A DNA stretch of 64,000 bases from contig NZ_CP117866.1 of assembly GCF_028736035.1 (NCBI RefSeq), positions 6,448,001 to 6,512,000 on the forward strand. Reading direction: 5' to 3'. Below are positions 1-64,000 of this stretch, one piece after another. The stretch comes from Streptomyces sp. T12. GTDB taxonomy: Bacteria > Actinomycetota > Actinomycetes > Streptomycetales > Streptomycetaceae. Each line of letters starts with the position of its first letter. Within the stretch, counting starts at the first letter, position 1. A model generated the notes under the pieces. It saw nothing but the letters and a program-made list of their open reading frames with translations, had not been told where the DNA came from and ran no database searches. A program made the position numbers and the translations under genes.

Positions 1-83
1 TGATCCTGTCCTCCGGGCTCTTCTACGCTCTCGTCGTGGGCCGTGTCCTGGTCCAGCCCCGCGAGAAGGCGGTGGCTGCCTGA
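1..83 (+). CDS. 3' end of a membrane protein gene (5' end outside window)
   Basis: The frame that stops at the TGA at 81-83 encodes 26 residues, mostly hydrophobic (GLFYALVVGRVLV) and ending in a short charged tail. This looks like the last membrane helix and cytoplasmic tail of an integral membrane protein. The stop overlaps the ATG of the next gene by one base (TGATG), so the two are probably translationally coupled. Given the glycosyltransferases and glycosidase that follow, it may be a membrane component of the same surface-glycan locus, but the fragment is too short to name. Confidence 0.6.
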   Translation, partial: ILSSGLFYALVVGRVLVQPREKAVAA

Positions 84-1105
84 TGCGGTCGTTCACCCGT
101 ATCCGTACGGCTTTGGCGGCCTGCCTGCTCGCCGGCGCGCTCGCCCTCACCGGTTGCTCGGTCCTCGGCGAGGAGTCGGACGGTTCCTCGCAGAGCAGGC
201 AGCGGGACGAGGCCGGCGCCGATGCCGGGGCAGGCTCCGAGGCCGACGTGCCCTACGACGTCGTATCGCTCCTGAAGCCGGGCAAGAAGTACTTCGGCGC
301 CGCTGTCGACGGCGCGCCGATCTCCATGAAGGGCGTCGACACGTACACGAAGATGGTCGGCAAGCAGCCGAACCTCATCGAGTACTACGCCGCCTGGGGC
401 GACGGCTTCGACGCCACCGGTGTGCGCAACGCCTGGCGTGAGGGCGCCATGACGCTGATGTCGTGGGAGCCCTTCGACACGCCGATCGCGGACATCGCGG
501 CGGGCAAGTCGGACGCGTACATCAAGGAGTACGCGACGGCGGTCCGCAAGCTGAACCTGCCCGTCGTGATCTCCTTCGCCGACGAGTTCAACGGCCACTG
601 GGAGAAGTGGGGCACGAAGAACGTGACCCCCAAGGACTACGTGGCCGCCTGGCGGCACCTCCACGAGACCTTCATCGACGTCGGCGCCTCGAACGTCATC
701 TGGGCCTGGTCGCCCAACATCGTCAACCCGGTCAAGAGCGTGAAGCTCAAGCCGTACTACCCCGGCGACGCCTACGTCGACTGGGTCGGGTTGATCGGCT
801 ACTGGACGATCGCGGAGGACAACGCCTTCGACAGCGTCTTCGGGGCGACCCGGGACCAGGTCCGCACTTTCACCAAGAAGCCGATGATCCTGCTGGAGAC
901 CGCCGCGATGGCGGGTGAGCGGCGCCGTGCCGACATCCGCAATCTGTTCGCGGGCGTCGCGGCGGACGACGACATGCTCGGCTTCGTCTGGTTCAACCAC
1001 AAAAAGCGTGCCGACTGGCGGCTGGAGGCGAGTCCGCTGGCGCTGAAGGAGTTCAAGCGCCTGGCCGCCGACGACAGCTTCGGCTTCGACGTACGGAAGC
1101 CGTGA
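83..1105 (+). CDS. secreted lipoprotein with a GH26-like (beta-mannanase fold) domain
   Basis: This is a 340-residue protein. It begins with a lipoprotein signal peptide whose lipobox is LTGC (Cys25), so it should be anchored on the outer face of the membrane after processing. Residues about 60-330 resemble family GH26 glycoside hydrolases. Candidate catalytic glutamates are E168 in ADEFNGHWEKWG (acid/base position) and E272 in MILLETA (nucleophile position). In most GH26 enzymes the residue before the acid/base Glu is His; here it is Asp, so substrate or mechanism may differ. The gene is coupled to both neighbours by start/stop overlaps, which suggests it trims or edits a glycan made by the adjacent transferases. 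The fold assignment is fairly secure; the substrate is unknown. Confidence 0.75.
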   Translation: MRSFTRIRTALAACLLAGALALTGCSVLGEESDGSSQSRQRDEAGADAGAGSEADVPYDVVSLLKPGKKYFGAAVDGAPISMKGVDTYTKMVGKQPNLIEYYAAWGDGFDATGVRNAWREGAMTLMSWEPFDTPIADIAAGKSDAYIKEYATAVRKLNLPVVISFADEFNGHWEKWGTKNVTPKDYVAAWRHLHETFIDVGASNVIWAWSPNIVNPVKSVKLKPYYPGDAYVDWVGLIGYWTIAEDNAFDSVFGATRDQVRTFTKKPMILLETAAMAGERRRADIRNLFAGVAADDDMLGFVWFNHKKRADWRLEASPLALKEFKRLAADDSFGFDVRKP

Positions 1106-2910
1106 TGACCTCCCGACGCGATCACTACACGCCTCAGCCCTATGACCCGTATGCCGAGGACGACTCCACCTGGTTCAACTCCGACGGCCAGGCACCGCAG
1201 GCGCGGCAGGGGTACGGGTACGGGTACGGGTACGACGACCAGAACTACGGCTACCAGCAGCACGAGCAGTACGCCGGCGCCGTCCCGCAACAACCGCAGG
1301 GGCAGCACGAGGACCAGCCGACGTACGCGCTGCGCACGGTCCATTACCAGCAGGTGCCGGACGACGAGCCCGAGTACCACATCCCAAAGACGCCGGAAGC
1401 CGGCTGGGAGATGGCGGCGAGCAGGCGGCGGGCCTGGGTGAGCCGGGCCGTGCTGCTGTGCATCATGGCCATCCAGGCGGCGCTGTCGCTGCGTCTGTCG
1501 AACACCGCGTTCCAGGACGAGGCGCTGTACCTGGCGGCCGGCCATGCCCACCTGGACCACATGCTCAACGGCACCGAGCTGCCTCGCGACTACGCCGCGT
1601 ACTTCTCCGGCTCACCGCAGCTCTACCCCGTGCTCGCCGCGATCGTGGACGCGAAGTTCGGGCTCGCCGGGGCGCGCACCCTGAGCCTGTTCTTCATGCT
1701 CTGCACCACCGGGCTGCTGTATTCGTTCAGCCGGCGCCTGTTCAACGAGCGGGCCGCGCTGGCCGCCGCCGCCCTGTTCGCGGTGCTCCAGTCGACCGTC
1801 GTCATGGGCTACTTCGCCACCTATGACGCGGCCGCGGTGTTCCTGCTGGCCCTGACCACCTGGATCGTCGTACGCACCGACCGGGCGCCCGTGGTCGCCG
1901 TGCTGCTGGCCGCGCCCGTCGGTGTGCTGGCGGTCGGGGTGAAGTACGCGTCCGCGCTGTACCTGCCGACCATCGTCGTGCTCGCGCTGCTCACCGCGTG
2001 GCCGCACAAGGGCGGCAAGGCCTTCATGCGGATGGTGGTGCTCGCCCTCGGCATGGGCGGCCTGATGGCGGCGGGGATGTACACCACCGACCTCATGGCC
2101 GGTGTGCGGCAGACCACCACGGACCGTCCCCATGGCACCGACTCCGTCGAGTTCCTGCTGGAGCAGACCGCCAAGTGGGGCGGGTTGATGTTCCTCGCCG
2201 CAGTCGGCGGCGCCGTCTCGTACGTCCGGCGCAGCCGTATGAACGAGTCGCCGCTGGCCCTGCGGCTCAGCAGCCCCGGCTGGCGCTGGCGGGCCCTGCT
2301 CGGGCTGGTGCTGTGCGGCACGGCCGTGCTGGCACCGGCGTACCAGATCCATCTGGGGACCGTGGTCTCGCTGTTCAAGCACGTCGGCTTCGGTCTGCTC
2401 TTCGCCGCGCCGATGGCCGGTGTGGGAGTGACCCGCCTGGTGGGCGCGCACTTCCGCTATCCCCAGCTCGGCATCATGCTCTGGACCGCCGTGCTGTGCC
2501 TGGGCATTCAGCAGGCGGACTGGCGCTTCGACATCTGGCCGGACTCCACGAAGATGATCAACGCCATCGAGTCCCATGTGGACTCCAAGGGCGAGTACCT
2601 CGCCTCGACGCCCGAGGTGCCCGTCTACTACCTGTACGACAGGTCGAGCCACCGTCAGTGGCACAGCCTCTTCGGCATGGAGTACAAGGACGCGAAGGGC
2701 AAGTACTACGGCGGTGACGAGGCCTACAAGGCGGCGGTGAAGGCCGGCAAGTTCGACCTGATCGTCCTCGACGGGCTCACCAACCCGAGGGTGGACGACA
2801 TCGTCGCCGCCGCGACCAAGGGCAACTCGCACTACCGGCTGCTGGCCGAGATCCCGTTCCGCAACGCTAACGGCACGAGCGAGTACCGCATCTGGATCAA
2901 GACCTCCTGA
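1102..2910 (+). CDS. GT-C fold membrane glycosyltransferase (ArnT/PMT-like)
   Basis: This is a 602-residue polytopic membrane protein. The first about 110 residues are cytoplasmic and low in complexity, rich in Tyr, Gln, Gly and Asp, with a GYGYGYGY run. The first helix starts near residue 113. It is followed by FQDEALYLAAGH, which matches the Asp-Glu catalytic motif in the first outer loop of lipid-linked-sugar transferases such as ArnT and protein mannosyltransferases. About ten more helices follow, then a soluble C-terminal domain of roughly 130 residues. The start is GTG 1102 or ATG 1105; both overlap the previous stop, so it is the next gene of the same operon. It probably moves a sugar from a polyprenyl phosphate to an extracytoplasmic acceptor. 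The acceptor cannot be read from sequence. Confidence 0.8.
   Translation: MMTSRRDHYTPQPYDPYAEDDSTWFNSDGQAPQARQGYGYGYGYDDQNYGYQQHEQYAGAVPQQPQGQHEDQPTYALRTVHYQQVPDDEPEYHIPKTPEAGWEMAASRRRAWVSRAVLLCIMAIQAALSLRLSNTAFQDEALYLAAGHAHLDHMLNGTELPRDYAAYFSGSPQLYPVLAAIVDAKFGLAGARTLSLFFMLCTTGLLYSFSRRLFNERAALAAAALFAVLQSTVVMGYFATYDAAAVFLLALTTWIVVRTDRAPVVAVLLAAPVGVLAVGVKYASALYLPTIVVLALLTAWPHKGGKAFMRMVVLALGMGGLMAAGMYTTDLMAGVRQTTTDRPHGTDSVEFLLEQTAKWGGLMFLAAVGGAVSYVRRSRMNESPLALRLSSPGWRWRALLGLVLCGTAVLAPAYQIHLGTVVSLFKHVGFGLLFAAPMAGVGVTRLVGAHFRYPQLGIMLWTAVLCLGIQQADWRFDIWPDSTKMINAIESHVDSKGEYLASTPEVPVYYLYDRSSHRQWHSLFGMEYKDAKGKYYGGDEAYKAAVKAGKFDLIVLDGLTNPRVDDIVAAATKGNSHYRLLAEIPFRNANGTSEYRIWIKTS
1210..1233 (+). repeat. 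6-bp tandem repeat coding for Gly-Tyr dipeptides
   Basis: The hexamer ggtacg (phase arbitrary) is repeated about four times and encodes the GYGYGYGY run in the cytoplasmic N-terminal region of the GT-C protein. The unit is a multiple of three, so copy-number change would vary the tail length without breaking the frame. Confidence 0.8.
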
Positions 2911-2944
2911 GCGCGTCCGCGCTGAAGCAAGAAAGGCCGTACCC

Positions 2945-4255
2945 ATGCGGCTCACCGTCATCGGCACCGGCTACCTCGGTGCCACCCACGCCGCCTGTAT
3001 GGCGGAGCTCGGCCACGAGGTGCTCGGTGTCGACGTGGATCCCGAGAAGGTCGCCGCGCTGCAGGCTGGGCGTGTGCCGTTTCATGAGCCCGGGTTGCCC
3101 GAGCTGATCGCGAAGCATACGGCGAGCGGGCGGCTCAGGTTCACGAGCGACTACGCGGAGGCCGGCGCCTTCGGCGACGTGCACTTCGTGTGTGTCGGGA
3201 CGCCTCAGCTCAAGGGGTCCGAGGGGGCTGAGCTGACGTACGTCGACTCCGCCTTCGCAGCGATCGCCGCGCACGCCGCGCCGCACGCGCTGCTGGTGGG
3301 CAAGTCGACCGTGCCGGTGGGCACGGCGGGGCGGCTCGCGGACGCGCATGACGGCGTGGAGGTCGCCTGGAACCCGGAGTTCCTGCGGGAGGGCTTCGCC
3401 GTCGAGGACACGCTGCGGCCGGACCGGCTGGTGTTCGGGGTGCGGTCGGAGCGAGCCGAAACGATTCTGCGGGAGGTGTACGCCCCCGTCCTCACCGCCG
3501 GGACCCCGCTCGTCACCGCCGACTTCCCGACCGCCGAACTGGTCAAGACGGCCGCCAACGCCTTCCTCGCCACCAAGATCTCCTTCATCAACGCCATGGC
3601 GGAGCTCTGCGAGACCGCCGGCGGCGACGTCGGCGTACTCGCCGAGGCGATCGGGTACGACGACCGGATCGGGCGCAAGTTCCTGCGGGCCGGCGTCGGC
3701 TTCGGCGGGGGCTGTCTGCCCAAGGACATCCGTGCCTTCGCGCACCGCGCCGACGAACTGGGGGTCTCGCTGGCGTTCCTGCGCGAGGTGGACGCGATCA
3801 ACATGCGGCGGCGCGACAAGGTGGTCGAGTTGGCGCGGGAGCTGTGCGGGGGAGCGGTGCTGGGCGCCCGTATCGCCGTACTCGGCGCCGCCTTCAAGCC
3901 GGACTCCGACGACATCCGTGACTCGCCGGCGCTCAATGTCGCCGCGCGGCTGCGCCTCGACGGTGGCGACGTCACGGTCTACGACCCCGAGGCGATGGAC
4001 AACGCCCGCAAGGCGTTCCCGCTCCTCGGCTATGCGCTGTCGGCCGAGGAGGCGCTGCAACGCGCCGATCTCGTGCTGCATCTGACCGAGTGGCCGCAGT
4101 TCCGGGAGATCGACCCGGTGCGGGCCCGGTCGCTGGTCTCCCGTCCGCGGATCGTGGACGGGCGGGGGGTGCTCGACGCGGACCGCTGGACCGCGGCGGG
4201 CTGGCGGTTCCGGGCGCTGGGAAGGTCCGCGCCCGTTGGGGAGGGGCCTCGGTAG
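2945..4255 (+). CDS. ugd: UDP-glucose 6-dehydrogenase
   Basis: This 436-residue enzyme is of normal family length. It oxidises UDP-glucose to UDP-glucuronate with two NAD+ in the cytoplasm, feeding uronate-containing glycans. The N-terminal Rossmann motif is GTGYLG (residues 6-11). The middle domain carries the family signature FGGGCLPKD with the catalytic Cys257, and the C-terminal domain has GAAFKPDSDDIRDSP, which binds the nucleotide sugar. A purine-rich Shine-Dalgarno (aagaaagg) precedes ATG 2945. The gene lies 34 nt behind the GT-C gene and 29 nt ahead of the GT2 gene, as in an operon. UDP-GlcA or UDP-Xyl is therefore a likely donor for the glycan made here. Confidence 0.95.
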   Translation: MRLTVIGTGYLGATHAACMAELGHEVLGVDVDPEKVAALQAGRVPFHEPGLPELIAKHTASGRLRFTSDYAEAGAFGDVHFVCVGTPQLKGSEGAELTYVDSAFAAIAAHAAPHALLVGKSTVPVGTAGRLADAHDGVEVAWNPEFLREGFAVEDTLRPDRLVFGVRSERAETILREVYAPVLTAGTPLVTADFPTAELVKTAANAFLATKISFINAMAELCETAGGDVGVLAEAIGYDDRIGRKFLRAGVGFGGGCLPKDIRAFAHRADELGVSLAFLREVDAINMRRRDKVVELARELCGGAVLGARIAVLGAAFKPDSDDIRDSPALNVAARLRLDGGDVTVYDPEAMDNARKAFPLLGYALSAEEALQRADLVLHLTEWPQFREIDPVRARSLVSRPRIVDGRGVLDADRWTAAGWRFRALGRSAPVGEGPR

Positions 4256-4284
4256 GGGCTCCTAGGGGAGGGAAAGAGAAAGCC

Positions 4285-5067
4285 ATGACGGGACGTGACG
4301 GACGTGACGGCCACGACAGATACCCGGGCGTACCGGTCACCGTGGTGATGCCGACGTACAACGAGGCCGCGAACCTGCCGCGGATGGCCGAGCTGGTGCT
4401 CGGGCTGCCGGTCGACGGGCTGCACCTGAAGATCGTCGACGACTCCAGCCCGGACGGGACGGGGCGGATCGCCGAGGAGCTCGCCGAGAAGTACAACGCC
4501 GACCAGCCGGCCGGGCGGCCCCGGATGAGCGTGCTGCACCGCACCGAGAAGGACGGTCTGGGGCGGGCGTACGTCGCGGGCATGAGCGCCGCGCTGGAGG
4601 AGGGCGCCGCGTACGTCGTCCAGATGGACGCCGACGGCAGCCACCCGGCGGAGGCGGTACCGCGGATGCTGGGGACGGCCGTGGCCTCGGGGGTGGGGCT
4701 GGTCGTCGGCAGCCGGTATGTCGAGGGCGGCTCGCTCGACGAGGACTGGGGCATGCACCGCGTCCTGCTGTCCCGGTTCGCCAACCGCTACGCCCGTACC
4801 GTGCTCGGCACGAAGATCCGGGACATCACGGCCGGCTTCAACCTCTGGTCGGCGGCGACCCTGCGCGACATCGACCTGGCCACCCTGGACAGCGCGGGCT
4901 ACAGCTTCCAGGTCGAGCTGAAGTACAAGGCCGTACGGGCCGGGCACAGCGCCGTGGAGATCCCGATCCGCTTCGAGGAACGGACCGAGGGTGTGTCGAA
5001 GATGACACTGAGGACGCAGCTGGAGTCGGCGGTCGTGCCGATCCGGCTGCGCCTGAAGCACAGGTGA
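4285..5067 (+). CDS. GT2 glycosyltransferase, polyprenol-phosphate mannosyltransferase-like
   Basis: This is a 260-residue soluble GT-A enzyme. It has VVMPTYNEAANLPRM near the N-terminus, the nucleotide-binding VDDSSPDGTG, the metal-binding MDADGSHP, and GFNLWSA further on, all typical of Dpm1/Ppm1-type enzymes that make polyprenyl-phosphate-mannose. There are no membrane helices, as in the catalytic domain of actinobacterial Ppm1. I chose ATG 4285 because ggggaggg lies just upstream; the frame stays open for another 65 codons, but that stretch has no family similarity. It probably supplies the lipid-linked sugar donor used by GT-C enzymes such as the one at 1102. The sugar could be mannose or glucose. 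Confidence 0.85.
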   Translation: MTGRDGRDGHDRYPGVPVTVVMPTYNEAANLPRMAELVLGLPVDGLHLKIVDDSSPDGTGRIAEELAEKYNADQPAGRPRMSVLHRTEKDGLGRAYVAGMSAALEEGAAYVVQMDADGSHPAEAVPRMLGTAVASGVGLVVGSRYVEGGSLDEDWGMHRVLLSRFANRYARTVLGTKIRDITAGFNLWSAATLRDIDLATLDSAGYSFQVELKYKAVRAGHSAVEIPIRFEERTEGVSKMTLRTQLESAVVPIRLRLKHR

Positions 5068-5074
5068 GCCCGCG

Positions 5075-5103
5075 GCGGCGGCCGGCTGTTCGTCGGCCGC
5101 CGC
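5075..5103. terminator. inverted repeat between convergent genes, likely bidirectional terminator
   Basis: The perfect 10-bp arms gcggcggccg (5075-5084) and cggccgccgc (5094-5103) are separated by 9 nt. They lie between the stop of the GT2 gene and the stop of the oppositely oriented gene. There is no U-tract, which is common for Streptomyces terminators. Confidence 0.6.
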
Positions 5104-6002
5104 TACTCGTTGGCCGCCGCCGACGCCTGTGTCTCGCCCCGCCTGCGGATCTGACTGAACGTGAAGTGTTCCAGGTTGTCACTGACCTGGTAGGCGTCCG
5201 TGTCCTTCTCCGTCATGTCCTTGCCGTTGGTGAAGCCGGTGATGGTGAAGTAGGCGTAACGGCCGTAGGAGTTGGAGGTCGAGAGGCAGACGGCGGCGGT
5301 GCAGAAGTCCTTGATGCCCTTGCCGGAGAGCGACCTGATGATGTCGTCGTCGGTGTCGACCTGGCTCTTGACCTTGGTGGCCTGCGCCGCGGTGTCGAAG
5401 ACGGCCACGCCGATCGTCGTCGCGATGCCGTTCTTGGCGTACGAGACGCGCATGAAGCGGGTGCAGTCGTTGTCGGTGAGGATCTTCGGGAGTCCGCCCT
5501 TGGTGACCGCGGAGCAGCTCTTGGTGTCGTCCGTGGCGCCCTTCTTGTACACCGTGTTGTCGGCCACGGTCAGCTGGGTGCCCGGGAAGAGGATCTGAGC
5601 ACCGAGCGGGGCGGTGTCCTTGCTCTTGCTGGAGATGAAGTCCTTCGGATCCAGCGGCGGCGGAGCGCTCGTCGACGCGAACGACGGGGCCGGGCCGGTG
5701 GTCTCGCCCGGCACGTTCCCGGTCGCGGGGATCCCGGAAGCCGGTTTGTTCGAGGCGGAGTTGTCGTCGTTCGCCGACACCACGGCCACGGCGACGGCCG
5801 CGCCGATCGCAACGGTGGCGAGTGCGCCGCCGCCGATGAACAGCAGCCGGCGCCGCTTGTTGCGGGTCTCGGAGGCCTCGGCGAGCGCGGCCCAGTCCGG
5901 GGTCTCGTCGGCGCCGCCGTTCCACGGCTGCTGGGAATGCGGTGTCCAGGGATCCCACTGGGACTGGGGTCCCCCCTGCTGCCCAAAGCTCATGGGGCGC
6001 AT
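5103..6002 (-). CDS. membrane-anchored protein with an extracytoplasmic domain, unknown function
   Basis: This is a 299-residue protein. A Pro/Gln/Trp-rich cytoplasmic leader (about 50 residues) ends in RNKRRRLL. One transmembrane helix (about residues 50-72, rich in Ala, Val and Gly) follows, then a Ser/Pro/Thr linker and a soluble outer domain of about 190 residues. The outer domain has two Cys that may pair (KSCSAV and DNDCTRF) and two more in DFCTAAVCL. I do not recognise a named family; proteins of this layout are common conserved hypotheticals in Streptomyces. The start is ATG 6002 or ATG 5993 (MSFGQQ); neither has a clear Shine-Dalgarno. It is divergent from the GT87 gene, sharing a 64-bp promoter gap. 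Confidence 0.7.
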   Translation of the reverse strand: MRPMSFGQQGGPQSQWDPWTPHSQQPWNGGADETPDWAALAEASETRNKRRRLLFIGGGALATVAIGAAVAVAVVSANDDNSASNKPASGIPATGNVPGETTGPAPSFASTSAPPPLDPKDFISSKSKDTAPLGAQILFPGTQLTVADNTVYKKGATDDTKSCSAVTKGGLPKILTDNDCTRFMRVSYAKNGIATTIGVAVFDTAAQATKVKSQVDTDDDIIRSLSGKGIKDFCTAAVCLSTSNSYGRYAYFTITGFTNGKDMTEKDTDAYQVSDNLEHFTFSQIRRRGETQASAAANE

Positions 6003-6066
6003 CTTAGACGGGCCGAGGGCGTGCCGGTCTGCCTCAAGAGGCCCATGCGCACCTAGCGTTCACACG

Positions 6067-7365
6067 GTGAGCGAGTACAAAAGCGACATCTCTGGGTGGT
6101 TGGTGCGGCGGGCGACCTGGCATCTGTGGGTGGTGCTCGGGGCCGTACTGGGCGCTCTTGTGATGCGTACGGCGCGTGTGACCTCGGACGGAGGGATGGA
6201 CAACGCCATCGTCGTGCGGGCGGCACGGGTCTGGCTGGCCGGGGGTTCGCCGTATGACGACCCCCACTTCCTCTATTTGCCGAGCGCGGTGCTGGCGGCG
6301 GCTCCTCAGGCGGTGATCGAGCGGAGTGTGCTGGCCGTGGCGGTGCCGGTGGTGGTGACCGGGTGCCTGGTGGGTGGCTGGGGCTGCGCGCTGCGTCTGC
6401 ACGGCGTCGGCCTGCGCAGCCGCTTCGCCGTCCTTGGTCTGATCGGCCTCGCGGTCGGGTTCGCGCCGTTCGCCCACCTTGTTCTGCTGGGGAACTGGAC
6501 GGCGACGGCGGCGCTCGCCCTGCCGCTGGGGTTGTTGCTGGCGGGGCGGGGGCGGTGGGTGGCGGCGGGGGTGGTGATCGGAGCGGCGGTCGCGCTGAAG
6601 CCGTTGCTGGCGCCGGTGGGGCTGTTGTTCGTGTTCGCGGGGCGGTGGCGGGGGCTGGTGGTGATGGTCGGGGTGCCGGTGGTGGCATCCGTGGGGGCGG
6701 CGCTGCTGCTGCCGGATCCTGTGGGGTTCTTCACTCGCACGCTGCCGTTTCTGTTGCGTGGCGACGACGGCTTTGTGCGGCTGTATGAGGCGTCGCTGGT
6801 TGCGGTGCTGCCGAGGGTGGGGGTGCCGGGGGCGGTGGCCGGGGGGATCGCGATGGCGGCGGCGGGGCTGGGGGTGGGGTGTGCGTATCGGCGGTGGCGC
6901 CGGGGGTGTGAGGGGAGCGGTCCGAGTGGTCCGAGCGGTTCGCTGTGTCTCGCGGAGACCGCGGCGATGTTGATGCTCTCGGCGTTTTTGGTCTCCAGGC
7001 CGTCGTACGACCACTATCTGCTCGTCGTGGTGCCGGTGCTGCTTGCGGGGCTGCCGTGTGAGGGGGCGGTTGCCCGGGGGGTCTGGTTCTGGCTTGCGCT
7101 GGTGCCGCAGCTTCCCGGTGTGACCTGGCCTTATCTGGAGATGGTTCAGCGGCGGGCTTTCCGGGATGCGGTGACGTTGTGCGGGTTGGCGGTGACGGTG
7201 GGGGTGCGCTGTTTCGGGTCCGGCCGGGCTTCCTCGCCCCCGCCGCCCCTACCCGTCCCGTCCTCCAGGGGCGCTGCCCCTTCGACCCCGACAGGGGCTC
7301 AGCCCCTGGACCCCGCCGGGGGCTCCGCCTCCAGGCCCCCGGGGGTGCGCGGGGCGGGGGAATGA
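6067..7365 (+). CDS. GT87/DUF2029-type polyprenyl-sugar glycosyltransferase, membrane
   Basis: This is a 432-residue, very hydrophobic protein with roughly ten helices. Near the N-terminus, MDNAIVVRAARVWLAGGSPYDD and then FLYLPSA fit GT87 (DUF2029) mannosyltransferases, where the conserved acidic residue sits in the first outer loop. GTG 6067 is chosen because residues before it are unlike the family and it opens on MSEYKSD. The last about 45 residues are Pro/Ser/Gly-rich and are encoded by a cluster of GC-rich palindromes, so this tail was probably gained by read-through into a repeat. The family transfers sugars from polyprenyl phosphates to glycolipids or glycans outside the membrane. It is divergent from the anchored protein gene. 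Confidence 0.75.
   Translation: MSEYKSDISGWLVRRATWHLWVVLGAVLGALVMRTARVTSDGGMDNAIVVRAARVWLAGGSPYDDPHFLYLPSAVLAAAPQAVIERSVLAVAVPVVVTGCLVGGWGCALRLHGVGLRSRFAVLGLIGLAVGFAPFAHLVLLGNWTATAALALPLGLLLAGRGRWVAAGVVIGAAVALKPLLAPVGLLFVFAGRWRGLVVMVGVPVVASVGAALLLPDPVGFFTRTLPFLLRGDDGFVRLYEASLVAVLPRVGVPGAVAGGIAMAAAGLGVGCAYRRWRRGCEGSGPSGPSGSLCLAETAAMLMLSAFLVSRPSYDHYLLVVVPVLLAGLPCEGAVARGVWFWLALVPQLPGVTWPYLEMVQRRAFRDAVTLCGLAVTVGVRCFGSGRASSPPPPLPVPSSRGAAPSTPTGAQPLDPAGGSASRPPGVRGAGE
7267..7342. repeat. cluster of three GC-rich palindromes of REP type
   Basis: Three stem-loops follow each other: 7267-7281 (aggggc/gcccct), 7292-7308 (caggggc/gcccctg) and 7316-7342 (ccggggg/cccccgg). Repeats of this ggggctc..gcccctg kind are scattered between genes in Streptomyces and often act as terminators. 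Here they are translated as the C-terminal tail of the GT87 protein and lie just ahead of the rplM promoter region. Confidence 0.6.
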
Positions 7366-7485
7366 GCGTCGGTGTCGCCTCACAGTGCCCGCGGGCCGCT
7401 TCCCGCACGCCTGCGGGCGGCAGCCCCCGGATGGAGCGTCTACGCTGGTTACCGGACAGCGAGGGCCAGCCGCAGCCAAGCCATT

Positions 7486-7515
7486 TTGACCCGGCCCGGG
7501 CGCCGCAGGTATCCT
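7486..7515 (+). promoter_or_regulatory. putative sigma-HrdB promoter of rplM-rpsI
   Basis: TTGACC at 7486-7491 and TATCCT at 7510-7515 are 18 bp apart, a good vegetative promoter. The predicted start near 7521 would leave a leader of about 170 nt before rplM. Confidence 0.6.
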
Positions 7516-7520
7516 GCATG

Positions 7521-7692
7521 TTCGTTGTGTATTGGCTTGCTCATTCTCACGGGACGGGCCCTTACACCGGTCCACCGGGCCGATGACCAGCAACCCCACG
7601 TACGCGGTATGCGTCGCCGCAGTGGCTCAGGCTGTCGTGATCGTTTCGGTGACCTGTTCAGGACCATTCACTCGAAGCGAAGGCTACGAACC
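7521..7692 (+). promoter_or_regulatory. long 5' leader of rplM, possible autoregulatory RNA
   Basis: About 170 nt separate the predicted transcription start from the L13 start codon. The segment contains inverted GC-rich pieces around 7555-7580 (cgggcccttacaccggtccaccgggcc) but no convincing open frame. Long leaders on ribosomal protein operons are often autoregulatory; nothing here matches a leader class I know, so this is only a suggestion. Confidence 0.3.
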
Positions 7693-8136
7693 GTGCGTAC
7701 GTACAGCCCCAAGCCCGGCGATGTGACGCGCCAGTGGCACGTCATTGACGCTCAGGACGTCGTCCTGGGCCGTCTCGCCAGCACCGCCGCCTCCATCCTG
7801 CGGGGCAAGCACAAGCCGATCTACGCGCCCCACGTCGACACCGGTGACTTCGTCATCATCATCAACGCCGACAAGGTGCACCTGTCCGGCAACAAGCGGA
7901 CCCAGAAGATGGCGTACCGCCACTCCGGCTACCCGGGTGGTCTGCGCTCCGTCCGCTACGACGAGCTCCTCGACAAGAACCCCGAGAAGGCCATCGAGAA
8001 GGCCGTCAAGGGCATGCTCCCCAAGAACACTCTGGGCCGTCAGATGCTCTCGAAGCTGAAGGTCTACAAGGGTGACCAGCACCCGCACGGCGCGCAGCAG
8101 CCGCAGCCGTACGAGATCACCCAGGTCGCGCAGTAA
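7693..8136 (+). CDS. rplM: 50S ribosomal protein L13
   Basis: This 147-residue protein is the usual actinobacterial length. [27 protein letters not shown], the [13 protein letters not shown] block and [12 protein letters not shown] are all L13 signatures. It is an early-assembly protein of the large subunit. I place the start at GTG 7693, preceded by gaagg; the frame remains open upstream without L13 similarity. It is followed 42 nt later by rpsI, the conserved bacterial pairing, and both are probably transcribed from the promoter at 7486. Confidence 0.97.
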
Positions 8137-8178
8137 GTCCGGCCACCCCCTAAGACTGAAGAGAATCTGAGGAGAATC

Positions 8179-8700
8179 GTGGCCGAGACCACCGTTGAGC
8201 AGCCGGTCGAAGAGACTGAGCTTGTCGACATCGACAGCTACACCACCGAGTCCGAGGTGCCCGTCGAGGGCGAGTACACCTCGGAGTCGCTCGCGTCCCG
8301 CTTCGGCGAGCCCCAGCCGGCCGCCGGCCTGGGCCGTCGCAAGAACGCCATCGCCCGCGTCCGGATCGTTCCGGGCACCGGCAAGTGGAAGATCAACGGT
8401 CGCACCCTTGAGGACTACTTCCCCAACAAGGTGCACCAGCAGGAAGTCAACGAGCCCTTCAAGGTGCTTGAGCTCGAAGGCCGCTACGACGTCATCGCCC
8501 GCATCGCCGGTGGCGGTGTCTCCGGTCAGGCCGGTGCGCTGCGTCTCGGTGTCGCCCGCGCCCTGAACGAGGCCGACGTCGACAACAACCGCGGCCCGCT
8601 GAAGAAGGCCGGCTTCCTCAAGCGCGACGACCGTGCGGTCGAGCGCAAGAAGGCCGGTCTGAAGAAGGCCCGCAAGGCTCCGCAGTACAGCAAGCGCTAA
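8179..8700 (+). CDS. rpsI: 30S ribosomal protein S9
   Basis: This is a 173-residue protein. The first about 45 residues form the acidic extension ([20 protein letters not shown]) typical of actinobacterial S9. The core then starts at [17 protein letters not shown], and the protein ends in the basic tail RKAPQYSKR, whose terminal Lys-Arg contacts P-site tRNA in the ribosome. GTG 8179 has aggag just upstream. It is co-transcribed with rplM and followed by a strong terminator. Confidence 0.97.
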
Positions 8701-8720
8701 GCCTCGCTGCCTGTACGTCC

Positions 8721-8766
8721 GAACGCCCCGGCGGCACGCCACAGTGCCGCCGGGGCGTTCGTTTTC
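8721..8766 (+). terminator. strong rho-independent terminator of rplM-rpsI
   Basis: A perfect 17-bp stem, gaacgccccggcggcac (8721-8737) with gtgccgccggggcgttc (8744-8760), has a 6-nt loop and is followed by gttttc. This is the best intrinsic terminator in the left half of the window. Confidence 0.9.
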
Positions 8767-8896
8767 TCACAGGCTTGGGCGTATAACGGCACAAGGTGTT
8801 CAAAGGCTGATGTGCTCGTGTGCCTGTGGGCTCGTGTGATCGGACGATGGGATGATCGGACGATCTCCGGAAACTGATGCTTCCTCAGGAGGACAA

Positions 8897-10255
8897 GTGG
8901 GACGACTCTTCGGCACGGACGGCGTGCGTGGCGTCGCCAACGCGGATCTGACGGCCGAGATGGCGCTCGGTCTGTCCGTGGCGGCAGCGCACGTACTGGC
9001 CGAGGCGGGCACCTTCGAGGGCCACCGGCCGAAGGCGGTGGTCGGACGGGACCCGCGTGCGTCCGGGGAGTTCCTGGAGGCCGCCGTGGTGGCCGGTCTG
9101 GCGAGTGCGGGTGTCGACGTGCTGCGGGTCGGTGTGCTGCCGACGCCGGCGGTGGCTTTCCTGACCGGATCGCTCGGCGCCGACCTCGGTGTCATGCTCT
9201 CCGCCAGCCACAACGCCATGCCCGACAACGGCATCAAGTTCTTCGCCCGCGGTGGCCACAAGCTCGCGGACGAACTGGAGGACCGTATCGAGTTCGTCTA
9301 CGACGAGCATCGGCACGGTGAGCCGTGGGAGCGGCCGACGGGTGCGGCGGTCGGGCGCGTGCGGTCGTACGAGGAAGGCTTCGACGACTACGTCGCCCAC
9401 CTCCTCGGCGTGCTGCCCAACCGGCTGGACGGGTTGAAGATCGTCCTCGACGAGGCGCACGGTGCTGCGGCGCGCGTGTCGCCGGAGGCGTTTACGCGGG
9501 CCGGGGCCGAGGTCGTCACCATCGGTGCCGAGCCGGACGGGCTCAACATCAACGACGGTTGCGGGTCCACGCATCTGGACAAGCTGAAGGCCGCCGTCGT
9601 CGAGCAGGGTGCCGCCCTCGGTATCGCGCACGACGGTGACGCCGACCGTTGCCTCGCCGTGGACCACACCGGTGCGGAGGTCGACGGCGACCAGATCCTT
9701 GCCGTGCTCGCGCTGGCGATGCGGGAGCGGTCCGTTCTGCGGTCCGACACCGTGGTGGCGACCGTCATGTCCAACCTCGGCTTCAAGCTGGCGATGGAGC
9801 GCGAGGGGATCCACCTCGTGCAGACCGCGGTCGGCGACCGGTATGTGCTGGAGGAGATGAAGGAGAAGGACTTCGCGCTGGGCGGCGAGCAGTCCGGGCA
9901 TGTGATCGTGCTGGATCACGCCACCACCGGTGACGGCACGCTGACCGGGCTGATGCTGGCCGCGCGAGTCGCGGAGACCGGGCGTACGCTGCGGGACCTC
10001 GCGGCGGTGATGGAGCGGCTGCCGCAGGTGCTGATCAATGTGCCGGATGTGGACAGGGCGCGGGTGAAGACGTCGGCCGACCTTGTCGCCGCCGTCGCCG
10101 AGGCGGAGCGGGAGCTGGGGGAGACCGGGCGGGTGCTGCTTCGGCCTTCGGGGACCGAGCCGTTGGTGCGCGTGATGGTCGAGGCCGCCGACATCGACCA
10201 GGCACGGTCGGTCGCCGGGCGGCTTGCCGATGCGGTGAAGTCGGCGCTGGGTTAG
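8897..10255 (+). CDS. glmM: phosphoglucosamine mutase
   Basis: This 452-residue enzyme is of family length. It converts glucosamine-6-phosphate to glucosamine-1-phosphate on the way to UDP-GlcNAc for peptidoglycan. Visible motifs are [10 protein letters not shown] at the N-terminus, the phosphoserine loop [12 protein letters not shown] (Ser104 before HN), the metal-binding DGDADR, the sugar-binding GGEQSGH and the C-terminal phosphate-binding [15 protein letters not shown] 8897 follows a perfect AGGAGG (8887-8892), which decides the start. It works directly after GlmS, encoded at 15134, in the same pathway. Confidence 0.97.
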
Positions 10256-10270
10256 TTCCGCGGAACGTCG

Positions 10271-10299
10271 TCCGGGGCAGGTCCGCTTTCTGCCCCGGA
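10271..10299 (+). terminator. terminator hairpin after glmM
   Basis: Perfect 10-bp arms tccggggcag (10271-10280) and ctgccccgga (10290-10299) enclose a 9-nt loop, 16 nt after the glmM stop. A separate palindrome, gttccgcggaac (10255-10266), sits on the stop codon. Confidence 0.7.
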
Positions 10300-10435
10300 T
10301 GCCCCATGCCGCTGCGACGAGATGTCCGTCACCCCATGGCCGTAACAAAGAGTGCCGGAATGATCACGCGTTGTTTCACTGGCGTCGAGGCCGCCCCTGC
10401 GCGGCGTGCCCCTCGACGGAAGTGAGAAACGCAGC

Positions 10436-10966
10436 ATGAAGACAGTGAGCAGCACCCTGAAACGCGCGGCCGTGCCGGCCTTGGCCGCCGGTCTCCTCGT
10501 CACCTCGTTCGCCACTCCGGCCGCGGCGCAGACCCCCGGCTCCACTGCGTTCCATATTTTCGGCAACGCCATCCTCAGTGCGCGCGCCGGCGCGGTGAAC
10601 GATGTGACGGCCACCGTCGTCAACGGCCGGCTGCGGCTTACGGACACCTCGGGTATCGCGGCGGGACCAGGTTGTCTTCCGGTGTCCGCCACCACCGTCG
10701 AATGCGGCTCCCTCGCCAACACCGTCCGGCTCTCGATCGGGCTGGGTGACCTGAGCGACAGGTTCCGGGGGCAGGGCCTCGCGGTCCGCACTGTCGTCGA
10801 CGCAGGGGCGGGAAGCGACATCGTGAGGACGGGTAGCGCCAACGACACGATCGGTGTGAGAGACGGCGTGGCCGGCAACGACACGGTGTCCTGTGACGGC
10901 GGCTCCGACATCGTCCAACGCGACGTCGGTGACATCATCGCCGCGGACTGCGAATCGCGCTTCTAG
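10436..10966 (+). CDS. small secreted protein with degenerate RTX-like calcium-binding repeats
   Basis: This is a 176-residue protein. A Sec signal peptide (KRAAVPALAAGLLVTSFATPAAA) with probable cleavage after AAA is followed by a beta-rich region. The C-terminus has repeated Gly-Asp motifs: GAGSDIVRTGSANDTIGV, GVAGNDTVSCDGGSDIV. They resemble the nonapeptide repeats of hemolysin-type Ca-binding proteins. Two Cys pairs are possible. A hairpin (cgtcgagg 10383-10390 with cctcgacg 10411-10418) lies in the presumed leader. The stop overlaps the stop of the opposite DUF389 gene, the two sharing CTAG. Function is unknown; it is probably extracellular. Confidence 0.75.
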   Translation: MKTVSSTLKRAAVPALAAGLLVTSFATPAAAQTPGSTAFHIFGNAILSARAGAVNDVTATVVNGRLRLTDTSGIAAGPGCLPVSATTVECGSLANTVRLSIGLGDLSDRFRGQGLAVRTVVDAGAGSDIVRTGSANDTIGVRDGVAGNDTVSCDGGSDIVQRDVGDIIAADCESRF

Positions 10967-11910
10967 ACGCCGCCCGTCTTCGCCGGACGCTCGCGCTGGG
11001 TGGACCACAGCCACTTCTGGGCCAGCAGCGTGAGCGTGCCGGCGAGGACGATGCCCAGCAGGTTCAGCAGGAGCTGGTTGGTGGAGCCGATCGTCTGGCT
11101 GGTGTCGCCGTAGCTCAGGGCCACCGCCGCGTTGGCCGCCGCCGGGACCGTCGTCACCGAGATGGCCACGCCCACCAGGGCGCCGGATTTGGACGAGGTC
11201 AGGGAGAGGGTGCCCGCGATGCCCGCCAGGACCGCCACCACGAAGGAGAAGGCGTCCGGGGCGTAGACGAAGGCGGTGTTGGGGCGCTCGCCCTCCAGGT
11301 CGGACTCGTGGAACAGGTCGATCGCGTCCATGAAGAGGCTGAATCCGACCGTCACCGCCATCGCCACCGCGAAGCCCACGATCAGCGCGATCAGCGAGCG
11401 CACCGCCAGGCGCGGGTGGCGCTGTACGACCGCCGTGCTGAAGCCCGCCAGCGGCCCGAACTCCGGGCCGACCGCCATCGCGCCCACGATCAGGATCGCG
11501 TTGTCGAGGACGACACCGCAGGCCGCGATCATCGTGGCGAGGGTGATGAAGGCGAGGTAGGTGATGGAGAGCGTCGACTCCTCGTGCGTCGCATCGGTCA
11601 GGTGCTCCCACAGCACCGCGTCCGCGCCTTCGCCGGGCGCCTCCGTCTCGGCCTTGTCGGCGCGCTTGGACAGCGACAGGTCGATGTTCTCGACGGCGAT
11701 GGACCCGCGCTCCTGGATGCCCAACTCCTGCAGCCCGGTGAGGAGTTCGTCGCCCGCCTCGCGAGCGACGTCGCACAGGACCAGGTCCCCCGCGGGGTTG
11801 CGGGCGGCGTCCGGCAGTACGACGAGGTGTGTGGTGCCGACCGTCTTCTCGATCAGGCGGACCACGTCGTCGGTCCTGTCGGCCGGGGTGATCAGGCGCA
11901 GATGCAGCAT
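10963..11910 (-). CDS. DUF389 family membrane protein
   Basis: This is a 315-residue protein. The N-terminal about 100 residues form a soluble alpha/beta domain (MLHLRLITPADRTDDVVRLI). Then come six or so helices with the DUF389 signature ATMIAACGVVLDNAILIVGAMAVGPEFGPLAG, followed by later helices rich in Gly, Ala and Val. The family is widespread and its function is not settled; a transport-like role is often assumed. It is single and convergent with the RTX-like gene, and probably has its own promoter in the short gap before coaA's end. The start ATG 11910 has aaaaagg upstream. Confidence 0.8.
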   Translation of the reverse strand: MLHLRLITPADRTDDVVRLIEKTVGTTHLVVLPDAARNPAGDLVLCDVAREAGDELLTGLQELGIQERGSIAVENIDLSLSKRADKAETEAPGEGADAVLWEHLTDATHEESTLSITYLAFITLATMIAACGVVLDNAILIVGAMAVGPEFGPLAGFSTAVVQRHPRLAVRSLIALIVGFAVAMAVTVGFSLFMDAIDLFHESDLEGERPNTAFVYAPDAFSFVVAVLAGIAGTLSLTSSKSGALVGVAISVTTVPAAANAAVALSYGDTSQTIGSTNQLLLNLLGIVLAGTLTLLAQKWLWSTQRERPAKTGGV

Positions 11911-11957
11911 GACGCCTTTTTAACAGGCCCGCGTTACGGGCTCACGCCCCGATGGTC

Positions 11958-12947
11958 CTACAGCTTGCGCAGGCTCAGGCGCTGGACCTTGTGGTCCGGG
12001 CCCTTGCGGACGACGAGGGCGGCGCGGCCTCGGGTGGGGGCGATGTTCTCCACGAGGTTGGGTTTGTTGATGGTGCGCCACATCGTGCGGGCGTAGTCGA
12101 GGGCCTCCTCCTCGGACACCTGGGTGTACTTGCGGAAGTACGAGGAGGGGTTCTGGAAGGCGGTCTCGCGCAGGCGCTTGAAGCGGTTGAGGTACCAGTG
12201 CTCGATGTCCTCGGTGCGGGCGTCGACGTACACGCTGAAGTCGAAGTAGTCCGCGAGGCCGACCCGGGTGCGGCCGTCCTTGCCGGGGAGGGCGGGCTGC
12301 AGGACGTTCAGGCCCTCGACGATCAGGATGTCGGGGCGGCGGACCGTGAGCTTCTGGTCCGGGACGATGTCGTAGATCAGGTGGGAGTAGACGGGGGCCG
12401 TGACCTCGTCCTTGCCCGCCTTGATGTCGGCGACGAAGCGGGTCAGGGCGCGGCGGTCGAACGACTCGGGGAAACCCTTGCGCGACATCAGGCCACGGGC
12501 CTGAAGCTCCTTGGTGGGGAGCAGGAAGCCGTCCGTCGTGACCAGCTCGACGCGCGGGTGCTCGGGCCAGCGGGAGAGCAGGGCCTGCAGGAGGCGGGCG
12601 ACCGTGGACTTTCCTACGGCGACCGAACCGGCGACTCCTATGACGAACGGGGTGCCGGACTGGGAGCCCTGTTCGCCGAGGAAGGTGTTCAGGGCGCCGC
12701 GCAGGCCGTCGGTGGCGCCTACGTAGAGGTTGAGGAGGCGGGAGAGCGGGAGGTAGATGTCGCGGACCTCGTCGAGGTCGATGACGTCGCCGAGGCCGCG
12801 CAGCTTCTCGACCTCTTCCGCGGTGAGCGGCAGCGGGGTCTTGTCGCGCAGCGCGCTCCACTCGGCGCGGGTGAGGTCGACGTAAGGAGTCGCCTCCGGC
12901 CGCTGCCGGTGGGCGCTCCGGGGCATCGAGGAGACCGGAGAGATCAC
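11958..12947 (-). CDS. coaA: type I pantothenate kinase
   Basis: This 329-residue enzyme performs the first, rate-setting step of coenzyme A synthesis, phosphorylating pantothenate in the cytoplasm. The P-loop [12 protein letters not shown] is near residue 105, followed by [18 protein letters not shown] and [11 protein letters not shown], all canonical for bacterial CoaA (PanK-I). The start is GTG 12947; the downstream ATG 12926 is an alternative. The 180-bp gap to the divergent ABC transporter must hold both promoters. Confidence 0.95.
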
Positions 12948-13127
12948 AGTCCATTGTTACGGGAGTACGAACAGGCGGTGAGGTGGGATCCGTCACGCGG
13001 GTCCTCGTCTCGGTCATTTTCGGGAGGAAATGGGACAAGGAGGGGAATGTCAGTGGCGTGCGTCACAGTTGTGGGGAGGGTGGGCCCGGGCCGGGGTCCA
13101 CTGAACCGAACCCCCGAGGGGCGACCC

Positions 13128-14138
13128 ATGACGTATGCGATAGAGGCGGAAGGTCTGGTCAAACGGTTCAAGGAGACCGAGGCGCTGGCGGGTGTCGATC
13201 TCGGGGCCCGCAAAGGCTCGGTGCTCGGGCTGCTGGGGCCCAACGGTGCGGGGAAGACGACGGCGGTGCGGATCTTCGCCACGCTGCTGAGGCCCGACGG
13301 GGGCAGCGCGCGGGTGGCCGGGCACGACGTGGTCCGGGAGGCCGGGGTCGTACGCGCCATGGTGGGGCTGACCGGGCAGTACGCGGCGGTGGACGAGAAC
13401 CTGACCGGCACGGAGAACCTGCTGCTCATCGGGCGGTTGCTGGGACTGCCGAGGCGGGCGGCCAGGGCGCGGGCGGGTGAGCTGCTGGAGCGTTTCCACC
13501 TGACTCAGGCGGCCGGGCGGGCCGTGAAGACCTTCTCCGGCGGCATGCGCAGGCGCCTGGACCTCGCGGCCAGCCTCGTGGGCCGGCCCAGCATCCTCTT
13601 CCTCGACGAGCCCACCACCGGCCTGGACCCGCACAGCCGCAGTGAGCTGTGGGACCTGCTGCGGGGCCTGGTCGCGGACGGTGCGACCGCCCTGCTGACC
13701 ACGCAGTATCTGAACGAGGCCGACGTACTCGCCGACGACATCGTCGTGATCGACAAGGGCCGGGTGATCGCCGAGGGCACCCCGGATCAGCTGAAGTCCC
13801 AGGTCGGGGGGCAGGTGCTGGAGCTGCGGCCGGTGGCGGAGCAGGACCTTGCGCGGGCGCATCTGCTGGTGGCCGGGGCCGCCGGTCCGCAGGCCCGGAT
13901 CGAGGGCGAGACGATCACCGCCCCGGTGAAGGACCCCGAGCTGATGCCGGCGGTCGTACGCACGCTCGACCGCGAGGGGATAGCGGTCGGTGAACTCGCC
14001 CTGCGCCGCTCGTCGCTCGACGAGGTCTTCCTCGCGCTGACCGGTCACCGCGCCGAGCCCGGCGCGCCCGAGGGCAACGGCGGAGCGGCCGTACGGGACG
14101 AGGACGCCGAGCTTCAGAAGGCGGTGACTCGGCCATGA
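13128..14138 (+). CDS. ABC exporter ATP-binding protein, DrrA-like
   Basis: This is a 336-residue ATPase. Walker A is GPNGAGKTT, the Q-loop region LTGQYAAVDENLTG is characteristic of DrrA-type drug exporters, the signature is FSGGMRRRLDLA and Walker B is ILFLDEPTTGLDP. A C-terminal domain of about 100 residues follows, as in DrrA. ATG 13128 follows gaggggcgaccc. The stop overlaps the permease start by 4 nt (ATGA), so subunits are made in equal amounts. It probably exports a hydrophobic compound; no antibiotic cluster is adjacent, so the substrate is unknown. Confidence 0.9.
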   Translation: MTYAIEAEGLVKRFKETEALAGVDLGARKGSVLGLLGPNGAGKTTAVRIFATLLRPDGGSARVAGHDVVREAGVVRAMVGLTGQYAAVDENLTGTENLLLIGRLLGLPRRAARARAGELLERFHLTQAAGRAVKTFSGGMRRRLDLAASLVGRPSILFLDEPTTGLDPHSRSELWDLLRGLVADGATALLTTQYLNEADVLADDIVVIDKGRVIAEGTPDQLKSQVGGQVLELRPVAEQDLARAHLLVAGAAGPQARIEGETITAPVKDPELMPAVVRTLDREGIAVGELALRRSSLDEVFLALTGHRAEPGAPEGNGGAAVRDEDAELQKAVTRP

Positions 14139-14956
14139 CCGCCACCACCGCGAGTACGACCGTCACGGCTCCGGTCACCAAGTCGGGCCGGGTGCGGCCG
14201 CTCGACGGGCTGCGGCAGACCTTCACGATGGCCTGGCGGAGCCTGGTCGCGGTCAAGCACAACCCGCTGGAGCTGGTCGACTACAGCATCACGCCCATCA
14301 TGTTCGTGTTCCTCTTCACGTATGTGCTGGGCGGGCAGATGGCCGGATCGCCCGAGGCGTATCTGAAGTACGCGCTGCCCGGGATCATCGTGCAGAACAC
14401 CCTGTTCATGACGATGTACACGGCGATGGCCCTCAACACCGACCTCACCAAGGGCGTCTTCGACCGGCTGCGCAGCCTGCCGATAGCCCGCTCCGCCCCG
14501 CTCATCGGCCGGATCACCGCGGATCTCGCCAAGCACGTGTGGGCGCTGCTGTTGATGATCGGCCTCGGTCTGCTGCTCGGCTTCCGGATCACCGGCGGGC
14601 TCGGCGGGTTCCTGCTCGGCACCCTGCTGGTGGTGGTGTTCGCCGCGGCCGTGTCCTGGAGCGCGGTGCTGATCGGGATGCTGGCGGGGGATGCGGAGAA
14701 GGTGCAGGCGTTCGCCTTCACGATCATCTTCCCGATCACCTTCACCAGCAGCGCGTTCGTCATGGTGGACACCATGCCGGGGTGGTTGCAGGCGTGGAGC
14801 GACGTCAATCCGGTGACGCATCTGTCCGACGCGTTCCGGGGGCTGTTGCTGGGCGGGGCGGTGGCGGAGCCGGTGTTGTGGTCGTTGGTGTGGGCTGCGG
14901 GGATCGCGATGGTGTTCTATCCGCTGGCCATGAGGGCTTATCGGGCCAAGGCGTGA
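14135..14956 (+). CDS. ABC-2 type exporter permease, DrrB-like
   Basis: This is a 273-residue membrane protein with about six helices. The N-terminal cytoplasmic part has the elbow TFTMAWRSLVAVKHNPLELVDY, typical of DrrB. The LPGIIVQNTLFM and FDRLRSLPIARSAPLIGRI segments are classic ABC-2 permease motifs. It forms the membrane half of the transporter with the ATPase whose gene overlaps it by 4 nt. A hairpin after the stop probably ends the two-gene operon. Confidence 0.9.
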   Translation: MTATTASTTVTAPVTKSGRVRPLDGLRQTFTMAWRSLVAVKHNPLELVDYSITPIMFVFLFTYVLGGQMAGSPEAYLKYALPGIIVQNTLFMTMYTAMALNTDLTKGVFDRLRSLPIARSAPLIGRITADLAKHVWALLLMIGLGLLLGFRITGGLGGFLLGTLLVVVFAAAVSWSAVLIGMLAGDAEKVQAFAFTIIFPITFTSSAFVMVDTMPGWLQAWSDVNPVTHLSDAFRGLLLGGAVAEPVLWSLVWAAGIAMVFYPLAMRAYRAKA

Positions 14957-14965
14957 GGCTGCGTG

Positions 14966-14997
14966 GGTCGGTCGGTCGCCCGAACCACCGACCGACC
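14966..14997 (+). terminator. inverted repeat after the ABC exporter operon
   Basis: Perfect 11-bp arms ggtcggtcggt (14966-14976) and accgaccgacc (14987-14997) have a 10-nt loop. There is no U-run. The position just after the permease stop supports termination. Confidence 0.6.
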
Positions 14998-15133
14998 GGG
15001 CCGGGCAATCGATGCCCGGCGGCGAGCAGGGGCCGTGTGGCCTGCCGCCGCCCTACCGAAGTGAGGTGGGAATTTCCGAAATCGGGCACGCAACGGCCTT
15101 TTCTGAGCGGAGTTCGGTCGTAGGCTGCCGCGC

Positions 15134-16981
15134 ATGTGCGGAATCGTGGGATACGTGGGGTCGCAGTCGGCCCTTGAGATCGTGATGGCCGGGCTGAAGC
15201 GGCTGGAGTATCGGGGGTACGACTCGGCGGGTGTCGCCGTGCTGGCGGACGGGGGGCTGGCGGCCGCGAAGAAGGCCGGCAAGTTCGTCAATCTGGAGAA
15301 GGAACTGACGGAGCGGCCGCTGCCGACCGGGACGACGGGCATCGGGCACACGCGGTGGGCCACGCACGGCGGACCGACGGATGCCAACGCGCATCCGCAC
15401 CTCGACAACGCCGGGCGCGTGGCCGTCGTGCACAACGGGATCATCGAGAACTTCGCCTGCCTGCGCGCCGAGTTGGAGGAGCGGGGGCATGAGCTGGGGT
15501 CCGAGACGGACACCGAGGTCGTGGCTCACCTGCTCGCCGAGGAGTTCTCGGCCTGTGCCGACCTCGCCGAGGCCATGCGACTGGTGTGCCGGCGGCTGGA
15601 GGGGGCGTTCACGCTGGTCGCCGTGCACGCGGACGAACCCGATGTGGTGGTGGGGGCGCGGCGGAACTCGCCGCTGGTGGTGGGCGTTGGGGAGGGTGAG
15701 GCCTTTCTCGCCTCGGACGTCGCCGCGTTCATCGCCCACACGCGGTCGGCGATCGAGCTGGGGCAGGACCAGGTGGTGGAGCTGCGGCGGGACGGGGTGA
15801 CCGTCACCGGGTTCGACGGGCGGCCGGCGGATGTGCGGTCGTATCGCATCGACTGGGACGCCGCCGCGGCGGAAAAGGGGGGCTATGACTACTTCATGCT
15901 CAAGGAGATCGCCGAGCAGCCCAAGGCGGTCGCCGATACGTTGCTGGGGCGCATCGACACCGCCGGCTCCCTGACGCTGGACGAGGTCCGGATCAGCGCC
16001 TCCGAGCTGCGGGAGGTCGACAAGGTCGTCATCGTCGCCTGCGGTACGGCCTTTCACGCCGGGTTGATCGCCAAGTACGCCATCGAGCACTGGACCCGGA
16101 TTCCGTGCGAGGTGGAGCTGGCGAGCGAGTTCCGGTACCGGGATCCGATTCTCGATCAGCAGACCCTGGTGATCGCGATCTCCCAGTCCGGCGAGACCAT
16201 GGACACGCTCATGGCGCTACGGCACGCCCGTGAGCAGGGGGCCCGGGTGCTGGCGATCTGCAACACCAACGGGTCGACGATTCCGCGGGAGTCGGATGCG
16301 GTGCTGTACACGCATGCCGGTCCCGAGGTTGCGGTTGCGTCCACCAAGGCGTTCCTGACGCAGTTGGTGGCCTGCTATCTCGTCGCGCTGTATCTGGGGC
16401 AGGTGCGGGGCACCAAGTGGGGGGACGAGATCCACGCGGTGGTGCGGGACCTGGCGAAGATCGGTGGTGAGGTCGAGCGGGTGCTGGAGACCATGGAGCC
16501 GGTGCGGGAGCTGGCCCGGTCACTTGCCCACAAGAACACGGTGCTGTTCCTGGGCCGGCACGTGGGGTATCCGGTGGCGCTGGAGGGCGCGCTCAAGCTG
16601 AAGGAACTCGCCTATATGCACGCCGAGGGGTTTGCGGCGGGGGAGCTGAAGCACGGGCCGATCGCCTTGATCGAGGACGACCTGCCGGTGGTCGTGGTGG
16701 TGCCCTCGCCCCGGGGGCGGTCCGTCCTGCACGACAAGATCGTCTCCAACATCCAGGAGATCCGGGCTCGGGGTGCGCGGACGATCGTGATCGCGGAGGA
16801 GGGGGACGAGGCGGTGGCGCCGTATGCGGATCACCTGATCCGGATTCCGGCTACGCCGACCTTGCTCCAGCCGCTTGTGGCGACGGTGCCGTTGCAGGTG
16901 TTCGCGTGTGAGTTGGCCACGGCTCGGGGGAACGAGGTGGATCAGCCTCGGAACCTGGCGAAGTCGGTGACGGTGGAGTGA
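15134..16981 (+). CDS. glmS: glutamine-fructose-6-phosphate aminotransferase
   Basis: This 615-residue enzyme is of normal length. It makes glucosamine-6-phosphate from fructose-6-phosphate and glutamine. It starts MCGIVGYVG, so the catalytic N-terminal Cys is exposed once Met is removed. The glutaminase domain (about 1-240) includes TRWATHG and HNGIIENF. Two SIS sugar-phosphate domains follow, with SQSGETMDT and STKAFLTQ in the first. The protein ends in LAKSVTVE, the canonical C-terminal tail. There is no glmS ribozyme: only 177 nt precede it and it follows the exporter hairpin. The 3' end overlaps the convergent DUF397 gene by 40 nt. Confidence 0.97.
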   Translation: MCGIVGYVGSQSALEIVMAGLKRLEYRGYDSAGVAVLADGGLAAAKKAGKFVNLEKELTERPLPTGTTGIGHTRWATHGGPTDANAHPHLDNAGRVAVVHNGIIENFACLRAELEERGHELGSETDTEVVAHLLAEEFSACADLAEAMRLVCRRLEGAFTLVAVHADEPDVVVGARRNSPLVVGVGEGEAFLASDVAAFIAHTRSAIELGQDQVVELRRDGVTVTGFDGRPADVRSYRIDWDAAAAEKGGYDYFMLKEIAEQPKAVADTLLGRIDTAGSLTLDEVRISASELREVDKVVIVACGTAFHAGLIAKYAIEHWTRIPCEVELASEFRYRDPILDQQTLVIAISQSGETMDTLMALRHAREQGARVLAICNTNGSTIPRESDAVLYTHAGPEVAVASTKAFLTQLVACYLVALYLGQVRGTKWGDEIHAVVRDLAKIGGEVERVLETMEPVRELARSLAHKNTVLFLGRHVGYPVALEGALKLKELAYMHAEGFAAGELKHGPIALIEDDLPVVVVVPSPRGRSVLHDKIVSNIQEIRARGARTIVIAEEGDEAVAPYADHLIRIPATPTLLQPLVATVPLQVFACELATARGNEVDQPRNLAKSVTVE

Positions 16982-17154
16982 GCCGACTTTAGGGCGTCGA
17001 GGAAGGGGGCGAAGGCTCCGGTCGGGAAGGTGAGGGTTGCCCTGGCCGGGGTCTTGGAGTCGCGGACGGCGATGTGGGTGGGGGAGGTTGCGATCTCCAC
17101 GCAGTTGTTGCCGTCATCTGGACCTGAGTAGGACGACTTCCGCCAGTTGTCCAT
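16942..17154 (-). CDS. DUF397 domain protein
   Basis: The protein has 70 residues from ATG 17154. It has the full family pattern NWRKSSYSG, GNNCVEIA, IAVRDSK and a final FLDALK. These small proteins are abundant in Streptomyces and normally sit behind an XRE-type HTH regulator (DUF5753), often beside a GHKL ATPase. Here the upstream partner is reduced to a stump. A GTG at 17166 would overlap the stump's stop (GTGA) and add four residues; gaaggag lies at 17169-17175. The last about 14 residues (STVTDFARFRG) are antisense to glmS and not part of the domain. Confidence 0.75.
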   Translation of the reverse strand: MDNWRKSSYSGPDDGNNCVEIATSPTHIAVRDSKTPARATLTFPTGAFAPFLDALKSAHSTVTDFARFRG

Positions 17155-17162
17155 GGGGTGCC

Positions 17163-17237
17163 TCACAGCTCCTTCGTCAGGCTGTTGATGAAGTCACGCG
17201 ACCGTTCAGGGCCTAGCGATACTGCTTTCACTTCACA
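17163..17237 (-). pseudogene. stump of the DUF397 partner regulator (XRE/DUF5753 C-terminus)
   Basis: Reading back from the TGA at 17163-17165, the frame gives AVSLGPERSRDFINSLTKEL, then an in-frame TAG at 17238-17240. The sequence looks like the last helix of the XRE/DUF5753 regulators that usually precede DUF397 genes. Its stop overlaps the possible GTG start of the DUF397 gene. The rest of the regulator, including the DNA-binding domain, is missing. The assignment rests on position and a 20-residue resemblance. Confidence 0.45.
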
Positions 17238-17270
17238 CTAAGGGCGCCCTGCTGCCCTGCTGCCCTGCGC

Positions 17271-17486
17271 GTGCGCTGGTCGGCCGGTGTGCTGCGGATC
17301 GGGGCGTGGGATGCGGATCCGGAACCGCCTGAGCCGCCCAGGGAGTTGGTCAAGCTTGGGGAGGTCGAGGAGGGGCGGGGGCTGGCGCTGGTCCGGGCGT
17401 GTGCCGACCTGTGGGGGTGGCAGCCGCTGACCAGGGACGCCAACCGGGGCAAGTACGTGTGGTGCGAGTTGACCTCGGTTGCGTGA
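17271..17486 (+). pseudogene. C-terminal remnant of a GHKL (HATPase_c) ATP-binding protein
   Basis: The frame encodes WSAGVLRIGAWDADPEPP, then GRGLALVRACADLWGWQP and NRGKYVWCELTSVA. This is the C-terminal third of the small serine-kinase/anti-sigma-like GHKL proteins common in Streptomyces: the G2 box GRGLALV is present, but the N box and G1 box are gone. No proper start or Shine-Dalgarno exists; immediately upstream is a short repeat (gctgccctgctgccctgc). It is divergent from the regulator stump, so one deletion probably removed both 5' ends. Confidence 0.65.
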
Positions 17487-17566
17487 ACGTTTGCTCGCCG
17501 CTCGAAAGAGTGAACGTATCCCGATCATCTGGATCTACGGTCCAACACGCCATCAAGGTTGCACAC

Positions 17567-18523
17567 ATGGTCACATCAGCTCACGAGGGCATGCACCGCA
17601 TCTTTCAGGAGCGGCCCGAGATCCTGGCTCCCGTGTTCGGGGCGCTGGGCGTCCCCTTATCCGCGAAGGCGACCGTGGACGCCGTCACGACGGACGTGAC
17701 GGAGACCCGGCCGCTGGAACGACGCGTGGACACCGTGCTGCGCATCGGCCCGTCCGACGGCGAGGACTTCCTGCTTGCCGTCGAGGCGCAGTCGGGCAAG
17801 GTCGCGGGCAAGGAGTGGAGTTGGGCGTACTACATCGGCTACCTCCAGGCGAAGTACGGGCTACCCGTACTGCTTCTCGTCGTCTGCCAGGACAGAGCCA
17901 CGGCCAAGTGGGCGGCCGGTCCCTTCGACTGCGGCACGAGCGGCTGGACGGCTCTGCGGACGTATCCGCTGGTCGCCGGACCGGACAACCTACCGGTGAT
18001 CACCGACGCCCGGACCGCGGCGAAGAACCTCCCACTGGCAGTGCTCTCCGCCTTGGCACACGCCCGTAGCCGCGACTGCGACGCCATACTGGAGGCCATC
18101 AGCAGAGCCCTTCAGGAACTCCTTGATACCGATCCTGCCACCGCCAAGTACTTCTTCGACTTCCTCGAAGTCACCCTGGGTAAGACTCCAGCCGGAGAGA
18201 AATGGAAGGCAATCATGTCGACGTTCGTCAGCTACTTCCCCGGTCGGGGAACGGTCCGTGAGACGGCTTACCTGGAAGGCAAGGCCGACGGCGAGGCCAA
18301 AGGCGAGGCCAAAGGCGAGGCCAAAGGCGAGGCCAAGGGAATCCTGCTCGTCCTGGAGGTACGTGGCATCCCCGTACCGGACAGTGTGCGTGAGCGCATC
18401 ACCAACTGCACCGACCTCGATCGCATGGACGCCTGGCTGGAGCGGTCCCGTACGGTCGAGCGGGCCGAGGACCTGTTCGCCGAGGACCCGGAGGTTCCGG
18501 GGACCAGTCCTGAACAGGCCTGA
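17567..18523 (+). CDS. PD-(D/E)XK nuclease-family protein (Rpn/transposase-like)
   Basis: This is a 318-residue protein. It opens HEGMHRIFQERPEI and has RPLERRVDTVLRI followed by FLLAVEAQSGK, giving a PD-(D/E)XK-type site with Asp55, Glu73 and Gln75. The middle (LPVLLLVVCQDRATAKWA) fits the family often annotated as Rpn-like or putative transposase in Streptomyces. Near the C-terminus four GEAK repeats lead into GILLVLEVRGIPVPDSVRERI. ATG 17567 is the likely start. Leu31 is a TTA codon (17657-17659), which would make translation depend on the bldA tRNA. The function is unproven; relatives promote recombination or act in genome conflict. Confidence 0.75.
   Translation: MVTSAHEGMHRIFQERPEILAPVFGALGVPLSAKATVDAVTTDVTETRPLERRVDTVLRIGPSDGEDFLLAVEAQSGKVAGKEWSWAYYIGYLQAKYGLPVLLLVVCQDRATAKWAAGPFDCGTSGWTALRTYPLVAGPDNLPVITDARTAAKNLPLAVLSALAHARSRDCDAILEAISRALQELLDTDPATAKYFFDFLEVTLGKTPAGEKWKAIMSTFVSYFPGRGTVRETAYLEGKADGEAKGEAKGEAKGEAKGILLVLEVRGIPVPDSVRERITNCTDLDRMDAWLERSRTVERAEDLFAEDPEVPGTSPEQA
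18290..18337 (+). repeat. four tandem 12-bp repeats inside the nuclease gene
   Basis: The unit ggcgaggccaaa occurs at 18290, 18302, 18314 and 18326 (the last ends in g) and encodes GEAK four times. Near identity at the DNA level points to recent slippage. The unit keeps the frame, so the hinge between nuclease core and tail can vary in length. Confidence 0.9.
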
Positions 18524-18526
18524 GCA

Positions 18527-18967
18527 TTGACAGAACTGCAAGGCAGTCAGCAAGACATGAACCCGGAACTGCGAGAGGAAATCGCAGGTATTTTCACTTC
18601 GCTTATGGCAGCCATGGCCTTGGGGCTCGCGCCTGAGAAGGCCATGGCCGAACTTCACGGAAGGTACAAGGAGATCCTCAAGCGGGAGAGCCTGTCTCCT
18701 TGGGACATCGCGTATCTGCGGGGCAAGATCGAGAACTGGCCGCCGGGATACGCCGAGGAGTGGGCCGCCGGGTACGCCGAAGGTCTGGCCGAAGCCCGCG
18801 TCTCGGGGATCTTGCGCGTCCTGGAGAAGCACGGCATCCCCGTCCCCGAGGGTGCGCGGGAGCGCATCACCTCGTGCACTGACCTCGATACGCTCGCCCT
18901 CTGGTTCGACCGATCGCTGACGGCCACGACGGCCGAGGAGCTGTTGACGATCACGCGCTGCTCATAG
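18527..18967 (+). CDS. tail-only paralogue of the preceding nuclease-family protein
   Basis: The protein has 146 residues from TTG 18527, or 136 from ATG 18557. The last about 50 residues (GILRVLEKHGIPVPEGARERITSCTDLD) closely match the C-terminal segment of the 17567 protein (GILLVLEVRGIPVPDSVRERITNCTDLD), but no nuclease core precedes them. The first 90 residues are helical and include GYAEEWAAGYAEGLAEA, which resembles the repeated spacer. It lies three bases behind the nuclease stop, so they are probably co-expressed. It could compete for partners of the full protein or be a decayed copy. Its 3' end overlaps the convergent monooxygenase by 6 nt. Confidence 0.6.
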   Translation: MTELQGSQQDMNPELREEIAGIFTSLMAAMALGLAPEKAMAELHGRYKEILKRESLSPWDIAYLRGKIENWPPGYAEEWAAGYAEGLAEARVSGILRVLEKHGIPVPEGARERITSCTDLDTLALWFDRSLTATTAEELLTITRCS

Positions 18968-20143
18968 CGCCTGCTTTTCCTCCAGTACGTCCACCCGCCA
19001 AGCCGACGCCTGCGGCATGAACCTGTGCTCGGCCGCATACGCCGCCATACGCCCGTTCCGTGCCTCGGCCTCCGGCCCGTCCGGCAGATGGAACTCCCCG
19101 CCCGCCCGCGCGGAGCGGGCCTGCATGCCCGTGGCCCCCGCCAGCCGTCGGCGGACGTACCCGTCGAGTGCGTCGGGCACCTCGGCCGGGGTCACCCTCG
19201 CCAGGACATCGCCCAATACCGCCGCATCCAGAATCGCCTGGGCCGCCCCCTGCGCCTGGAACGGAACCATCGCGTGGGCACTGTCGCCGAGGAGGGTCAC
19301 CCGGCCGACGTTCCAGCGGGGGAGCGGGGTGCGGGTGTAGATGCCGTAGCGGTACACCTGGCCCGCGCGTTCGAGGACGCTCAGCACCCGGGGGTCCCAG
19401 CCGGCGAACTCGCGCATTTGCTCGCCGGGATCCGCCTTCGCCGTCCACGACTCCTGGGCCGGCGCCTTCGTGCTGAACACGGCCACGACGTTGAGGAGTT
19501 CACCGCGGCGCACCCAGTAGTGGACGAAGTGGCGGTCCGGGCCGAGCCAGACGGCGAGTGGGGGGAGGCCCAGGTCGGTCACTTCCTCGGCCGGCAACAG
19601 GGCCCGGTATGCCGCCGTTCCCGAGAAGACCGCCTCGTCCTTGCCGAAGAGCCACTGGCGAGCCGCGGATCGGATGCCGTCCGCCGCCACCACGAGGTCT
19701 GCGGTCAGGCGCTCGCCCGTCGCCGTCATCACCTGGGCGTAGTCGTCGTCCTGGCCGATCGCGACGACCGTCGTGTTCAGGCGTACCGCCTCCCGTGGCA
19801 CCGCGGCGGCCAAGGCGCCGTGCAGGTCCGCCCGGTGGACCACCAGATACGGCGCCCCGAACTCCTCCTCCGCCTCGCGGCCCAGCGCGTAGCGGCAGAT
19901 CTCCGACCCGTCCGACCAGGTGCGAAAGCTCACGTGGGCAGGGCGGGCGGCCCGGGCGGCGACCGCGTCCAGCACGTCCAGTCGGCGTAACTCCCGCGTG
20001 GCGTTGGGGGCGAGCTGGATTCCGGCGCCCACGTCCGTGAAGCGCGCCGTCTGCTCGACCAGCGTCACCTCGACACCCGCGCGGCGCAGGCTCAGTGTCG
20101 CGGCCAGTCCTCCGATGCCTGCTCCGACCACGATCGCCCTCAT
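18962..20143 (-). CDS. FAD-dependent monooxygenase (salicylate hydroxylase-like)
   Basis: This 393-residue enzyme uses NAD(P)H and O2 to hydroxylate a small, usually aromatic, substrate. It has the FAD Rossmann motif VVGAGIGGLAATLSLRRAG at the N-terminus, the DG motif VVAADGIRSAARQ and the FAD ribityl motif GDSAHAMVPFQAQGAAQAI. ATG 20143 (MRAIVVGAG) is chosen over an in-frame start seven codons upstream because the Rossmann strand begins there. Leu52 is a TTA codon (plus-strand 19988-19990), so it may need bldA tRNA. The substrate is unknown and no pathway partners are adjacent. Confidence 0.85.
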   Translation of the reverse strand: MRAIVVGAGIGGLAATLSLRRAGVEVTLVEQTARFTDVGAGIQLAPNATRELRRLDVLDAVAARAARPAHVSFRTWSDGSEICRYALGREAEEEFGAPYLVVHRADLHGALAAAVPREAVRLNTTVVAIGQDDDYAQVMTATGERLTADLVVAADGIRSAARQWLFGKDEAVFSGTAAYRALLPAEEVTDLGLPPLAVWLGPDRHFVHYWVRRGELLNVVAVFSTKAPAQESWTAKADPGEQMREFAGWDPRVLSVLERAGQVYRYGIYTRTPLPRWNVGRVTLLGDSAHAMVPFQAQGAAQAILDAAVLGDVLARVTPAEVPDALDGYVRRRLAGATGMQARSARAGGEFHLPDGPEAEARNGRMAAYAAEHRFMPQASAWRVDVLEEKQAL

Positions 20144-20203
20144 GCGACGCCCCCGACGGGACACCGGCCCCGTGAGACAGAACGCCGCCGTATCGCCCTC
20201 TGC

Positions 20204-21640
20204 TCAGCCCCGTACATCCCGCCAGGCCCCCGGAATCCCCTCGGCCACGTCATGCGCCCCCACCGGCGCCCCGTCCGCCGCGAATCTCGCCGACAGGCCG
20301 TGGAGATACGCCGCCACGCTCGCAGCATCCAGCGCCGGGAGCCCCGTCGCCAGCAGCGATCCCGCCAATCCCGACAGCACGTCCCCGCTGCCGGCCGTGG
20401 CCAGCCAGGACGTGCCGGTCGGATTCACTCGTACCGCCCCCGTGCCCCCCGCGTCGGCCACCAGCGTCGTCGACCCCTTCAGCAGCACGGTGGCCGCATA
20501 ACGCGCCGCCAACTCCCGCACCGAAGCCAGCCGAGCCCCCTCGACCTCCTCCCGTGCCACCCCCAGCAGCGCCGCCGCCTCCCCGGCGTGCGGGGTCATC
20601 AGGGTCGGTGCCGTACGGCCCCGTACCGCCTCGGCGTCCGCCAGCCGCAGCCCGTCCGCGTCGATCAGCACCGGGACGTCCGTCGCCAGCACCTCCGCCA
20701 CCGTCGCCGCGTCGTCTCCGGCGCCGGGGCCGACCACCCAGGCCTGCACGCGCCCCGCCTTCTTCGGTCCCCGGTCCGACACCAGCGTCTCGGGGAAGCG
20801 GGTGATCACCGCGTCCCCGGCCGGACCGACGTACCGTACGGCCCCCGCCCCGCCCCGCAGCGCCCCCGCGACCGCGAGCACGGCGGCGCCCGGATAGCGA
20901 GCCGAACCGGCCGCGATGCCGACGACCCCCCGGCGGTACTTGTCCGACTCCGCCGCCGGCCTCGGCAACAGCCGTGCCACGTCGTCGTGTTGCAGCGCCT
21001 CCAGCTCCACCGCGTCGTTCGGCAGCGCCAGACCGATGTCCACCAGCCGTACCACCCCGGCGTACTCCCGCGCCGGATCGATCAGCAGCCCCGGCTTGTG
21101 CGTGCCGAAGGTGACGGTGAGGTCGGCCCGCAGCGCGGCGCCGCGTACCTCGCCCGTGTCCACGTCCACGCCGCTCGGCAGGTCCACGGCGACCACGGCG
21201 GCCCGCGAGCGCTCGGCCGCGGCGGCCAGCGGTACCGCCTCCGGACGGAGCCCGCCCTTGCCGCCGATCCCGACGATCCCGTCGACGACCAGATGCGCGC
21301 GCTCGATCAACTCCTCGGCGGTATCGACACCCGCCGCCCGGCCGCCCGCCCGGCGCAACGCCGCCAGCCCCCCGGCATGCGCCCGCTCGGGGTTCAGCAG
21401 GATCGCCGTAACTCCCGCCCCGCGCCTGGCCAGTCGGGCCCCGGCGTACAGGGCGTCGCCGCCGTTGTCGCCGCTGCCGACCAGCAGGACGATCCGGCTG
21501 CCGTACACCCGGCCCAGCAGATCCGCGCAGGCGGCGGCGAGTCCGGCCGCCGCCCGTTGCATCAGTGCCCCGTCCGGAAGCCGTGCCATCAGCTCCCGCT
21601 CGGTCGCCCTTACCGTCTCCACGCTGTACGCAGTCCGCAT
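20204..21640 (-). CDS. nnr: bifunctional NAD(P)H-hydrate epimerase / dehydratase
   Basis: This is a 478-residue fusion that repairs damaged NADHX/NADPHX. The N-terminal YjeF epimerase domain (about 1-210) has VGSGDNGGDALYAGA and VVAVDLPSGVDVDTGE. The C-terminal dehydratase (about 220-478) has VVGPGAGDD, LMTPHAGEAA and TAGSGDVLSGLAGSLL, the ribokinase-like motif. The start ATG 21640 gives MRTAYSVETVRATE, the usual opening. It sits just upstream of acpS and alr in the core order, as in other Streptomyces, though the beta-helix gene intervenes here. Confidence 0.95.
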   Translation of the reverse strand: MRTAYSVETVRATERELMARLPDGALMQRAAAGLAAACADLLGRVYGSRIVLLVGSGDNGGDALYAGARLARRGAGVTAILLNPERAHAGGLAALRRAGGRAAGVDTAEELIERAHLVVDGIVGIGGKGGLRPEAVPLAAAAERSRAAVVAVDLPSGVDVDTGEVRGAALRADLTVTFGTHKPGLLIDPAREYAGVVRLVDIGLALPNDAVELEALQHDDVARLLPRPAAESDKYRRGVVGIAAGSARYPGAAVLAVAGALRGGAGAVRYVGPAGDAVITRFPETLVSDRGPKKAGRVQAWVVGPGAGDDAATVAEVLATDVPVLIDADGLRLADAEAVRGRTAPTLMTPHAGEAAALLGVAREEVEGARLASVRELAARYAATVLLKGSTTLVADAGGTGAVRVNPTGTSWLATAGSGDVLSGLAGSLLATGLPALDAASVAAYLHGLSARFAADGAPVGAHDVAEGIPGAWRDVRG

Positions 21641-21681
21641 GCGACCGAGTCTCCCGTACCCGGCGAAGCCCGTCGCATCCA

Positions 21682-21755
21682 TTGACGCTTTGCCGTGCCT
21701 TTGCCAAACTCTCCGGCCCCCACAGGATGAATCGATTCAGTCGAAACGGATTCGA
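21682..21755 (+). promoter_or_regulatory. promoter with two palindromic operator-like sites ahead of the beta-helix gene
   Basis: TTGACG (21682-21687) and CAAACT (21705-21710) are 17 bp apart. Just downstream lie the palindrome tgaatcgattca (21728-21739) and the inverted repeat tcgaa-acgga-ttcga (21741-21755). Two adjacent palindromes after a promoter fit repression, for example by a LacI-type regulator of plant-polymer use. No such regulator gene is adjacent. Confidence 0.45.
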
Positions 21756-21785
21756 TGAGATCGGTTCTATGAGAGGAAGCCCCTC

Positions 21786-22952
21786 ATGGGACGCAGAGCC
21801 GTATTCATGGGACGCAGAGCCGCCCTCCTCGCTGTCGCCGGTGCCACCGCTGTCCTCACCGTCGTCGGCACCCTCACCGCCCCCGCCCCCGCCGTGGCCG
21901 CCGCCTGCGGCGAAGGCTCCTACCAGGCCGAAGCCGTCCTCAGCGGCAGCACCTGGACCGCGCGGCGCGGCAGCAGCACCGTCTATACGGGCGGTGACAT
22001 GCGGGCCGCCGTCCAGGCGGCCGTCAACAGCCTCACCTCCGGGCGTACCGCCAAGGAGCGGGTGGTGGTGCGGGGTTCGGGAGCCGTGTCCGCCGGGTCG
22101 CGCATCTCCCTGCCGAGCTACACCGCGCTCGACGTCTGCGGCACCATCAACGTCACCGGCAGCGGTTCCGGCGACCAGGCGCCCGTCTACTCGCGCGGCA
22201 CCCGGGACGTCGAGGTGCAGCACCTGAACCTCACCGGCAGCCCGCTGTACGGGATCTTCCTGCGGAACGTGCAGAACGTCGTTCTCGGGCAGATCGACAT
22301 GCGGCTGTCCGCGGGGCTGGGCGTGCGGATCGACAACCGGGGCGACACCAGCCAGTGGACGCGGAACGTCCGGATCGACAACGTGTACGTCTCCGGGGCC
22401 TCCAGCCACGCCGTGGAGACGTACGGCGTCGACGGCCTCACCATCGGGACGGTGACCGCGCGGAACGTGGGCGAGTCGGGTCTGCTGCTCAACCAGACCA
22501 TCAACGCCACCGTCACCAAGGTGGACGCCGAGAACGCGGGGGCGGGCACCGGATACGCCGCCTTCCGCATGGCCAACCGGAACGGGCGGGTGGGGAGTTC
22601 CTATCCGACCAACATCCGGGTGGGCGAGGTCATCGCGCGCGGTGGCGGGCGCGGGGTGTTCTGCGTGTCCGAGAGCGGCGGGGCCGTCATCGACCGGGTC
22701 ACCCTCTCCAACACCGGCAACAACTCGGTCCTGATCGAGAACTGCTACAACGTCAGCCTCGCCGCCCAGAGCGGCACCGTCACAGGCGGCGGTGAGCTGC
22801 GGCTGGCGGCGCGGTCGGAGTTCCCGAACAACCGGGACATCACCGTCCAGAACCTGACCGTGACCAACTCGGCCATCAGGGAGAGCCCTTGTGGTGAGAA
22901 CACCACGTTCCGGAACATCACCCGCGTGAACACGAGCCAGTCGATCTGCTGA
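21786..22952 (+). CDS. secreted right-handed beta-helix protein (pectate-lyase-like)
   Basis: This is a 388-residue protein. A signal peptide with a twin Arg (GRRAALLAVAGATAVLTVVG) ends near VAAACGEG, so export may be by Tat or Sec. The mature part reads as successive beta-helix coils: VEVQHLNLTGSPLYGIFLRN, VVLGQIDMRLSAGLGVRI, VRIDNVYVSGASSHAVETYG and so on, each with Asn, Val and Gly at turn positions. This fold is used by pectate lyases, polygalacturonases and related polysaccharide enzymes. The first ATG 21786 has aggaag at good distance; a second ATG at 21807 starts an almost identical 17-bp stretch. Catalytic residues are not clear, so the activity is left open. Confidence 0.75.
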   Translation: MGRRAVFMGRRAALLAVAGATAVLTVVGTLTAPAPAVAAACGEGSYQAEAVLSGSTWTARRGSSTVYTGGDMRAAVQAAVNSLTSGRTAKERVVVRGSGAVSAGSRISLPSYTALDVCGTINVTGSGSGDQAPVYSRGTRDVEVQHLNLTGSPLYGIFLRNVQNVVLGQIDMRLSAGLGVRIDNRGDTSQWTRNVRIDNVYVSGASSHAVETYGVDGLTIGTVTARNVGESGLLLNQTINATVTKVDAENAGAGTGYAAFRMANRNGRVGSSYPTNIRVGEVIARGGGRGVFCVSESGGAVIDRVTLSNTGNNSVLIENCYNVSLAAQSGTVTGGGELRLAARSEFPNNRDITVQNLTVTNSAIRESPCGENTTFRNITRVNTSQSIC

Positions 22953-22977
22953 CCGCCGAGTGCGTGGTGGCGCAGGC

Positions 22978-23349
22978 TCAGCCCTCCGCCACCACCACCG
23001 CCGACGCCACCCCGGCGTCATGGCTCAGCGACACGTGCCAGGACCGTACGCCCAGTTCGGCCGCGCGTGCCGCCACCGTCCCCGTCACCCGCAGGCGTGG
23101 CCGGCCGCTGTCCTCGACGAAGACCTCGGCGTCCGTCCAGAGCAGGCCCGAGGGTGCGCCCAGTGACTTCGCGAGGGCCTCCTTGGCGGCGAAGCGGGCG
23201 GCGAGCGAGGCGATGCCCCGGCGTTCACCGCTGGGCAGCAGCAACTCGCTCTCCAGGAACAGCCGTTCGGCCAGCGCAGGTGTGCGTTGCAGCGCCGCCT
23301 CGAACCTGTCGATCTCGGCCACGTCGATACCGACCCCGATGATGCTCAT
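22978..23349 (-). CDS. acpS: holo-[acyl-carrier-protein] synthase
   Basis: This 123-residue enzyme is the family length. It transfers phosphopantetheine from CoA to acyl carrier proteins of fatty acid and polyketide synthesis. It has [14 protein letters not shown] (Mg-binding Asp) at the N-terminus, [14 protein letters not shown] (Mg-binding Glu), and [17 protein letters not shown] near the end. ATG 23349 has aaggtg upstream; the frame is open for 34 more codons without similarity. It makes CoA-dependent chemistry downstream of the coaA product. Confidence 0.95.
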
Positions 23350-23459
23350 GCCGAGCACCTTACGGTCGGCCTCCCGCTCACCGATGCCGGCCTCCCGCTC
23401 CTCGTTAGGGTGACGCCGCCGCGCGGCACCTCCCGCCCGGCGGGCCCTCACGCTTCCCT

Positions 23460-24353
23460 GTGCGCATGATCAGCGGACGTATCGCATGTCGGAGCATGGC
23501 CGTAGTACTCGCCGCGGCCACCCTGCTGCCCGTGGGCAGCGCGTCGGCCGACCCCGTCCCCCCGGACTCCGCACCGCAGACCGAGCTCGTGCCCGGGATC
23601 CCCCTGGACCTGCTCCCGCTGTGGCAGATGGACACGCCCGACCAGGCGGTGGCGCCGGAGGTGTACACGCCCAGCGCCGAGGAGGACGCCGTCGAGCCGC
23701 AGGACGCGCCGCAGGAGGCGTACGACCGCGTGGAGTACGTCGACCCCATCGACACCCTCGGGGGCGTGAAGTGCAGCGAGGAGACGGGCCCGCGGCAGCG
23801 GCAGGTCGAGCAGTGGCTGAAGCTGCCGGTGGACGGGGAGCAGTCGGCCGCCGACTGCCGGGCCATCCGCGACTTTCAGGAAAAGCACAAGATCAAGCCC
23901 GCCATCGGGTTCGCCGGGCCGGTGACCTGGGCCACCATGCAGCTCGTCACCGCCGGGAAGAACCCGAACGCCGACAAGAAGTGCCCGGTACGGCGGTACC
24001 GGGTCGCCTGTGTCGACCTCGACCGGCAGCTGACCTGGGTGCAGGACGGCAAGGACGTCGTGTTCGGGCCCGTGCCCATCCGCAGCGGACGGGAGGGGTA
24101 CGGGACGCGCACCGGGTGGCACGCGGTCTACTGGCGGCACAAGAACCACGTCTCGTCGCTGTACAACAGCCCCATGCCCTACTCCCAGTTCTTCAGCGGG
24201 GGACAGGCCTTCCACGGCGTCTACGCCAGCATCTTCACCCCCGTCGGCTCGATGGGCTGCGTCAATATGCTCCTGGACGACGCCCGCAAGCTGTGGCGGG
24301 TGCTGAAGAAGAACGACAAGGTCTACGTGTGGGGGCGGCGGCCCAGTGCCTGA
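23460..24353 (+). CDS. secreted L,D-transpeptidase with peptidoglycan-binding domain
   Basis: The protein has 297 residues from GTG 23460 or 295 from ATG 23466. A signal peptide ([18 protein letters not shown]) is followed by an acidic region, a peptidoglycan-binding helix bundle ([32 protein letters not shown]), and a C-terminal YkuD domain. The YkuD active site reads [19 protein letters not shown] with catalytic Cys265 (numbered from 23466). Such enzymes make 3-3 crosslinks or attach proteins to peptidoglycan. It is adjacent to alr, which supplies D-Ala for the same wall. Confidence 0.85.
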
Positions 24354-24398
24354 GCGCGCCCGAGGGCTCGTAGGGGGGAAGTGCCCGGGGGCCGTTCG

Positions 24399-24432
24399 CG
24401 GCCTCTGAGAGACTGGCGGCCTCTGAGAGACT
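24399..24432 (+). repeat. 16-bp direct repeat in the alr leader
   Basis: cggcctctgagagact occurs at 24399-24414 and 24417-24432, separated by 2 bp, directly before the alr Shine-Dalgarno (agggga). It may be a simple duplication or a pair of binding half-sites. Confidence 0.8.
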
Positions 24433-24442
24433 AGGGGACGCG

Positions 24443-25606
24443 ATGAGTGAGACAGCTGCTGTGCCGACCGCTGCCGTGCGCGCACGCGCCGAGATCGATC
24501 TGGGCGCCCTGCGCGCCAATGTGCAGAACCTGCGCGCCCGTGCCCAGGGTGCCGCCGTGATGGCCGTCGTCAAGTCCGACGCGTACGGCCACGGCGCGGT
24601 GACCTGCGCCCGTGAGGCCCTCGCCGCGGGCGCGAGCTGGCTCGGCACCACCACGGTCGAAGAGGCCCTCGAACTGCGCGCGGCCGGGCTTCCCGGTCGC
24701 ATCCTGGCCTGGCTGTGGGTGCCGGGCGCGCCCTGGCAGCAGGCGATCGAGGCCGACATCGACGTCTCGCTCGGCAGCATGTGGGACGTGCGGGAGGTCG
24801 CCGAGGCCGCCCGGGCGGCGGGACGCCCCGCGCGCGTGCACCTCAAGGCCGACACCGGCCTCGGCCGCAACGGCTGCCAGCCCGGCGAGGACTGGGCCGA
24901 AGTCGTCGCGGCGGCGCTGCGCGCGGAGGCCGAGGGGCTGGTCCGGATCGTCGGCGTGTTCTCGCACCTCGCGTGTGCCGACCTGCCGGGGCACCCGTCC
25001 ATCGCCGCCCAGCTCGCCCTGTTCCGGGAGATGACGGCCTACGCCGAGCAGCAGGGCGTACGGCCCGAGGTGCGGCACATCGCCAACTCGGCGGCCACCC
25101 TCACCCTGCCCGAGAGCCACTTCGACATGGTCCGCGTGGGCATCGCCATGTACGGCGTCTCGGCCAGCGCGGAGCTGGGCACCCCGGCGGACTTCGGCCT
25201 GCGCCCGGTGATGACGCTCAGCGCTTCGCTGTCCCTCGTCAAGCGCGTCCCCGGCGGCCACGGCGTCAGCTACGGCCATCACTACATCACCCCGGGCGAG
25301 ACCACCCTCGGCCTGATGCCGGTCGGCTACGCGGACGGCATTCCGCGGCAGGCCTCGGGCAGCAGCCTGGTGCTGGTCGACGGCAAGTTGCGGACGATCG
25401 CCGGCCGGGTCGCCATGGACATGTTCGTGTTGGACCTGGGCGGCGACGAGCCCCCGGCGGGCAGCGAGGCCCTCCTGTTCGGGCCCGGCGACCGGGGCGA
25501 GTCCACCGCCATGGACTGGGCACAGGCCGCGGGCACCATCTCCTACGAAATCGTCACGCGGATCGGAACGCGCGTTCCACGCGTCTATAGGAATGCGTCC
25601 GTGTGA
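24443..25606 (+). CDS. alr: alanine racemase
   Basis: This 387-residue PLP enzyme makes D-alanine for peptidoglycan. The PLP Lys is K44 in AVVKSDAYGHG. The second catalytic base is Tyr277 in GVSYGHHYITPGE, and MPVGYADGIPR and AGRVAMDMFVLDL follow in the C-terminal beta domain. ATG 24443 lies just after agggga. It probably has its own promoter in the 89-bp gap after the transpeptidase gene. The final codons already belong to the 13/14-bp repeat array that runs into the intergenic region. Confidence 0.97.
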   Translation: MSETAAVPTAAVRARAEIDLGALRANVQNLRARAQGAAVMAVVKSDAYGHGAVTCAREALAAGASWLGTTTVEEALELRAAGLPGRILAWLWVPGAPWQQAIEADIDVSLGSMWDVREVAEAARAAGRPARVHLKADTGLGRNGCQPGEDWAEVVAAALRAEAEGLVRIVGVFSHLACADLPGHPSIAAQLALFREMTAYAEQQGVRPEVRHIANSAATLTLPESHFDMVRVGIAMYGVSASAELGTPADFGLRPVMTLSASLSLVKRVPGGHGVSYGHHYITPGETTLGLMPVGYADGIPRQASGSSLVLVDGKLRTIAGRVAMDMFVLDLGGDEPPAGSEALLFGPGDRGESTAMDWAQAAGTISYEIVTRIGTRVPRVYRNASV

Positions 25607-25674
25607 TGCGTCGGTGTGATGCGTCCCTGTGATGCCTCCATGTGATGCGTCTATCCGAATGCATCCAGGTGAAT
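25581..25674 (+). repeat. seven tandem 13-14 bp repeats at the 3' end of alr
   Basis: Units start at 25581, 25595, 25608, 25621, 25634, 25647 and 25661, with consensus gcgtcc-n-tgtgat. Four central copies are 13 bp and differ at few positions; the outer copies are 14 bp and end in gaat. The first two overlap the last codons of alr. The rest of the gap to the hydrolase gene (to 25783) shows nothing else clear. Function is unknown. Confidence 0.8.
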
Positions 25675-25783
25675 GAGGAACAAGACGGGTAACCCGTAGC
25701 GGAACACCGTTTCGAACAACACCTGCACCATCCAGCACTCATGCCACACCGGCACCACCAGACCCAGCGACGAGGAGCGGTAC

Positions 25784-27025
25784 GTGAGCGAGAGCAGCGC
25801 GGAGGCCATCGCGGCCGTCGCCTCCGCCACGGGGGCGGCCGCGAACTGGCGCAGGGCGACCGGTATCGCCGGTGCGGCGATAGGCGTGATCGCGGCGGGG
25901 GCGGCCGCCGGCGTCGCCATAGAGCGGATGACCGTGGGCCGGGGCATGCGGCAGAAGGCCCGCCTCGCCCTCGACTCAACCGGCCCGTACGGCTCGCTGC
26001 GCGGCATGCCCGGCAAGGCGTACGCCGACGACGGCACCGAGCTGTACTACGAGGTCGACGACATCGACCCCGAGGCCGCCCCCGCCCTCACCCCGCGCCG
26101 GCGACGGCTCTTCGGGCGCAAGGCGCCGGCTCCCGTCACTGTCGTCTTCAGCCACGGCTACTGCCTCAGCCAGGACTCCTGGCACTTCCAGCGCGCCGCG
26201 CTGAGGGGCGTCGTCCGCACCGTGCACTGGGACCAGCGCAGCCACGGCCGGTCCGGCCGGGGTGTGGCCCAGGTCGAGGACGGGGTACCGGTCGACATCG
26301 AGCAGCTCGGGCGCGACCTGAAGGCCGTCATCGACGCCGCCGTGCCCGAGGGGCCGATCGTGCTGGTCGGGCACTCCATGGGCGGCATGACGGTGATGGC
26401 GCTGGCCGACCAGTACCCGGAGCTGATCCGCGACCGGGTCGTCGCCACCGCCTTCGTCGGTACGTCGTCCGGACGGCTCGGCGAGGTCAACTTCGGGCTG
26501 CCCGTCGCCGGTGTGAATGCGGTACGGCGCGTGTTGCCGGGCGTGCTCAAGGCGCTGGGGCAGCGGGCCGAGCTGGTGGAGAAGGGGCGTCGGGCCACCG
26601 CCGACCTGTTCGCGGGGATCATCAAGCGGTACTCGTTCTCGTCACGGGACGTCGACCCGGCCGTCGCCCGGTTCGCCGAGCGGATGATCGAGGGAACGCC
26701 GATCGACGTGGTCGCGGAGTTCTACCCGGCCTTCGCCGACCACGACAAGACCGAGGCGCTCGGGCTCTTCACGGAGATGCCCGTGCTCGTCCTGGCCGGT
26801 GTGGGCGACCTCGTCACGCCCAGTGAGCACAGCGAGGCGATCGCCGATCGGCTGCCGGACGCCGAGCTGGTCCTGGTGCCGGACGCCGGGCACCTGGTGA
26901 TGCTGGAGCATCCGGAAGTGGTCACCGACCGCCTGGCCGACCTGCTCACCCGCTCGGGTGCCGTGCCGGCAGGGGCTACCGTAAGTGGCTATGGAAGCAC
27001 CAGCAGCACCGCACAACGCGGGTGA
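25784..27025 (+). CDS. alpha/beta hydrolase with N-terminal membrane segment
   Basis: This is a 413-residue protein. An Ala-rich helix (TGIAGAAIGVIAAGAAAGVAI, about residues 29-49) may anchor it. The hydrolase core follows with VVFSHGYCLSQDSW (oxyanion region), nucleophile Ser in VGHSMGGM, and the acid and His in the C-terminal part: VLAGVGDLVTPSEHS and VPDAGHLVMLEHPE. GTG 25784 has gaggag upstream. It is conserved in this place between alr and tsaE in Streptomyces; its substrate is not known. The 3' end overlaps tsaE by 35 nt in another frame. Confidence 0.8.
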   Translation: MSESSAEAIAAVASATGAAANWRRATGIAGAAIGVIAAGAAAGVAIERMTVGRGMRQKARLALDSTGPYGSLRGMPGKAYADDGTELYYEVDDIDPEAAPALTPRRRRLFGRKAPAPVTVVFSHGYCLSQDSWHFQRAALRGVVRTVHWDQRSHGRSGRGVAQVEDGVPVDIEQLGRDLKAVIDAAVPEGPIVLVGHSMGGMTVMALADQYPELIRDRVVATAFVGTSSGRLGEVNFGLPVAGVNAVRRVLPGVLKALGQRAELVEKGRRATADLFAGIIKRYSFSSRDVDPAVARFAERMIEGTPIDVVAEFYPAFADHDKTEALGLFTEMPVLVLAGVGDLVTPSEHSEAIADRLPDAELVLVPDAGHLVMLEHPEVVTDRLADLLTRSGAVPAGATVSGYGSTSSTAQRG

Positions 27026-27536
27026 CCTCGAGCTGACCGTCACTTCTCCCGACCAGATGCGGGAACTGGGCCGCCGCCTCGCCAAGCTGCTGCGCGCGGG
27101 CGACCTCCTGATGCTCAGCGGGGAGCTCGGCGCGGGCAAGACGACGCTCACCCGGGGGCTCGGCGAGGGGATGGGAGTCAGGGGAGCGGTCACGTCCCCG
27201 ACCTTCGTGATCGCTCGCGTGCACCCCTCCCTCGGCGACGGTCCGCCGCTCGTCCACGTCGACGCCTACCGGCTGTCCGGCGGCCTCGACGAGATGGAGG
27301 ACCTCGACCTCGACGTCTCGCTGCCCGAGTCGGTGATCGTCGTGGAGTGGGGCGAGGGCAAGGTCGAGGAGCTGACGGAGGAACGGCTGCAGGTCGTGAT
27401 CCACCGGGCCGTCGGGACTGCATCTTCCCGGGGGGCGACCCCCGGACCCCCGGAGACCGACGAGGTGCGGCAGGTGATCGTGACCGGGCTCGGGGAGCGG
27501 TGGGCGGCGGTGGACCTCAGCGTGCTGTCCACGTGA
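26991..27536 (+). CDS. tsaE: tRNA t6A synthesis ATPase TsaE
   Basis: This is a 181-residue P-loop ATPase of the TsaB-TsaD-TsaE machine that adds threonylcarbamoyl to A37 of ANN-decoding tRNAs. Walker A is GELGAGKTTLTRGLG, followed by VTSPTFVI and HVDAYRLSG, and the Walker B-like VIVVEWGEG. Start is ATG 26991, or GTG 26985 two codons earlier. A segment of about 12 residues near 145 (ASSRGATPGPPETD) is encoded by a GC-rich palindromic repeat and looks like an insertion. It lies upstream of tsaB, rimI and tsaD, but two genes separate them here. Confidence 0.93.
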   Translation: MEAPAAPHNAGDLELTVTSPDQMRELGRRLAKLLRAGDLLMLSGELGAGKTTLTRGLGEGMGVRGAVTSPTFVIARVHPSLGDGPPLVHVDAYRLSGGLDEMEDLDLDVSLPESVIVVEWGEGKVEELTEERLQVVIHRAVGTASSRGATPGPPETDEVRQVIVTGLGERWAAVDLSVLST

Positions 27537-27620
27537 GTCGGCGCTGGGTGAACATTCCGACAAGACGTCGGCAAGATATTGCTTTTGCGGTCTTGCGCGT
27601 GGTCACATGGTATCCAGTTC

Positions 27621-27642
27621 GTAGTTAGGTCTACCTAACTAC
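27621..27642. promoter_or_regulatory. AT-rich 22-bp palindrome, likely operator
   Basis: gtagttaggt-ct-acctaactac is a perfect palindrome with 10-bp arms. It lies 28 bp before the ATG of the 57-codon gene. Its A+T content stands out from its surroundings. The core TTAGG..CCTAA recalls DtxR/IdeR-type metal-regulator boxes but the spacing differs, so the binder is unknown. Confidence 0.5.
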
Positions 27643-27669
27643 GCCCCCTCCCGGCCCCAGGAGGCGTTC

Positions 27670-27843
27670 ATGTCGGCTTCGGAGAACAAGGTCCAGCAGC
27701 GGCCGCACGTGGTCGCCGGGGTGTCCATGCGTGATCTGCTGGCGGCCGGTGCCGCCGCGGACGTGATCTCGACACCGCCGCGCCTTCCCGAGCCGGAGGC
27801 GCCGCGGCCGGCTGCCGATCACGGGCATCGCGAAGCGGCGTAG
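27670..27843 (+). CDS. small protein of 57 residues, unknown function
   Basis: ATG 27670 is preceded by a perfect AGGAGG (27659-27664), stronger than that of most neighbours. The product starts MSASENKVQQRPHVVAGVSM and continues RDLLAAGAAADVISTPP, then a Pro/Glu/Ala tail ending HREAA. There is no signal peptide or membrane helix. Codon use has the high third-position G+C of real genes here. It lies between tsaE and a transpeptidase-like gene, behind a palindrome. No family is recognised; the ribosome binding site and position make it likely to be expressed. Confidence 0.7.
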   Translation: MSASENKVQQRPHVVAGVSMRDLLAAGAAADVISTPPRLPEPEAPRPAADHGHREAA

Positions 27844-27967
27844 CGCTCCGCTGGTGGAGCCGCGATGTGTTGTCGTTCGTGTGTGGCGTCGTCGTGTCGC
27901 GTCCGCGCGGTAGAGCCGCGTAGTGATAGAGCCCCGCGCCCCTTCAGGGTGCTTCGCTCGTGCTGGG

Positions 27968-28522
27968 TCAGCGGAGTACTGCGACCGTTCGGCCGATCGT
28001 CGCGAAGTCCCACATCGCGGCTCCGTCGGCTCGGGACTCGCGGATGCCGCCCGTCCTCACGGTCGGGTTGGGTCGGGGGGTCGAGCCGTCGACGGCTGCG
28101 CTGAAGCCGATGGTGACGCCTTGCACGTTGGTGAAGCGGACGACGTGTTCGATGGCGGCGCCGTCGGTGCCGGTGACCGCGTTGGAGCGGGACGTGACCG
28201 AGTAGACGCCCGGTGCCGGGTCGACCGTTCCGGCGGTGACGCGGAACGTGCGCTTGACCGTGTCGCCCTCGCCGACCAGCCACACCCGGTCGTCGTCCAG
28301 CGCGTACACGACCCGCACACCCGTACCCGACCCGGCGGGCAGCGCGCCGGGGCCCGTCCCCTCGCGCGGCCCCTTGGCGGCGCTCACCGCGGGTGAGCTG
28401 CTCGCTCGGGGCTTGCCCAGGCCGGCGGGGACGCCGGCCTGGGCCTGGTAGGCGAGGAAGCCGACGGTCGCGAGGGCGGCCACGGTGAGCCCCGCCACGA
28501 ATGAGGAGCTGCTGCCTGCCAC
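27968..28522 (-). CDS. YkuD-like (L,D-transpeptidase fold) protein lacking the catalytic Cys
   Basis: The protein has 184 residues from GTG 28522, which has ggagg 9 nt upstream. An N-terminal membrane anchor (VAGLTVAALATVGFLAYQA) precedes a Ser/Pro/Gly linker and an outer domain. The domain reads VRVVYALDDDRVWLVGEGD, TVDPAPGVYSVTSRS, IEHVVRFT and ends GGIRESRADGAAMWDFATIG-RTVAVL. This tracks the YkuD fold, but where active enzymes have HGCIR this protein has GGIRE, so Cys and the preceding His are missing. It may bind rather than crosslink peptidoglycan. It is divergent from tsaB. The fold call is by eye. Confidence 0.65.
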   Translation of the reverse strand: MAGSSSSFVAGLTVAALATVGFLAYQAQAGVPAGLGKPRASSSPAVSAAKGPREGTGPGALPAGSGTGVRVVYALDDDRVWLVGEGDTVKRTFRVTAGTVDPAPGVYSVTSRSNAVTGTDGAAIEHVVRFTNVQGVTIGFSAAVDGSTPRPNPTVRTGGIRESRADGAAMWDFATIGRTVAVLR

Positions 28523-28637
28523 CGTCGCCCACCTCCGTCGTTCGCGTCGTACGTCGTGATCAAGCCCGACCGTAGCAGCCGTCAGGCGTGCCGCCGGGGC
28601 GGCGCTTCCTGGGGCGAGAGCGCCGTAGGCTGTTTGC

Positions 28638-29294
28638 GTGCTCTTGCTCGCTCTGGATACCGCCACCCCCGCCGTCACCGTCGCGCTGCACGACGGCACG
28701 GACGTCATCGCCTCGTCGAGCCAGGTGGACGCGCGCCGGCACGGCGAGCTGCTGCTGCCGGCCGTCGACCGGATCCTCGCCGAGACCGGCCTCAAGCTCG
28801 ACGCCGTCACCGGCATCGTCGTCGGCATCGGTCCCGGCCCCTACACCGGGCTGCGCGTCGGTCTCATGACCGCCGACACCTTCGGACTCGCCCTCGGCGT
28901 CCCCGTGCACGGCGTGTGCACGCTCGACGGCCTCGCGTACGCCGCCGACATCGAGAAGGGCCCCTTCGTCGTGGCGACCGACGCCCGGCGCAAGGAGGTC
29001 TACTGGGCCCGCTACGCCGACTCCCGTACGCGCCTGACCGACCCGGCCGTCGACCGGCCCGCCGACATCGCCGACCAGGTCGCCGGCCTGCCCGCCGTCG
29101 GCGCGGGCGCGCTGCTGTACCCCGACACCTTCCCAAGCGCCCACGAGCCCGAGCACGTGTCGGCGGCGGCCCTCGCCGGGCTGGCCGCCGAGAAGCTGGC
29201 GGCGGGTGAGGAACTTCCCGCCCCCCGGCCGTTGTACCTGCGCCGGCCCGACGCCCAGGTCCCCAAGAACTACAAGGTGGTCACCCCCAAGTGA
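28638..29294 (+). CDS. tsaB: tRNA t6A synthesis protein TsaB
   Basis: This is a 218-residue ASKHA-fold protein that dimerises with TsaD and supports threonylcarbamoyl transfer. It starts LLLALDTATPAVTVAL, has GIGPGPYTGLRVGLM (the family hallmark) and VVATDARRKEVYWARY. It lacks the metal-binding His pair of TsaD, as expected. GTG 28638 is the start. The stop overlaps the rimI start by 4 nt, giving the standard tsaB-rimI-tsaD operon. Confidence 0.95.
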   Translation: MLLLALDTATPAVTVALHDGTDVIASSSQVDARRHGELLLPAVDRILAETGLKLDAVTGIVVGIGPGPYTGLRVGLMTADTFGLALGVPVHGVCTLDGLAYAADIEKGPFVVATDARRKEVYWARYADSRTRLTDPAVDRPADIADQVAGLPAVGAGALLYPDTFPSAHEPEHVSAAALAGLAAEKLAAGEELPAPRPLYLRRPDAQVPKNYKVVTPK

Positions 29295-29848
29295 CAGGAC
29301 AGCCGACCGGACCGCAGACCGGGCCGCCCGTGACTCCTGTGCTGCGCGAGATGCGCTGGTGGGACATCGACCGCGTACTGAGCCTGGAGAAGGAGCTCTT
29401 CCCCGAGGACGCCTGGTCCCGGGGCATGTTCTGGTCCGAGCTGGCCCACTCGCGCGGGTCCGAGGCGACACGGCGCTACATCGTCGCCGAGGAGGGCGAA
29501 CGGCTCGTGGGCTACGCCGGCCTCGCGTCCGCCGGGGACCTGGCCGACATCCAGACCATCGCCGTCGCCCGCGACTACTGGGGGACGGGTCTGGGCGGCC
29601 GTCTCCTCACCGAACTGCTGCAGGCCGCCTCCGCCTTCGAGTGCGCCGAAGTGATGCTGGAGTGCCGGGTGGACAACGTCCGCGCGCAGAAGCTCTACGA
29701 GCGCTTCGGCTTCGAGGCCATCGGCTTCCGGCGCGGTTACTACCAGCCGGGGAACGTGGACGCCCTGGTGATGAGACTGACCACGAAACCCGATGGCGGC
29801 TCCGCCGCGGGTTCAACTTCCGTACAAGGAACCGAGATCAATGGCTGA
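29291..29848 (+). CDS. rimI: ribosomal protein S18-alanine N-acetyltransferase-like GNAT
   Basis: This 185-residue acetyltransferase is encoded between tsaB and tsaD, the normal rimI position. Motif A is [15 protein letters not shown] (acetyl-CoA pyrophosphate binding), followed by [30 protein letters not shown]. It is about 30 residues longer than E. coli RimI: a 15-residue N-terminal addition and a loose C-terminal tail ([17 protein letters not shown]) beyond the domain, which contains the tsaD ribosome-binding region. In actinobacteria the substrate may be broader than S18. Confidence 0.88.
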
Positions 29849-30953
29849 CTCACGAGACGAGCCGCTCGTACTCGGCATCGAGACCTCCTGCGACGAGACC
29901 GGCGTCGGCATCGTCCGCGGCACCACCCTGCTCGCCGACGCCATCGCCTCCAGCGTCGACGAACACGCCCGCTTCGGCGGCGTCGTGCCGGAGGTCGCCT
30001 CCCGGGCGCACCTGGAGGCGATGGTCCCGACGATCGACCGCGCGCTGAAGGAAGCGGGGGTCAGCGCGAGGGATCTGGACGGTATCGCCGTCACCGCCGG
30101 CCCCGGGCTCGCGGGCGCGCTGCTGGTCGGCGTGTCGGCGGCGAAGGCGTACGCCTACGCGCTGGGCAAGCCGCTCTACGGCGTCAACCACCTCGCCTCC
30201 CACATCTGCGTGGACCAGCTGGAGCACGGCGCGCTGCCGGAGCCGACGATGGCGCTGCTGGTGAGCGGCGGGCACAGCTCTTTGCTGCTGTCGTCGGACA
30301 TCACCTCCGACGTCCGCCCGATGGGCGCGACCATCGACGACGCGGCGGGCGAGGCCTTCGACAAGATCGCCCGGGTGCTGAACCTGGGCTTCCCGGGCGG
30401 CCCGGTCATCGACCGGTACGCGCGCGAGGGCGACCCGGCGGCGATCGCCTTCCCGCGCGGTCTGACGGGGCCGCGCGATCCGGCGTACGACTTCTCCTTC
30501 TCGGGTCTGAAGACGGCGGTCGCCCGCTGGATCGAGGCCAAGCGGGCGGCGGGCGAGGAGGTGCCGGTGCGGGACGTGTCCGCCTCGTTCCAGGAGGCGG
30601 TCGTGGACGTGCTGACCCGCAAGGCCGTTCGCGCCTGCAAGGACGAGGGCGTCGACCACCTGATGATCGGCGGCGGCGTGGCGGCCAACTCCCGGCTGCG
30701 GGCGCTGGCCCAGGAGCGGTGCGAGGCGGCCGGGATCCGGCTGCGGGTGCCCCGGCCGAAGCTGTGCACGGACAACGGGGCGATGGTGGCGGCGCTGGGC
30801 GCGGAGATGGTGGCGCGGGGCCGGCCCGCCTCCAGCTGGGACCTGTCGGCGGACTCCTCGCTGCCGGTGACGGATCCTCATGTGCCGGGCACCGGCCACT
30901 CGCATGACCACGACCATGTGCACGAGGTCAGCAAGGAGAACCTGTACTCGTGA
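29841..30953 (+). CDS. tsaD: tRNA t6A transferase TsaD
   Basis: This is a 370-residue catalytic subunit. It starts [17 protein letters not shown], has [15 protein letters not shown], the metal ligands H117 and H121 in [18 protein letters not shown] and [10 protein letters not shown]. The C-terminus adds a His/Asp-rich tail ([12 protein letters not shown]) that could bind metal and is not part of the family core. ATG 29841 overlaps rimI by 8 nt. Threonylcarbamoyl-AMP from a TsaC-type enzyme, encoded elsewhere, is the donor. Confidence 0.96.
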
Positions 30954-31207
30954 CGGTCGCGTTGATGTGGGAGGCGCGGGCGGTTCCCGGGCGGGGGGAG
31001 GAGCTGCTCGCCTGGGCCCGGGCGCAGGAGTTGGCCGTACGGCCCCTGCGCCGGGAGGTCCTGCGGGCCCCGCAGGACCGGGTGCTCGTCATCACGTGGT
31101 GGGACGCGGAGTTCGACGCCGAACTGCCTGAACTGCCGGAGCCGACGGGGGAGTTGGTGACTCGGGCGGTGCATCGGTGGCGGTTCGAGTCGGTGGCGGC
31201 GGACTGA
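30950..31207 (+). CDS. small conserved protein downstream of tsaD
   Basis: This 85-residue protein starts at GTG 30950, overlapping the tsaD stop by 4 nt, so it is translationally coupled. It reads [23 protein letters not shown] and later [15 protein letters not shown], with the alternating pattern of a small ferredoxin-like (dimeric alpha/beta barrel) fold. No catalytic residues are evident. Its coupling to tsaD suggests co-expression rather than a known role in t6A. Confidence 0.65.
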
Positions 31208-31249
31208 CTCCTTCACCACTTCTTTCGTTTTCCGTCACCTGAGCCGCAG

Positions 31250-32320
31250 TTGAGTTCGTCAATCAGGTGCATGGAATTCACCCCTCCGCTCGGCGGCAGT
31301 GACACCGACGCCCCGGACCTGCACTGGTTCAACAAGTACGTCACCTCGACGGTCACCCTGACCGACCGCACCGGCGGGACGCCCGACCAGGTCACCGCGT
31401 ACGAGTACCTGGACGGCGCGGCCTGGCACTACGACGACGATGACGGCCTGACGAAGGAGAAGGAGAAGACCTGGTCGCAGTGGCGCGGCTACGGCCACGT
31501 CCGCGTCACGACCGGCGGCCAGGGCGGCGCGTCCGCGATGCGCTCGCAGAACGACAGCTACTTCCTGCGCGGCATGCACGGCGACCGTGAGACGCCGAGC
31601 GGAGGCACGAAGAGCGTCAGCGTCTCCCCCGGCTCGGGGGAGGGCGACGCGATCACCGACCACGAGTCGGCGGCGGGCTTCGAGTACCGGACCGTCAACT
31701 ACTCCGGTCCCGGCGGCTCGGTGCTGTCCAAGACGGTCAGCCGGCCCTGGCACCACGAGACCGCCGAGCGGGTCCGCGACTGGGGCACGATCACGGCCAG
31801 CCTCACGGGCACGGGCGAGACCAGGACCTGGACGTCGCTGGACGGCGGGGCGGGCGACCGGTGGCGTACGACCACGACGTCGAACAGCTTCGAGACCACT
31901 GCCGGACGGATCACCACGGTCGACGACCGCGGTGACGACTCGACCGCGGCCGACGACAAGTGCACCCGCACCGCCTACCCGGCGGCCGGCGCGATCCTCG
32001 CCCTGCCGTCCCGGGCCGAGACGGTCGCCAAGGCCTGCGACGCCACCACGGACCGCTCCAAGGACGTCATCTCCGACGTCCGCACTGCCTACGACGGCCT
32101 CGGCTACGACGCCGCCCCCACCAAGGGCGACGCCACGCGCACCGCGATACTGAAGTCCCACGACGGCACCACGGCCACGTACACGGAGACCAGCCACACC
32201 TACGACACCTACGGCCGAGGGCTCACCACCAACGACCTGAGCGGCACGGTGGCGGTGAAGTCCGGCACGCTGACCCGGACCGCGCGCAACGACGGCCGTA
32301 CGACCACGACCGCCTACAGG
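31250..32320 (+). pseudogene. internal fragment of an RHS/YD-repeat toxin carrier
   Basis: About 355 residues of RHS core are readable: MEFTPPLGG, WFNKYVTSTVTLTDRTGG, TAYEYLDGAAWHYDDD, WSQWRGYGHVRVTTGG, then LRGMHGDRE and VRTAYDGLGYDAAPTKGD. This matches the middle of large Streptomyces RHS proteins. The signal, N-terminal domain and most YD repeats are missing, and no promoter or Shine-Dalgarno precedes it. Near 32320 the reading frame switches (+2 to +1 phase) and the text jumps to the pretoxin end, so a deletion of unknown size joined two distant parts of the parent gene. Confidence 0.75.
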
Positions 32321-32829
32321 TCACCGCACAGATCACGGGCACCGGCGCCAAGCACCTCGTCACCCTCACCCTGACCGTCGACGGTGAGAAGCAGACCGTC
32401 ACCGGTCAGTGGCTGCGCACGTCCGCCGGAACGCATGTCCAGATCACGGCCGTGCGCCACTCGGCCCGGCCCGCGACCGTCTACAACCTCACTGTCGCCG
32501 ACCTCCACTCGTACTACGTGCTGGCAGGTTCCACGACCCTCCTGGCCCACAACGACGAGGGCGGATTCGACTGGGACAAGCGCTGGGAGGAGCTCTCGGG
32601 GGAGTGGGACCCGGGCGACCTGGACGACGACGGCTACCACGCGCCGCGCGGCAACCAGGCGGAGAACCGGGAGTTCAAGGACGCCCTGCGGGAGATCGAA
32701 CGCAACCTCGGCCGAGACATCACGCCCGCGGAGCGCCGTGCCCTGCACGACCGGATCACCGGGCAGGGGTACGGCTACCATCGCATCGTCGAAGAGGGTA
32801 AGGGGCTGTTCGGTGGTGCCGACTGCTGA
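32321..32829 (+). pseudogene. Hint-domain end plus C-terminal toxin domain of the RHS protein
   Basis: This frame begins in a polymorphic-toxin Hint/pretoxin region (QWLRTSAGTHVQITAVRH, then YNLTVADLHSYYVLAGSTTLLAHN, the cleavage-type end). A toxin tip of about 90 residues follows: WDKRWEELSGEW, HAPRGNQAENREFKDALREIE, ITPAERRALHDRITGQGYGYHRIVE. The tip is intact to its stop but has no start of its own and is out of frame with the preceding RHS piece. I cannot name the toxin activity. It is followed, with a 17-nt overlap, by an immunity-like gene. Confidence 0.65.
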
Positions 32830-33277
32830 GGAAGCGATGCCGGAGGTCGGCCGCCTCCTGACGGGGGCGGAGGTGGTCTCCGTCGGGCGGGCGGCGGACA
32901 TGGGCGTGATCGAGTTCGCCGGGCCGCACGGCGAGGTCGCCATGGTCCACCTGCAGTGCCCGTTCCGGATCGTGTGGTCGGGGCGGTTGGTGCTGGGCTC
33001 CCGTGACATGAGGTACGACCAGCCCGGTGCCGGCCCCGACGCGTTCGACCGGTTCGCCACGGTCTACGACGGGCGCGCCGGCACCCTGAACAAAGCCCTC
33101 GCCCAGGCCCACCCCACGGTCACGGCCGTGACCGTGGGCCCGGCGGGGTCCCTCACGGTGACCTGGGACCCCGAGTTCCGCCTGGAGGCCTTCCCGGACT
33201 GTTCGGGCAAGATGGAGGCCTGGCGGGCGTTCGTCCGCGGTGGTGAGCACCATGGCTTTCCGCCGGGGACGGTGTGA
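32813..33277 (+). CDS. probable immunity protein for the RHS toxin tip
   Basis: The protein has 154 residues from GTG 32813 (or GTG 32816), with aagggg upstream, overlapping the toxin stop. The product is cytoplasmic: MPEVGRLLTGAEVVSVGRAADMG, then HLQCPFRIVWSGRLVLGSRDMRY and ending RAFVRGGEHHGFPPG. The overlap with a toxin tip and the intact frame are what one expects of an immunity gene kept to protect against sister cells that carry the full toxin. The family is not recognised. Confidence 0.6.
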   Translation: MVPTAEEAMPEVGRLLTGAEVVSVGRAADMGVIEFAGPHGEVAMVHLQCPFRIVWSGRLVLGSRDMRYDQPGAGPDAFDRFATVYDGRAGTLNKALAQAHPTVTAVTVGPAGSLTVTWDPEFRLEAFPDCSGKMEAWRAFVRGGEHHGFPPGTV

Positions 33278-33320
33278 GCTCTCGGGAGCTCTCAAGAGCT
33301 CCCAGGAGGGACACCGCGCG

Positions 33321-35651
33321 TCACTCCGGTGCTGCCGACACCTCCGTGACGCACCGCAGCCTCCGGTCCGTCCCCGGCTCCCGCACCGGGCCGGTGAGTT
33401 TCAGCCGTGCCGTGTGCCGTACGTCCGCGCTGGAGGCGGCCAGCCGTAGCTCCAGCACACCCGGTTCGACCACCCGTCGGCCCGAGCGGTCCGTGAACGA
33501 GGACAGGTCGGTGTGGAACCGGAAGGTCACCCGGCTCGCCTCGCCCGCCGCCAACTCCACCCGCTGGTAGCCGATCAGCCGCACGTCCGGCCGGGTCACC
33601 GACGCCACCGGGTCGTGCAGGTACAGCTGGACCACCTCCGCGCCCGCGCGCTCGCCCGTGTTGCGGACCGTCACCGACACGTCGTACGACCCGTCCGTGC
33701 CGATCTCCGTCTCTGCCGAATCCACGGAATCCACGGACTCCCACGCGAACGACGTGTACGACCGCCCGTGCCCGAACGCGTACAGCGGTGTCGGATCCAG
33801 GTTGCTGACCTCGCCCGCCAGCCCCAGCGGCGGCTGGAGGTACGTCCACGGCTGGCCCCCGGGCACCCGCGGCACACTCACCGGCAGCCGTCCCGACGGG
33901 TTGACCCGCCCCGACAGCACTCCCGCCACCGCCGGGCCGCCCTCCTCGCCCGGGAAGAACGCCTGGACCACCGCCGCCAGCCGCCCGTCCCAGCGGCCCA
34001 GCGCGTACGGGCGGCCGGTGAGCAGGACCAGCACCACCGGGACGCCCGTGGCCACGAGCGCGTCCAGCAGATCTCCCTGCACACCCGGCAGCCGGAGGTC
34101 CGTCACATCGCAGCCCTCGCCCGAGGTGCCCCGCCCGAACAGCCCCGCCCGGTCGCCCAGCACCGCCAGGCACACGTCCGCCTCCGACGCCCGTGCCACC
34201 GCCTCCTCGAAGCCCGCCGGGTCGGGGTCCAGGACGCCGCAGCCCTGCGCGAACGTCACCTTGGCGTCGGGGAGTTCGGCGCGCAGGGCCTCCAGGACCG
34301 TCGGGATCTCGATGCCCATCGGCACCTCGGGGTGGTGCGTGAGGACGTGGGACGGGAAGGAGTAGCAGCCCAGCATCGCCAGGGCGTCCGCCGCGCGCGG
34401 GCCCACGACCGCGATACGGGCGTCCGGGGGGAGGGGGAGGACGCCGTCGGGGTTGTCCAGCAGGACCACCGACTCCTCGGCCACTCGGCGGGCCAACGCC
34501 CGGTTCGCGGGGGAGTCCAGGTCGATGCGTGCCGCGGCCGGCTCCGGCGTCCAGCCCTCGTCCAGGAGGCCCAGCTCGCACTTCTGGAGCAGGACCCGGC
34601 GGGCCGCGCGGTCCACCAGCTCCTGAGGGATCTCGCCCGACCGGACGGCCTCCACCAGCGGTTTCCCGTAGCACCTCACGGTCGGGAGTTCCACGTCGAT
34701 GCCGGCCGCCAGCGCCGCGTGCGCCGCCTCGGCCGGTGATCCCGCCACGCGGTGCAGGGTCTGAAGGAATCCGATGCCGAAGTAGTCGGCGACCACCGTG
34801 CCCGTGAAACCCCATTGCTCGCGGAGGAGTTCGGTCAGCAGCGCCGGGTCGGCGGAGGCCGGCACGCCGTCCGTCTCGTTGTACGCCGCCATCACCGAGC
34901 GCGCCCCGCCCTCGCGCAGCGCCATCTCGAACGGCGGCAGGGTGACGTCCGCGAACTCGCGGATGCCCGCCCGTACGGGCGCGAGGTTGCGGGCACCGGC
35001 CGAGGACGCGTACCCGGCGAAGTGCTTGAGCGTCGCGACGACGCCGGCCGACTCCAGGCCCCGGACGTACGCCGCGCCGACCGTGCCGACCAGATACGGG
35101 TCCTCGCCGACGGTCTCCTCGACCCGGCCCCAGCGCGGATCGCGTACGACGTCCAGGACCGGCGCCAGCCCCTGGTGGACGCCGACCGAGCGCAGGTCCT
35201 GGCCGATGCGCCGGGCCATCTCCTCGACGAGCGGGGGGTTGAAGGTGGCCCCCCACGCGAGCGGGACCGGGTAGGCCGTGGCCTGCCAGGCCGTGAAGCC
35301 CGCCAGGCACTCCTCGTGGGCGACCGCCGGGATGCCGAAGCGGCCGGCGGCGGCGATACGACGCTGGGCGCGGGCCAGTGCCTGCGCGCCCAGCGCCGGG
35401 TCCACGGGGGCGGTGCCGAAGGAGCGGGTGAGCTGGCCGAGACCGAGGGTGATCAGCTCGTCCCATTCCTCGTCGGAGGAGTCGGCGGTCATGTCGTGCT
35501 GATGCGGGGCGACTCCCTCGCCGTCCGAGGCGGCGCCCACCCACACGCCGTACAGCTGGGCGGTCTTCTCCTGAAGGGTCATCCGGGAGAGGAGGTCGTC
35601 GACGCGGGCGGCGGCGGGCAGGGCGGGGTCGCGCCAGGGGGCGGTGGTCAT
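33321..35651 (-). CDS. GH3 beta-glycosidase (beta-glucosidase / beta-xylosidase type)
   Basis: This 776-residue enzyme has the normal three-domain GH3 layout: an N-terminal barrel (RVDDLLSRMTLQEKTAQLYG, later RDPRWGRVEETVGEDPYL), the nucleophile Asp289 in TVVADYFGIGF, an alpha/beta sandwich domain (VVLDNPDGVLPL), and a C-terminal fibronectin-III-like domain (VTVRNTGERAGAEVVQLY). No signal peptide is present, so it acts inside the cell on imported oligosaccharides. ATG 35651 has aggag. It is divergent from the LacI regulator and near a xylanase gene, so xylo-oligosaccharides are the likely substrate. Confidence 0.92.
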   Translation of the reverse strand: MTTAPWRDPALPAAARVDDLLSRMTLQEKTAQLYGVWVGAASDGEGVAPHQHDMTADSSDEEWDELITLGLGQLTRSFGTAPVDPALGAQALARAQRRIAAAGRFGIPAVAHEECLAGFTAWQATAYPVPLAWGATFNPPLVEEMARRIGQDLRSVGVHQGLAPVLDVVRDPRWGRVEETVGEDPYLVGTVGAAYVRGLESAGVVATLKHFAGYASSAGARNLAPVRAGIREFADVTLPPFEMALREGGARSVMAAYNETDGVPASADPALLTELLREQWGFTGTVVADYFGIGFLQTLHRVAGSPAEAAHAALAAGIDVELPTVRCYGKPLVEAVRSGEIPQELVDRAARRVLLQKCELGLLDEGWTPEPAAARIDLDSPANRALARRVAEESVVLLDNPDGVLPLPPDARIAVVGPRAADALAMLGCYSFPSHVLTHHPEVPMGIEIPTVLEALRAELPDAKVTFAQGCGVLDPDPAGFEEAVARASEADVCLAVLGDRAGLFGRGTSGEGCDVTDLRLPGVQGDLLDALVATGVPVVLVLLTGRPYALGRWDGRLAAVVQAFFPGEEGGPAVAGVLSGRVNPSGRLPVSVPRVPGGQPWTYLQPPLGLAGEVSNLDPTPLYAFGHGRSYTSFAWESVDSVDSAETEIGTDGSYDVSVTVRNTGERAGAEVVQLYLHDPVASVTRPDVRLIGYQRVELAAGEASRVTFRFHTDLSSFTDRSGRRVVEPGVLELRLAASSADVRHTARLKLTGPVREPGTDRRLRCVTEVSAAPE

Positions 35652-35681
35652 GAAACTCCTGTCGGGGCGATGGCCCACTCG

Positions 35682-35713
35682 CGAATGTTTCGTTGTTCAC
35701 CTCGAATGTTCCG
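35682..35713. promoter_or_regulatory. two operator-like repeats between the GH3 and LacI genes
   Basis: cgaatgtttcg (35682-35692) and cgaatgttccg (35703-35713) are direct copies 21 bp apart, two DNA turns. The first fits CGAA-NNN-TTCG exactly; the second matches the left arm and three of four bases of the right arm. The same CGAA-NNN-TTCG pattern occurs before the xylanase gene. They are suited to bind a LacI dimer pair controlling both divergent genes. Confidence 0.55.
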
Positions 35714-35773
35714 GGAACCTAGGCGCGGTGAGAAGGGTTCGTCAAGAGGTCGCGCAGGGATACGATCGCCGCC

Positions 35774-36880
35774 ATGACTGCCCGTGAGCCCGCTGAAAGC
35801 CGGACATCGCCGGGGGAAACCCGGACGACACAGAGTGAAACCCGGACGACATCGCCGTCGGCCGGGCGGTCCACGCAGACCGCCACACTCGCCGAGATCG
35901 CCCGCGAGGCCGGCGTGTCCGCACCGACTGTTTCGAAGGTCCTCAACGGCCGGGCCGACGTCGCCCCGGCCACCCGCAGCCGCGTCGAGGAACTCCTGCG
36001 CGCCCACGGCTACCGGCGCCGCCGCGCCGAGGCCAGCCGCTCGCCCCTGATCGACCTGGTCTTCCACGAGCTGGAGAGCGCGTGGGCGATGGAGGTCATC
36101 CGGGGCGTGGAGAACGTCGCCCGGGATGCCGGCCTGAGCGTCGTGCTGAGCGAGAGCGCCGGTCGGCTGACTCCGGGCCGGACCTGGGCCGACCAGGTCG
36201 CCGCCCGGCGCCCGCACGGCGTGATCCTGGTGCTGTCCGGCCTCGACGAGTCCCAGCGCGCGCTGCTGACCAGCCGGTCGATCCCGTTCGTGGTGATGGA
36301 CCCGGCGGGCGACCCGGGTGCCGACGTGCCGTCCATCGGGGCGACCAACTGGCAGGGCGGGCTCGCCGCCACCCGGCACCTGGTCGAGCTGGGGCACCGC
36401 AGGATCGGCGCGATCACCGGGCCCTCCCGGATGATGTGCAGCCGCGCCCGCGTCGACGGCTACCGTGCCGCCCTGGAGACGGCCGGGCTCCCGGTCGACC
36501 AGGACCTGATCCGGCCCGGCGACTTCCACCACGAGACCGGCTACCGGCAGGGCCTGGAACTGCTGCGCCGCCCGGACCGGCCGACCGCCGTCTTCGCCGG
36601 CAACGACCTGCAGGCGCTCGGGCTGTACGAGGCCGCGCGCGAGCTGGGGCTGCGGATCCCGGAGGACCTGAGCGTGGTCGGCTTCGACGATCTGCCGATC
36701 GCGCGCTGGGTGGGGCCGCCGCTGACGACCGTAAAACAGCCGCTGACGGAGATGGCGGAGGCGGCGGCGAAGCTGGTCCTCGACCTCGCGCGGGAGGAGG
36801 GGACACCGGCGGCGACGCGGGTGGAGCTGGCGACCAGCCTGGTGGTGCGCAGCAGCACGGGGGAGCCTCCGGCGGTTTAG
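35774..36880 (+). CDS. LacI-family transcriptional regulator of glycan use
   Basis: This is a 368-residue protein. The HTH (TLAEIAREAGVSAPTVSKVLNGRADVAPATRSRVE) starts near residue 37, followed by the sugar-binding core (HELESAWAMEVIRGVENVARDAGLSVVLSE, later VVGFDDLPIARWVGPPLTTVKQ). An unusual about 36-residue Ser/Thr/Arg/Glu leader precedes the HTH and is made of three 7-residue repeats. ATG 35774 is the start. Its location between the GH3 and xylanase genes and shared operator-like sites suggest it represses both until a xylan-derived sugar binds. Confidence 0.92.
   Translation: MTAREPAESRTSPGETRTTQSETRTTSPSAGRSTQTATLAEIAREAGVSAPTVSKVLNGRADVAPATRSRVEELLRAHGYRRRRAEASRSPLIDLVFHELESAWAMEVIRGVENVARDAGLSVVLSESAGRLTPGRTWADQVAARRPHGVILVLSGLDESQRALLTSRSIPFVVMDPAGDPGADVPSIGATNWQGGLAATRHLVELGHRRIGAITGPSRMMCSRARVDGYRAALETAGLPVDQDLIRPGDFHHETGYRQGLELLRRPDRPTAVFAGNDLQALGLYEAARELGLRIPEDLSVVGFDDLPIARWVGPPLTTVKQPLTEMAEAAAKLVLDLAREEGTPAATRVELATSLVVRSSTGEPPAV
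35795..35857 (+). repeat. three 21-bp tandem repeats in the LacI N-terminal leader
   Basis: Copies start at 35795, 35816 and 35837 and encode ESRTSPG, ETRTTQS and ETRTTSP. The last two are identical over their first 14 bases. The leader lies before the DNA-binding domain. Confidence 0.8.
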
Positions 36881-36902
36881 CGGGGAGAGGCCTGTTGCTG
36901 TA

Positions 36903-38340
<1,438 letters not shown>

Positions 38341-38437
38341 GCGCGGGGTTCGGATCGGGCCGGGAAGTATGAGATTTCCCGAAGAAAACCCGGTCTGACG
38401 TTCCTGCCCGTAATAATTCGGACTTACGTTCCTCTCC

Positions 38438-39487
38438 GTGACTGGGCGAGACGAGAACGGGGACGACGGCAGACGAAGGGGCCGGCGGTCGAGAGCGCTG
38501 AAGACCGTCGGCCTCCTCCTCGCGGGCGCCCTGGTGCTGGGCGTGGGGGCCGCCGGCTGGGCCTTCTGGCACCTGAACGCCAACATCAAGAGCGTCGACA
38601 TCAACAACGCGCTCGGCGACGACCGCCCCGCGAAGGCGGTCACCCCACCGTCGCCGTCGGCCTCCGCGTCCCCCCTGCCCACGGGGTCCCTGAACATCCT
38701 GGTCCTGGGCTCGGACTCGCGCAGCGGCGAGGAGAACCAGGAACTCGGCGGGGGCAGCAGCACCGGAGCCCGCTCGGACACCGCGATGGTGGTGCACATC
38801 GACGGGGGCCGTACGAAGGCGACGGTCGTCAGCATCCCGCGCGACACCCTGGTCACGCGTCCGTCCTGCCCGCTGTCATCGGGGGGTTCGACGGAGGTGG
38901 CGTACCAGACCATGTTCAACAGCGCGTACGCGATCGGCGGCCCCGTATGCGCGGTCAAGACGGTCGAGTCGATCACCGGCGTCCGCATGGACCACTTCAT
39001 CGAGATCGACTTCTCGGGCTTCGCGAAGCTGGTGGACGCGCTGGGCGGCGTGACGGTCACGACGGACGAGGACATCGACGACCAGGACAGCCACCTGACG
39101 TTGGAAGCGGGCACCCACCACCTCGACGGCAAGACGGCCCTCGCCCTGGCGCGCACCCGACACGGCCTGGGCGACGGCAGCGACCTCGGCCGCATAGGCC
39201 TGCAGCAGAAGCTGGTGAAGGCGCTGCTGGAGCAGATCTCCTCGACCGACCTCCTCACCGACCCCACCAAGCTCTACAAGGTCGCCGGCGCGGTGACGGG
39301 CAGCCTGACGACCGACACCGGCCTGGACTCCCTGAGCGAGCTGATGTCCCTCGGCGAGAGCCTGAAGGGCTTGTCGGCGGGCGAGGTGAAGACGGTGACG
39401 ATGCCGGTGGTCACGGCGGCATCGGACGCGAACCGGGTGGTGGCGGACGAGCCGGAGGCGAGCGAGCTGTGGGAGTCGTTGCAGTAG
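38438..39487 (+). CDS. LytR-CpsA-Psr (LCP) family glycopolymer ligase
   Basis: This is a 349-residue protein. A short basic leader (RRRGRRSRALKTVG) and one membrane helix (about 25-45) precede a Ser/Pro linker and the LCP domain: LNILVLGSDSRSG, SDTAMVVHIDGGRTKATVVSIPRDTLV, MDHFIEIDFSGFAKLVDALGGV and ALALARTRHGLGDGSDLGRIGLQQ. The Asp/Arg residues bind the polyprenyl pyrophosphate of the glycan donor. LCP enzymes attach wall teichoic acid-like polymers or capsule to peptidoglycan. The start is GTG 38438. Cys pairs may form at SCPLS and VCAVKT. Confidence 0.9.
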   Translation: MTGRDENGDDGRRRGRRSRALKTVGLLLAGALVLGVGAAGWAFWHLNANIKSVDINNALGDDRPAKAVTPPSPSASASPLPTGSLNILVLGSDSRSGEENQELGGGSSTGARSDTAMVVHIDGGRTKATVVSIPRDTLVTRPSCPLSSGGSTEVAYQTMFNSAYAIGGPVCAVKTVESITGVRMDHFIEIDFSGFAKLVDALGGVTVTTDEDIDDQDSHLTLEAGTHHLDGKTALALARTRHGLGDGSDLGRIGLQQKLVKALLEQISSTDLLTDPTKLYKVAGAVTGSLTTDTGLDSLSELMSLGESLKGLSAGEVKTVTMPVVTAASDANRVVADEPEASELWESLQ

Positions 39488-39570
39488 GAGTGCACGGGTT
39501 GCCGGGGCTGCCGGGGGCCCCGTGCGCCCGAGATGACTCCGTGCGCTCACAGTGAGCCCTCCTTCCTCGC

Positions 39571-42500
39571 GTGAGCGGAGGGACGCGGAGAGTTGCGTAC
39601 GCCCATAATCGAGCTGTGCTTCGGGGGCCGTTGATACGGGCGCGTGCGCGTCGGCGCCTCCTCCGCCACGCCCTCTTCGCCGGCGTCGGAGCGGGGTCGA
39701 CCGGTCTCGCCGGGTGGATGGTGGTGGGCGGGAAGGCCGATCACCTGGCCACGGTGGCAGGGTTCTTCGTGGGCATCGCCTCGCTGCTGCTGGCCCTCGC
39801 GGACTTCTTCCGCCAGGAGCCGGCGGCGCCCGATCCGGTGGAGTACGCGGACGACCTCGCCAGGACGCTCAGGGCGCAGTGGCTGGACGAAGCGGAGGCC
39901 AGGCGACTGCGCGACCCCCGGGTACTGCCGCTCGCCTGGACGACGACGGACCGGGAGGTCGCCGACGAGCTGGGCACGGGTGCCCCCGGGCCGACGGGCG
40001 GCCGGGTGGTGCGGGTCCGTCTCGACGGCCGCCTCGCCGGGCGATTCGAGCACGTCACCGCCCAACTCGCCGAAGGATACGGCCAGTTGGCGCAGGGCAG
40101 ACTGGTCGTCATCGGTGAGCCCGGAGCGGGCAAGACCGTGCTCGCGATGCTGCTGACGCTGGGCCTCCTGCAAGCCCGCGCGCCTGGCACACCCGTCCCC
40201 GTGCTGCTCCCGGTCTCCTCCTGGGACCCCCTGCGGGAGCGCCTGGACGACTGGATCGTGCGCTCCCTCGCCGTCCCGTACTACAGCGGCCGTCAGGAGA
40301 TCCCGCGCACCCTCCTGGCCCACGGCCTGCTGCTCCCCGTACTCGACGGGCTCGACGAGATCCCCGAGTCCGCGCGGCGCGGCGCGATCCGTGGCATCAA
40401 CCACGCCATCGGCGGTGAGCGGCCCGTCGTCGTCACCTGCCGCGCCGTGGAATACGAGGAACTCATCCGCGGCGGCGCTCCCAGGCTGCGCCGGGCGCCG
40501 GTGGTGGAAGTACTGCCGGTACCGCCCGCGGACGTCATCTCGTATCTGCGGGACACACAGTGGCCGGAAGGGGTGGTGTGGGACGGGGTTTTCGCCCGCC
40601 TGCACGCCGAGCCGGACGGCCCGCTGGCGGAGGCTCTGGCCACACCGCTGATGGTGACGACGGCCCGCCTCGTGTACCAGCGTGGTGGCACGGACGGCGG
40701 GGATCCGGCTGAGCTCCTCGACCGAGGCCGGTTCGACTGCCGGTACGCGGTCGAGGACCACCTCACCCACCAGGTGGTGGACGCGGCGTACGCCCCGGAC
40801 CCGAGGCTGCCCGAGGGTGCGGCGGTACGGCGGCGCTGGCGACCCGAACAGGCGCGGCGCTGGCTGACCTTCCTCGCCGGCTATCTCCATGACCACCGGG
40901 AACGTGATCTGGCCTGGTGGATGATGGGTGGGCGGCTCCTGCCGACCTGGGTCGGACCGGTCACCGGTCTCCTGCTGGGGCTCGTACTCGCCTTCGGGGC
41001 CTCGGTGTGGGTCGCCGCGACGGAGGGGTTCGACGGTTCCCAGGCGTTCAGTGACGTGGCCGGCCTGACACTGGCGGTCGGCGCGGGCTTCGCGCTGTTC
41101 GGTTCCATCGTCTGGTACATGGTGGGAGATCCGCTGCCCGGGCGCCTGTCCTGGTCGCTGCGCGGCTCGGCGGGGCGGCTGCGACGAGGGTTCCGCAACG
41201 GTGTCGTGCTGTGCCTGGCCTTCATCGGCCCGGTGGCCACGGCCATCACCCTCGTCACCATCCTCGGTACCACGCTGGGGCCGGGGACACTGCAGAGCGC
41301 CGAGGCGGTCGCCATATTGGTCATGGTCTGCCTCGCACTGAGTGTCGTCATGGGGCTCTCTCTCGCCGCGCACAACTGGCTGAACGCGCCGCCGTCCAGG
41401 GCCACCCAGGTGAGCCCCGCGAAATCCCTGGCGCAGGACCGGCGTTCGGCGCTGGCCGGAGCGCTGGTGGCCGGCCTGGTCATGGGCGCGACGGCGCTGC
41501 CCGGGTTTCAAGTGGGGCTGCTCGGCGGCGGCCTGGTGTTCCGCTGGGTCAACGGCTGGCCGGGCTGGCCGAGAGACGGTGAGGCCCAGGAATTCGCCGC
41601 GGCCGACTGGCGGCGGTCGGGTCAGCAGTACGCCCTGGAGACGTTCGGCTTCGGTGTGCCGTACCTGTTGCCCGCGACGCTCTTCGCCCTCCTCGTCCTG
41701 CTGTCCCGCGCATGGCCCCGCTTCCTCCTGACCCGGATCTGGCTCGCGGCCAGCGGCAGGCTGCCATGGCGGCTGATGGCCTTCCTCGCGGACGCCCGGC
41801 GCCGGGAGATCCTCCGGCAGTCGGGCGGCGCCTACCAGTTCCGCCACATCCGCCTCCAGGAGGCACTCGCGGGCCGACCGACGTACGAGGAACCCCGGCC
41901 GACGTCGCCACGTCGGCCGGAGCCGGCGGTCGTACGGCGTCGCGTGGTGCTGGCGGCGGGGGCGGCGGCCGCGGTTGCCGGGACGGGGGCGGTGGTCCGG
42001 CATCACCGGGACGAGAGCGTGGTGACGTTTTCGGGGCCTGCGGAGGCCTATGTGGCCGCGGTGGTGTTCCGGCCGAGGACGAGCGAGGTGTTCTGGGGGG
42101 ACTTGGACGGCAGCGTCTGGTGGGGCAGCCGGCTCGGGGGACAGCACTTGCTGCTCGAACCGCCGCCCCCGGTTCGGGACAGCGACGAGTACTTCATGGA
42201 CCAGGGCAGCGAATCCATGGCCTTCCATCCAGTCGGCGGATTCCTCGCCGTCAGGAGCCCGAAGGGGCTGCGGGTCTGGGACGTGCGAGGACGATCACCG
42301 CGGCTGTCGCACGCCGAGGCCTTGGTCTACTCGCCCTTTTCTCTCGTGTTCAGCCGGAACGGGGACTACCTTGCCGGTCCCGTTTTCCGCGACGAGGACG
42401 ACTCCGAGGTCAGGTTCTTCCTGAGACGCGTCGACGCCGAAGGCCGGCTTGAGCGGACCGAGCACCGGAAGGACTGGGAACGGATGCCGGCCCGAGCCGC

Positions 42501-42996
42501 CGCCTTCCTCTCCGGGGGCGACTTGGCCGTCCTCGACTGGGAACGCGTCAGGGGGCACCCGGTTCCAGGATTCTCGGAGGCCCGGAACCTCTTCCAACCT
42601 GCTGGGAAGGGGCTCGAAAACACGGACGCCGCCATGATCGCCAACCTTCAGGGTGACTGCCTGCTGGTGTGGAGTGAGCGGGGCGGCGAGCTGCGGCGGC
42701 TCGGAGCCGAGGGACGGTGGGCGCCCCTCGCGATGTTCCCCGGCATGCACAGCGCCGCGCTCCATCCGACGGCATCCGTGCTCGCCTACGGTCCGCTGGT
42801 GGAGGACACCCTCAGTGCGGGGGCCGACGGGACGGTCGAGCTGTGGTCGATCTCGGCGAGACCGGCGCGACTGAAAACCCTCCACGGACACATGGCCGCG
42901 GTCACCTCCATGGACTTCAGCTCGGACGGCCGCTGGTTGGCCACCGGCAGTGCTGACGGGACCGTTCGCGTGTGGGATGTCAGTGACCTGTCGTGA
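39571..42996 (+). CDS. membrane-embedded NACHT NTPase with C-terminal beta-propeller
   Basis: The protein has 1141 residues from GTG 39571, or 1126 from GTG 39616 (MLRGPLIRARARRR), where a CATAAT at 39604-39609 would give a leaderless start. Two N-terminal helices lead to a NACHT NTPase: Walker A IGEPGAGKTVLAMLL (G182) and Walker B PVLDGLDEIP (D259), then CRAVEYEEL and a winged-helix-like region. About six helices follow (residues about 470-720), a short FRHIRLQEALAG segment, one more helix (RRRVVLAAGAAAAVAGTGAVV), and WD40-like repeats to the end (LATGSADGTVRVWDVS). Bacterial NACHT proteins include phage-defence and signalling STAND NTPases. Its function here is inferred only. Confidence 0.75.
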   Translation: MSGGTRRVAYAHNRAVLRGPLIRARARRRLLRHALFAGVGAGSTGLAGWMVVGGKADHLATVAGFFVGIASLLLALADFFRQEPAAPDPVEYADDLARTLRAQWLDEAEARRLRDPRVLPLAWTTTDREVADELGTGAPGPTGGRVVRVRLDGRLAGRFEHVTAQLAEGYGQLAQGRLVVIGEPGAGKTVLAMLLTLGLLQARAPGTPVPVLLPVSSWDPLRERLDDWIVRSLAVPYYSGRQEIPRTLLAHGLLLPVLDGLDEIPESARRGAIRGINHAIGGERPVVVTCRAVEYEELIRGGAPRLRRAPVVEVLPVPPADVISYLRDTQWPEGVVWDGVFARLHAEPDGPLAEALATPLMVTTARLVYQRGGTDGGDPAELLDRGRFDCRYAVEDHLTHQVVDAAYAPDPRLPEGAAVRRRWRPEQARRWLTFLAGYLHDHRERDLAWWMMGGRLLPTWVGPVTGLLLGLVLAFGASVWVAATEGFDGSQAFSDVAGLTLAVGAGFALFGSIVWYMVGDPLPGRLSWSLRGSAGRLRRGFRNGVVLCLAFIGPVATAITLVTILGTTLGPGTLQSAEAVAILVMVCLALSVVMGLSLAAHNWLNAPPSRATQVSPAKSLAQDRRSALAGALVAGLVMGATALPGFQVGLLGGGLVFRWVNGWPGWPRDGEAQEFAAADWRRSGQQYALETFGFGVPYLLPATLFALLVLLSRAWPRFLLTRIWLAASGRLPWRLMAFLADARRREILRQSGGAYQFRHIRLQEALAGRPTYEEPRPTSPRRPEPAVVRRRVVLAAGAAAAVAGTGAVVRHHRDESVVTFSGPAEAYVAAVVFRPRTSEVFWGDLDGSVWWGSRLGGQHLLLEPPPPVRDSDEYFMDQGSESMAFHPVGGFLAVRSPKGLRVWDVRGRSPRLSHAEALVYSPFSLVFSRNGDYLAGPVFRDEDDSEVRFFLRRVDAEGRLERTEHRKDWERMPARAAAFLSGGDLAVLDWERVRGHPVPGFSEARNLFQPAGKGLENTDAAMIANLQGDCLLVWSERGGELRRLGAEGRWAPLAMFPGMHSAALHPTASVLAYGPLVEDTLSAGADGTVELWSISARPARLKTLHGHMAAVTSMDFSSDGRWLATGSADGTVRVWDVSDLS

Positions 42997-43073
42997 CTTC
43001 GACGTGGCGGGGAGCGGCGGGGAGCGGCTGGGCGCGACTGGAGCGAACGGGAGTTCATGGGCTGTGAGGCGGG

Positions 43074-43757
43074 TCAGCGCCCCTTCCGCAGCAGCCCGTC
43101 CACTACCGCCTCCAACTGCTCGGCGATGTCGTAACGCCCCTTGATCTCCTCCCAGTTCGCCGCCAACGCGGTCATGCGCGGCAGCGCCACCGCGTCCTCC
43201 TCCGTGAGGAGAGCCGGGAAGAACGGCCGGCGTTCGGGGTCGGCGGAGCGGCGGGCGTCGGCTCGCTGGAAGACCAGGGCGCCGTAGACGACGTACCAGA
43301 TGGTGCGGTAGGCGTGCAGGGCCTGGGTGGGAGTCAGGCCGCAGGACATGGCCGAGGCGATGATCTCCTCAGGCATCCACAGCGCGTCCTTGTCGGTGAG
43401 GTCGCCGAGGCTCAGTACGTCGATGACCCAGACCACCTCGCTGAGGATCGCGTGCATGTGGACGGCGGTCGTGAGGATGCGCTCGCGGGGGTCGGCGGGC
43501 AGCGGCGGGCGCGGGAACGCCGCCGCCATGCCCCGCAGGGTGAGCAGGAGCAGCTCGTCCTTGTCGCGTACGTGGTTGTAGAGCGCCATCGGTGTGGCGC
43601 CGACCTCCTTCGCCACCCGGCGCATGCTGACCGCCTCGACGCCCTCCTCCTGGATGATCCGCCGGGCCGCGTCGACTATCTGCTCCGCCGCGATGCGGGG
43701 CGGGCGGCCGCGCTTACGACTCTCCGAGTTCGCTGTCTGTGGTGCCACGGGAGGCAT
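43074..43757 (-). CDS. TetR-family repressor
   Basis: This is a 227-residue protein. The HTH (ILIDAA-like start: AEQIVDAARRIIQEEGVEAVSMRRVAKEVGATPMALYNHVRDKDELL) occupies residues about 24-70. The C-terminal effector domain is of the TetR_C type with many aliphatic residues. It is divergent from the MFS exporter, sharing a 69-bp gap with an AT-rich palindrome, the standard arrangement for a drug-responsive repressor and its pump. Confidence 0.9.
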   Translation of the reverse strand: MPPVAPQTANSESRKRGRPPRIAAEQIVDAARRIIQEEGVEAVSMRRVAKEVGATPMALYNHVRDKDELLLLTLRGMAAAFPRPPLPADPRERILTTAVHMHAILSEVVWVIDVLSLGDLTDKDALWMPEEIIASAMSCGLTPTQALHAYRTIWYVVYGALVFQRADARRSADPERRPFFPALLTEEDAVALPRMTALAANWEEIKGRYDIAEQLEAVVDGLLRKGR

Positions 43758-43792
43758 TGTCTCGTGGTCATGTCGGTCGGGTCGGGCCCTGG

Positions 43793-43816
43793 TTATTTTA
43801 TGTACGCGTATATTAA
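43793..43816. promoter_or_regulatory. AT-rich operator/promoter between tetR and the MFS gene
   Basis: The segment ttatttta-tgtacgcgta-tattaat centres on the perfect 8-bp palindrome tacgcgta (43803-43810) with partly symmetric flanks. It ends 10 bp before the MFS ATG, so TetR binding would block transcription or initiation. Confidence 0.5.
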
Positions 43817-43826
43817 TCTGCTTGGC

Positions 43827-45311
43827 ATGGTGGATACCGTCAACTCATCGAAGCCGGGCGCCCGTTGGTTACTGCCGGTGCTGCTCGCCGTGCAGTTCCT
43901 CGTCTCCCTCGACATGTCCGTCGTCAACGTCGCCCTGCCCGACATCGGCGGCGGGCTCGGGTTCGACGCCGAGTCGTTGGCCTGGGTCGTCAATGCCTAC
44001 GCCCTCACCTTCGGCGGGCTGCTCATGCTCGGCGGGCGGCTCGCCGACGTCGCCGGGCGGCGGCGGGTGCTCGTGGTCGGCTTCGTCGTCTTCGGGGTCG
44101 CGAGCCTCGTCGGCGGACTCGCCCAGGCGCCGTGGCAGTTGGTCGCGGCACGGGCGGTGCAGGGGATGGGCGCGGCCCTGCTGTCGCCGGTCGCGCTCGC
44201 CCTGATCACCGTCAACTTCCCGGCGGGGGGCGCCCGTTCGCGGGCCCTCGGGCTCTGGGGCGCCGCCGGTGCGGCCGGCGGGGCGGTCGGGGTGCTCGCC
44301 GGCGGGCTGCTCACCGACTGGTTCGGCTGGCGGGCCGTCATGCTGGTCAACGTGCCGGTCGTGGTCGCCGTCCTGGCCCTCGTACGGCCCGGTGTACCCG
44401 CCGATGACCGGCGGGGGAGCGGGAGCCGACCGCGGCTCGACGCCCTCGGTGCGCTCCTCGTCACCGCCGGAACCTCGCTGCTCGTCCTCGGGCTGGTGCG
44501 GACCGAGACCCACGGCTGGACGGCCTGGCAGACCGGCGGGGTGCTGGGCGCGGGCGTCGTCCTGCTGGCGGTCTTCGCCGTGGTGGAGACGCGCGTACGG
44601 CAGCCACTGCTGAGGCTCGGGATCCTGGCCCAGGGGCCGGTGCTCGCGGCGAACGTCTTCGCGCTGCTGATGTCGGCCGGCCAGTTCGCCGCCTTCTACT
44701 TCACCTCCCTCTACATGCAGCAGGTGCTGGGGTACGGTCCCACCGCCGCCGGAAGTGCCTTCCTGCCGTTCTGCGTCGGGGTCGTGGTCGGATCGGTGAT
44801 CGCCGCGCGCACCGTCGGGCGGGTCGGGTCCGGGGTGTTGCTGCTGGTCGGTGGGCTGCTCGGGGCGGCCGGGATCGCGTGGTTCGCGGCGGCGGTGGCG
44901 GTGGACGGCGGGTTCCTGCTCTCCGTCCTCGGGCCGTCGGCGGTCGCCTCGGTCGGCATCGGCATGTGCTTCGTACCGCTGGGCACGGCGGCCACGGAAG
45001 GGGTCGCGCCGCACGAGACGGGGATGGCGTCCGGGCTCCTCAACAGTTCGCGGCAGGTGGGCGGGGCGGTGGGGCTCGGGGTGCTGGTGACGGTGGCGGC
45101 GAGTGCCGGCGGGGACGGGGCCCAGGGACTCGTCGACGGGTACGCAGCGGCGTACTGGGTGGCGGCGGGGCTGCTCGCCGCAGCCGCCCTGGCCGCCGGT
45201 GCCTTGCATGGGAAGGGGGCCCTGCCTGCGGAAACGCCCGCCGGAGAAAAAGATTCAAAGAATCCCGGCGAGCGTGTCGATCCGGGTGTCTCCCGTTCGA
45301 CGCACAGGTGA
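43827..45311 (+). CDS. MFS drug exporter, DHA2 (14-helix) family
   Basis: This is a 494-residue proton-driven efflux pump. It has LDMSVVNVALPDIGG in the first helix (motif D1), GGRLADVAGRRRVL (motif A) and AWVVNAYALTFGG, typical of EmrB/QacA-type DHA2 pumps. Fourteen hydrophobic stretches are visible. ATG 43827 is chosen because the frame upstream is antisense to tetR. Leu15 is a TTA codon (43869-43871), so expression may be limited to development. Regulated by the adjacent TetR. Confidence 0.9.
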   Translation: MVDTVNSSKPGARWLLPVLLAVQFLVSLDMSVVNVALPDIGGGLGFDAESLAWVVNAYALTFGGLLMLGGRLADVAGRRRVLVVGFVVFGVASLVGGLAQAPWQLVAARAVQGMGAALLSPVALALITVNFPAGGARSRALGLWGAAGAAGGAVGVLAGGLLTDWFGWRAVMLVNVPVVVAVLALVRPGVPADDRRGSGSRPRLDALGALLVTAGTSLLVLGLVRTETHGWTAWQTGGVLGAGVVLLAVFAVVETRVRQPLLRLGILAQGPVLAANVFALLMSAGQFAAFYFTSLYMQQVLGYGPTAAGSAFLPFCVGVVVGSVIAARTVGRVGSGVLLLVGGLLGAAGIAWFAAAVAVDGGFLLSVLGPSAVASVGIGMCFVPLGTAATEGVAPHETGMASGLLNSSRQVGGAVGLGVLVTVAASAGGDGAQGLVDGYAAAYWVAAGLLAAAALAAGALHGKGALPAETPAGEKDSKNPGERVDPGVSRSTHR

Positions 45312-45357
45312 GAGGCCGGGAAGGACCGGCCCATCCGATCCGACCCGAGGAGTCACC

Positions 45358-45714
45358 ATGCCCCGCTATCTGTCGCTCGTGCAGATCGACGAGAACACCA
45401 TGCCCGCCGAGGGCCCCAGCCCCGAGCTGATGCAGCGCATGGGCGAGCTGATCGAGGAGGTCACCAAGGCCGGCGTCATGCTCGACACCGCCGGGCTGAC
45501 CCCGTCCGCGCAGGGCACCCGCGTGCGCTGGGAGGGCGGCAGCATCTCCGTCACCGACGGGCCCTTCACCGAGGCCAAGGAGGTCGTCGGCGGCTACGCG
45601 ATCATGCAGTGCAAGGACAAGGCCGAGGCGCTGGAGTGGACCAAGCGGTTCCTGAAGGTGCACGAGGAGTTCTGGACGGTGACCTGCGAGGTGCGGGAGA
45701 TCGCGGAGGGCTGA
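45358..45714 (+). CDS. DGPF (YCII-related) domain protein
   Basis: This is a 118-residue protein of the family named for its DGPF motif, here SVTDGPFTEAKEVVGGYAIM. It starts MPRYLSLVQIDENTMPAEG and ends in a small alpha/beta fold of ferredoxin type. ATG 45358 has gaggag. Such genes are the standard neighbour of ECF42 sigma factors, and the sigma gene follows 44 nt downstream. The biochemical role is not established. Confidence 0.88.
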   Translation: MPRYLSLVQIDENTMPAEGPSPELMQRMGELIEEVTKAGVMLDTAGLTPSAQGTRVRWEGGSISVTDGPFTEAKEVVGGYAIMQCKDKAEALEWTKRFLKVHEEFWTVTCEVREIAEG

Positions 45715-45758
45715 GCCTTCCTTTGCCCGGGGCCGCGTGGGGTGTTCGATGGTGGGTT

Positions 45759-47018
45759 GTGGAACCACAGCCCACCGCCGACCCGCGCGGTACCGTCGAA
45801 ACCGTCTTCCGTATCGAGTCCCCCCGCATCATCGCCGGCGTCGCCCGCATCGTCCGCGACATCGGCATCGCCGAGGAACTCGCCCAGGACGCACTCGTCG
45901 CCGCCCTGGAGCAGTGGCCCCGCGACGGCGTCCCCGACAACCCGGGCGCCTGGCTCATGGCCACCGCCCGGCACCGCGCCGTCGACCTGATCCGCCGCCG
46001 CGAGAACTACGCCCGCAAGCTGGCGGAGATCGGGCGGGATCTGGAGACGACGGCCCCGCCCGAGGAGCCCGCCGACCCCGACGACATCGACGACGACCTG
46101 CTGAGGCTCGTCTTCACGGCGTGCCACCCGGTGCTGTCTCCCGACGCGCGCATCGCCCTCACCCTCCGCCTTCTCGGTGGCCTGACGACACCGGAGATCG
46201 CCCGCGCGTTCCTGGTCCCGGAGCCGACGATCGCCCAGCGCATCGTCCGCGCCAAGCGCACGCTCGCCACGAGGAACGTCGCCTTCGAGGTCCCCTGCGG
46301 CCCCGACCGCGAGGCCCGCCTCGGCTCCGTCCTCGACGTCATCTACCTGATCTTCAACGAGGGCTACGCCGCCACGGCCGGCGACGACTGGCTGCGCCCC
46401 GCCCTGTGCGAGGACGCGCTGCGCCTGGCCCGCGTGCTGTCGGCACTGATGCCGAAGGAGCCGGAGGTGCACGGCCTGACCGCCCTTCTCGAATTCCAGA
46501 CGTCGCGTGCGGCAGCCCGCACCGGCCCCGCCGGCGAACCGATCCTGCTCAAGGACCAGAACCGCCGCCGCTGGAACCGCATGCTCATCGCCCGCGGCAT
46601 CAAGGCGCTGGGCCGTGCCGATGCCGCCGCCACGGGTGCCCCGGGCCCGTACGCCCTCCAGGCCGCGATCGCCGCGTGCCACGCGCACGCGTACACGTAC
46701 GAGGAGACGGACTGGAAGACCATCGCCACCCTGTACGGCCTGCTGTCCGCCCGATCCCCTTCCCCCGTGGTCGAGTTGAACCGCGCGGTCGCCGTGTCGA
46801 TGGCGGACGGCCCGGAACCCGCCCTGGAGATCGTCGACGCGATCGCCACCGAACCGGCCCTGCGGGAGTACCACTTGCTGCCGAGCGTGCGCGGCGACCT
46901 GCTGCTGCGTCTCGGCCGTACGGCGCAGGCGCGCGCGGAGTTCGAGCGGGCGGCGGGGCTGACCCGCAACGAGCGGGAGCGGGAGATGCTGCTGCGCCGG
47001 GCGGCAGAGGTCTCCTAG
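45759..47018 (+). CDS. ECF sigma factor with long C-terminal extension (ECF42 type)
   Basis: The protein has 419 residues from GTG 45759. Region 2 (FRIESPRIIAGVARIVRDIGIAEELAQDALVAALEQWP, then NPGAWLMATARHRAVDLIRR) and region 4 (ALTLRLLGGLTTPEIARAFLVPEPTIAQRIVRAKRTL) are ECF-like. An extension of about 230 residues with TPR-like helices follows (YALQAAIAACHAHAYTYEETDW, LGRTAQARAEFERAAGLTRNERER). This layout and the DGPF neighbour define ECF42, which lacks an anti-sigma gene; the extension is thought to control activity. Its TAG stop is the insertion point of a MITE. Confidence 0.9.
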   Translation: MEPQPTADPRGTVETVFRIESPRIIAGVARIVRDIGIAEELAQDALVAALEQWPRDGVPDNPGAWLMATARHRAVDLIRRRENYARKLAEIGRDLETTAPPEEPADPDDIDDDLLRLVFTACHPVLSPDARIALTLRLLGGLTTPEIARAFLVPEPTIAQRIVRAKRTLATRNVAFEVPCGPDREARLGSVLDVIYLIFNEGYAATAGDDWLRPALCEDALRLARVLSALMPKEPEVHGLTALLEFQTSRAAARTGPAGEPILLKDQNRRRWNRMLIARGIKALGRADAAATGAPGPYALQAAIAACHAHAYTYEETDWKTIATLYGLLSARSPSPVVELNRAVAVSMADGPEPALEIVDAIATEPALREYHLLPSVRGDLLLRLGRTAQARAEFERAAGLTRNEREREMLLRRAAEVS

Positions 47019-47082
47019 GCCCTGTCGTCAAATTCCCGCCTGCTGCGCTCCGGGCGGACGACGGGAATTTGACGACAGGGCC
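47018..47082. mobile_element. 65-bp MITE of probable IS630 type, flanked by CTAG
   Basis: Perfect terminal inverted repeats ggccctgtcgtcaaattcccg (47018-47038) and its complement (47062-47082) enclose 23 bp. TA lies directly outside each end, and CTAG is present at both junctions (47015-47018 and 47082-47085 with shared bases). IS630-type elements target CTAG and duplicate TA. The left TA and first G are the TAG stop codon of the sigma gene, so the empty site would read tctcCTAGggcg and keep the stop. It can fold into a long hairpin that would also terminate transcription. Confidence 0.75.
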
Positions 47083-47160
47083 TAGGGCGAAAAGGCCGCC
47101 TGTGTCAGTGGCCGCTGCCAGAATCGACTGGCGGTCAGGAAACGGGGCACGGGGGGTTCG

Positions 47161-50100
47161 GTGCTGAGTGCGGTCGTCGCGGCGGGCTCCGGCACGCCGA
47201 TCATCAACACGCCGGTCGTCACCGCGGGCGGGGCGGTCATTGCCGCGCTGGTGGCGGGCGCATTCGCGATCTGGCAGACACGCCGTAACAGGAGGCTGGA
47301 GCGGGAGAAGATCGAGCTCCAGGAGGCCGCCAACAGGCGGTTGAAGGAGCACGAGTGGGAGCGCGAGGACCGCGCACGCGCCCAGGAGGAGGAACAGGAA
47401 CAGGCCCGGGCCGCCGACCAGTCGGCCGCTCGCCGCAGCAGCCTCGTCACCGAGGCGGACACCTACTGCGCGCGGCTCGCGCAGGAGCTGTCGACGTTGA
47501 AGATCCTGGACATGTCCCGGCCGCTGCGCCTGGACCGTCTCTACGTCCAGGTCCGGGTCCAGGAGCAGCAGCCCCTCAGGTTCGTGCGTGAGGAGGAACT
47601 CGGCGAGCGGGACCGCAATCGTGCGGGCGACGGCACGCGCAGGGAATCCCTGGCCACCGACACGGCCACCTCGTCGTCCCACACCTACGCCCCGATCGAC
47701 GCACTCCAGCGCTACCAGCGCATCGTCGTCGTCGGTGACCCGGGCGCCGGCAAGACGACGATGCTCCGCCACCTGGCCCTGCGCATGGCCAGCCAGTCGG
47801 AGGGCGAGGCGCTCCCCGAACTCCCCGCGTACATCGAGCTGTTCCGCTTCGTCGAGAGCGGCCACGACTCGCTGCTCGACTACGTCGCCGAGCACTGGGC
47901 CGACCAGTACGGCTTCGCGGACGCCAGGGAGTACGTGGCGGAGAAACTGGCCGACGGCACCGCGGCCCTGCTGCTCGACGGCCTGGACGAGGTCCTGGGC
48001 GGGGAGAGCGCGGAGGACGCGGCCGGGGCGTACGGCCGCGTCACCGACGAGATCGCCCGCCTTGCGACCCGCTTCCCGAGGGCACTGATCGCCACCACCT
48101 GCCGTCGGCACGGCTGGCAGGGCGGACTGCAGCAGTTCCAGGTCCTGGAGGCGCTGGACTTCGAGTGGGCGCAGATCGAGACCTTCATCGCCAACTGGTT
48201 CGGGGAGCGCGACCGGCGTCGCAGCGGCCTGGTCCGCGCCCTGTCCGGCAACGGCCGCCTCCAGACGCTGGCCGCCAACCCCCTGCTGCTGAGCCTGATC
48301 GCCATCGTCTACGAGCGTGACCTGGAGCTTCCCGAGCGGCGGGCGGCACTCTACCGGCGCTGCGTCGAGGTCCTGCTCCGCGAGTGGGACGCGCACCGCA
48401 AGGTCACCCGCTACAGCCGCTTCACGACTGACCGCAAACAGGACCTGCTCAAGCAGATCGCCTGGCACTACCACCAGCGTGGCCGGCGCTACTTCCCCGA
48501 GGACGATCTGCTGGGCCTGATCGGGGACTTCCTGCCGACCATCGACCTGCCCCGCACGGACAGCCGGGCGATCCTCGACGAGATCGCCGCCCAGTACGGC
48601 CTGCTCAAGGCGCAGGCCCACGGCTGGTACGGCTTCCTGCACCTGACCCTGCAGGAGCACTTCGCGGCCACAGCGCTGCTGGAGCAGGGGGCGGCCGGGA
48701 TCGAGCGGGCGGTGGCGTCACGGTACGACCCGTGGTGGGAGGAGGTGATCCTGTTGCTGGCCGGGGCGTTGCCGGACGCGACGCCGTTGTTGTCGGGGGT
48801 GCTGCAGCCGGAGGGGCGCGAGGCGGACGCCGAACTGCTGCACCTGCCGCACGACGATCTGTTCCACACCGATCTGCTGCTGGCGGCGAGGTGTCTGACG
48901 GGCAGCCCGCGGGTGGCCGATGTGGCACTGCGACGGCAGATCGTCCGGACCGTGTGGCAACTGCTGGAGTCGTCGCCGTACGAGGAGGAGCGGTTGCGGG
49001 CGGCCCAGGCGATCGTGGGAGTGCTGGGCTCGGAGCAGCAGTTGAGCGAGGTCGTCGGCTACATCGGCGACGACCAGAAGGGGCCGGACGTGCGAGCGGC
49101 ACTCGTCGACGCGCTGGCGGGGCACGGCGGCCGGAAGGTGGGGGAGCGGCTGCTGGGGGTGTTCACCTTGCAGCCGGCCCTGTCGGGCCGCGTGCGGGGG
49201 CACCTCATCAAGGCCCTCGGCACACTGCACGTGGAGGCCGCCGTTCCCGTACTGCTCCAGGAGTTGACGGACCTCATGGCCGGTCCGAATCCGACCGGCT
49301 CCGAAGAGATCGAGCACGTCTGCACGCTCGTCCGCGCACTCGGCGCCGCGGGAGGGCCCGCCGACGTCCTCCTCCGGGCGGTCGTCGAGAAGTTCGGCGG
49401 ATGGCAGGCCCGACAGGCGGTACGCGACTCCCTCCCTGACGTCGGGGACTCCGACACGGAGGAGCGGTTGCTGGAGCTCCTGACACGGGACGACGACTGG
49501 TACTTCGAACGCCAGACCCTGGCCGAGGTCTATCTGGACATCGCCGGTGACCGAGGGGCAGGGGCGCTGCTCGACCTGATCCGGTCGGACCAGGTGACGG
49601 AGTTCCAGAAGATGCCGATGATGGCCGCGCTCGTGGTGTTCGCCGGTCAGGGGCACGGCTGGGCGCACCGTGACGCTCTGCTCGCGGTCGCCGGTGACAC
49701 TGCCGCGGCATGGCAGCTGCGCTGGCTGGCCTTGGAATGCCTCGACCACAGCCCGGGCTCCACCGCGGAGCTGCAAGCGCTCCTCGACAGCCCGGACCCG
49801 CACATCTGTGCGGCGGCCGCGGCCACCTCGGCGGCCTGGGGCACACCGCTCCGGCTCCACACCGTCCGTCGTGCGATCCTGAGCGGCGCCTTCTCCCCGG
49901 ACCTGGACTACGAGCGCGGCCGGTCGCATTCCTGGGCCTGGAGAGGCCGGATCTCCCGCCGTCTCGGCACGACGCTGTCCCCCTATGGAGACTTCGGTGT
50001 CGTACAGCACTTCTTCGACCGGGCCGCCACGGGCCGCGGGGGATTCCATGACGGGCACGCTGCGTACTGGCTGGAGGCCTTCGCTCCAGAAGCCGCGATG

Positions 50101-50445
50101 GATGCCTGTCTTCTCCGGCTGAGAGAGGATACTCAGGCCCTCGAAGGGTCGTTTCCTCCCAAGGTTCCACGCTCGCGCGCGCATGCCGTCCTGCGCTACG
50201 GCCTGGACAATCTGGAGGCCGGCTCCCCAGTGGCCGCGGACACCTACGAGGCACTCCTGAGGTCAGTGGCCGGGGTCGCGGACGACGCCGAGACCGTCGC
50301 CGGGCTGCTGCGGTTCATCGATCCGGCGCTGGAGCCGCCGTTCCCCCACGACGCGGCCCACTCCGCCGCCTACGCCGTCAGCCGCCGCGCCAGAGTCCGA
50401 GTCCTCCCCGACCACACGATCGTCCCGCTCCCCTCGGCCGGCTAG
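47161..50445 (+). CDS. membrane-anchored NACHT NTPase with HEAT-like C-terminus
   Basis: The protein has 1094 residues from GTG 47161. One N-terminal helix (VVTAGGAVIAALVAGAFAIW) is followed by a long charged coiled coil (about 43-95). A linker with RLDRLYVQVRVQEQQP leads to the NACHT domain: Walker A VVVGDPGAGKTTML (G192), Walker B ALLLDGLDEV (D273), then TTCRRHGWQGG, and a winged-helix-like part ending FLHLTLQEHFAATALL. From about 600 to 1000 the sequence is repeated helical pairs of HEAT type (LRGHLIKALGTLHVEAAVPVLLQEL). The layout resembles bacterial NACHT proteins with phage-defence roles, where the C-terminus senses a ligand. No separate effector domain is visible. Confidence 0.78.
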   Translation: MLSAVVAAGSGTPIINTPVVTAGGAVIAALVAGAFAIWQTRRNRRLEREKIELQEAANRRLKEHEWEREDRARAQEEEQEQARAADQSAARRSSLVTEADTYCARLAQELSTLKILDMSRPLRLDRLYVQVRVQEQQPLRFVREEELGERDRNRAGDGTRRESLATDTATSSSHTYAPIDALQRYQRIVVVGDPGAGKTTMLRHLALRMASQSEGEALPELPAYIELFRFVESGHDSLLDYVAEHWADQYGFADAREYVAEKLADGTAALLLDGLDEVLGGESAEDAAGAYGRVTDEIARLATRFPRALIATTCRRHGWQGGLQQFQVLEALDFEWAQIETFIANWFGERDRRRSGLVRALSGNGRLQTLAANPLLLSLIAIVYERDLELPERRAALYRRCVEVLLREWDAHRKVTRYSRFTTDRKQDLLKQIAWHYHQRGRRYFPEDDLLGLIGDFLPTIDLPRTDSRAILDEIAAQYGLLKAQAHGWYGFLHLTLQEHFAATALLEQGAAGIERAVASRYDPWWEEVILLLAGALPDATPLLSGVLQPEGREADAELLHLPHDDLFHTDLLLAARCLTGSPRVADVALRRQIVRTVWQLLESSPYEEERLRAAQAIVGVLGSEQQLSEVVGYIGDDQKGPDVRAALVDALAGHGGRKVGERLLGVFTLQPALSGRVRGHLIKALGTLHVEAAVPVLLQELTDLMAGPNPTGSEEIEHVCTLVRALGAAGGPADVLLRAVVEKFGGWQARQAVRDSLPDVGDSDTEERLLELLTRDDDWYFERQTLAEVYLDIAGDRGAGALLDLIRSDQVTEFQKMPMMAALVVFAGQGHGWAHRDALLAVAGDTAAAWQLRWLALECLDHSPGSTAELQALLDSPDPHICAAAAATSAAWGTPLRLHTVRRAILSGAFSPDLDYERGRSHSWAWRGRISRRLGTTLSPYGDFGVVQHFFDRAATGRGGFHDGHAAYWLEAFAPEAAMDACLLRLREDTQALEGSFPPKVPRSRAHAVLRYGLDNLEAGSPVAADTYEALLRSVAGVADDAETVAGLLRFIDPALEPPFPHDAAHSAAYAVSRRARVRVLPDHTIVPLPSAG

Positions 50446-51611
50446 GCCGGCCGCCCGACGAGCATCGTCGGCGCGCCCGCCACCCGCGTCAGAAACACGG
50501 TCGCCGAGTTGGGCCCCTGCGGCTTGACCTTCTTGCGCAGTTCCTCCGGCTCGACCGCCGACCCGCGCTTCTTCACCGTCAGCGTGCCGACCTCCCGCTC
50601 ACGCAGCAGGGCCTTCAACTTCTTGACGTTGAAGGGCAGTTGGTCGGTGATCTCGTACGCCGTGGCATACGGCGTCGCGCGCAACTCGTCCGCGGTGATG
50701 TACGCGATGGTCGCGTCGAGCAGCCCGCCGTTCAGCTGGTCCGCCACCTCGGCGACCAGATGCGCCCGGATGGCGGCACCGTCGGGCTCGTACAAGTACC
50801 GCCCGACGGAGCGGACTTCGGGGTCGGGCAGCCCCCGGGAGAGCAGCGAACGCGGCCCCGGCAGCAGCGTGGCCCGGACCGCCCCGGCCTCCGTACCGAA
50901 CCACAGCACCGCTTCCTTCACATCCCCACCGTCCGAGATCCACTCCGCCTCGGCCTCGCCCGGAACGGCCTCGTGCGGAATGCCGGGCGCGATCTTCAGC
51001 GCGGCGTGGGGAGCCTTGCGGGCGGCATCGAGGGCCCAGGACAGCGGGGGCGAGTACGCCTCGGGGTCGAAGATCCTCCCGCGACCGCCCCGGCGGGCGG
51101 GGTCGACGAACACGGCGTCGTAGCCGTTCGTGTCCACCTCGGTGACGTCGGCCTCCCGTACCTCGATGAGGTCGGCAAGGCCGAGACCCTCCGCATTCGC
51201 CCGGGCCACCGCCACCGTCACCGGATCCCGGTCCACCGCCAGCACCCGGATCCCGGCCCGGGCCAGCGCGATCGCGTCGCCCCCGATCCCGCAGCACAGG
51301 TCGGCGACCGACCCGACCTCGAGTTCCTTCATCCGCCCGGCCCGGTACGACGCGACACTCGCCCGCGTCGACTGCTCGACCCCGTTCGGCGTGAAGAACA
51401 TCCGCCCCGCGTCCGCCGCCCCGAACTTCGCCACCGCCCGCTGACGCAGCCGTGCCTGTCCGAGCGCCGCCGACACCAGCTCGGCGGGGTGCTCGCGGCG
51501 CAGCCGGGTGGCGACGGCGAGTTCGTCGGCGGGGTCGGTGTCGCGTACGGCGTCGAGGAGGGCGCGGCCCGCGGGGGTGAGGAGGCGGGAGAAGGAGGCG
51601 AGGTCGTTCAC
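50442..51611 (-). CDS. SAM-dependent methyltransferase with C-terminal THUMP-like domain
   Basis: The protein has 389 residues from GTG 51611. A helical N-terminal part (LASFSRLLTPAGRALLDAVRD) precedes a class I methyltransferase: SVADLCCGIGGDAIALARAG (SAM motif I), VLAVDRDPVTVAVARANA and VFVDPARRGGRGRIFDPE (catalytic-like motif). The C-terminal part (KRGSAVEPEELRKKVKPQG) fits the THUMP-like domain found in this actinobacterial family. The probable substrate is RNA, but it is not proven. The gene is convergent with the NACHT-HEAT gene, their stops sharing CTAG at 50442-50445. Confidence 0.85.
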   Translation of the reverse strand: MNDLASFSRLLTPAGRALLDAVRDTDPADELAVATRLRREHPAELVSAALGQARLRQRAVAKFGAADAGRMFFTPNGVEQSTRASVASYRAGRMKELEVGSVADLCCGIGGDAIALARAGIRVLAVDRDPVTVAVARANAEGLGLADLIEVREADVTEVDTNGYDAVFVDPARRGGRGRIFDPEAYSPPLSWALDAARKAPHAALKIAPGIPHEAVPGEAEAEWISDGGDVKEAVLWFGTEAGAVRATLLPGPRSLLSRGLPDPEVRSVGRYLYEPDGAAIRAHLVAEVADQLNGGLLDATIAYITADELRATPYATAYEITDQLPFNVKKLKALLREREVGTLTVKKRGSAVEPEELRKKVKPQGPNSATVFLTRVAGAPTMLVGRPA

Positions 51612-51701
51612 CGGGTCATTGTCGGCCAGTCGGTGGATGGTCCGCTTCCGGCGGCGGTGTCGGCCGATCTTCGGGGCGGGTGCCTGCGAGGATCCGGCTC
51701 C

Positions 51702-52775
51702 ATGCGAGTAGTACGACAAAATGACAAAAGTCGCCGCAATGGGGTAGCCGCGGGGCGCGGTCATCGGGCAGCCGGGCGGGTCGGGCGGGCAGTCGGGCGT
51801 TCGCGGATCCGCGGCGGAATCGCCGCGCTCACCGTCGCCGCCATCGCCTCGGGGTGTGCGCAGGGTGGCGGAGGCGGGGGCGGACAGGGCGGCGGAGGCG
51901 GACATGAGGCCGTACGCCCCACGCCGAGCCGGCAGCCCCTCAAGGCCCCGCCCCCGGGCGGAACCTCGGACGCGCCTGCCGAAGACCCGCACGCCAGGCA
52001 CCCGCAGGGCAAGGACCCGCAAGCCAAGAAGTTCCGGTCCGCCCAGGCCGCCCGCGCCGCCCGGGTCGCCGCCGCGAGGCGCTGGCGCCTGGCGCGAGTC
52101 CCGCTCACGCCCCCGCCGCCACCCGCCAGGAAGCCGGAGATCACCACCCGCGACGGCTTCGAGGTCGACGGGCACGAGGAACTCGGCCTTCCGCCGGTCT
52201 TCACGACCGTCCCCACCAAGCAGAGGGTCGTCTTCCTCACCATCGACGACGGCGCCGAGAAGGACCCGGCGTTCCTGCGGATGATGAGTGAGCTGCAGGT
52301 GCCGTACACCGCCTTCCTCAGCGACTACCTGATCAAGGAGGACTACGGCTACTTCAAACGGATGCAGCGCGGCGGCGTGGTCCTGAACAACCACACCCTC
52401 CACCACCCCTACCTCCCGGCCCTCTCCTACTACCGCCAGAGGCATGAGATCTGCGGCATGCAGGAGGTGATCGAGAGGCGCTACGGCAAGCGCCCGCTGC
52501 TCTTCCGCCCGCCCTTCGGCAACTACAACAGGAACAGCCTGCGCGCCGCGAAGTCCTGCGGCATCGAGTACGTCCCCCTGTGGAACGAGGAGGTCTTCGT
52601 CGACCGCTGGGACTACCGCGAGTGGGACCGGAAGATCCGCCCGGGTGACATCGTCCTCAGTCACTTCCGGGGCAGGGACGACTGGAAGGGCACAATGCCC
52701 GACATGATCCGCCGATTCCTGAACAAAGTGACGGCCGAGGGGTACGCGGTGGCCCGGCTGGAGGACTACCTGTGA
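51702..52775 (+). CDS. polysaccharide deacetylase lipoprotein (NodB-like), first of a pair
   Basis: The protein has 357 residues from ATG 51702. A basic leader is followed by a signal helix with lipobox IASGC, then a Gly-rich and Pro-rich linker of about 90 residues. The NodB domain has FLTIDDGAEKDPAF (metal-binding Asp pair), NNHTLHHP (His ligands) and LLFRPPFGNYN. It should deacetylate a wall or surface glycan outside the membrane. It overlaps the second deacetylase by 4 nt and starts back-to-back with the methyltransferase gene. Confidence 0.85.
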   Translation: MRVVRQNDKSRRNGVAAGRGHRAAGRVGRAVGRSRIRGGIAALTVAAIASGCAQGGGGGGGQGGGGGHEAVRPTPSRQPLKAPPPGGTSDAPAEDPHARHPQGKDPQAKKFRSAQAARAARVAAARRWRLARVPLTPPPPPARKPEITTRDGFEVDGHEELGLPPVFTTVPTKQRVVFLTIDDGAEKDPAFLRMMSELQVPYTAFLSDYLIKEDYGYFKRMQRGGVVLNNHTLHHPYLPALSYYRQRHEICGMQEVIERRYGKRPLLFRPPFGNYNRNSLRAAKSCGIEYVPLWNEEVFVDRWDYREWDRKIRPGDIVLSHFRGRDDWKGTMPDMIRRFLNKVTAEGYAVARLEDYL

Positions 52776-53695
52776 GGCCGGCGCCGGCACCGATGCCGGC
52801 GCCCGAGCCGGGGCTTCTCACAGCCGTACGTGCTCTGTCGGCCGTACGTGGTCTGTCGGCCGTACGTGCTCTGGCAGCTGTCGTCCTGGCGTCCGTCGTG
52901 CTCGCCGGTTGCGCCCAGCCGTCCGGGTCGGTCGAGCCCGGCGGAGGTCCCGGCGGGAGGGTGGTGCAAGGGGCGCGGTCGGCGAAAGGCCCGACGCCCT
53001 CGGCACAGCCGTACCGCCGATGGGGGCTCACCGCCCCGTTGCCCGCGCCCCCGTCCCCGCCCGCCCAGCGGCAGGTGTCGCCCGGGGGTGATCGGCCGTC
53101 CGGGGGCGATCTGCTGCCCGTCGTCGACCGCATCCTCACCCGCGACCAGGTCGTGTTCCTCACCTACGACGACGGCGCCGAGAAGGACCCCCGCTTCGTC
53201 GACATGGTCCGTGAGCTACGGCTGCCCGTCAGCATGTTCCTCACGGACAGCGTGGTCGGCCCGGGCTACGGCCACTTCGCCCGCCTGCGGTCGGTGGGTG
53301 CGTCGATGCAGAACCACACCCTGGACCACGCCGCCCTGCGCGGTCTGCCGTACGCCGGCCAGCGCGCCGAGATCTGCGGCCAGCAGAACAAACTCCGGGC
53401 CCGCTTCGGCATCCGGCCCCGGCTCTTCCGGCCCCCCTACGGCACGTACGACACCACCACGCTCCGCGCTGCAGCCGACTGCGGCGTGACGGCGGTGGTG
53501 CTGTGGCGGGCGGCGATGGAGGGCGACGGCGAGCTGACGTATGCGAAGGGGCCCCGCCGGCTGCGCGCCGGCGACATCGTCTCCGTCCCTTCGGGTGAAC
53601 CGACCGGTCTGAGCCTGAGGGAGCGGACGACGAGGCTGCTGCGGGGGATCCAGGGGAGGGGGCTGACGGTGGGCCGTTTGGAGGACTACGTCTGA
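52772..53695 (+). CDS. polysaccharide deacetylase lipoprotein, second of a pair
   Basis: The protein has 307 residues from GTG 52772 (alternative ATG 52793). The signal region carries three copies of the six-residue unit AVRALS/AVRGLS/AVRALA and ends at lipobox LAGC. The NodB domain has FLTYDDGAEKDPRF, MQNHTLDH and LFRPPYGTYD, colinear with the first protein, so they arose by tandem duplication. The C-terminal IVSVPSGEPTGLSL differs from IVLSHFRGRDDW of the first, suggesting different substrate ends. Translation is coupled to the upstream gene. Confidence 0.85.
   Translation: MRPAPAPMPAPEPGLLTAVRALSAVRGLSAVRALAAVVLASVVLAGCAQPSGSVEPGGGPGGRVVQGARSAKGPTPSAQPYRRWGLTAPLPAPPSPPAQRQVSPGGDRPSGGDLLPVVDRILTRDQVVFLTYDDGAEKDPRFVDMVRELRLPVSMFLTDSVVGPGYGHFARLRSVGASMQNHTLDHAALRGLPYAGQRAEICGQQNKLRARFGIRPRLFRPPYGTYDTTTLRAAADCGVTAVVLWRAAMEGDGELTYAKGPRRLRAGDIVSVPSGEPTGLSLRERTTRLLRGIQGRGLTVGRLEDYV
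52823..52876 (+). repeat. three 18-bp tandem repeats in the signal-peptide coding region
   Basis: gccgtacgtgctctgtcg at 52823-52840, with one change at 52841-52858 and three at 52859-52876. It lengthens the n- and h-region of the lipoprotein signal by 18 residues and keeps the frame. Confidence 0.9.
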
Positions 53696-53781
53696 CGGAA
53701 CTTCCGGCGCCGGTTCGCATATCTCGGCCCGCTCACGGCAACGCCACGTGACCAGGAACGCGGCTCAGTCAGCGCAGCGAA

Positions 53782-53808
53782 TTAGCAGTCCGCTTGACCG
53801 AGTGCTAA
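53782..53808. promoter_or_regulatory. CIRCE operator 1 (HrcA)
   Basis: TTAGCAGTC-N9-GAGTGCTAA matches the consensus TTAGCACTC-N9-GAGTGCTAA except one base. It overlaps the -35 element TTGACC (53794-53799). Confidence 0.9.
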
Positions 53809-53821
53809 TCGCGGTCATAGT
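53794..53821 (+). promoter_or_regulatory. groES-groEL promoter
   Basis: TTGACC (53794-53799) and CATAGT (53816-53821), 16 bp apart, give a predicted start near 53828. That places CIRCE 1 on the -35 region and CIRCE 2 on the start site, so HrcA can block at two points. Confidence 0.65.
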
Positions 53822-53828
53822 CTCGGCT

Positions 53829-53855
53829 CTGGCACTCCCCACTGGAGAGTGCCAA
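53829..53855. promoter_or_regulatory. CIRCE operator 2 (HrcA)
   Basis: CTGGCACTC-N9-GAGTGCCAA is a second, perfectly symmetric in its inner eight bases, copy of the CIRCE element just downstream of the predicted start. Confidence 0.9.
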
Positions 53856-53954
53856 CTACGCGACGGGCAGGTCCGGCACCCGCGACGACGGATCCACCTG
53901 GTCGCCACCTCAGACAGTTAACCCCGTGAGATCTCCGAAGGGGGAGGTCGGATC

Positions 53955-54263
53955 GTGACGACCACCAGCTCCAAGGTTGCCATCAAGCCGCTTGAGGACC
54001 GCATCGTGGTCCAGCCGCTCGACGCGGAGCAGACCACCGCCTCTGGCCTGGTCATCCCGGACACCGCCAAGGAGAAGCCCCAGGAGGGCGTCGTCCTGGC
54101 CGTGGGCCCGGGCCGCTTCGAGAACGGCGAGCGCCTGCCGCTCGACGTCAAGACCGGCGACATCGTGCTGTACAGCAAGTACGGCGGCACCGAGGTGAAG
54201 TACAACGGCGAGGAGTACCTCGTCCTCTCGGCTCGCGACGTGCTCGCGATCATCGAGAAGTAG
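53955..54263 (+). CDS. groES: co-chaperonin GroES
   Basis: This is a 102-residue protein. [36 protein letters not shown] and [31 protein letters not shown] are canonical GroES; the mobile loop lies at [11 protein letters not shown] 53955 follows ggggagg. It caps the GroEL encoded 121 nt downstream. Its operon is under HrcA control through the two CIRCE sites. Confidence 0.98.
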
Positions 54264-54320
54264 TTCACTCCGAAGCACATTTTGCTTCCAGCTGCGCCCC
54301 TGGCCCCCGCGACCACTTAA

Positions 54321-56009
<1,689 letters not shown>

Positions 56010-56026
56010 GGCACGCACCACCCGAA

Positions 56027-56060
56027 GAAGCCCCCCGTTGCTGTCGCATCGGGGGGCTTC
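56027..56060 (+). terminator. groES-groEL terminator
   Basis: Perfect 11-bp arms gaagccccccg (56027-56037) and cggggggcttc (56050-56060) with a 12-nt loop, followed by tccctt, 18 nt after the groEL stop. Confidence 0.85.
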
Positions 56061-56099
56061 TCCCTTCGCGGGCGATTCACCGGCCTTCTCGCGGCCGGG

Positions 56100-56792
56100 T
56101 CACTGACCGAGTACCCCCAGCTGCTCCAGCAGCCCCGCCCGGTCGTAGAGCCAGTGGCTCTCGCAGATCTTCCCGTCCCGGAACCGCTGCCAGGTCATGC
56201 CCTGCATGGCCACGTCCTGCCCGGTCGCCGGAATCCCCAGGAACTCGCCCTTGTGCCGTGCGGTCCAGGTCCACCGCGTGCACACCTGGTCGCTCTGGGC
56301 CAGCTGATCGTCGATCCGGAACGTGAAGTCGAAGGCGGCACGCCACCCCGCGTACTGCTCGCGCACCCCGTCGATGCCCTGCACGGGCTGCGGATACGAC
56401 GGATCGTGATCCACGTAGTCGTCCGTGAGGTGCTCGCCGATCCCCTCCGGCTCCATCCTGCCCATGGCCTTGAAGAAGGTCTGCGCGGCCAGGACGTTCA
56501 GCTGCTCGTCCCGCACGACGTCGAGATCGGTGAACGTCGGCGTCTCGTCACAGAGCGCGACCATCTCCTGGAAGATCCGATCGGTCTCGGGAAGATTGGA
56601 GTTCCGCATCGCCTCGTCGTACGACGCGAACTCCACGATCTCGATGAAGTGCGACGAGTCCGACCGGTCCTTCCCGATGATGTCGTGCGTCGCCGTCCGC
56701 TTCCCCTTGGTCTGCTCGACCCACCTGTCCATCAGCCGGTTCATCTCGTCGAAGCGGCTGGTCCTGCAGTCGATGAGCTGTACGAAGGTCAT
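56100..56792 (-). CDS. two-domain protein: ABM-like N-terminus plus SnoaL-like C-terminus
   Basis: The protein has 230 residues. The N-terminal about 90 residues (VQLIDCRTSRFDEMNRLMDRWVEQT, HFIEIVEFASYDEAM) have the pattern of a small antibiotic-monooxygenase-like fold. The C-terminal part (FFKAMGRMEPEGIGEHLTDDYVDHDPSYPQPV, then VCTRWTWTARHKGEFLGIPATG) is SnoaL/ester-cyclase-like, with Asp and His in the pocket. Such proteins act on small aromatic or polyketide-like compounds or simply bind them. It stands alone after groEL with opposite strand. The function is unknown. Confidence 0.75.
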   Translation of the reverse strand: MTFVQLIDCRTSRFDEMNRLMDRWVEQTKGKRTATHDIIGKDRSDSSHFIEIVEFASYDEAMRNSNLPETDRIFQEMVALCDETPTFTDLDVVRDEQLNVLAAQTFFKAMGRMEPEGIGEHLTDDYVDHDPSYPQPVQGIDGVREQYAGWRAAFDFTFRIDDQLAQSDQVCTRWTWTARHKGEFLGIPATGQDVAMQGMTWQRFRDGKICESHWLYDRAGLLEQLGVLGQ

Positions 56793-57262
56793 GACGTCAT
56801 CGCCTCCCGGCCCCCCTGGGTGCGACCGAACAGCACCATTCTCCCCGCCGCAGGGGCGCTGTGCCTGTCGGCGTCGGCATCATGACGCCATGCGCCGGTG
56901 AGGGAGGCGGCGATCGGTGACCGCTGGGCGGGACATGAGGGCGGCCTCCGCCGGAACCGCTCGGCACAGCCGAGTTGAACGAACCGGCCGCCATCTGGCG
57001 CGGAAAACGGTCCCGCCCGGCCGGCCGCGTCGAGGATCCGGGCGATCGGCAGACGCCCCGGCCCCTCGCCTCCGGCATGTCCTCGCCCCCGCGGCGGAAC
57101 CCGCTCGCGGCCGGATCCCCGCCGCCCGGGCCGCGCAGCGCATGAGCCGCCGGCAGGTCCTGCCCGCCCTGATCCGCGTCGCGCCCCGCACTGTCCCGCC
57201 GGCCGTCGGCTTCCTGCGCCGCCGCCCGGCGGACGAGCCTGCTCCTACTGCGGCCCGTACTT
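56793..57262. other. 470-bp gap with no convincing gene
   Basis: Open frames on both strands here are short and made mainly of Arg, Pro and Ala, as expected of GC-rich noncoding DNA, and lack Shine-Dalgarno sequences. No RNA gene or terminator was recognised. It must hold the promoter of the 56100 gene. Its right end contains the repeat at 57246-57281. Confidence 0.6.
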
Positions 57263-57281
57263 CTACTGCGGCCCGTACTTC
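57246..57281. repeat. 18-bp tandem duplication across the stop codon of the SDR gene
   Basis: tactgcggcccgtacttc occurs at 57246-57263 and 57264-57281. The second copy carries the last codons (KYGPQ) and its edge forms the TAG stop; the first copy repeats the same codons after it. Losing or gaining a copy leaves the protein the same. Confidence 0.85.
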
Positions 57282-58036
57282 CGCCCCGTCTTCGAACTGA
57301 TCCCCCCGAGCAACCCCCGAGGCACCAGCTTCGTCGCGCCCATCAGCACCTTGTACCGAGGATCCGGAATGGACAGGGACTTCCCCCGCGCCAGATCCTC
57401 CAGCGCCGCAGCCGCCACCTTGTCCGCGTCCAGCCACATCCACCCCGGAATGTTGTCCGTCCCCATCCCCGCCCGCTGATGGAACTCCGTCCGCACGAAC
57501 CCCGGGCACAACGCCATCAACCGCACCCCACTGCCGGCCAGATCCCGCGCCGCCCCCTGCGTGAACTGCACGACCCACGCCTTGGACGCGCCGTACGTCC
57601 CGCGCGGCACGAAGGCCGCGACCGACGCGACGTTGACGACGCCCCCGCGCCCCCGCTCCCGCATCGCCGCCGACGCCGCCGAGGTCAGCCGCAGTACCGC
57701 CTCGCAGTGCACCTTGAGCATCATCAGCTCGTCGGCCATGGAGACGTCGAGGTAGCGGCCCTTGTTGCCGAAGCCGGCGTTGTTGATCAGCAGGTCGACG
57801 GGGTTCCTGCGGTCGCCGAGGCGGGCGGCGACGGCCTCGATGCCGCTGTCCTGTGCCAGGTCGGCCGTCAGCACCTCCGCCTCGATGCCGTGCCGGTCGT
57901 GCAGTTCGGTGGCCTGCTCCCGCAGCCGCTTGGTGTCCCGGGCCACCAGGACGAGGTCATGCCCGTCGGCCGCCAGCCGCCGCGCGAACGCGGCGCCGAT
58001 GCCCGCGGTCGATCCCGTAATCAATGCCGTTGTCAT
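57263..58036 (-). CDS. short-chain dehydrogenase/reductase
   Basis: This is a 257-residue NAD(P)H-dependent oxidoreductase. The cofactor motif is GSTAGIGAAFARRLA (TGxxxGIG), then NNAGFGNKG, the catalytic Ser in VNVASVAAF and the Tyr-x-x-x-Lys in YGASKAWVV. Starting at ATG 58036. The C-terminal about 40 residues after GFVRTEFH are longer than in simple SDRs. The substrate cannot be predicted; it lies alone next to the copper oxidase gene, 43 bp away, and could share its promoter region. Confidence 0.92.
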   Translation of the reverse strand: MTTALITGSTAGIGAAFARRLAADGHDLVLVARDTKRLREQATELHDRHGIEAEVLTADLAQDSGIEAVAARLGDRRNPVDLLINNAGFGNKGRYLDVSMADELMMLKVHCEAVLRLTSAASAAMRERGRGGVVNVASVAAFVPRGTYGASKAWVVQFTQGAARDLAGSGVRLMALCPGFVRTEFHQRAGMGTDNIPGWMWLDADKVAAAALEDLARGKSLSIPDPRYKVLMGATKLVPRGLLGGISSKTGRKYGPQ

Positions 58037-58079
58037 GGCGCAAGGTTAGTGACCCGGACTGCGCGCTTCCGCTCCTTGC

Positions 58080-59612
58080 TCAGCCGTTCTGGTGCCCCGA
58101 GTGACCGAGCGCCCTGCCGCCACCCGACGGCGCCTGCGCCCGCTGCCCCTTCTCCACCACCGCGAACTGACCCATCATCCCCTCGTCCTCGTGGTAGAGC
58201 AGATGGCAGTGGTACATGTACGGCGTGTCCGGATCCGCCGGTCCGGTGAAGCGCAGCGCCAGCTTCATCGTCGTCCCGTTCGGCAGGAACACCGTGTCCT
58301 TCGGCCCGCGCAGCGCCGGCGGCGGTGCTTCACCGTTCACCGCCAGCACCCGGAACTGCACGTCGTGCACATGGAAGTTGTGCGGCATGCCGTTGCTGTT
58401 GCGGACCGTCCACACCTCCGTGGTCCCGCGCGTGACCGTCTCGTCGACGCGGCCCATGTCCATCGACCGCCCGTTGATACCGGACCGCTTCAGGTCGAAG
58501 TGCCGCCCGCGCACCGCATCAGTGCCGTCGGGTGTCTCCAACTCGCCGAGTACGGGCGGTATCGCGGGCGACGGCCGGAGCTGTCCGGCTGCCCGCAGCT
58601 CCAGTACGTCGAAGGAGTCGTCGCCCCCACCGAACCGCCGATTCCAGCTGTCCCCGTAGTTGTCCTGCGGAAAGCTGCGCAGCATCACGCGCTCACCCGC
58701 CCGCATCCGTACGACGATCTCGGCTCGCTCGCCCGGCGACAGCTGGACACGGTCCATGGACTCGGGCCGCTCCAGCAGGCCTGCGTCCGTCGCTGTCAGC
58801 GAGAAGGCACGGCCGTCCGGGAATCCGAAGGAGTAGGTGCGTGCCGTCGAGGCGTTGAGCAGCCGCAGCCGTATGAGCTCGTCGCCGACCTCCCGGTAGG
58901 GACGCAGCGTGCCGTTGACCATCGTCCGGTCGCCGAGGAAGCCCACGTTCTGCATGATCTTGTGGTCGCCGTCGAGCTTCGCGCCGTCGAAACGCACGTC
59001 CTGCACGATGACGGGCAGGTCGTCGACGCCGTACCGCTTCGGCAGGGCGAGCTTCGTGGACCGCTGGTCGTCGAGGATGAACATGCCGGCCAGGCCCTTG
59101 CGCACATGCCGTTCGGTCACGCCGTGCGGGTGCGGGTGGTACCAGAGCGTCGCGGCGGGCTGGTCCACGGTCCAGTGCGGAGTCCAGGTGCCGCCGGGGG
59201 CGATCATCTGGTGCGGGCCGCCGTCCATCCGCGCGGGCAGGTGCATGCCGTGCCAGTGCACGCCGGACGCCTCGTCGAGCCCGTTCGTTATGCGTACGCG
59301 GACCTTCTCACCGCGGGCCGCGCGCAGCGTCGGGCCGAGGTAGGAGCCGTTGAAGCCCCAGGTCGGCGTCTTGCGGCCGGCCTCGAACTCCGTTTCGCCC
59401 GCGCGCATGCGCAGGTCGAAGACGCGGGTGCCGTCCTTGTCGACGGACGACTCGGCCAGGGGCGGTATCGCCAGCGCGTTGTCGAACGACGCCTTGCCGA
59501 CCGTGCTGACGTCGGCGCCGGTCCACAGCCAGGCGAACAGGCCGCCGACCGCCAGCACGAGGACCGTGACGACAGAGCCGAGAACGATGAGGACGCGCTT
59601 GAAGCGAGACAT
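58080..59612 (-). CDS. membrane-anchored multicopper oxidase
   Basis: The protein has 510 residues from ATG 59612 (MSRFKRVLIV). One N-terminal helix (about 5-30) anchors or exports it. All four copper motifs are present: HWHGMHL, WYHPHPHG, HNFHVHDVQF and HCHLLYHEDEGMM, the last giving the type-1 Cys, two His and Met. It is of the CueO/bilirubin-oxidase-like three-domain type and probably oxidises Cu(I) or phenolics outside the cell. The in-frame stretch before 59612 is not conserved. A His/Gly-rich tail (GGGRALGHSGHQNG) ends it. Confidence 0.93.
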   Translation of the reverse strand: MSRFKRVLIVLGSVVTVLVLAVGGLFAWLWTGADVSTVGKASFDNALAIPPLAESSVDKDGTRVFDLRMRAGETEFEAGRKTPTWGFNGSYLGPTLRAARGEKVRVRITNGLDEASGVHWHGMHLPARMDGGPHQMIAPGGTWTPHWTVDQPAATLWYHPHPHGVTERHVRKGLAGMFILDDQRSTKLALPKRYGVDDLPVIVQDVRFDGAKLDGDHKIMQNVGFLGDRTMVNGTLRPYREVGDELIRLRLLNASTARTYSFGFPDGRAFSLTATDAGLLERPESMDRVQLSPGERAEIVVRMRAGERVMLRSFPQDNYGDSWNRRFGGGDDSFDVLELRAAGQLRPSPAIPPVLGELETPDGTDAVRGRHFDLKRSGINGRSMDMGRVDETVTRGTTEVWTVRNSNGMPHNFHVHDVQFRVLAVNGEAPPPALRGPKDTVFLPNGTTMKLALRFTGPADPDTPYMYHCHLLYHEDEGMMGQFAVVEKGQRAQAPSGGGRALGHSGHQNG

Positions 59613-59762
59613 GCTTCGAGCGTCCCTGTCCGCCGCCCGCCGAACATCCGGGTCGTCCCCCGAACCACCCCGAGTCAACCCCCGCCGCTCGTCCGGGGTT
59701 TCCCCCTAGGGCCTGGGCGACCGCCACCTCATCGGCTCGGCCGATCGTCGGTTGACGTACCG

Positions 59763-60431
59763 TCAGGCCCCGTGCTGTGACACGTACTTCCGGGCGGCGT
59801 CCAGCGACTCCGGATGCAGCGCCTCACCCGCCGCCAGCAGCCGCGGCAGCAGTGTCCGCTCCGTCGTGACCGCCCGGAACTGCAGCGCCACCGTCACGTC
59901 GTGATCCGGGCGGTGGATGATCTCCATCGGATCGCCCGCCCGGACCTCGCCCGGCTCGATCACTCGCAGATACGCGCCCGGCGCGCCCTTCGCCGTGAAC
60001 CGCTTCACCCACTGCTTCTCACCCACATGGCCCTGGAAGGTGGCGCAGGGAATCCGGCCGCACGTGACCTCCAGCACCACCCCGGACCCGATCCGCCAGC
60101 GCTCGCCGATCAGCGCGCCGGACACGTCCAGGCCAAAAGTCGTGAGGTTCTCGCCGAACCCGCCGTTCGCCAGCGGCCGCCCCAGCTCGCGCTCCCAGTC
60201 GTCCAGGTCCTCGCGCGCCACCGCGTACACGGCCTGGTCGTCGCCGCCGTGGTGGCGCATGCTGCACACCTCGTCCCCGGCCACCCCGCTGGCCCCGATT
60301 CCCTTGGGCCCGGGTGCCGCCACCCGCACCGGCCCCTGCACCGGCCGCTTGTCGATCCCGGTCACGCCGTCCGGGTGATCGGTGTACGGCACGTGCTTCC
60401 TGAGGCCCAGGTTCACAGACAGAAGCTTCAT
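59763..60431 (-). CDS. MOSC domain protein
   Basis: The protein has 222 residues from ATG 60431 (MKLLSVNLG). It has the family pattern: GPKGIGASGVAGDEVCSMRHHGG, then GENLTTFGLDVSGALIGERWRI, and the Cys-containing CGRIPCATFQGHV near the middle. MOSC proteins carry sulfur or handle molybdenum cofactor and N-hydroxylated compounds, like E. coli YiiM, which this resembles in length. It is divergent from the LysR gene, 81 bp away. Confidence 0.9.
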   Translation of the reverse strand: MKLLSVNLGLRKHVPYTDHPDGVTGIDKRPVQGPVRVAAPGPKGIGASGVAGDEVCSMRHHGGDDQAVYAVAREDLDDWERELGRPLANGGFGENLTTFGLDVSGALIGERWRIGSGVVLEVTCGRIPCATFQGHVGEKQWVKRFTAKGAPGAYLRVIEPGEVRAGDPMEIIHRPDHDVTVALQFRAVTTERTLLPRLLAAGEALHPESLDAARKYVSQHGA

Positions 60432-60499
60432 GGCGGCACGGTAGGCGACCATGAGCCAAAGCGTCCATGCATTATTCGGCGCGATGTCCAAGGTTCGCT

Positions 60500-60511
60500 T
60501 ATGCTCGACGG
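60500..60511 (+). promoter_or_regulatory. -10 element and leaderless start of the LysR gene
   Basis: TATGCT at 60500-60505 is 6 bp before the GTG start at 60512, so transcription would begin at or one base before the start codon: a leaderless mRNA. No Shine-Dalgarno precedes the GTG. Confidence 0.5.
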
Positions 60512-61423
60512 GTGATCGAGGCTCGTCATCTCCGTGTGCTGCGCGCCGTCGCCACCACCGGTTCCTTCTCCGCGGCGGGGCGCGAACTGGGCTGCACCCA
60601 GCCAGCCGTCAGCCAGCAGATGAAGGCCCTGGAAGCGTCCGTCGGCACGCCGCTGCTGGTCCGCAGCGGGCGTGAGATGCGGCTGACCCAGGCCGGCGCG
60701 GCGCTGGTGCGGCACGCCGCCGGGATCCTGGCGGGACTCACCGCAGCCGAGGAGGAGGTCGCCGCCATCGCCGGGCTGCGGGCCGGGCGCGTCCGCCTCG
60801 TCTCCTTCCCCAGCGGCAGCTCCACCCTCGTCCCCACCGCCCTCGCCGCCCTGCGTGCCGCGCATCCCGGCACCCGCGTCTCCCTGGAGGAGGCCGAACC
60901 GCCGCAGTCCGTCGAGCTGCTGCGCGAGGGCGACTGCGACGTGGCCCTCGCCTTCCGGTACGAGGGTGCCGCGGGCGCCCCGGAAGGCGAGTGGGACGAC
61001 CTTGTCGTACGCCCGCTGCTGACGGACCGTCTCGTCGCCCTCGTACCCGAACGGCACCGGCTCGCGCGCACCGCGGCCTCGGGGTCTGTCGCCATCGGGG
61101 AACTCGCGGCCGAGCCGTGGATCGCCGGATGCCCGCGCTGCCGGGGGCAGTTGATCGAGGTGTGCGAGAGCGCGGGCTTCACGCCCCGTATCGACTTCGC
61201 CACCGACGACTACCCGGCGGTCGTCGGCCTCGTGAGCGCCGGCCTCGGCGTGGCCGTCCTGCCTCAGCTCGCCGTCGAGTCCGTACGGCCGCGAGGCGCG
61301 CGCATGGTGACGCTGGAGCCGGCGGTGCGGCGGGAGATCGTCGCCCTCACCCTTCCCGACCTCGCGCAGGTGCCGGCGGTGGCGGCGACGCTCGAACAGC
61401 TGACGCGGGCGGCTGCCCGCTAG
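60512..61423 (+). CDS. LysR-family transcriptional regulator
   Basis: This 303-residue protein has the winged HTH at the N-terminus (RHLRVLRAVATTGSFSAAGRELGCTQPAVSQQMKALEASVG) and a LysR substrate-binding domain (GRVRLVSFPSGSSTLVPTAL, VSAGLGVAVLPQLAVE). GTG 60512 gives the standard start MIEARHLRVL; upstream codons are not family-like. It probably senses a small acid and may control the divergent MOSC gene, as LysR genes usually control their divergent neighbour. The CxxC in CPRCRGQ is unusual. Confidence 0.93.
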   Translation: MIEARHLRVLRAVATTGSFSAAGRELGCTQPAVSQQMKALEASVGTPLLVRSGREMRLTQAGAALVRHAAGILAGLTAAEEEVAAIAGLRAGRVRLVSFPSGSSTLVPTALAALRAAHPGTRVSLEEAEPPQSVELLREGDCDVALAFRYEGAAGAPEGEWDDLVVRPLLTDRLVALVPERHRLARTAASGSVAIGELAAEPWIAGCPRCRGQLIEVCESAGFTPRIDFATDDYPAVVGLVSAGLGVAVLPQLAVESVRPRGARMVTLEPAVRREIVALTLPDLAQVPAVAATLEQLTRAAAR

Positions 61424-61463
61424 CGAAGGCGAGGGCACCGCCTGGCGAAGGCGAGGGCACCGC
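61423..61463 (+). repeat. 19-bp direct repeat after the LysR gene
   Basis: gcgaaggcgagggcaccgc at 61423-61441 and again at 61445-61463, starting on the stop codon. It precedes the terminator. Confidence 0.85.
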
Positions 61464-61467
61464 GAAA

Positions 61468-61499
61468 AAACGAGGGCACGCGTGCGCGTGCCCTCGTTT
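61468..61499. terminator. bidirectional terminator between lysR and whiD
   Basis: Perfect 14-bp arms aaacgagggcacgc (61468-61481) and gcgtgccctcgttt (61486-61499) with a 4-nt loop and A/T at both ends. It suits both convergent genes. Confidence 0.9.
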
Positions 61500-61513
61500 G
61501 AAGAAACGTTCCT

Positions 61514-61843
61514 TCAGTTGGGGGGACCGGCCTCTCCGCTGGTCGTCGATGCCGAGACCAGCCGGTTGCGCGCCCGCCCCATGAGCTCCTCGCGTTCGTC
61601 CTCGGTCAAGCCGCCCCACACTCCGTACGGTTCGCGTACGGCCAGCGCGTGCGCCGCGCACTGCGCGCGCACCGGGCACCTCATACAGACCTCCTTGGCC
61701 GAGTTCTCACGAGCGCTCCGGGCCGCACCGCGCTCACCCTCCGGATGAAAGAAGAGCGAGCTGTCCACCCCGCGACAGGCAGCCAGCAGCTGCCAGTCCC
61801 ACAGGTCCGCGTTCGGTCCGGGAAGGCGGGAGAAATCTGCCAT
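61514..61843 (-). CDS. whiD: WhiB-family iron-sulfur regulator WhiD
   Basis: This 109-residue protein carries a [4Fe-4S] cluster and is needed for spore maturation. The four Cys ligands are C23, C53, C56 and C62 (VCMRCPVRAQC), followed by the GVWGG turn (REPYGVWGGLTEDERE) and a basic tail. Length, sequence and position next to bldM match S. coelicolor WhiD, which reacts with nitric oxide and oxygen and works with a sigma factor. ATG 61843 has aaggggtc upstream. The C-terminal end (TSGEAGPPN) differs slightly in length from the S. coelicolor protein. Confidence 0.95.
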   Translation of the reverse strand: MADFSRLPGPNADLWDWQLLAACRGVDSSLFFHPEGERGAARSARENSAKEVCMRCPVRAQCAAHALAVREPYGVWGGLTEDEREELMGRARNRLVSASTTSGEAGPPN

Positions 61844-62072
61844 TGCGTGACCCCTTGTAGCCGTTCTGGGCGGATACGGTGTCCACGACCGTACATCTAC
61901 GATCTAAGGAGATGAAAATATGACTCATTGCGAATCTAGCCTCAGACGCCAATAAATGGGAAGAAAAAGGGCTGAATGGGGCATGGGTTGTGATGAAACA
62001 TTGAGGGTCCGTCGTGCATGTCTGCCCCGTGTCCGACCCCTCACGTAGAGTGCCGAAGATGGCATACGGCCC
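61844..62072. promoter_or_regulatory. AT-richer control region between whiD and bldM
   Basis: The 381-bp gap between the divergent developmental genes is richer in A+T than its surroundings, especially 61900-61990. On the minus strand it must hold the whiD promoters. On the plus strand it contains a small frame, MTHCESSLRRQ, at 61920-61955, with aaggag 9 nt before its ATG. No clear consensus for whiD promoters was identified by eye. Confidence 0.45.
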
Positions 62073-62100
62073 CGTAACTCTTTCGAGTGACCGTCGTTGA
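62073..62100 (+). promoter_or_regulatory. BldN-type sigma promoter of bldM
   Basis: CGTAAC at 62073-62078 and CGTTGA at 62095-62100 are separated by exactly 16 bp, the published consensus for the developmental sigma factor BldN, of which bldM is a known target. Distance to the bldM start is about 115 bp. Confidence 0.88.
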
Positions 62101-62224
62101 GAGGGCGGAGGCGGTTGAAGGAACAAGCGCTCGGGCAGGCGTCCGAGACAGTCGACCGCACAGGTGACGATTTCGTACCAGCCTGGAGGCTCAAGGTGAC
62201 GTGCATCAGCTGCGGAGGGCGGCC

Positions 62225-62836
62225 ATGACATCCGTCCTCGTCTGCGACGACTCCCCGCTTGCCCGAGAGGCGCTTCGCCGCGCGGTCGCGACCGTGCCCG
62301 GCGTCGAGCGCGTGACGACGGCGGCCAACGGCGAGGAAGTCCTCCGCCGCTGGGGCGCCGACCGCTCGGACCTGATTCTGATGGACGTACGCATGCCCGG
62401 TCTGGGCGGCGTCGAGACCGTGCGGCGGCTGCTGTCCGCCGACCCCGGTGCGCGCATCATCATGCTCACCGTCGCCGAGGACCTGGACGGCGTGGCCCTC
62501 GCGGTCGCCGCCGGTGCCCGCGGCTATCTGCACAAGGACGCCTCGCGCGCGGAGTTGCGCGCCACCGTCACGCAGGCCCTCGCCGACCCCACCTGGCGGC
62601 TGGCCCCGCGTCGACTGCGGTCCGCCGAGATGGGCGCCGCGCCGACGCTCACCGCGCGTGAGATCCAGGTTCTGGAGGGCATGAGCCACGGCCGCTCCAA
62701 CGCCGAGATCGGCCGCGAGCTGTTCCTCTCCGAGGACACCGTCAAGACGCACGCCCGACGCCTGTTCAAGAAGCTCGGCGCATCGGACCGGGCGCACGCG
62801 GTGGCGCTCGGCTTCCGGTGGGGCCTGGTCCGGTAG
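62225..62836 (+). CDS. bldM: orphan response regulator BldM
   Basis: This 203-residue protein is the same length as S. coelicolor BldM. An N-terminal receiver domain (SVLVCDDSPLAREALRRAV, phospho-acceptor-position D54 in LILMDVRMPG) is followed by a LuxR/NarL HTH (LTAREIQVLEGMSHGRSNAEIGRELFLSEDTVKTHARRLFKKLG). BldM activates genes for aerial growth as a homodimer and, with WhiI, late sporulation genes. ATG 62225 has ggagg just upstream; in-frame codons before it are not part of the known protein. Transcription is from the BldN-type promoter at 62073. Confidence 0.96.
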   Translation: MTSVLVCDDSPLAREALRRAVATVPGVERVTTAANGEEVLRRWGADRSDLILMDVRMPGLGGVETVRRLLSADPGARIIMLTVAEDLDGVALAVAAGARGYLHKDASRAELRATVTQALADPTWRLAPRRLRSAEMGAAPTLTAREIQVLEGMSHGRSNAEIGRELFLSEDTVKTHARRLFKKLGASDRAHAVALGFRWGLVR

Positions 62837-62862
62837 GTGGACCTCAGCGGGGGCACGGGGAT

Positions 62863-62894
62863 CCCCGCCCGCCGCGTGGTGGGCGGGGCTGCTT
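62863..62894 (+). terminator. bldM terminator hairpin
   Basis: ccccgccc (62863-62870) and gggcgggg (62881-62888) form a perfect 8-bp stem followed by ctgctttt. Confidence 0.75.
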
Positions 62895-63050
62895 TTCACA
62901 GCGCGGGTCGGCGCGTGTACCGCAAGGTGAGCGGTGGTGGCAAAGCGGCCTGCCGGGTGCCCGCTGCTCGTTTCGGCGCGGATGCCGCATCCTTGAGGTG
63001 TGGAGTCTCTCGGGGACGAGTCGGTCGAGCGGAAGGGGAGGGCGCAGGGG

Positions 63051-63728
63051 ATGAGTGCCGGCGCACCTGCTCATAACGCTTCAGTGCACAACATCGGGCG
63101 TGATGCCGCGGACCGTACGGCCGCAGGGCACCATGGACCGATGCGCGACGACGAGGCGGCTTATGCCCAAGGGGCGATCGGTGCACTCGTCCACCGCGCC
63201 GTGGACGGGGACGAGCAGGCCACGCACGATCTGCTCGCGCACGTCCACCCCCTGGCCCTGCGCTACTGCCGCACCAGGCTGTCCCGCCTTCCGGGCGACG
63301 CCCGCCACTTCGTCGAGGACCTCGCCCAGGAGGTCTGCGTCGCGGTCCTCCTCGCGCTGCCGCGCTACAAGGACACCGGCCGCCCCTTCGAGGCGTTCGT
63401 CTTCGCCATCGCCGCGCACAAGGTGGCGGACCTGCAGCGGGCGGCGATGCGCCACCCCGGATCGACGGCCGTGCCGTCCGACGAGATGCCGGAGCGCCCG
63501 GACGACTCCCTGGGCCCGGAGGAGCGGGCGCTGCTGAGCAGCGACGCCGAGTGGGCCAAGAAGCTGCTGGCCAACCTGCCTGAGAACCAGCGGGAGCTGT
63601 TGCTGCTGAGGATCGCGGTGGGGTTGACCGCGGAAGAGACGGGCCAGATGTTGGGAATGTCACCCGGCGCAGTGCGGGTGGCCCAGCACAGGGCTCTGAG
63701 CAGGTTGCGCGCGCTGGCCGAGCAGTAG
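63051..63728 (+). CDS. shbA: ECF-type sigma factor ShbA
   Basis: The protein has 225 residues from ATG 63051; ATG 63141 ([10 protein letters not shown]) is an alternative and the frame is open back to 63000. Region 2 is [38 protein letters not shown], region 4 is [48 protein letters not shown]. Position between bldM and guaB and sequence match ShbA, which drives transcription of hrdB, the principal sigma gene, in Streptomyces. No anti-sigma gene is adjacent. The 200 bp before it hold no other gene. Confidence 0.9.
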
Positions 63729-63824
63729 AGCTCCCTTGAGCGCGCCCCAAATGAACAGGCTTCTCCGCGGTTCCGTACGAACATACGAAGCCTGAAGCCG
63801 CCCGGAACCGTGGAATGAGTCAGC

Positions 63825-64000
<176 letters not shown>

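Follow-up and report, generated by a model that had tools for sequence, protein, structure and literature searches.

The gene at 39571..42996 on the plus strand of the window (the whole 64,000-nucleotide stretch analysed, from contig NZ_CP117866.1 of Streptomyces sp. T12) is an intact reading frame whose product looks like a membrane-built relative of the immune NLR proteins. Its parts, its topology, the integrity of its motifs, the replacement of its ectodomain in relatives and the fast divergence of its propeller are supported by computation. On balance, we lean towards reading it as a membrane-embedded, outside-in STAND (NLR-like) receptor with exchangeable ectodomains and a membrane bundle as its likely output. 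STAND switches of the NLR type are regarded as sensing inside the cell, and an actinobacterial branch with an outside sensor would present the same switch as a true transmembrane receptor. Such a receptor would parallel the receptor kinases and offer a testable case of a STAND ATPase coupling to a membrane bundle.

Domains, motifs and membrane helices

The features of the protein are given below. Transmembrane helices (TM) were called by our own topology script, and dG values are script-based estimates.

39571..42996, plus strand: whole gene, membrane NACHT-WD40 protein of 1141 aa; GTG start, alternative starts possible to about residue 21
39658..39726, plus strand: TM1 (30-52), in to out; marginal, dG 1.47
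39742..39810, plus strand: TM2 (58-80), out to in
40087..40560, plus strand: NACHT NTPase domain (about 173-330); Pfam PF05729 at 178-328, and predicted structure model
40114..40137, plus strand: Walker A, GEPGAGKT (182-189); from sequence
40333..40362, plus strand: Walker B, LPVLDGLDEI (255-264); from alignment
40948..41016, plus strand: TM3 (460-482), in to out
41056..41124, plus strand: TM4 (496-518), out to in
41203..41271, plus strand: TM5 (545-567), in to out
41305..41367, plus strand: TM6 (579-599), out to in
41446..41508, plus strand: TM7 (626-646), in to out; within a long helix, 616-660, in the model
41662..41730, plus strand: TM8 (698-720), out to in; break at 711-714 in the model
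41839..41862, plus strand: FRHIRLQE (757-764), expected cytoplasmic; sequence pattern and alignment
41932..42000, plus strand: TM9 (788-810), in to out; weakly hydrophobic, dG +0.36, Arg triplet at its edge
41935..41943, plus strand: Arg789-791, possible internal twin-arginine (Tat) signal; from alignment
42010..42990, plus strand: seven-bladed WD40 propeller (814-1140), predicted outside; Pfam, predicted structure, Foldseek/VIA-align

All of the parts named by the sequence-only reading, that is, two N-terminal helices, a NACHT domain, about six helices, a single helix and a WD40 region, were thus recovered. The Pfam NACHT score (29.3 bits) lies above the curated cut-off of 26.7, and both Walker motifs are in place. 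In a hand-picked alignment of 86 of the 121 homologous proteins, G182, P184, G185, G187 and K188 of Walker A are invariant, as are D259, L261, D262 and E263 of Walker B. The same holds for F757, H759, R761 and Q763 of FRHIRLQE, which we take to be the C-terminal motif of STAND/NACHT proteins and would expect on the cytoplasmic side. The WD40 region comprises seven four-stranded blades, its nearest solved fold being the WD40 domain of the kinase PkwA; the propeller also dominates the list of structures matching the full model. No effector domain appears among the Pfam matches listed (25 of 32).

Nine helices in an N-in/C-out arrangement were obtained in 18 of 18 parameter settings. Across the 86 aligned homologues, charge alternates over the helices except at TM6, TM9 runs from in to out in 85, and basic residues are commoner on its N-terminal side in 76. 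Exactly six helices separate the NACHT domain from the FRHxxLQE motif in all 33 propeller-bearing family members.

Exchangeable ectodomains and the side of the propeller

Strict patterns reduced 118 loci to 63 rows, and removal of a shortened version of the query gene (L004) left 62 cores, one of which (L009) is the query gene itself. Eighteen are bare, stopping after the FRHxxLQE-type motif, while 33, the query included, end in a propeller, nine in a cysteine-bearing domain and two otherwise; a helix stands at the start of 41 of the 43 long tails. The N-terminal hairpin tracks the ectodomain, being found in 32 of 33 propeller cores, nine of nine cores labelled periplasmic-binding-protein (PBP)-like by a profile built from those same nine sequences, and five of 18 bare cores; the core tree of the family is a quick version.

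The alternative ectodomain (nine of 62 cores) carries three invariant cysteines. A structure search with its model (pTM 0.83) returned 25 PDB matches at E<=0.001, the best at 6e-5. Almost all of them bear titles naming type-I periplasmic-binding or related receptor domains, and the modelled fold loosely resembles periplasmic-binding proteins. By sequence, no match was found for its profile in the PDB, for the isolated piece in the protein database, or for the region in Pfam, while searching the region within the whole protein gave three near relatives. Its profile matches proteins with a hydrophobic stretch, judged by eye, ahead of the domain.

The sequence-only reading had placed the NTPase inside and the propeller outside, and had named an even helix count ahead of the propeller as grounds for its own rejection; the nine found are an odd number. 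Together with charge alternation and the helix opening the long tails, this count leaves the proposed topology well supported by computation, and the replacement of the propeller by a cysteine-bearing, PBP-like domain also fits an outside position. We consider it probable that the propeller lies on the outer face.

A cytoplasmic propeller is, by comparison, distinctly unlikely. TM9 would then be uninserted or lie on the membrane, leaving eight helices, and the propeller would act as an inside sensor or an inhibitory lid as in Apaf-1. The marginal hydrophobicity of TM9 would suit this arrangement, and WD40 propellers are often cytosolic. Foldseek and VIA-align also list the NB-ARC-WD40 protein Apaf-1, itself cytosolic, across NTPase and propeller, with an rmsd >33 A because the parts are differently placed. 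Apaf-1 shares the order of NTPase switch and then WD40 propeller, but the query has six helices within its NTPase module and a ninth ahead of the propeller. Against a cytoplasmic position stand the near-constant presence of a TM9-type helix in homologues and long tails, the basic residues favouring its N-terminal side, the more hydrophobic TM9 of more distant relatives (median dG -0.5, n=35) and the occupation of the same slot by a domain with invariant cysteines and a PBP-like model. The bare-core results and the TM-scores of the PBP-like model slightly lower the odds of an outside propeller and slightly raise those of a cytoplasmic one.

The sequence-only reading called this topology unusual. 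It is less isolated than supposed: full-length relatives are numerous in actinobacteria, and the same genome encodes further NACHT proteins with several predicted helices. A multi-spanning NACHT protein with an inside NTPase and an outside sensor was not found in the NACHT/STAND literature searched, mostly outside subscription journals, including the portions available to us of PMC7159879, PMC8195603, PMC12169576, PMC10907252, PMC5587647 and PMC9218822.

The ninth helix and a possible Tat signal

An elaboration of the outside propeller, rather than an alternative to it, is Tat export of a propeller already folded in the cytoplasm. Sec would insert the first eight helices, and TM9 with its twin arginine would then serve as an internal signal, on the pattern of the actinobacterial Rieske protein. 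We hold this as a tentative possibility, with somewhat less than even weight. The weak TM9, the near-invariant twin arginine before it and the basic residues after it are marks of final helices passed from Sec to Tat, and are named as features of Sec-Tat proteins by Tooke et al. 2017 (PMC5449189). Here, an even number of helices (eight) is followed by R789-791 directly before the last helix, in an N-in protein; R790 is kept in 84 and R791 in 80 of 86 homologues, and the positive dG of the last helix is followed by R810 and R813. Actinobacterial Rieske QcrA/Sco2149 and other dual Sec-Tat proteins likewise share an even helix number, a twin arginine, a weak last helix and an outside globular domain. 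They carry cofactors, however, while the ectodomain here is a WD40 propeller, which requires none, and for the NACHT family a dependence on Tat is hypothetical. The screen in PMC5449189 was searched by hand for outside domains that contain cofactors, and hence a WD40 protein would have gone unpicked.

Comparison with kinase anchor helices from the same genome favours Tat export, albeit with a control biased towards strong helices, since for each kinase the best-scoring helix within a longer stretch was taken, and only helices with dG<1.5 were retained. Median TM9 dG was +0.15 in 116 homologues (five of 121 proteins without the FxHxxxQE pattern being excluded) as opposed to -1.91 in the kinase anchors. 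RRxhh occurred in 73 of 116 TM9 helices and seven of 26 anchors, and basic residues after the helix numbered 2.1 and 1.2, respectively. The controls came from 30 of the 55 kinase matches; 26 rows had a helix, representing 25 distinct helices (L133 and L135 gave identical ones); L141 lacked the motif, and L126, L138 and L140 a helix. The last helix of the genome's own three-helix Rieske protein has a dG of +0.07 by the same script.

Several observations weigh against this export route. Firstly, plain RR is frequent in both sets (112 of 116 TM9 helices, 18 of 26 kinase controls), and a second arginine pair (DRR, with R624 invariant) precedes TM7. Secondly, the Tat model TIGR01409 matched two of 42 entries in the TM9 set (40 of the 42 locus segments, plus the query segment and the whole protein) and two of 24 TM7 segments (24 of 25 controls); as it fails to separate TM9 from TM7, we treat Tat export as hypothetical. 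Thirdly, within the family, and without correction for kinship, the RR motif showed no link to low TM9 hydrophobicity (p 0.40) and a weak one to the basic residues that follow (p 0.07). Across the TM9 set, the Rieske Tat signal PF10399 matched weakly in six of 42 (best E 0.0046), an anti-sigma model in nine and a CU044_5270 model in 21, the latter two looking like ordinary single-anchor regions.

The combined proposal of actinobacterial cell-surface NLRs with interchangeable ectodomains (propeller or PBP fold), the propeller branch using Sec for its first eight helices and an internal Tat signal to export the folded propeller, is in our estimation doubtful. If true, it would describe cofactor-free signalling receptors assembled by Sec and Tat, none of which was found in the literature searched, and might bring a signalling family into the small group of proteins for which a need for both pathways has been proposed.

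Proposed signalling, possible defence role and related systems

In the receptor we favour, the NACHT NTPase and the FRHxxLQE segment would lie in the cytoplasm and the two-helix N-terminal hairpin and six-helix bundle in the membrane, while the ninth helix would carry the seven-bladed propeller, an exchangeable sensor, to the outer face. Perception of a ligand, a surface protein or an envelope change by the propeller would be passed through TM9 to the FRHxxLQE segment directly ahead of it, freeing the NACHT switch to exchange ADP for ATP and oligomerise. Oligomerisation may then rearrange the bundle, producing a pore or an ion leak. The bundle is the likely output because neither a separate effector domain nor a partner gene was found; among neighbouring genes, nothing beyond shared synteny emerged, and the commonest neighbour family follows the core in 12 of 56 loci. 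We infer sensing, oligomerisation and an effector role for the bundle, and sensing of an external ligand by the propeller, as the earlier reading had suggested, is a reasonable expectation.

The reverse direction, in which NACHT ATP turnover moves or remodels something through the bundle while the propeller serves on the outside for docking rather than sensing, appears very unlikely. With the bundle lodged between the NACHT module and the FRHxxLQE segment, movement of the NTPase would indeed act on it directly. However, among the domains measured, conservation is lowest in the propeller (mean identity 0.27; NACHT, 0.76), and the propeller's replaceability by a PBP-like fold fits sensing better than docking. 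The divergence of the propeller outpaces that of NACHT by a wide margin: compared with the query, the six nearest homologues have an identity of 0.44-0.78 over the propeller and 0.92-0.96 over NACHT.

Comparable designs exist in part. The bNACHT antiphage proteins share a central NACHT STAND NTPase and a variable C-terminal region; the plan of bNACHT25, as far as the consulted part of PMC12169576 describes it, is an N-terminal effector (DNase), NACHT and a C-terminal sensor. The query, by contrast, is multi-spanning, with no effector domain found and its sensor predicted outside. Bacterial Ser/Thr kinases fused to WD40, ANF-receptor or solute-binding domains (consulted portion of PMC1262709) also join a switch enzyme to a propeller or PBP-like domain, but the query has NACHT in the kinase's place, and the anchor helices of this genome's kinases are the more hydrophobic ones. 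The DGR-diversified STAND sensors of Thiohalocapsa, in the part of PMC10907252 available, include one target predicted to be periplasmic and share a NACHT protein with a diversified C-terminal sensor; theirs, however, is a C-type lectin rather than a propeller, with NACHT and sensor predicted on the same side.

Phage sensing, the other role previously suggested, found no support here, and defence by an outside propeller that detects phage at the surface and triggers an abortive membrane leak is unlikely. Bacterial NACHT proteins are shown antiphage proteins (the part seen of PMC12169576), and both the patchy presence of the gene in the genus (seven of 150 genomes at E<=1e-100, its own counted) and the fast-changing propeller would suit such a role. 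In the same part of that source, however, what activates bNACHT proteins is a phage coat protein produced within the cell. No NCBIfam antiphage model matched the NACHT-WD40 protein and no PADLOC model fitted, the WD40 part alone giving a weak match to HEAT-ARM_XIII (E 0.0032). The six neighbours tested (glycosidases, an LCP protein, a TetR regulator, a YCII protein and a sigma factor) include no defence gene, and five of the seven loci with gene order displayed (of 55) share the chromosomal site, L039 and L040 lying elsewhere. At these five loci, neighbours are 60.7-97.8% identical, while the NACHT-WD40 protein, at 47.9-71.4%, is the lowest at every locus.

Predicted topology of the NACHT-WD40 protein

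39571-42996, + strand: NACHT-WD40 gene, encoding a predicted membrane protein of 1141 aa

The sequence-only reading had proposed two N-terminal helices, a NACHT domain, about six helices, a single helix and a WD40 propeller, a layout borne out by a topology script combining Hessa-type insertion energies with the positive-inside rule. All 18 settings (energy cut-offs of 1.5 to 2.5, three charge weights, two flank lengths) returned nine helices with the N-terminus inside and the C-terminus outside, in the order of two (TM1-2), the NACHT region, six (TM3-8) and TM9; the count before the propeller is thus odd, where that reading had named an even one as speaking against it. At a cut-off of 1.0 the P-loop helix was called and TM1 lost, and cut-offs of 3.0 and 4.0 gave 13 and 15 helices, respectively; TM9 ran in-to-out at all three.

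Among 86 aligned sequences, 85 had one in-to-out helix at TM9, 65 had exactly two plus six helices before it, and 81 had six or eight helices separating NACHT from the FRHxxLQE-type motif (residues 757-764). Sequences with a Lys/Arg excess before the helix outnumbered those with the excess after it at TM1, 3, 5, 7 and 9, the opposite held at TM2, 4 and 8, and TM6 was nearly even. The structure model contains a short extra helix (672-686) between TM7 and TM8. Walker A, Walker B, sensor-type residues and FRHxxLQE were invariant in the sequence comparison, and the sequence features place the protein within STAND/NACHT. We consider it likely that the propeller lies outside, our confidence having been lowered somewhat by TM-score results and by the bare cores described below.

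Terminal domains across the family

A protein search with the query gave 557 proteins at E<=0.001 among 7987 candidates scored, 120 of them listed. From 118 loci (80 genome loci plus those from whole-genome searches), strict patterns for the P-loop and FxHxxxQExL yielded 63 frames and, with one duplicate removed, 62 cores spanning NACHT through the motif. Beyond the motif, 33 cores (the query included) carried a WD40 propeller, nine a different domain whose model loosely resembles periplasmic-binding proteins (PBP-like), 18 only 5-25 aa (bare), and two an unclassified tail. Six helices lay between NACHT and the motif in 33/33 propeller, 8/9 PBP-like and 11/18 bare cores; the first was called in-to-out in 33/33, 8/9 and 10/18, and the N-terminal hairpin was present in 32/33, 9/9 and 5/18, respectively. 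This association of hairpin and ectodomain fits a hairpin required in signalling.

A helix opened the long tail in 41 of 43 cores (query excluded), the exceptions being L050 and L100; none was found in the 18 short tails, 15 of which are too short to contain one. The tail of L050 (approximately 12122-12376), a propeller member without TM9, is disturbed by an odd stretch, DLSVYKRQ, and resembles an error of assembly more than a true variant. That of L100 (210 aa), also without TM9, belongs to neither the propeller nor the PBP-like class.

On a quick core tree with SH-aLRT as its only support measure, one branch (support 94) set apart 43 cores, namely all propeller and PBP-like cores and L091, and the four tail labels changed 4 times vs 25.6 in shuffles. 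Mean identity to the query (85 homologues) was 0.76 in NACHT, 0.44 in the bundle and 0.27 in the propeller, and the six nearest homologues ranged over 0.92-0.96 in NACHT and 0.44-0.78 in the propeller. Computation supports both membrane insertion between NACHT and FRHxxLQE and a terminal domain that is outside, replaceable and fast-evolving. Relatives of the alternative ectodomain, preceded by a hydrophobic stretch, occur in proteins at L119, L120 and L121; the two scanned (L120, L121) matched no Pfam family above cut-off, and the domain is possibly an unlabelled actinobacterial ectodomain family.

TM9 and a possible Tat route

Arginine occupies position 790 in 84/86 and 791 in 80/86 homologues, within an otherwise loose linker. 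As a control for TM9 we used anchor helices from Ser/Thr kinases encoded in this genome (of 55 matches, 30 were retrieved, giving 26 helix rows, one of them a duplicate). Median dG was +0.15 for TM9 (116 homologues) vs -1.91 for the anchors (26 rows), a control that favours strong helices since these were picked over a longer stretch and retained only at dG <1.5. RRxhh occurred in 73/116 TM9 vs 7/26 anchors, and basic residues after the helix numbered 2.1 vs 1.2; p values for this comparison ignore kinship. The same script gave +0.07 for the last helix of the genome's own three-helix Rieske protein, a class shown to be Sec-Tat assembled (Tooke et al. 2017, PMC5449189); a table in that paper gives +0.61 for that of S. 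coelicolor. Counting against a Tat reading, plain RR also occurred in 18/26 kinase anchors, and an Arg pair also precedes TM7, with R624 invariant. A general Tat model did not separate TM9 (2/42) from TM7 (2/24), and no link was found within the family between the RR motif and a weak TM9 (p 0.40). Putative Tat-dependent export of TM9 and the propeller is, in our estimation, possible but on balance doubtful.

Proposed signalling, genomic setting and related proteins

Sensing of an external ligand by the propeller, as initially suggested, is plausible: the ectodomain would be the sensor, TM9 might transmit the signal, NACHT may oligomerise, and the bundle or hairpin could be the effector, a role proposed because neither effector domain nor partner gene was found. 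The suggested phage role went unsupported, the query protein matching none of the antiphage family models; it may work like an antiphage protein. The bNACHT layout is described as an N-terminal effector, NACHT and a C-terminal sensor (excerpt of PMC12169576). Among kinases, fusions to WD40, ANF-receptor and solute-binding domains (excerpt of PMC1262709) show a choice of partner domains resembling that in the NACHT family, and one NACHT target in a DGR study has NACHT and lectin domains both predicted periplasmic (excerpt of PMC10907252). Conflict-system surveys treat STAND proteins, propellers and membrane systems, and no inside-NTPase/outside-propeller topology was seen in the sections consulted (PMC7159879, PMC8195603).

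Matches at E<=1e-100 occurred in 7/150 genus genomes, that of the query among them. Gene order at seven loci, with heuristic gene calls, placed the gene among relatives of the window's neighbours (GH3, GH10-CBM2, LCP, TetR, YCII and sigma factor tested) at five (L066, L064, L044, L042, L043) and elsewhere at L039 and L040. At the five, neighbours were 60.7-97.8% identical and the NACHT protein 47.9-71.4%, the lowest in each locus. The gene is thus patchy in distribution, changes fast and often occupies a single conserved site. Besides the core, no gene family occurred in more than 12/56 loci, so there is no evident partner gene.

38438-39571, + strand: LCP (LytR-CpsA-Psr) cell-wall gene, its end 83 bases upstream of the NACHT gene
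47161-50445, + strand: second NACHT protein, approximately 4 kb downstream

The LCP gene is placed likewise in L066; the order differs in L042 and L044, so the pair is not a fixed operon. The second NACHT protein has a hydrophobic helix and a charged region at its N-terminus, followed by NACHT (48.3 bits) and HEAT repeats; it matches antiphage EruA weakly (51.9 bits, cut-off 1000), and blastp did not find it in the 55 other loci. A same-genome paralogue of 1434 aa (L165 325-4626; G000:C1 near 5494024) runs through NACHT, six predicted helices, a further four and then another P-loop NTPase (AAA_22 match) with two helices after its P-loop, and is predicted to be a membrane protein with two NTPases. 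Another NACHT protein of this genome (L007, G000:C1:6790036-6793563) has a 755-aa frame with 2+6 predicted helices, followed by no domain.
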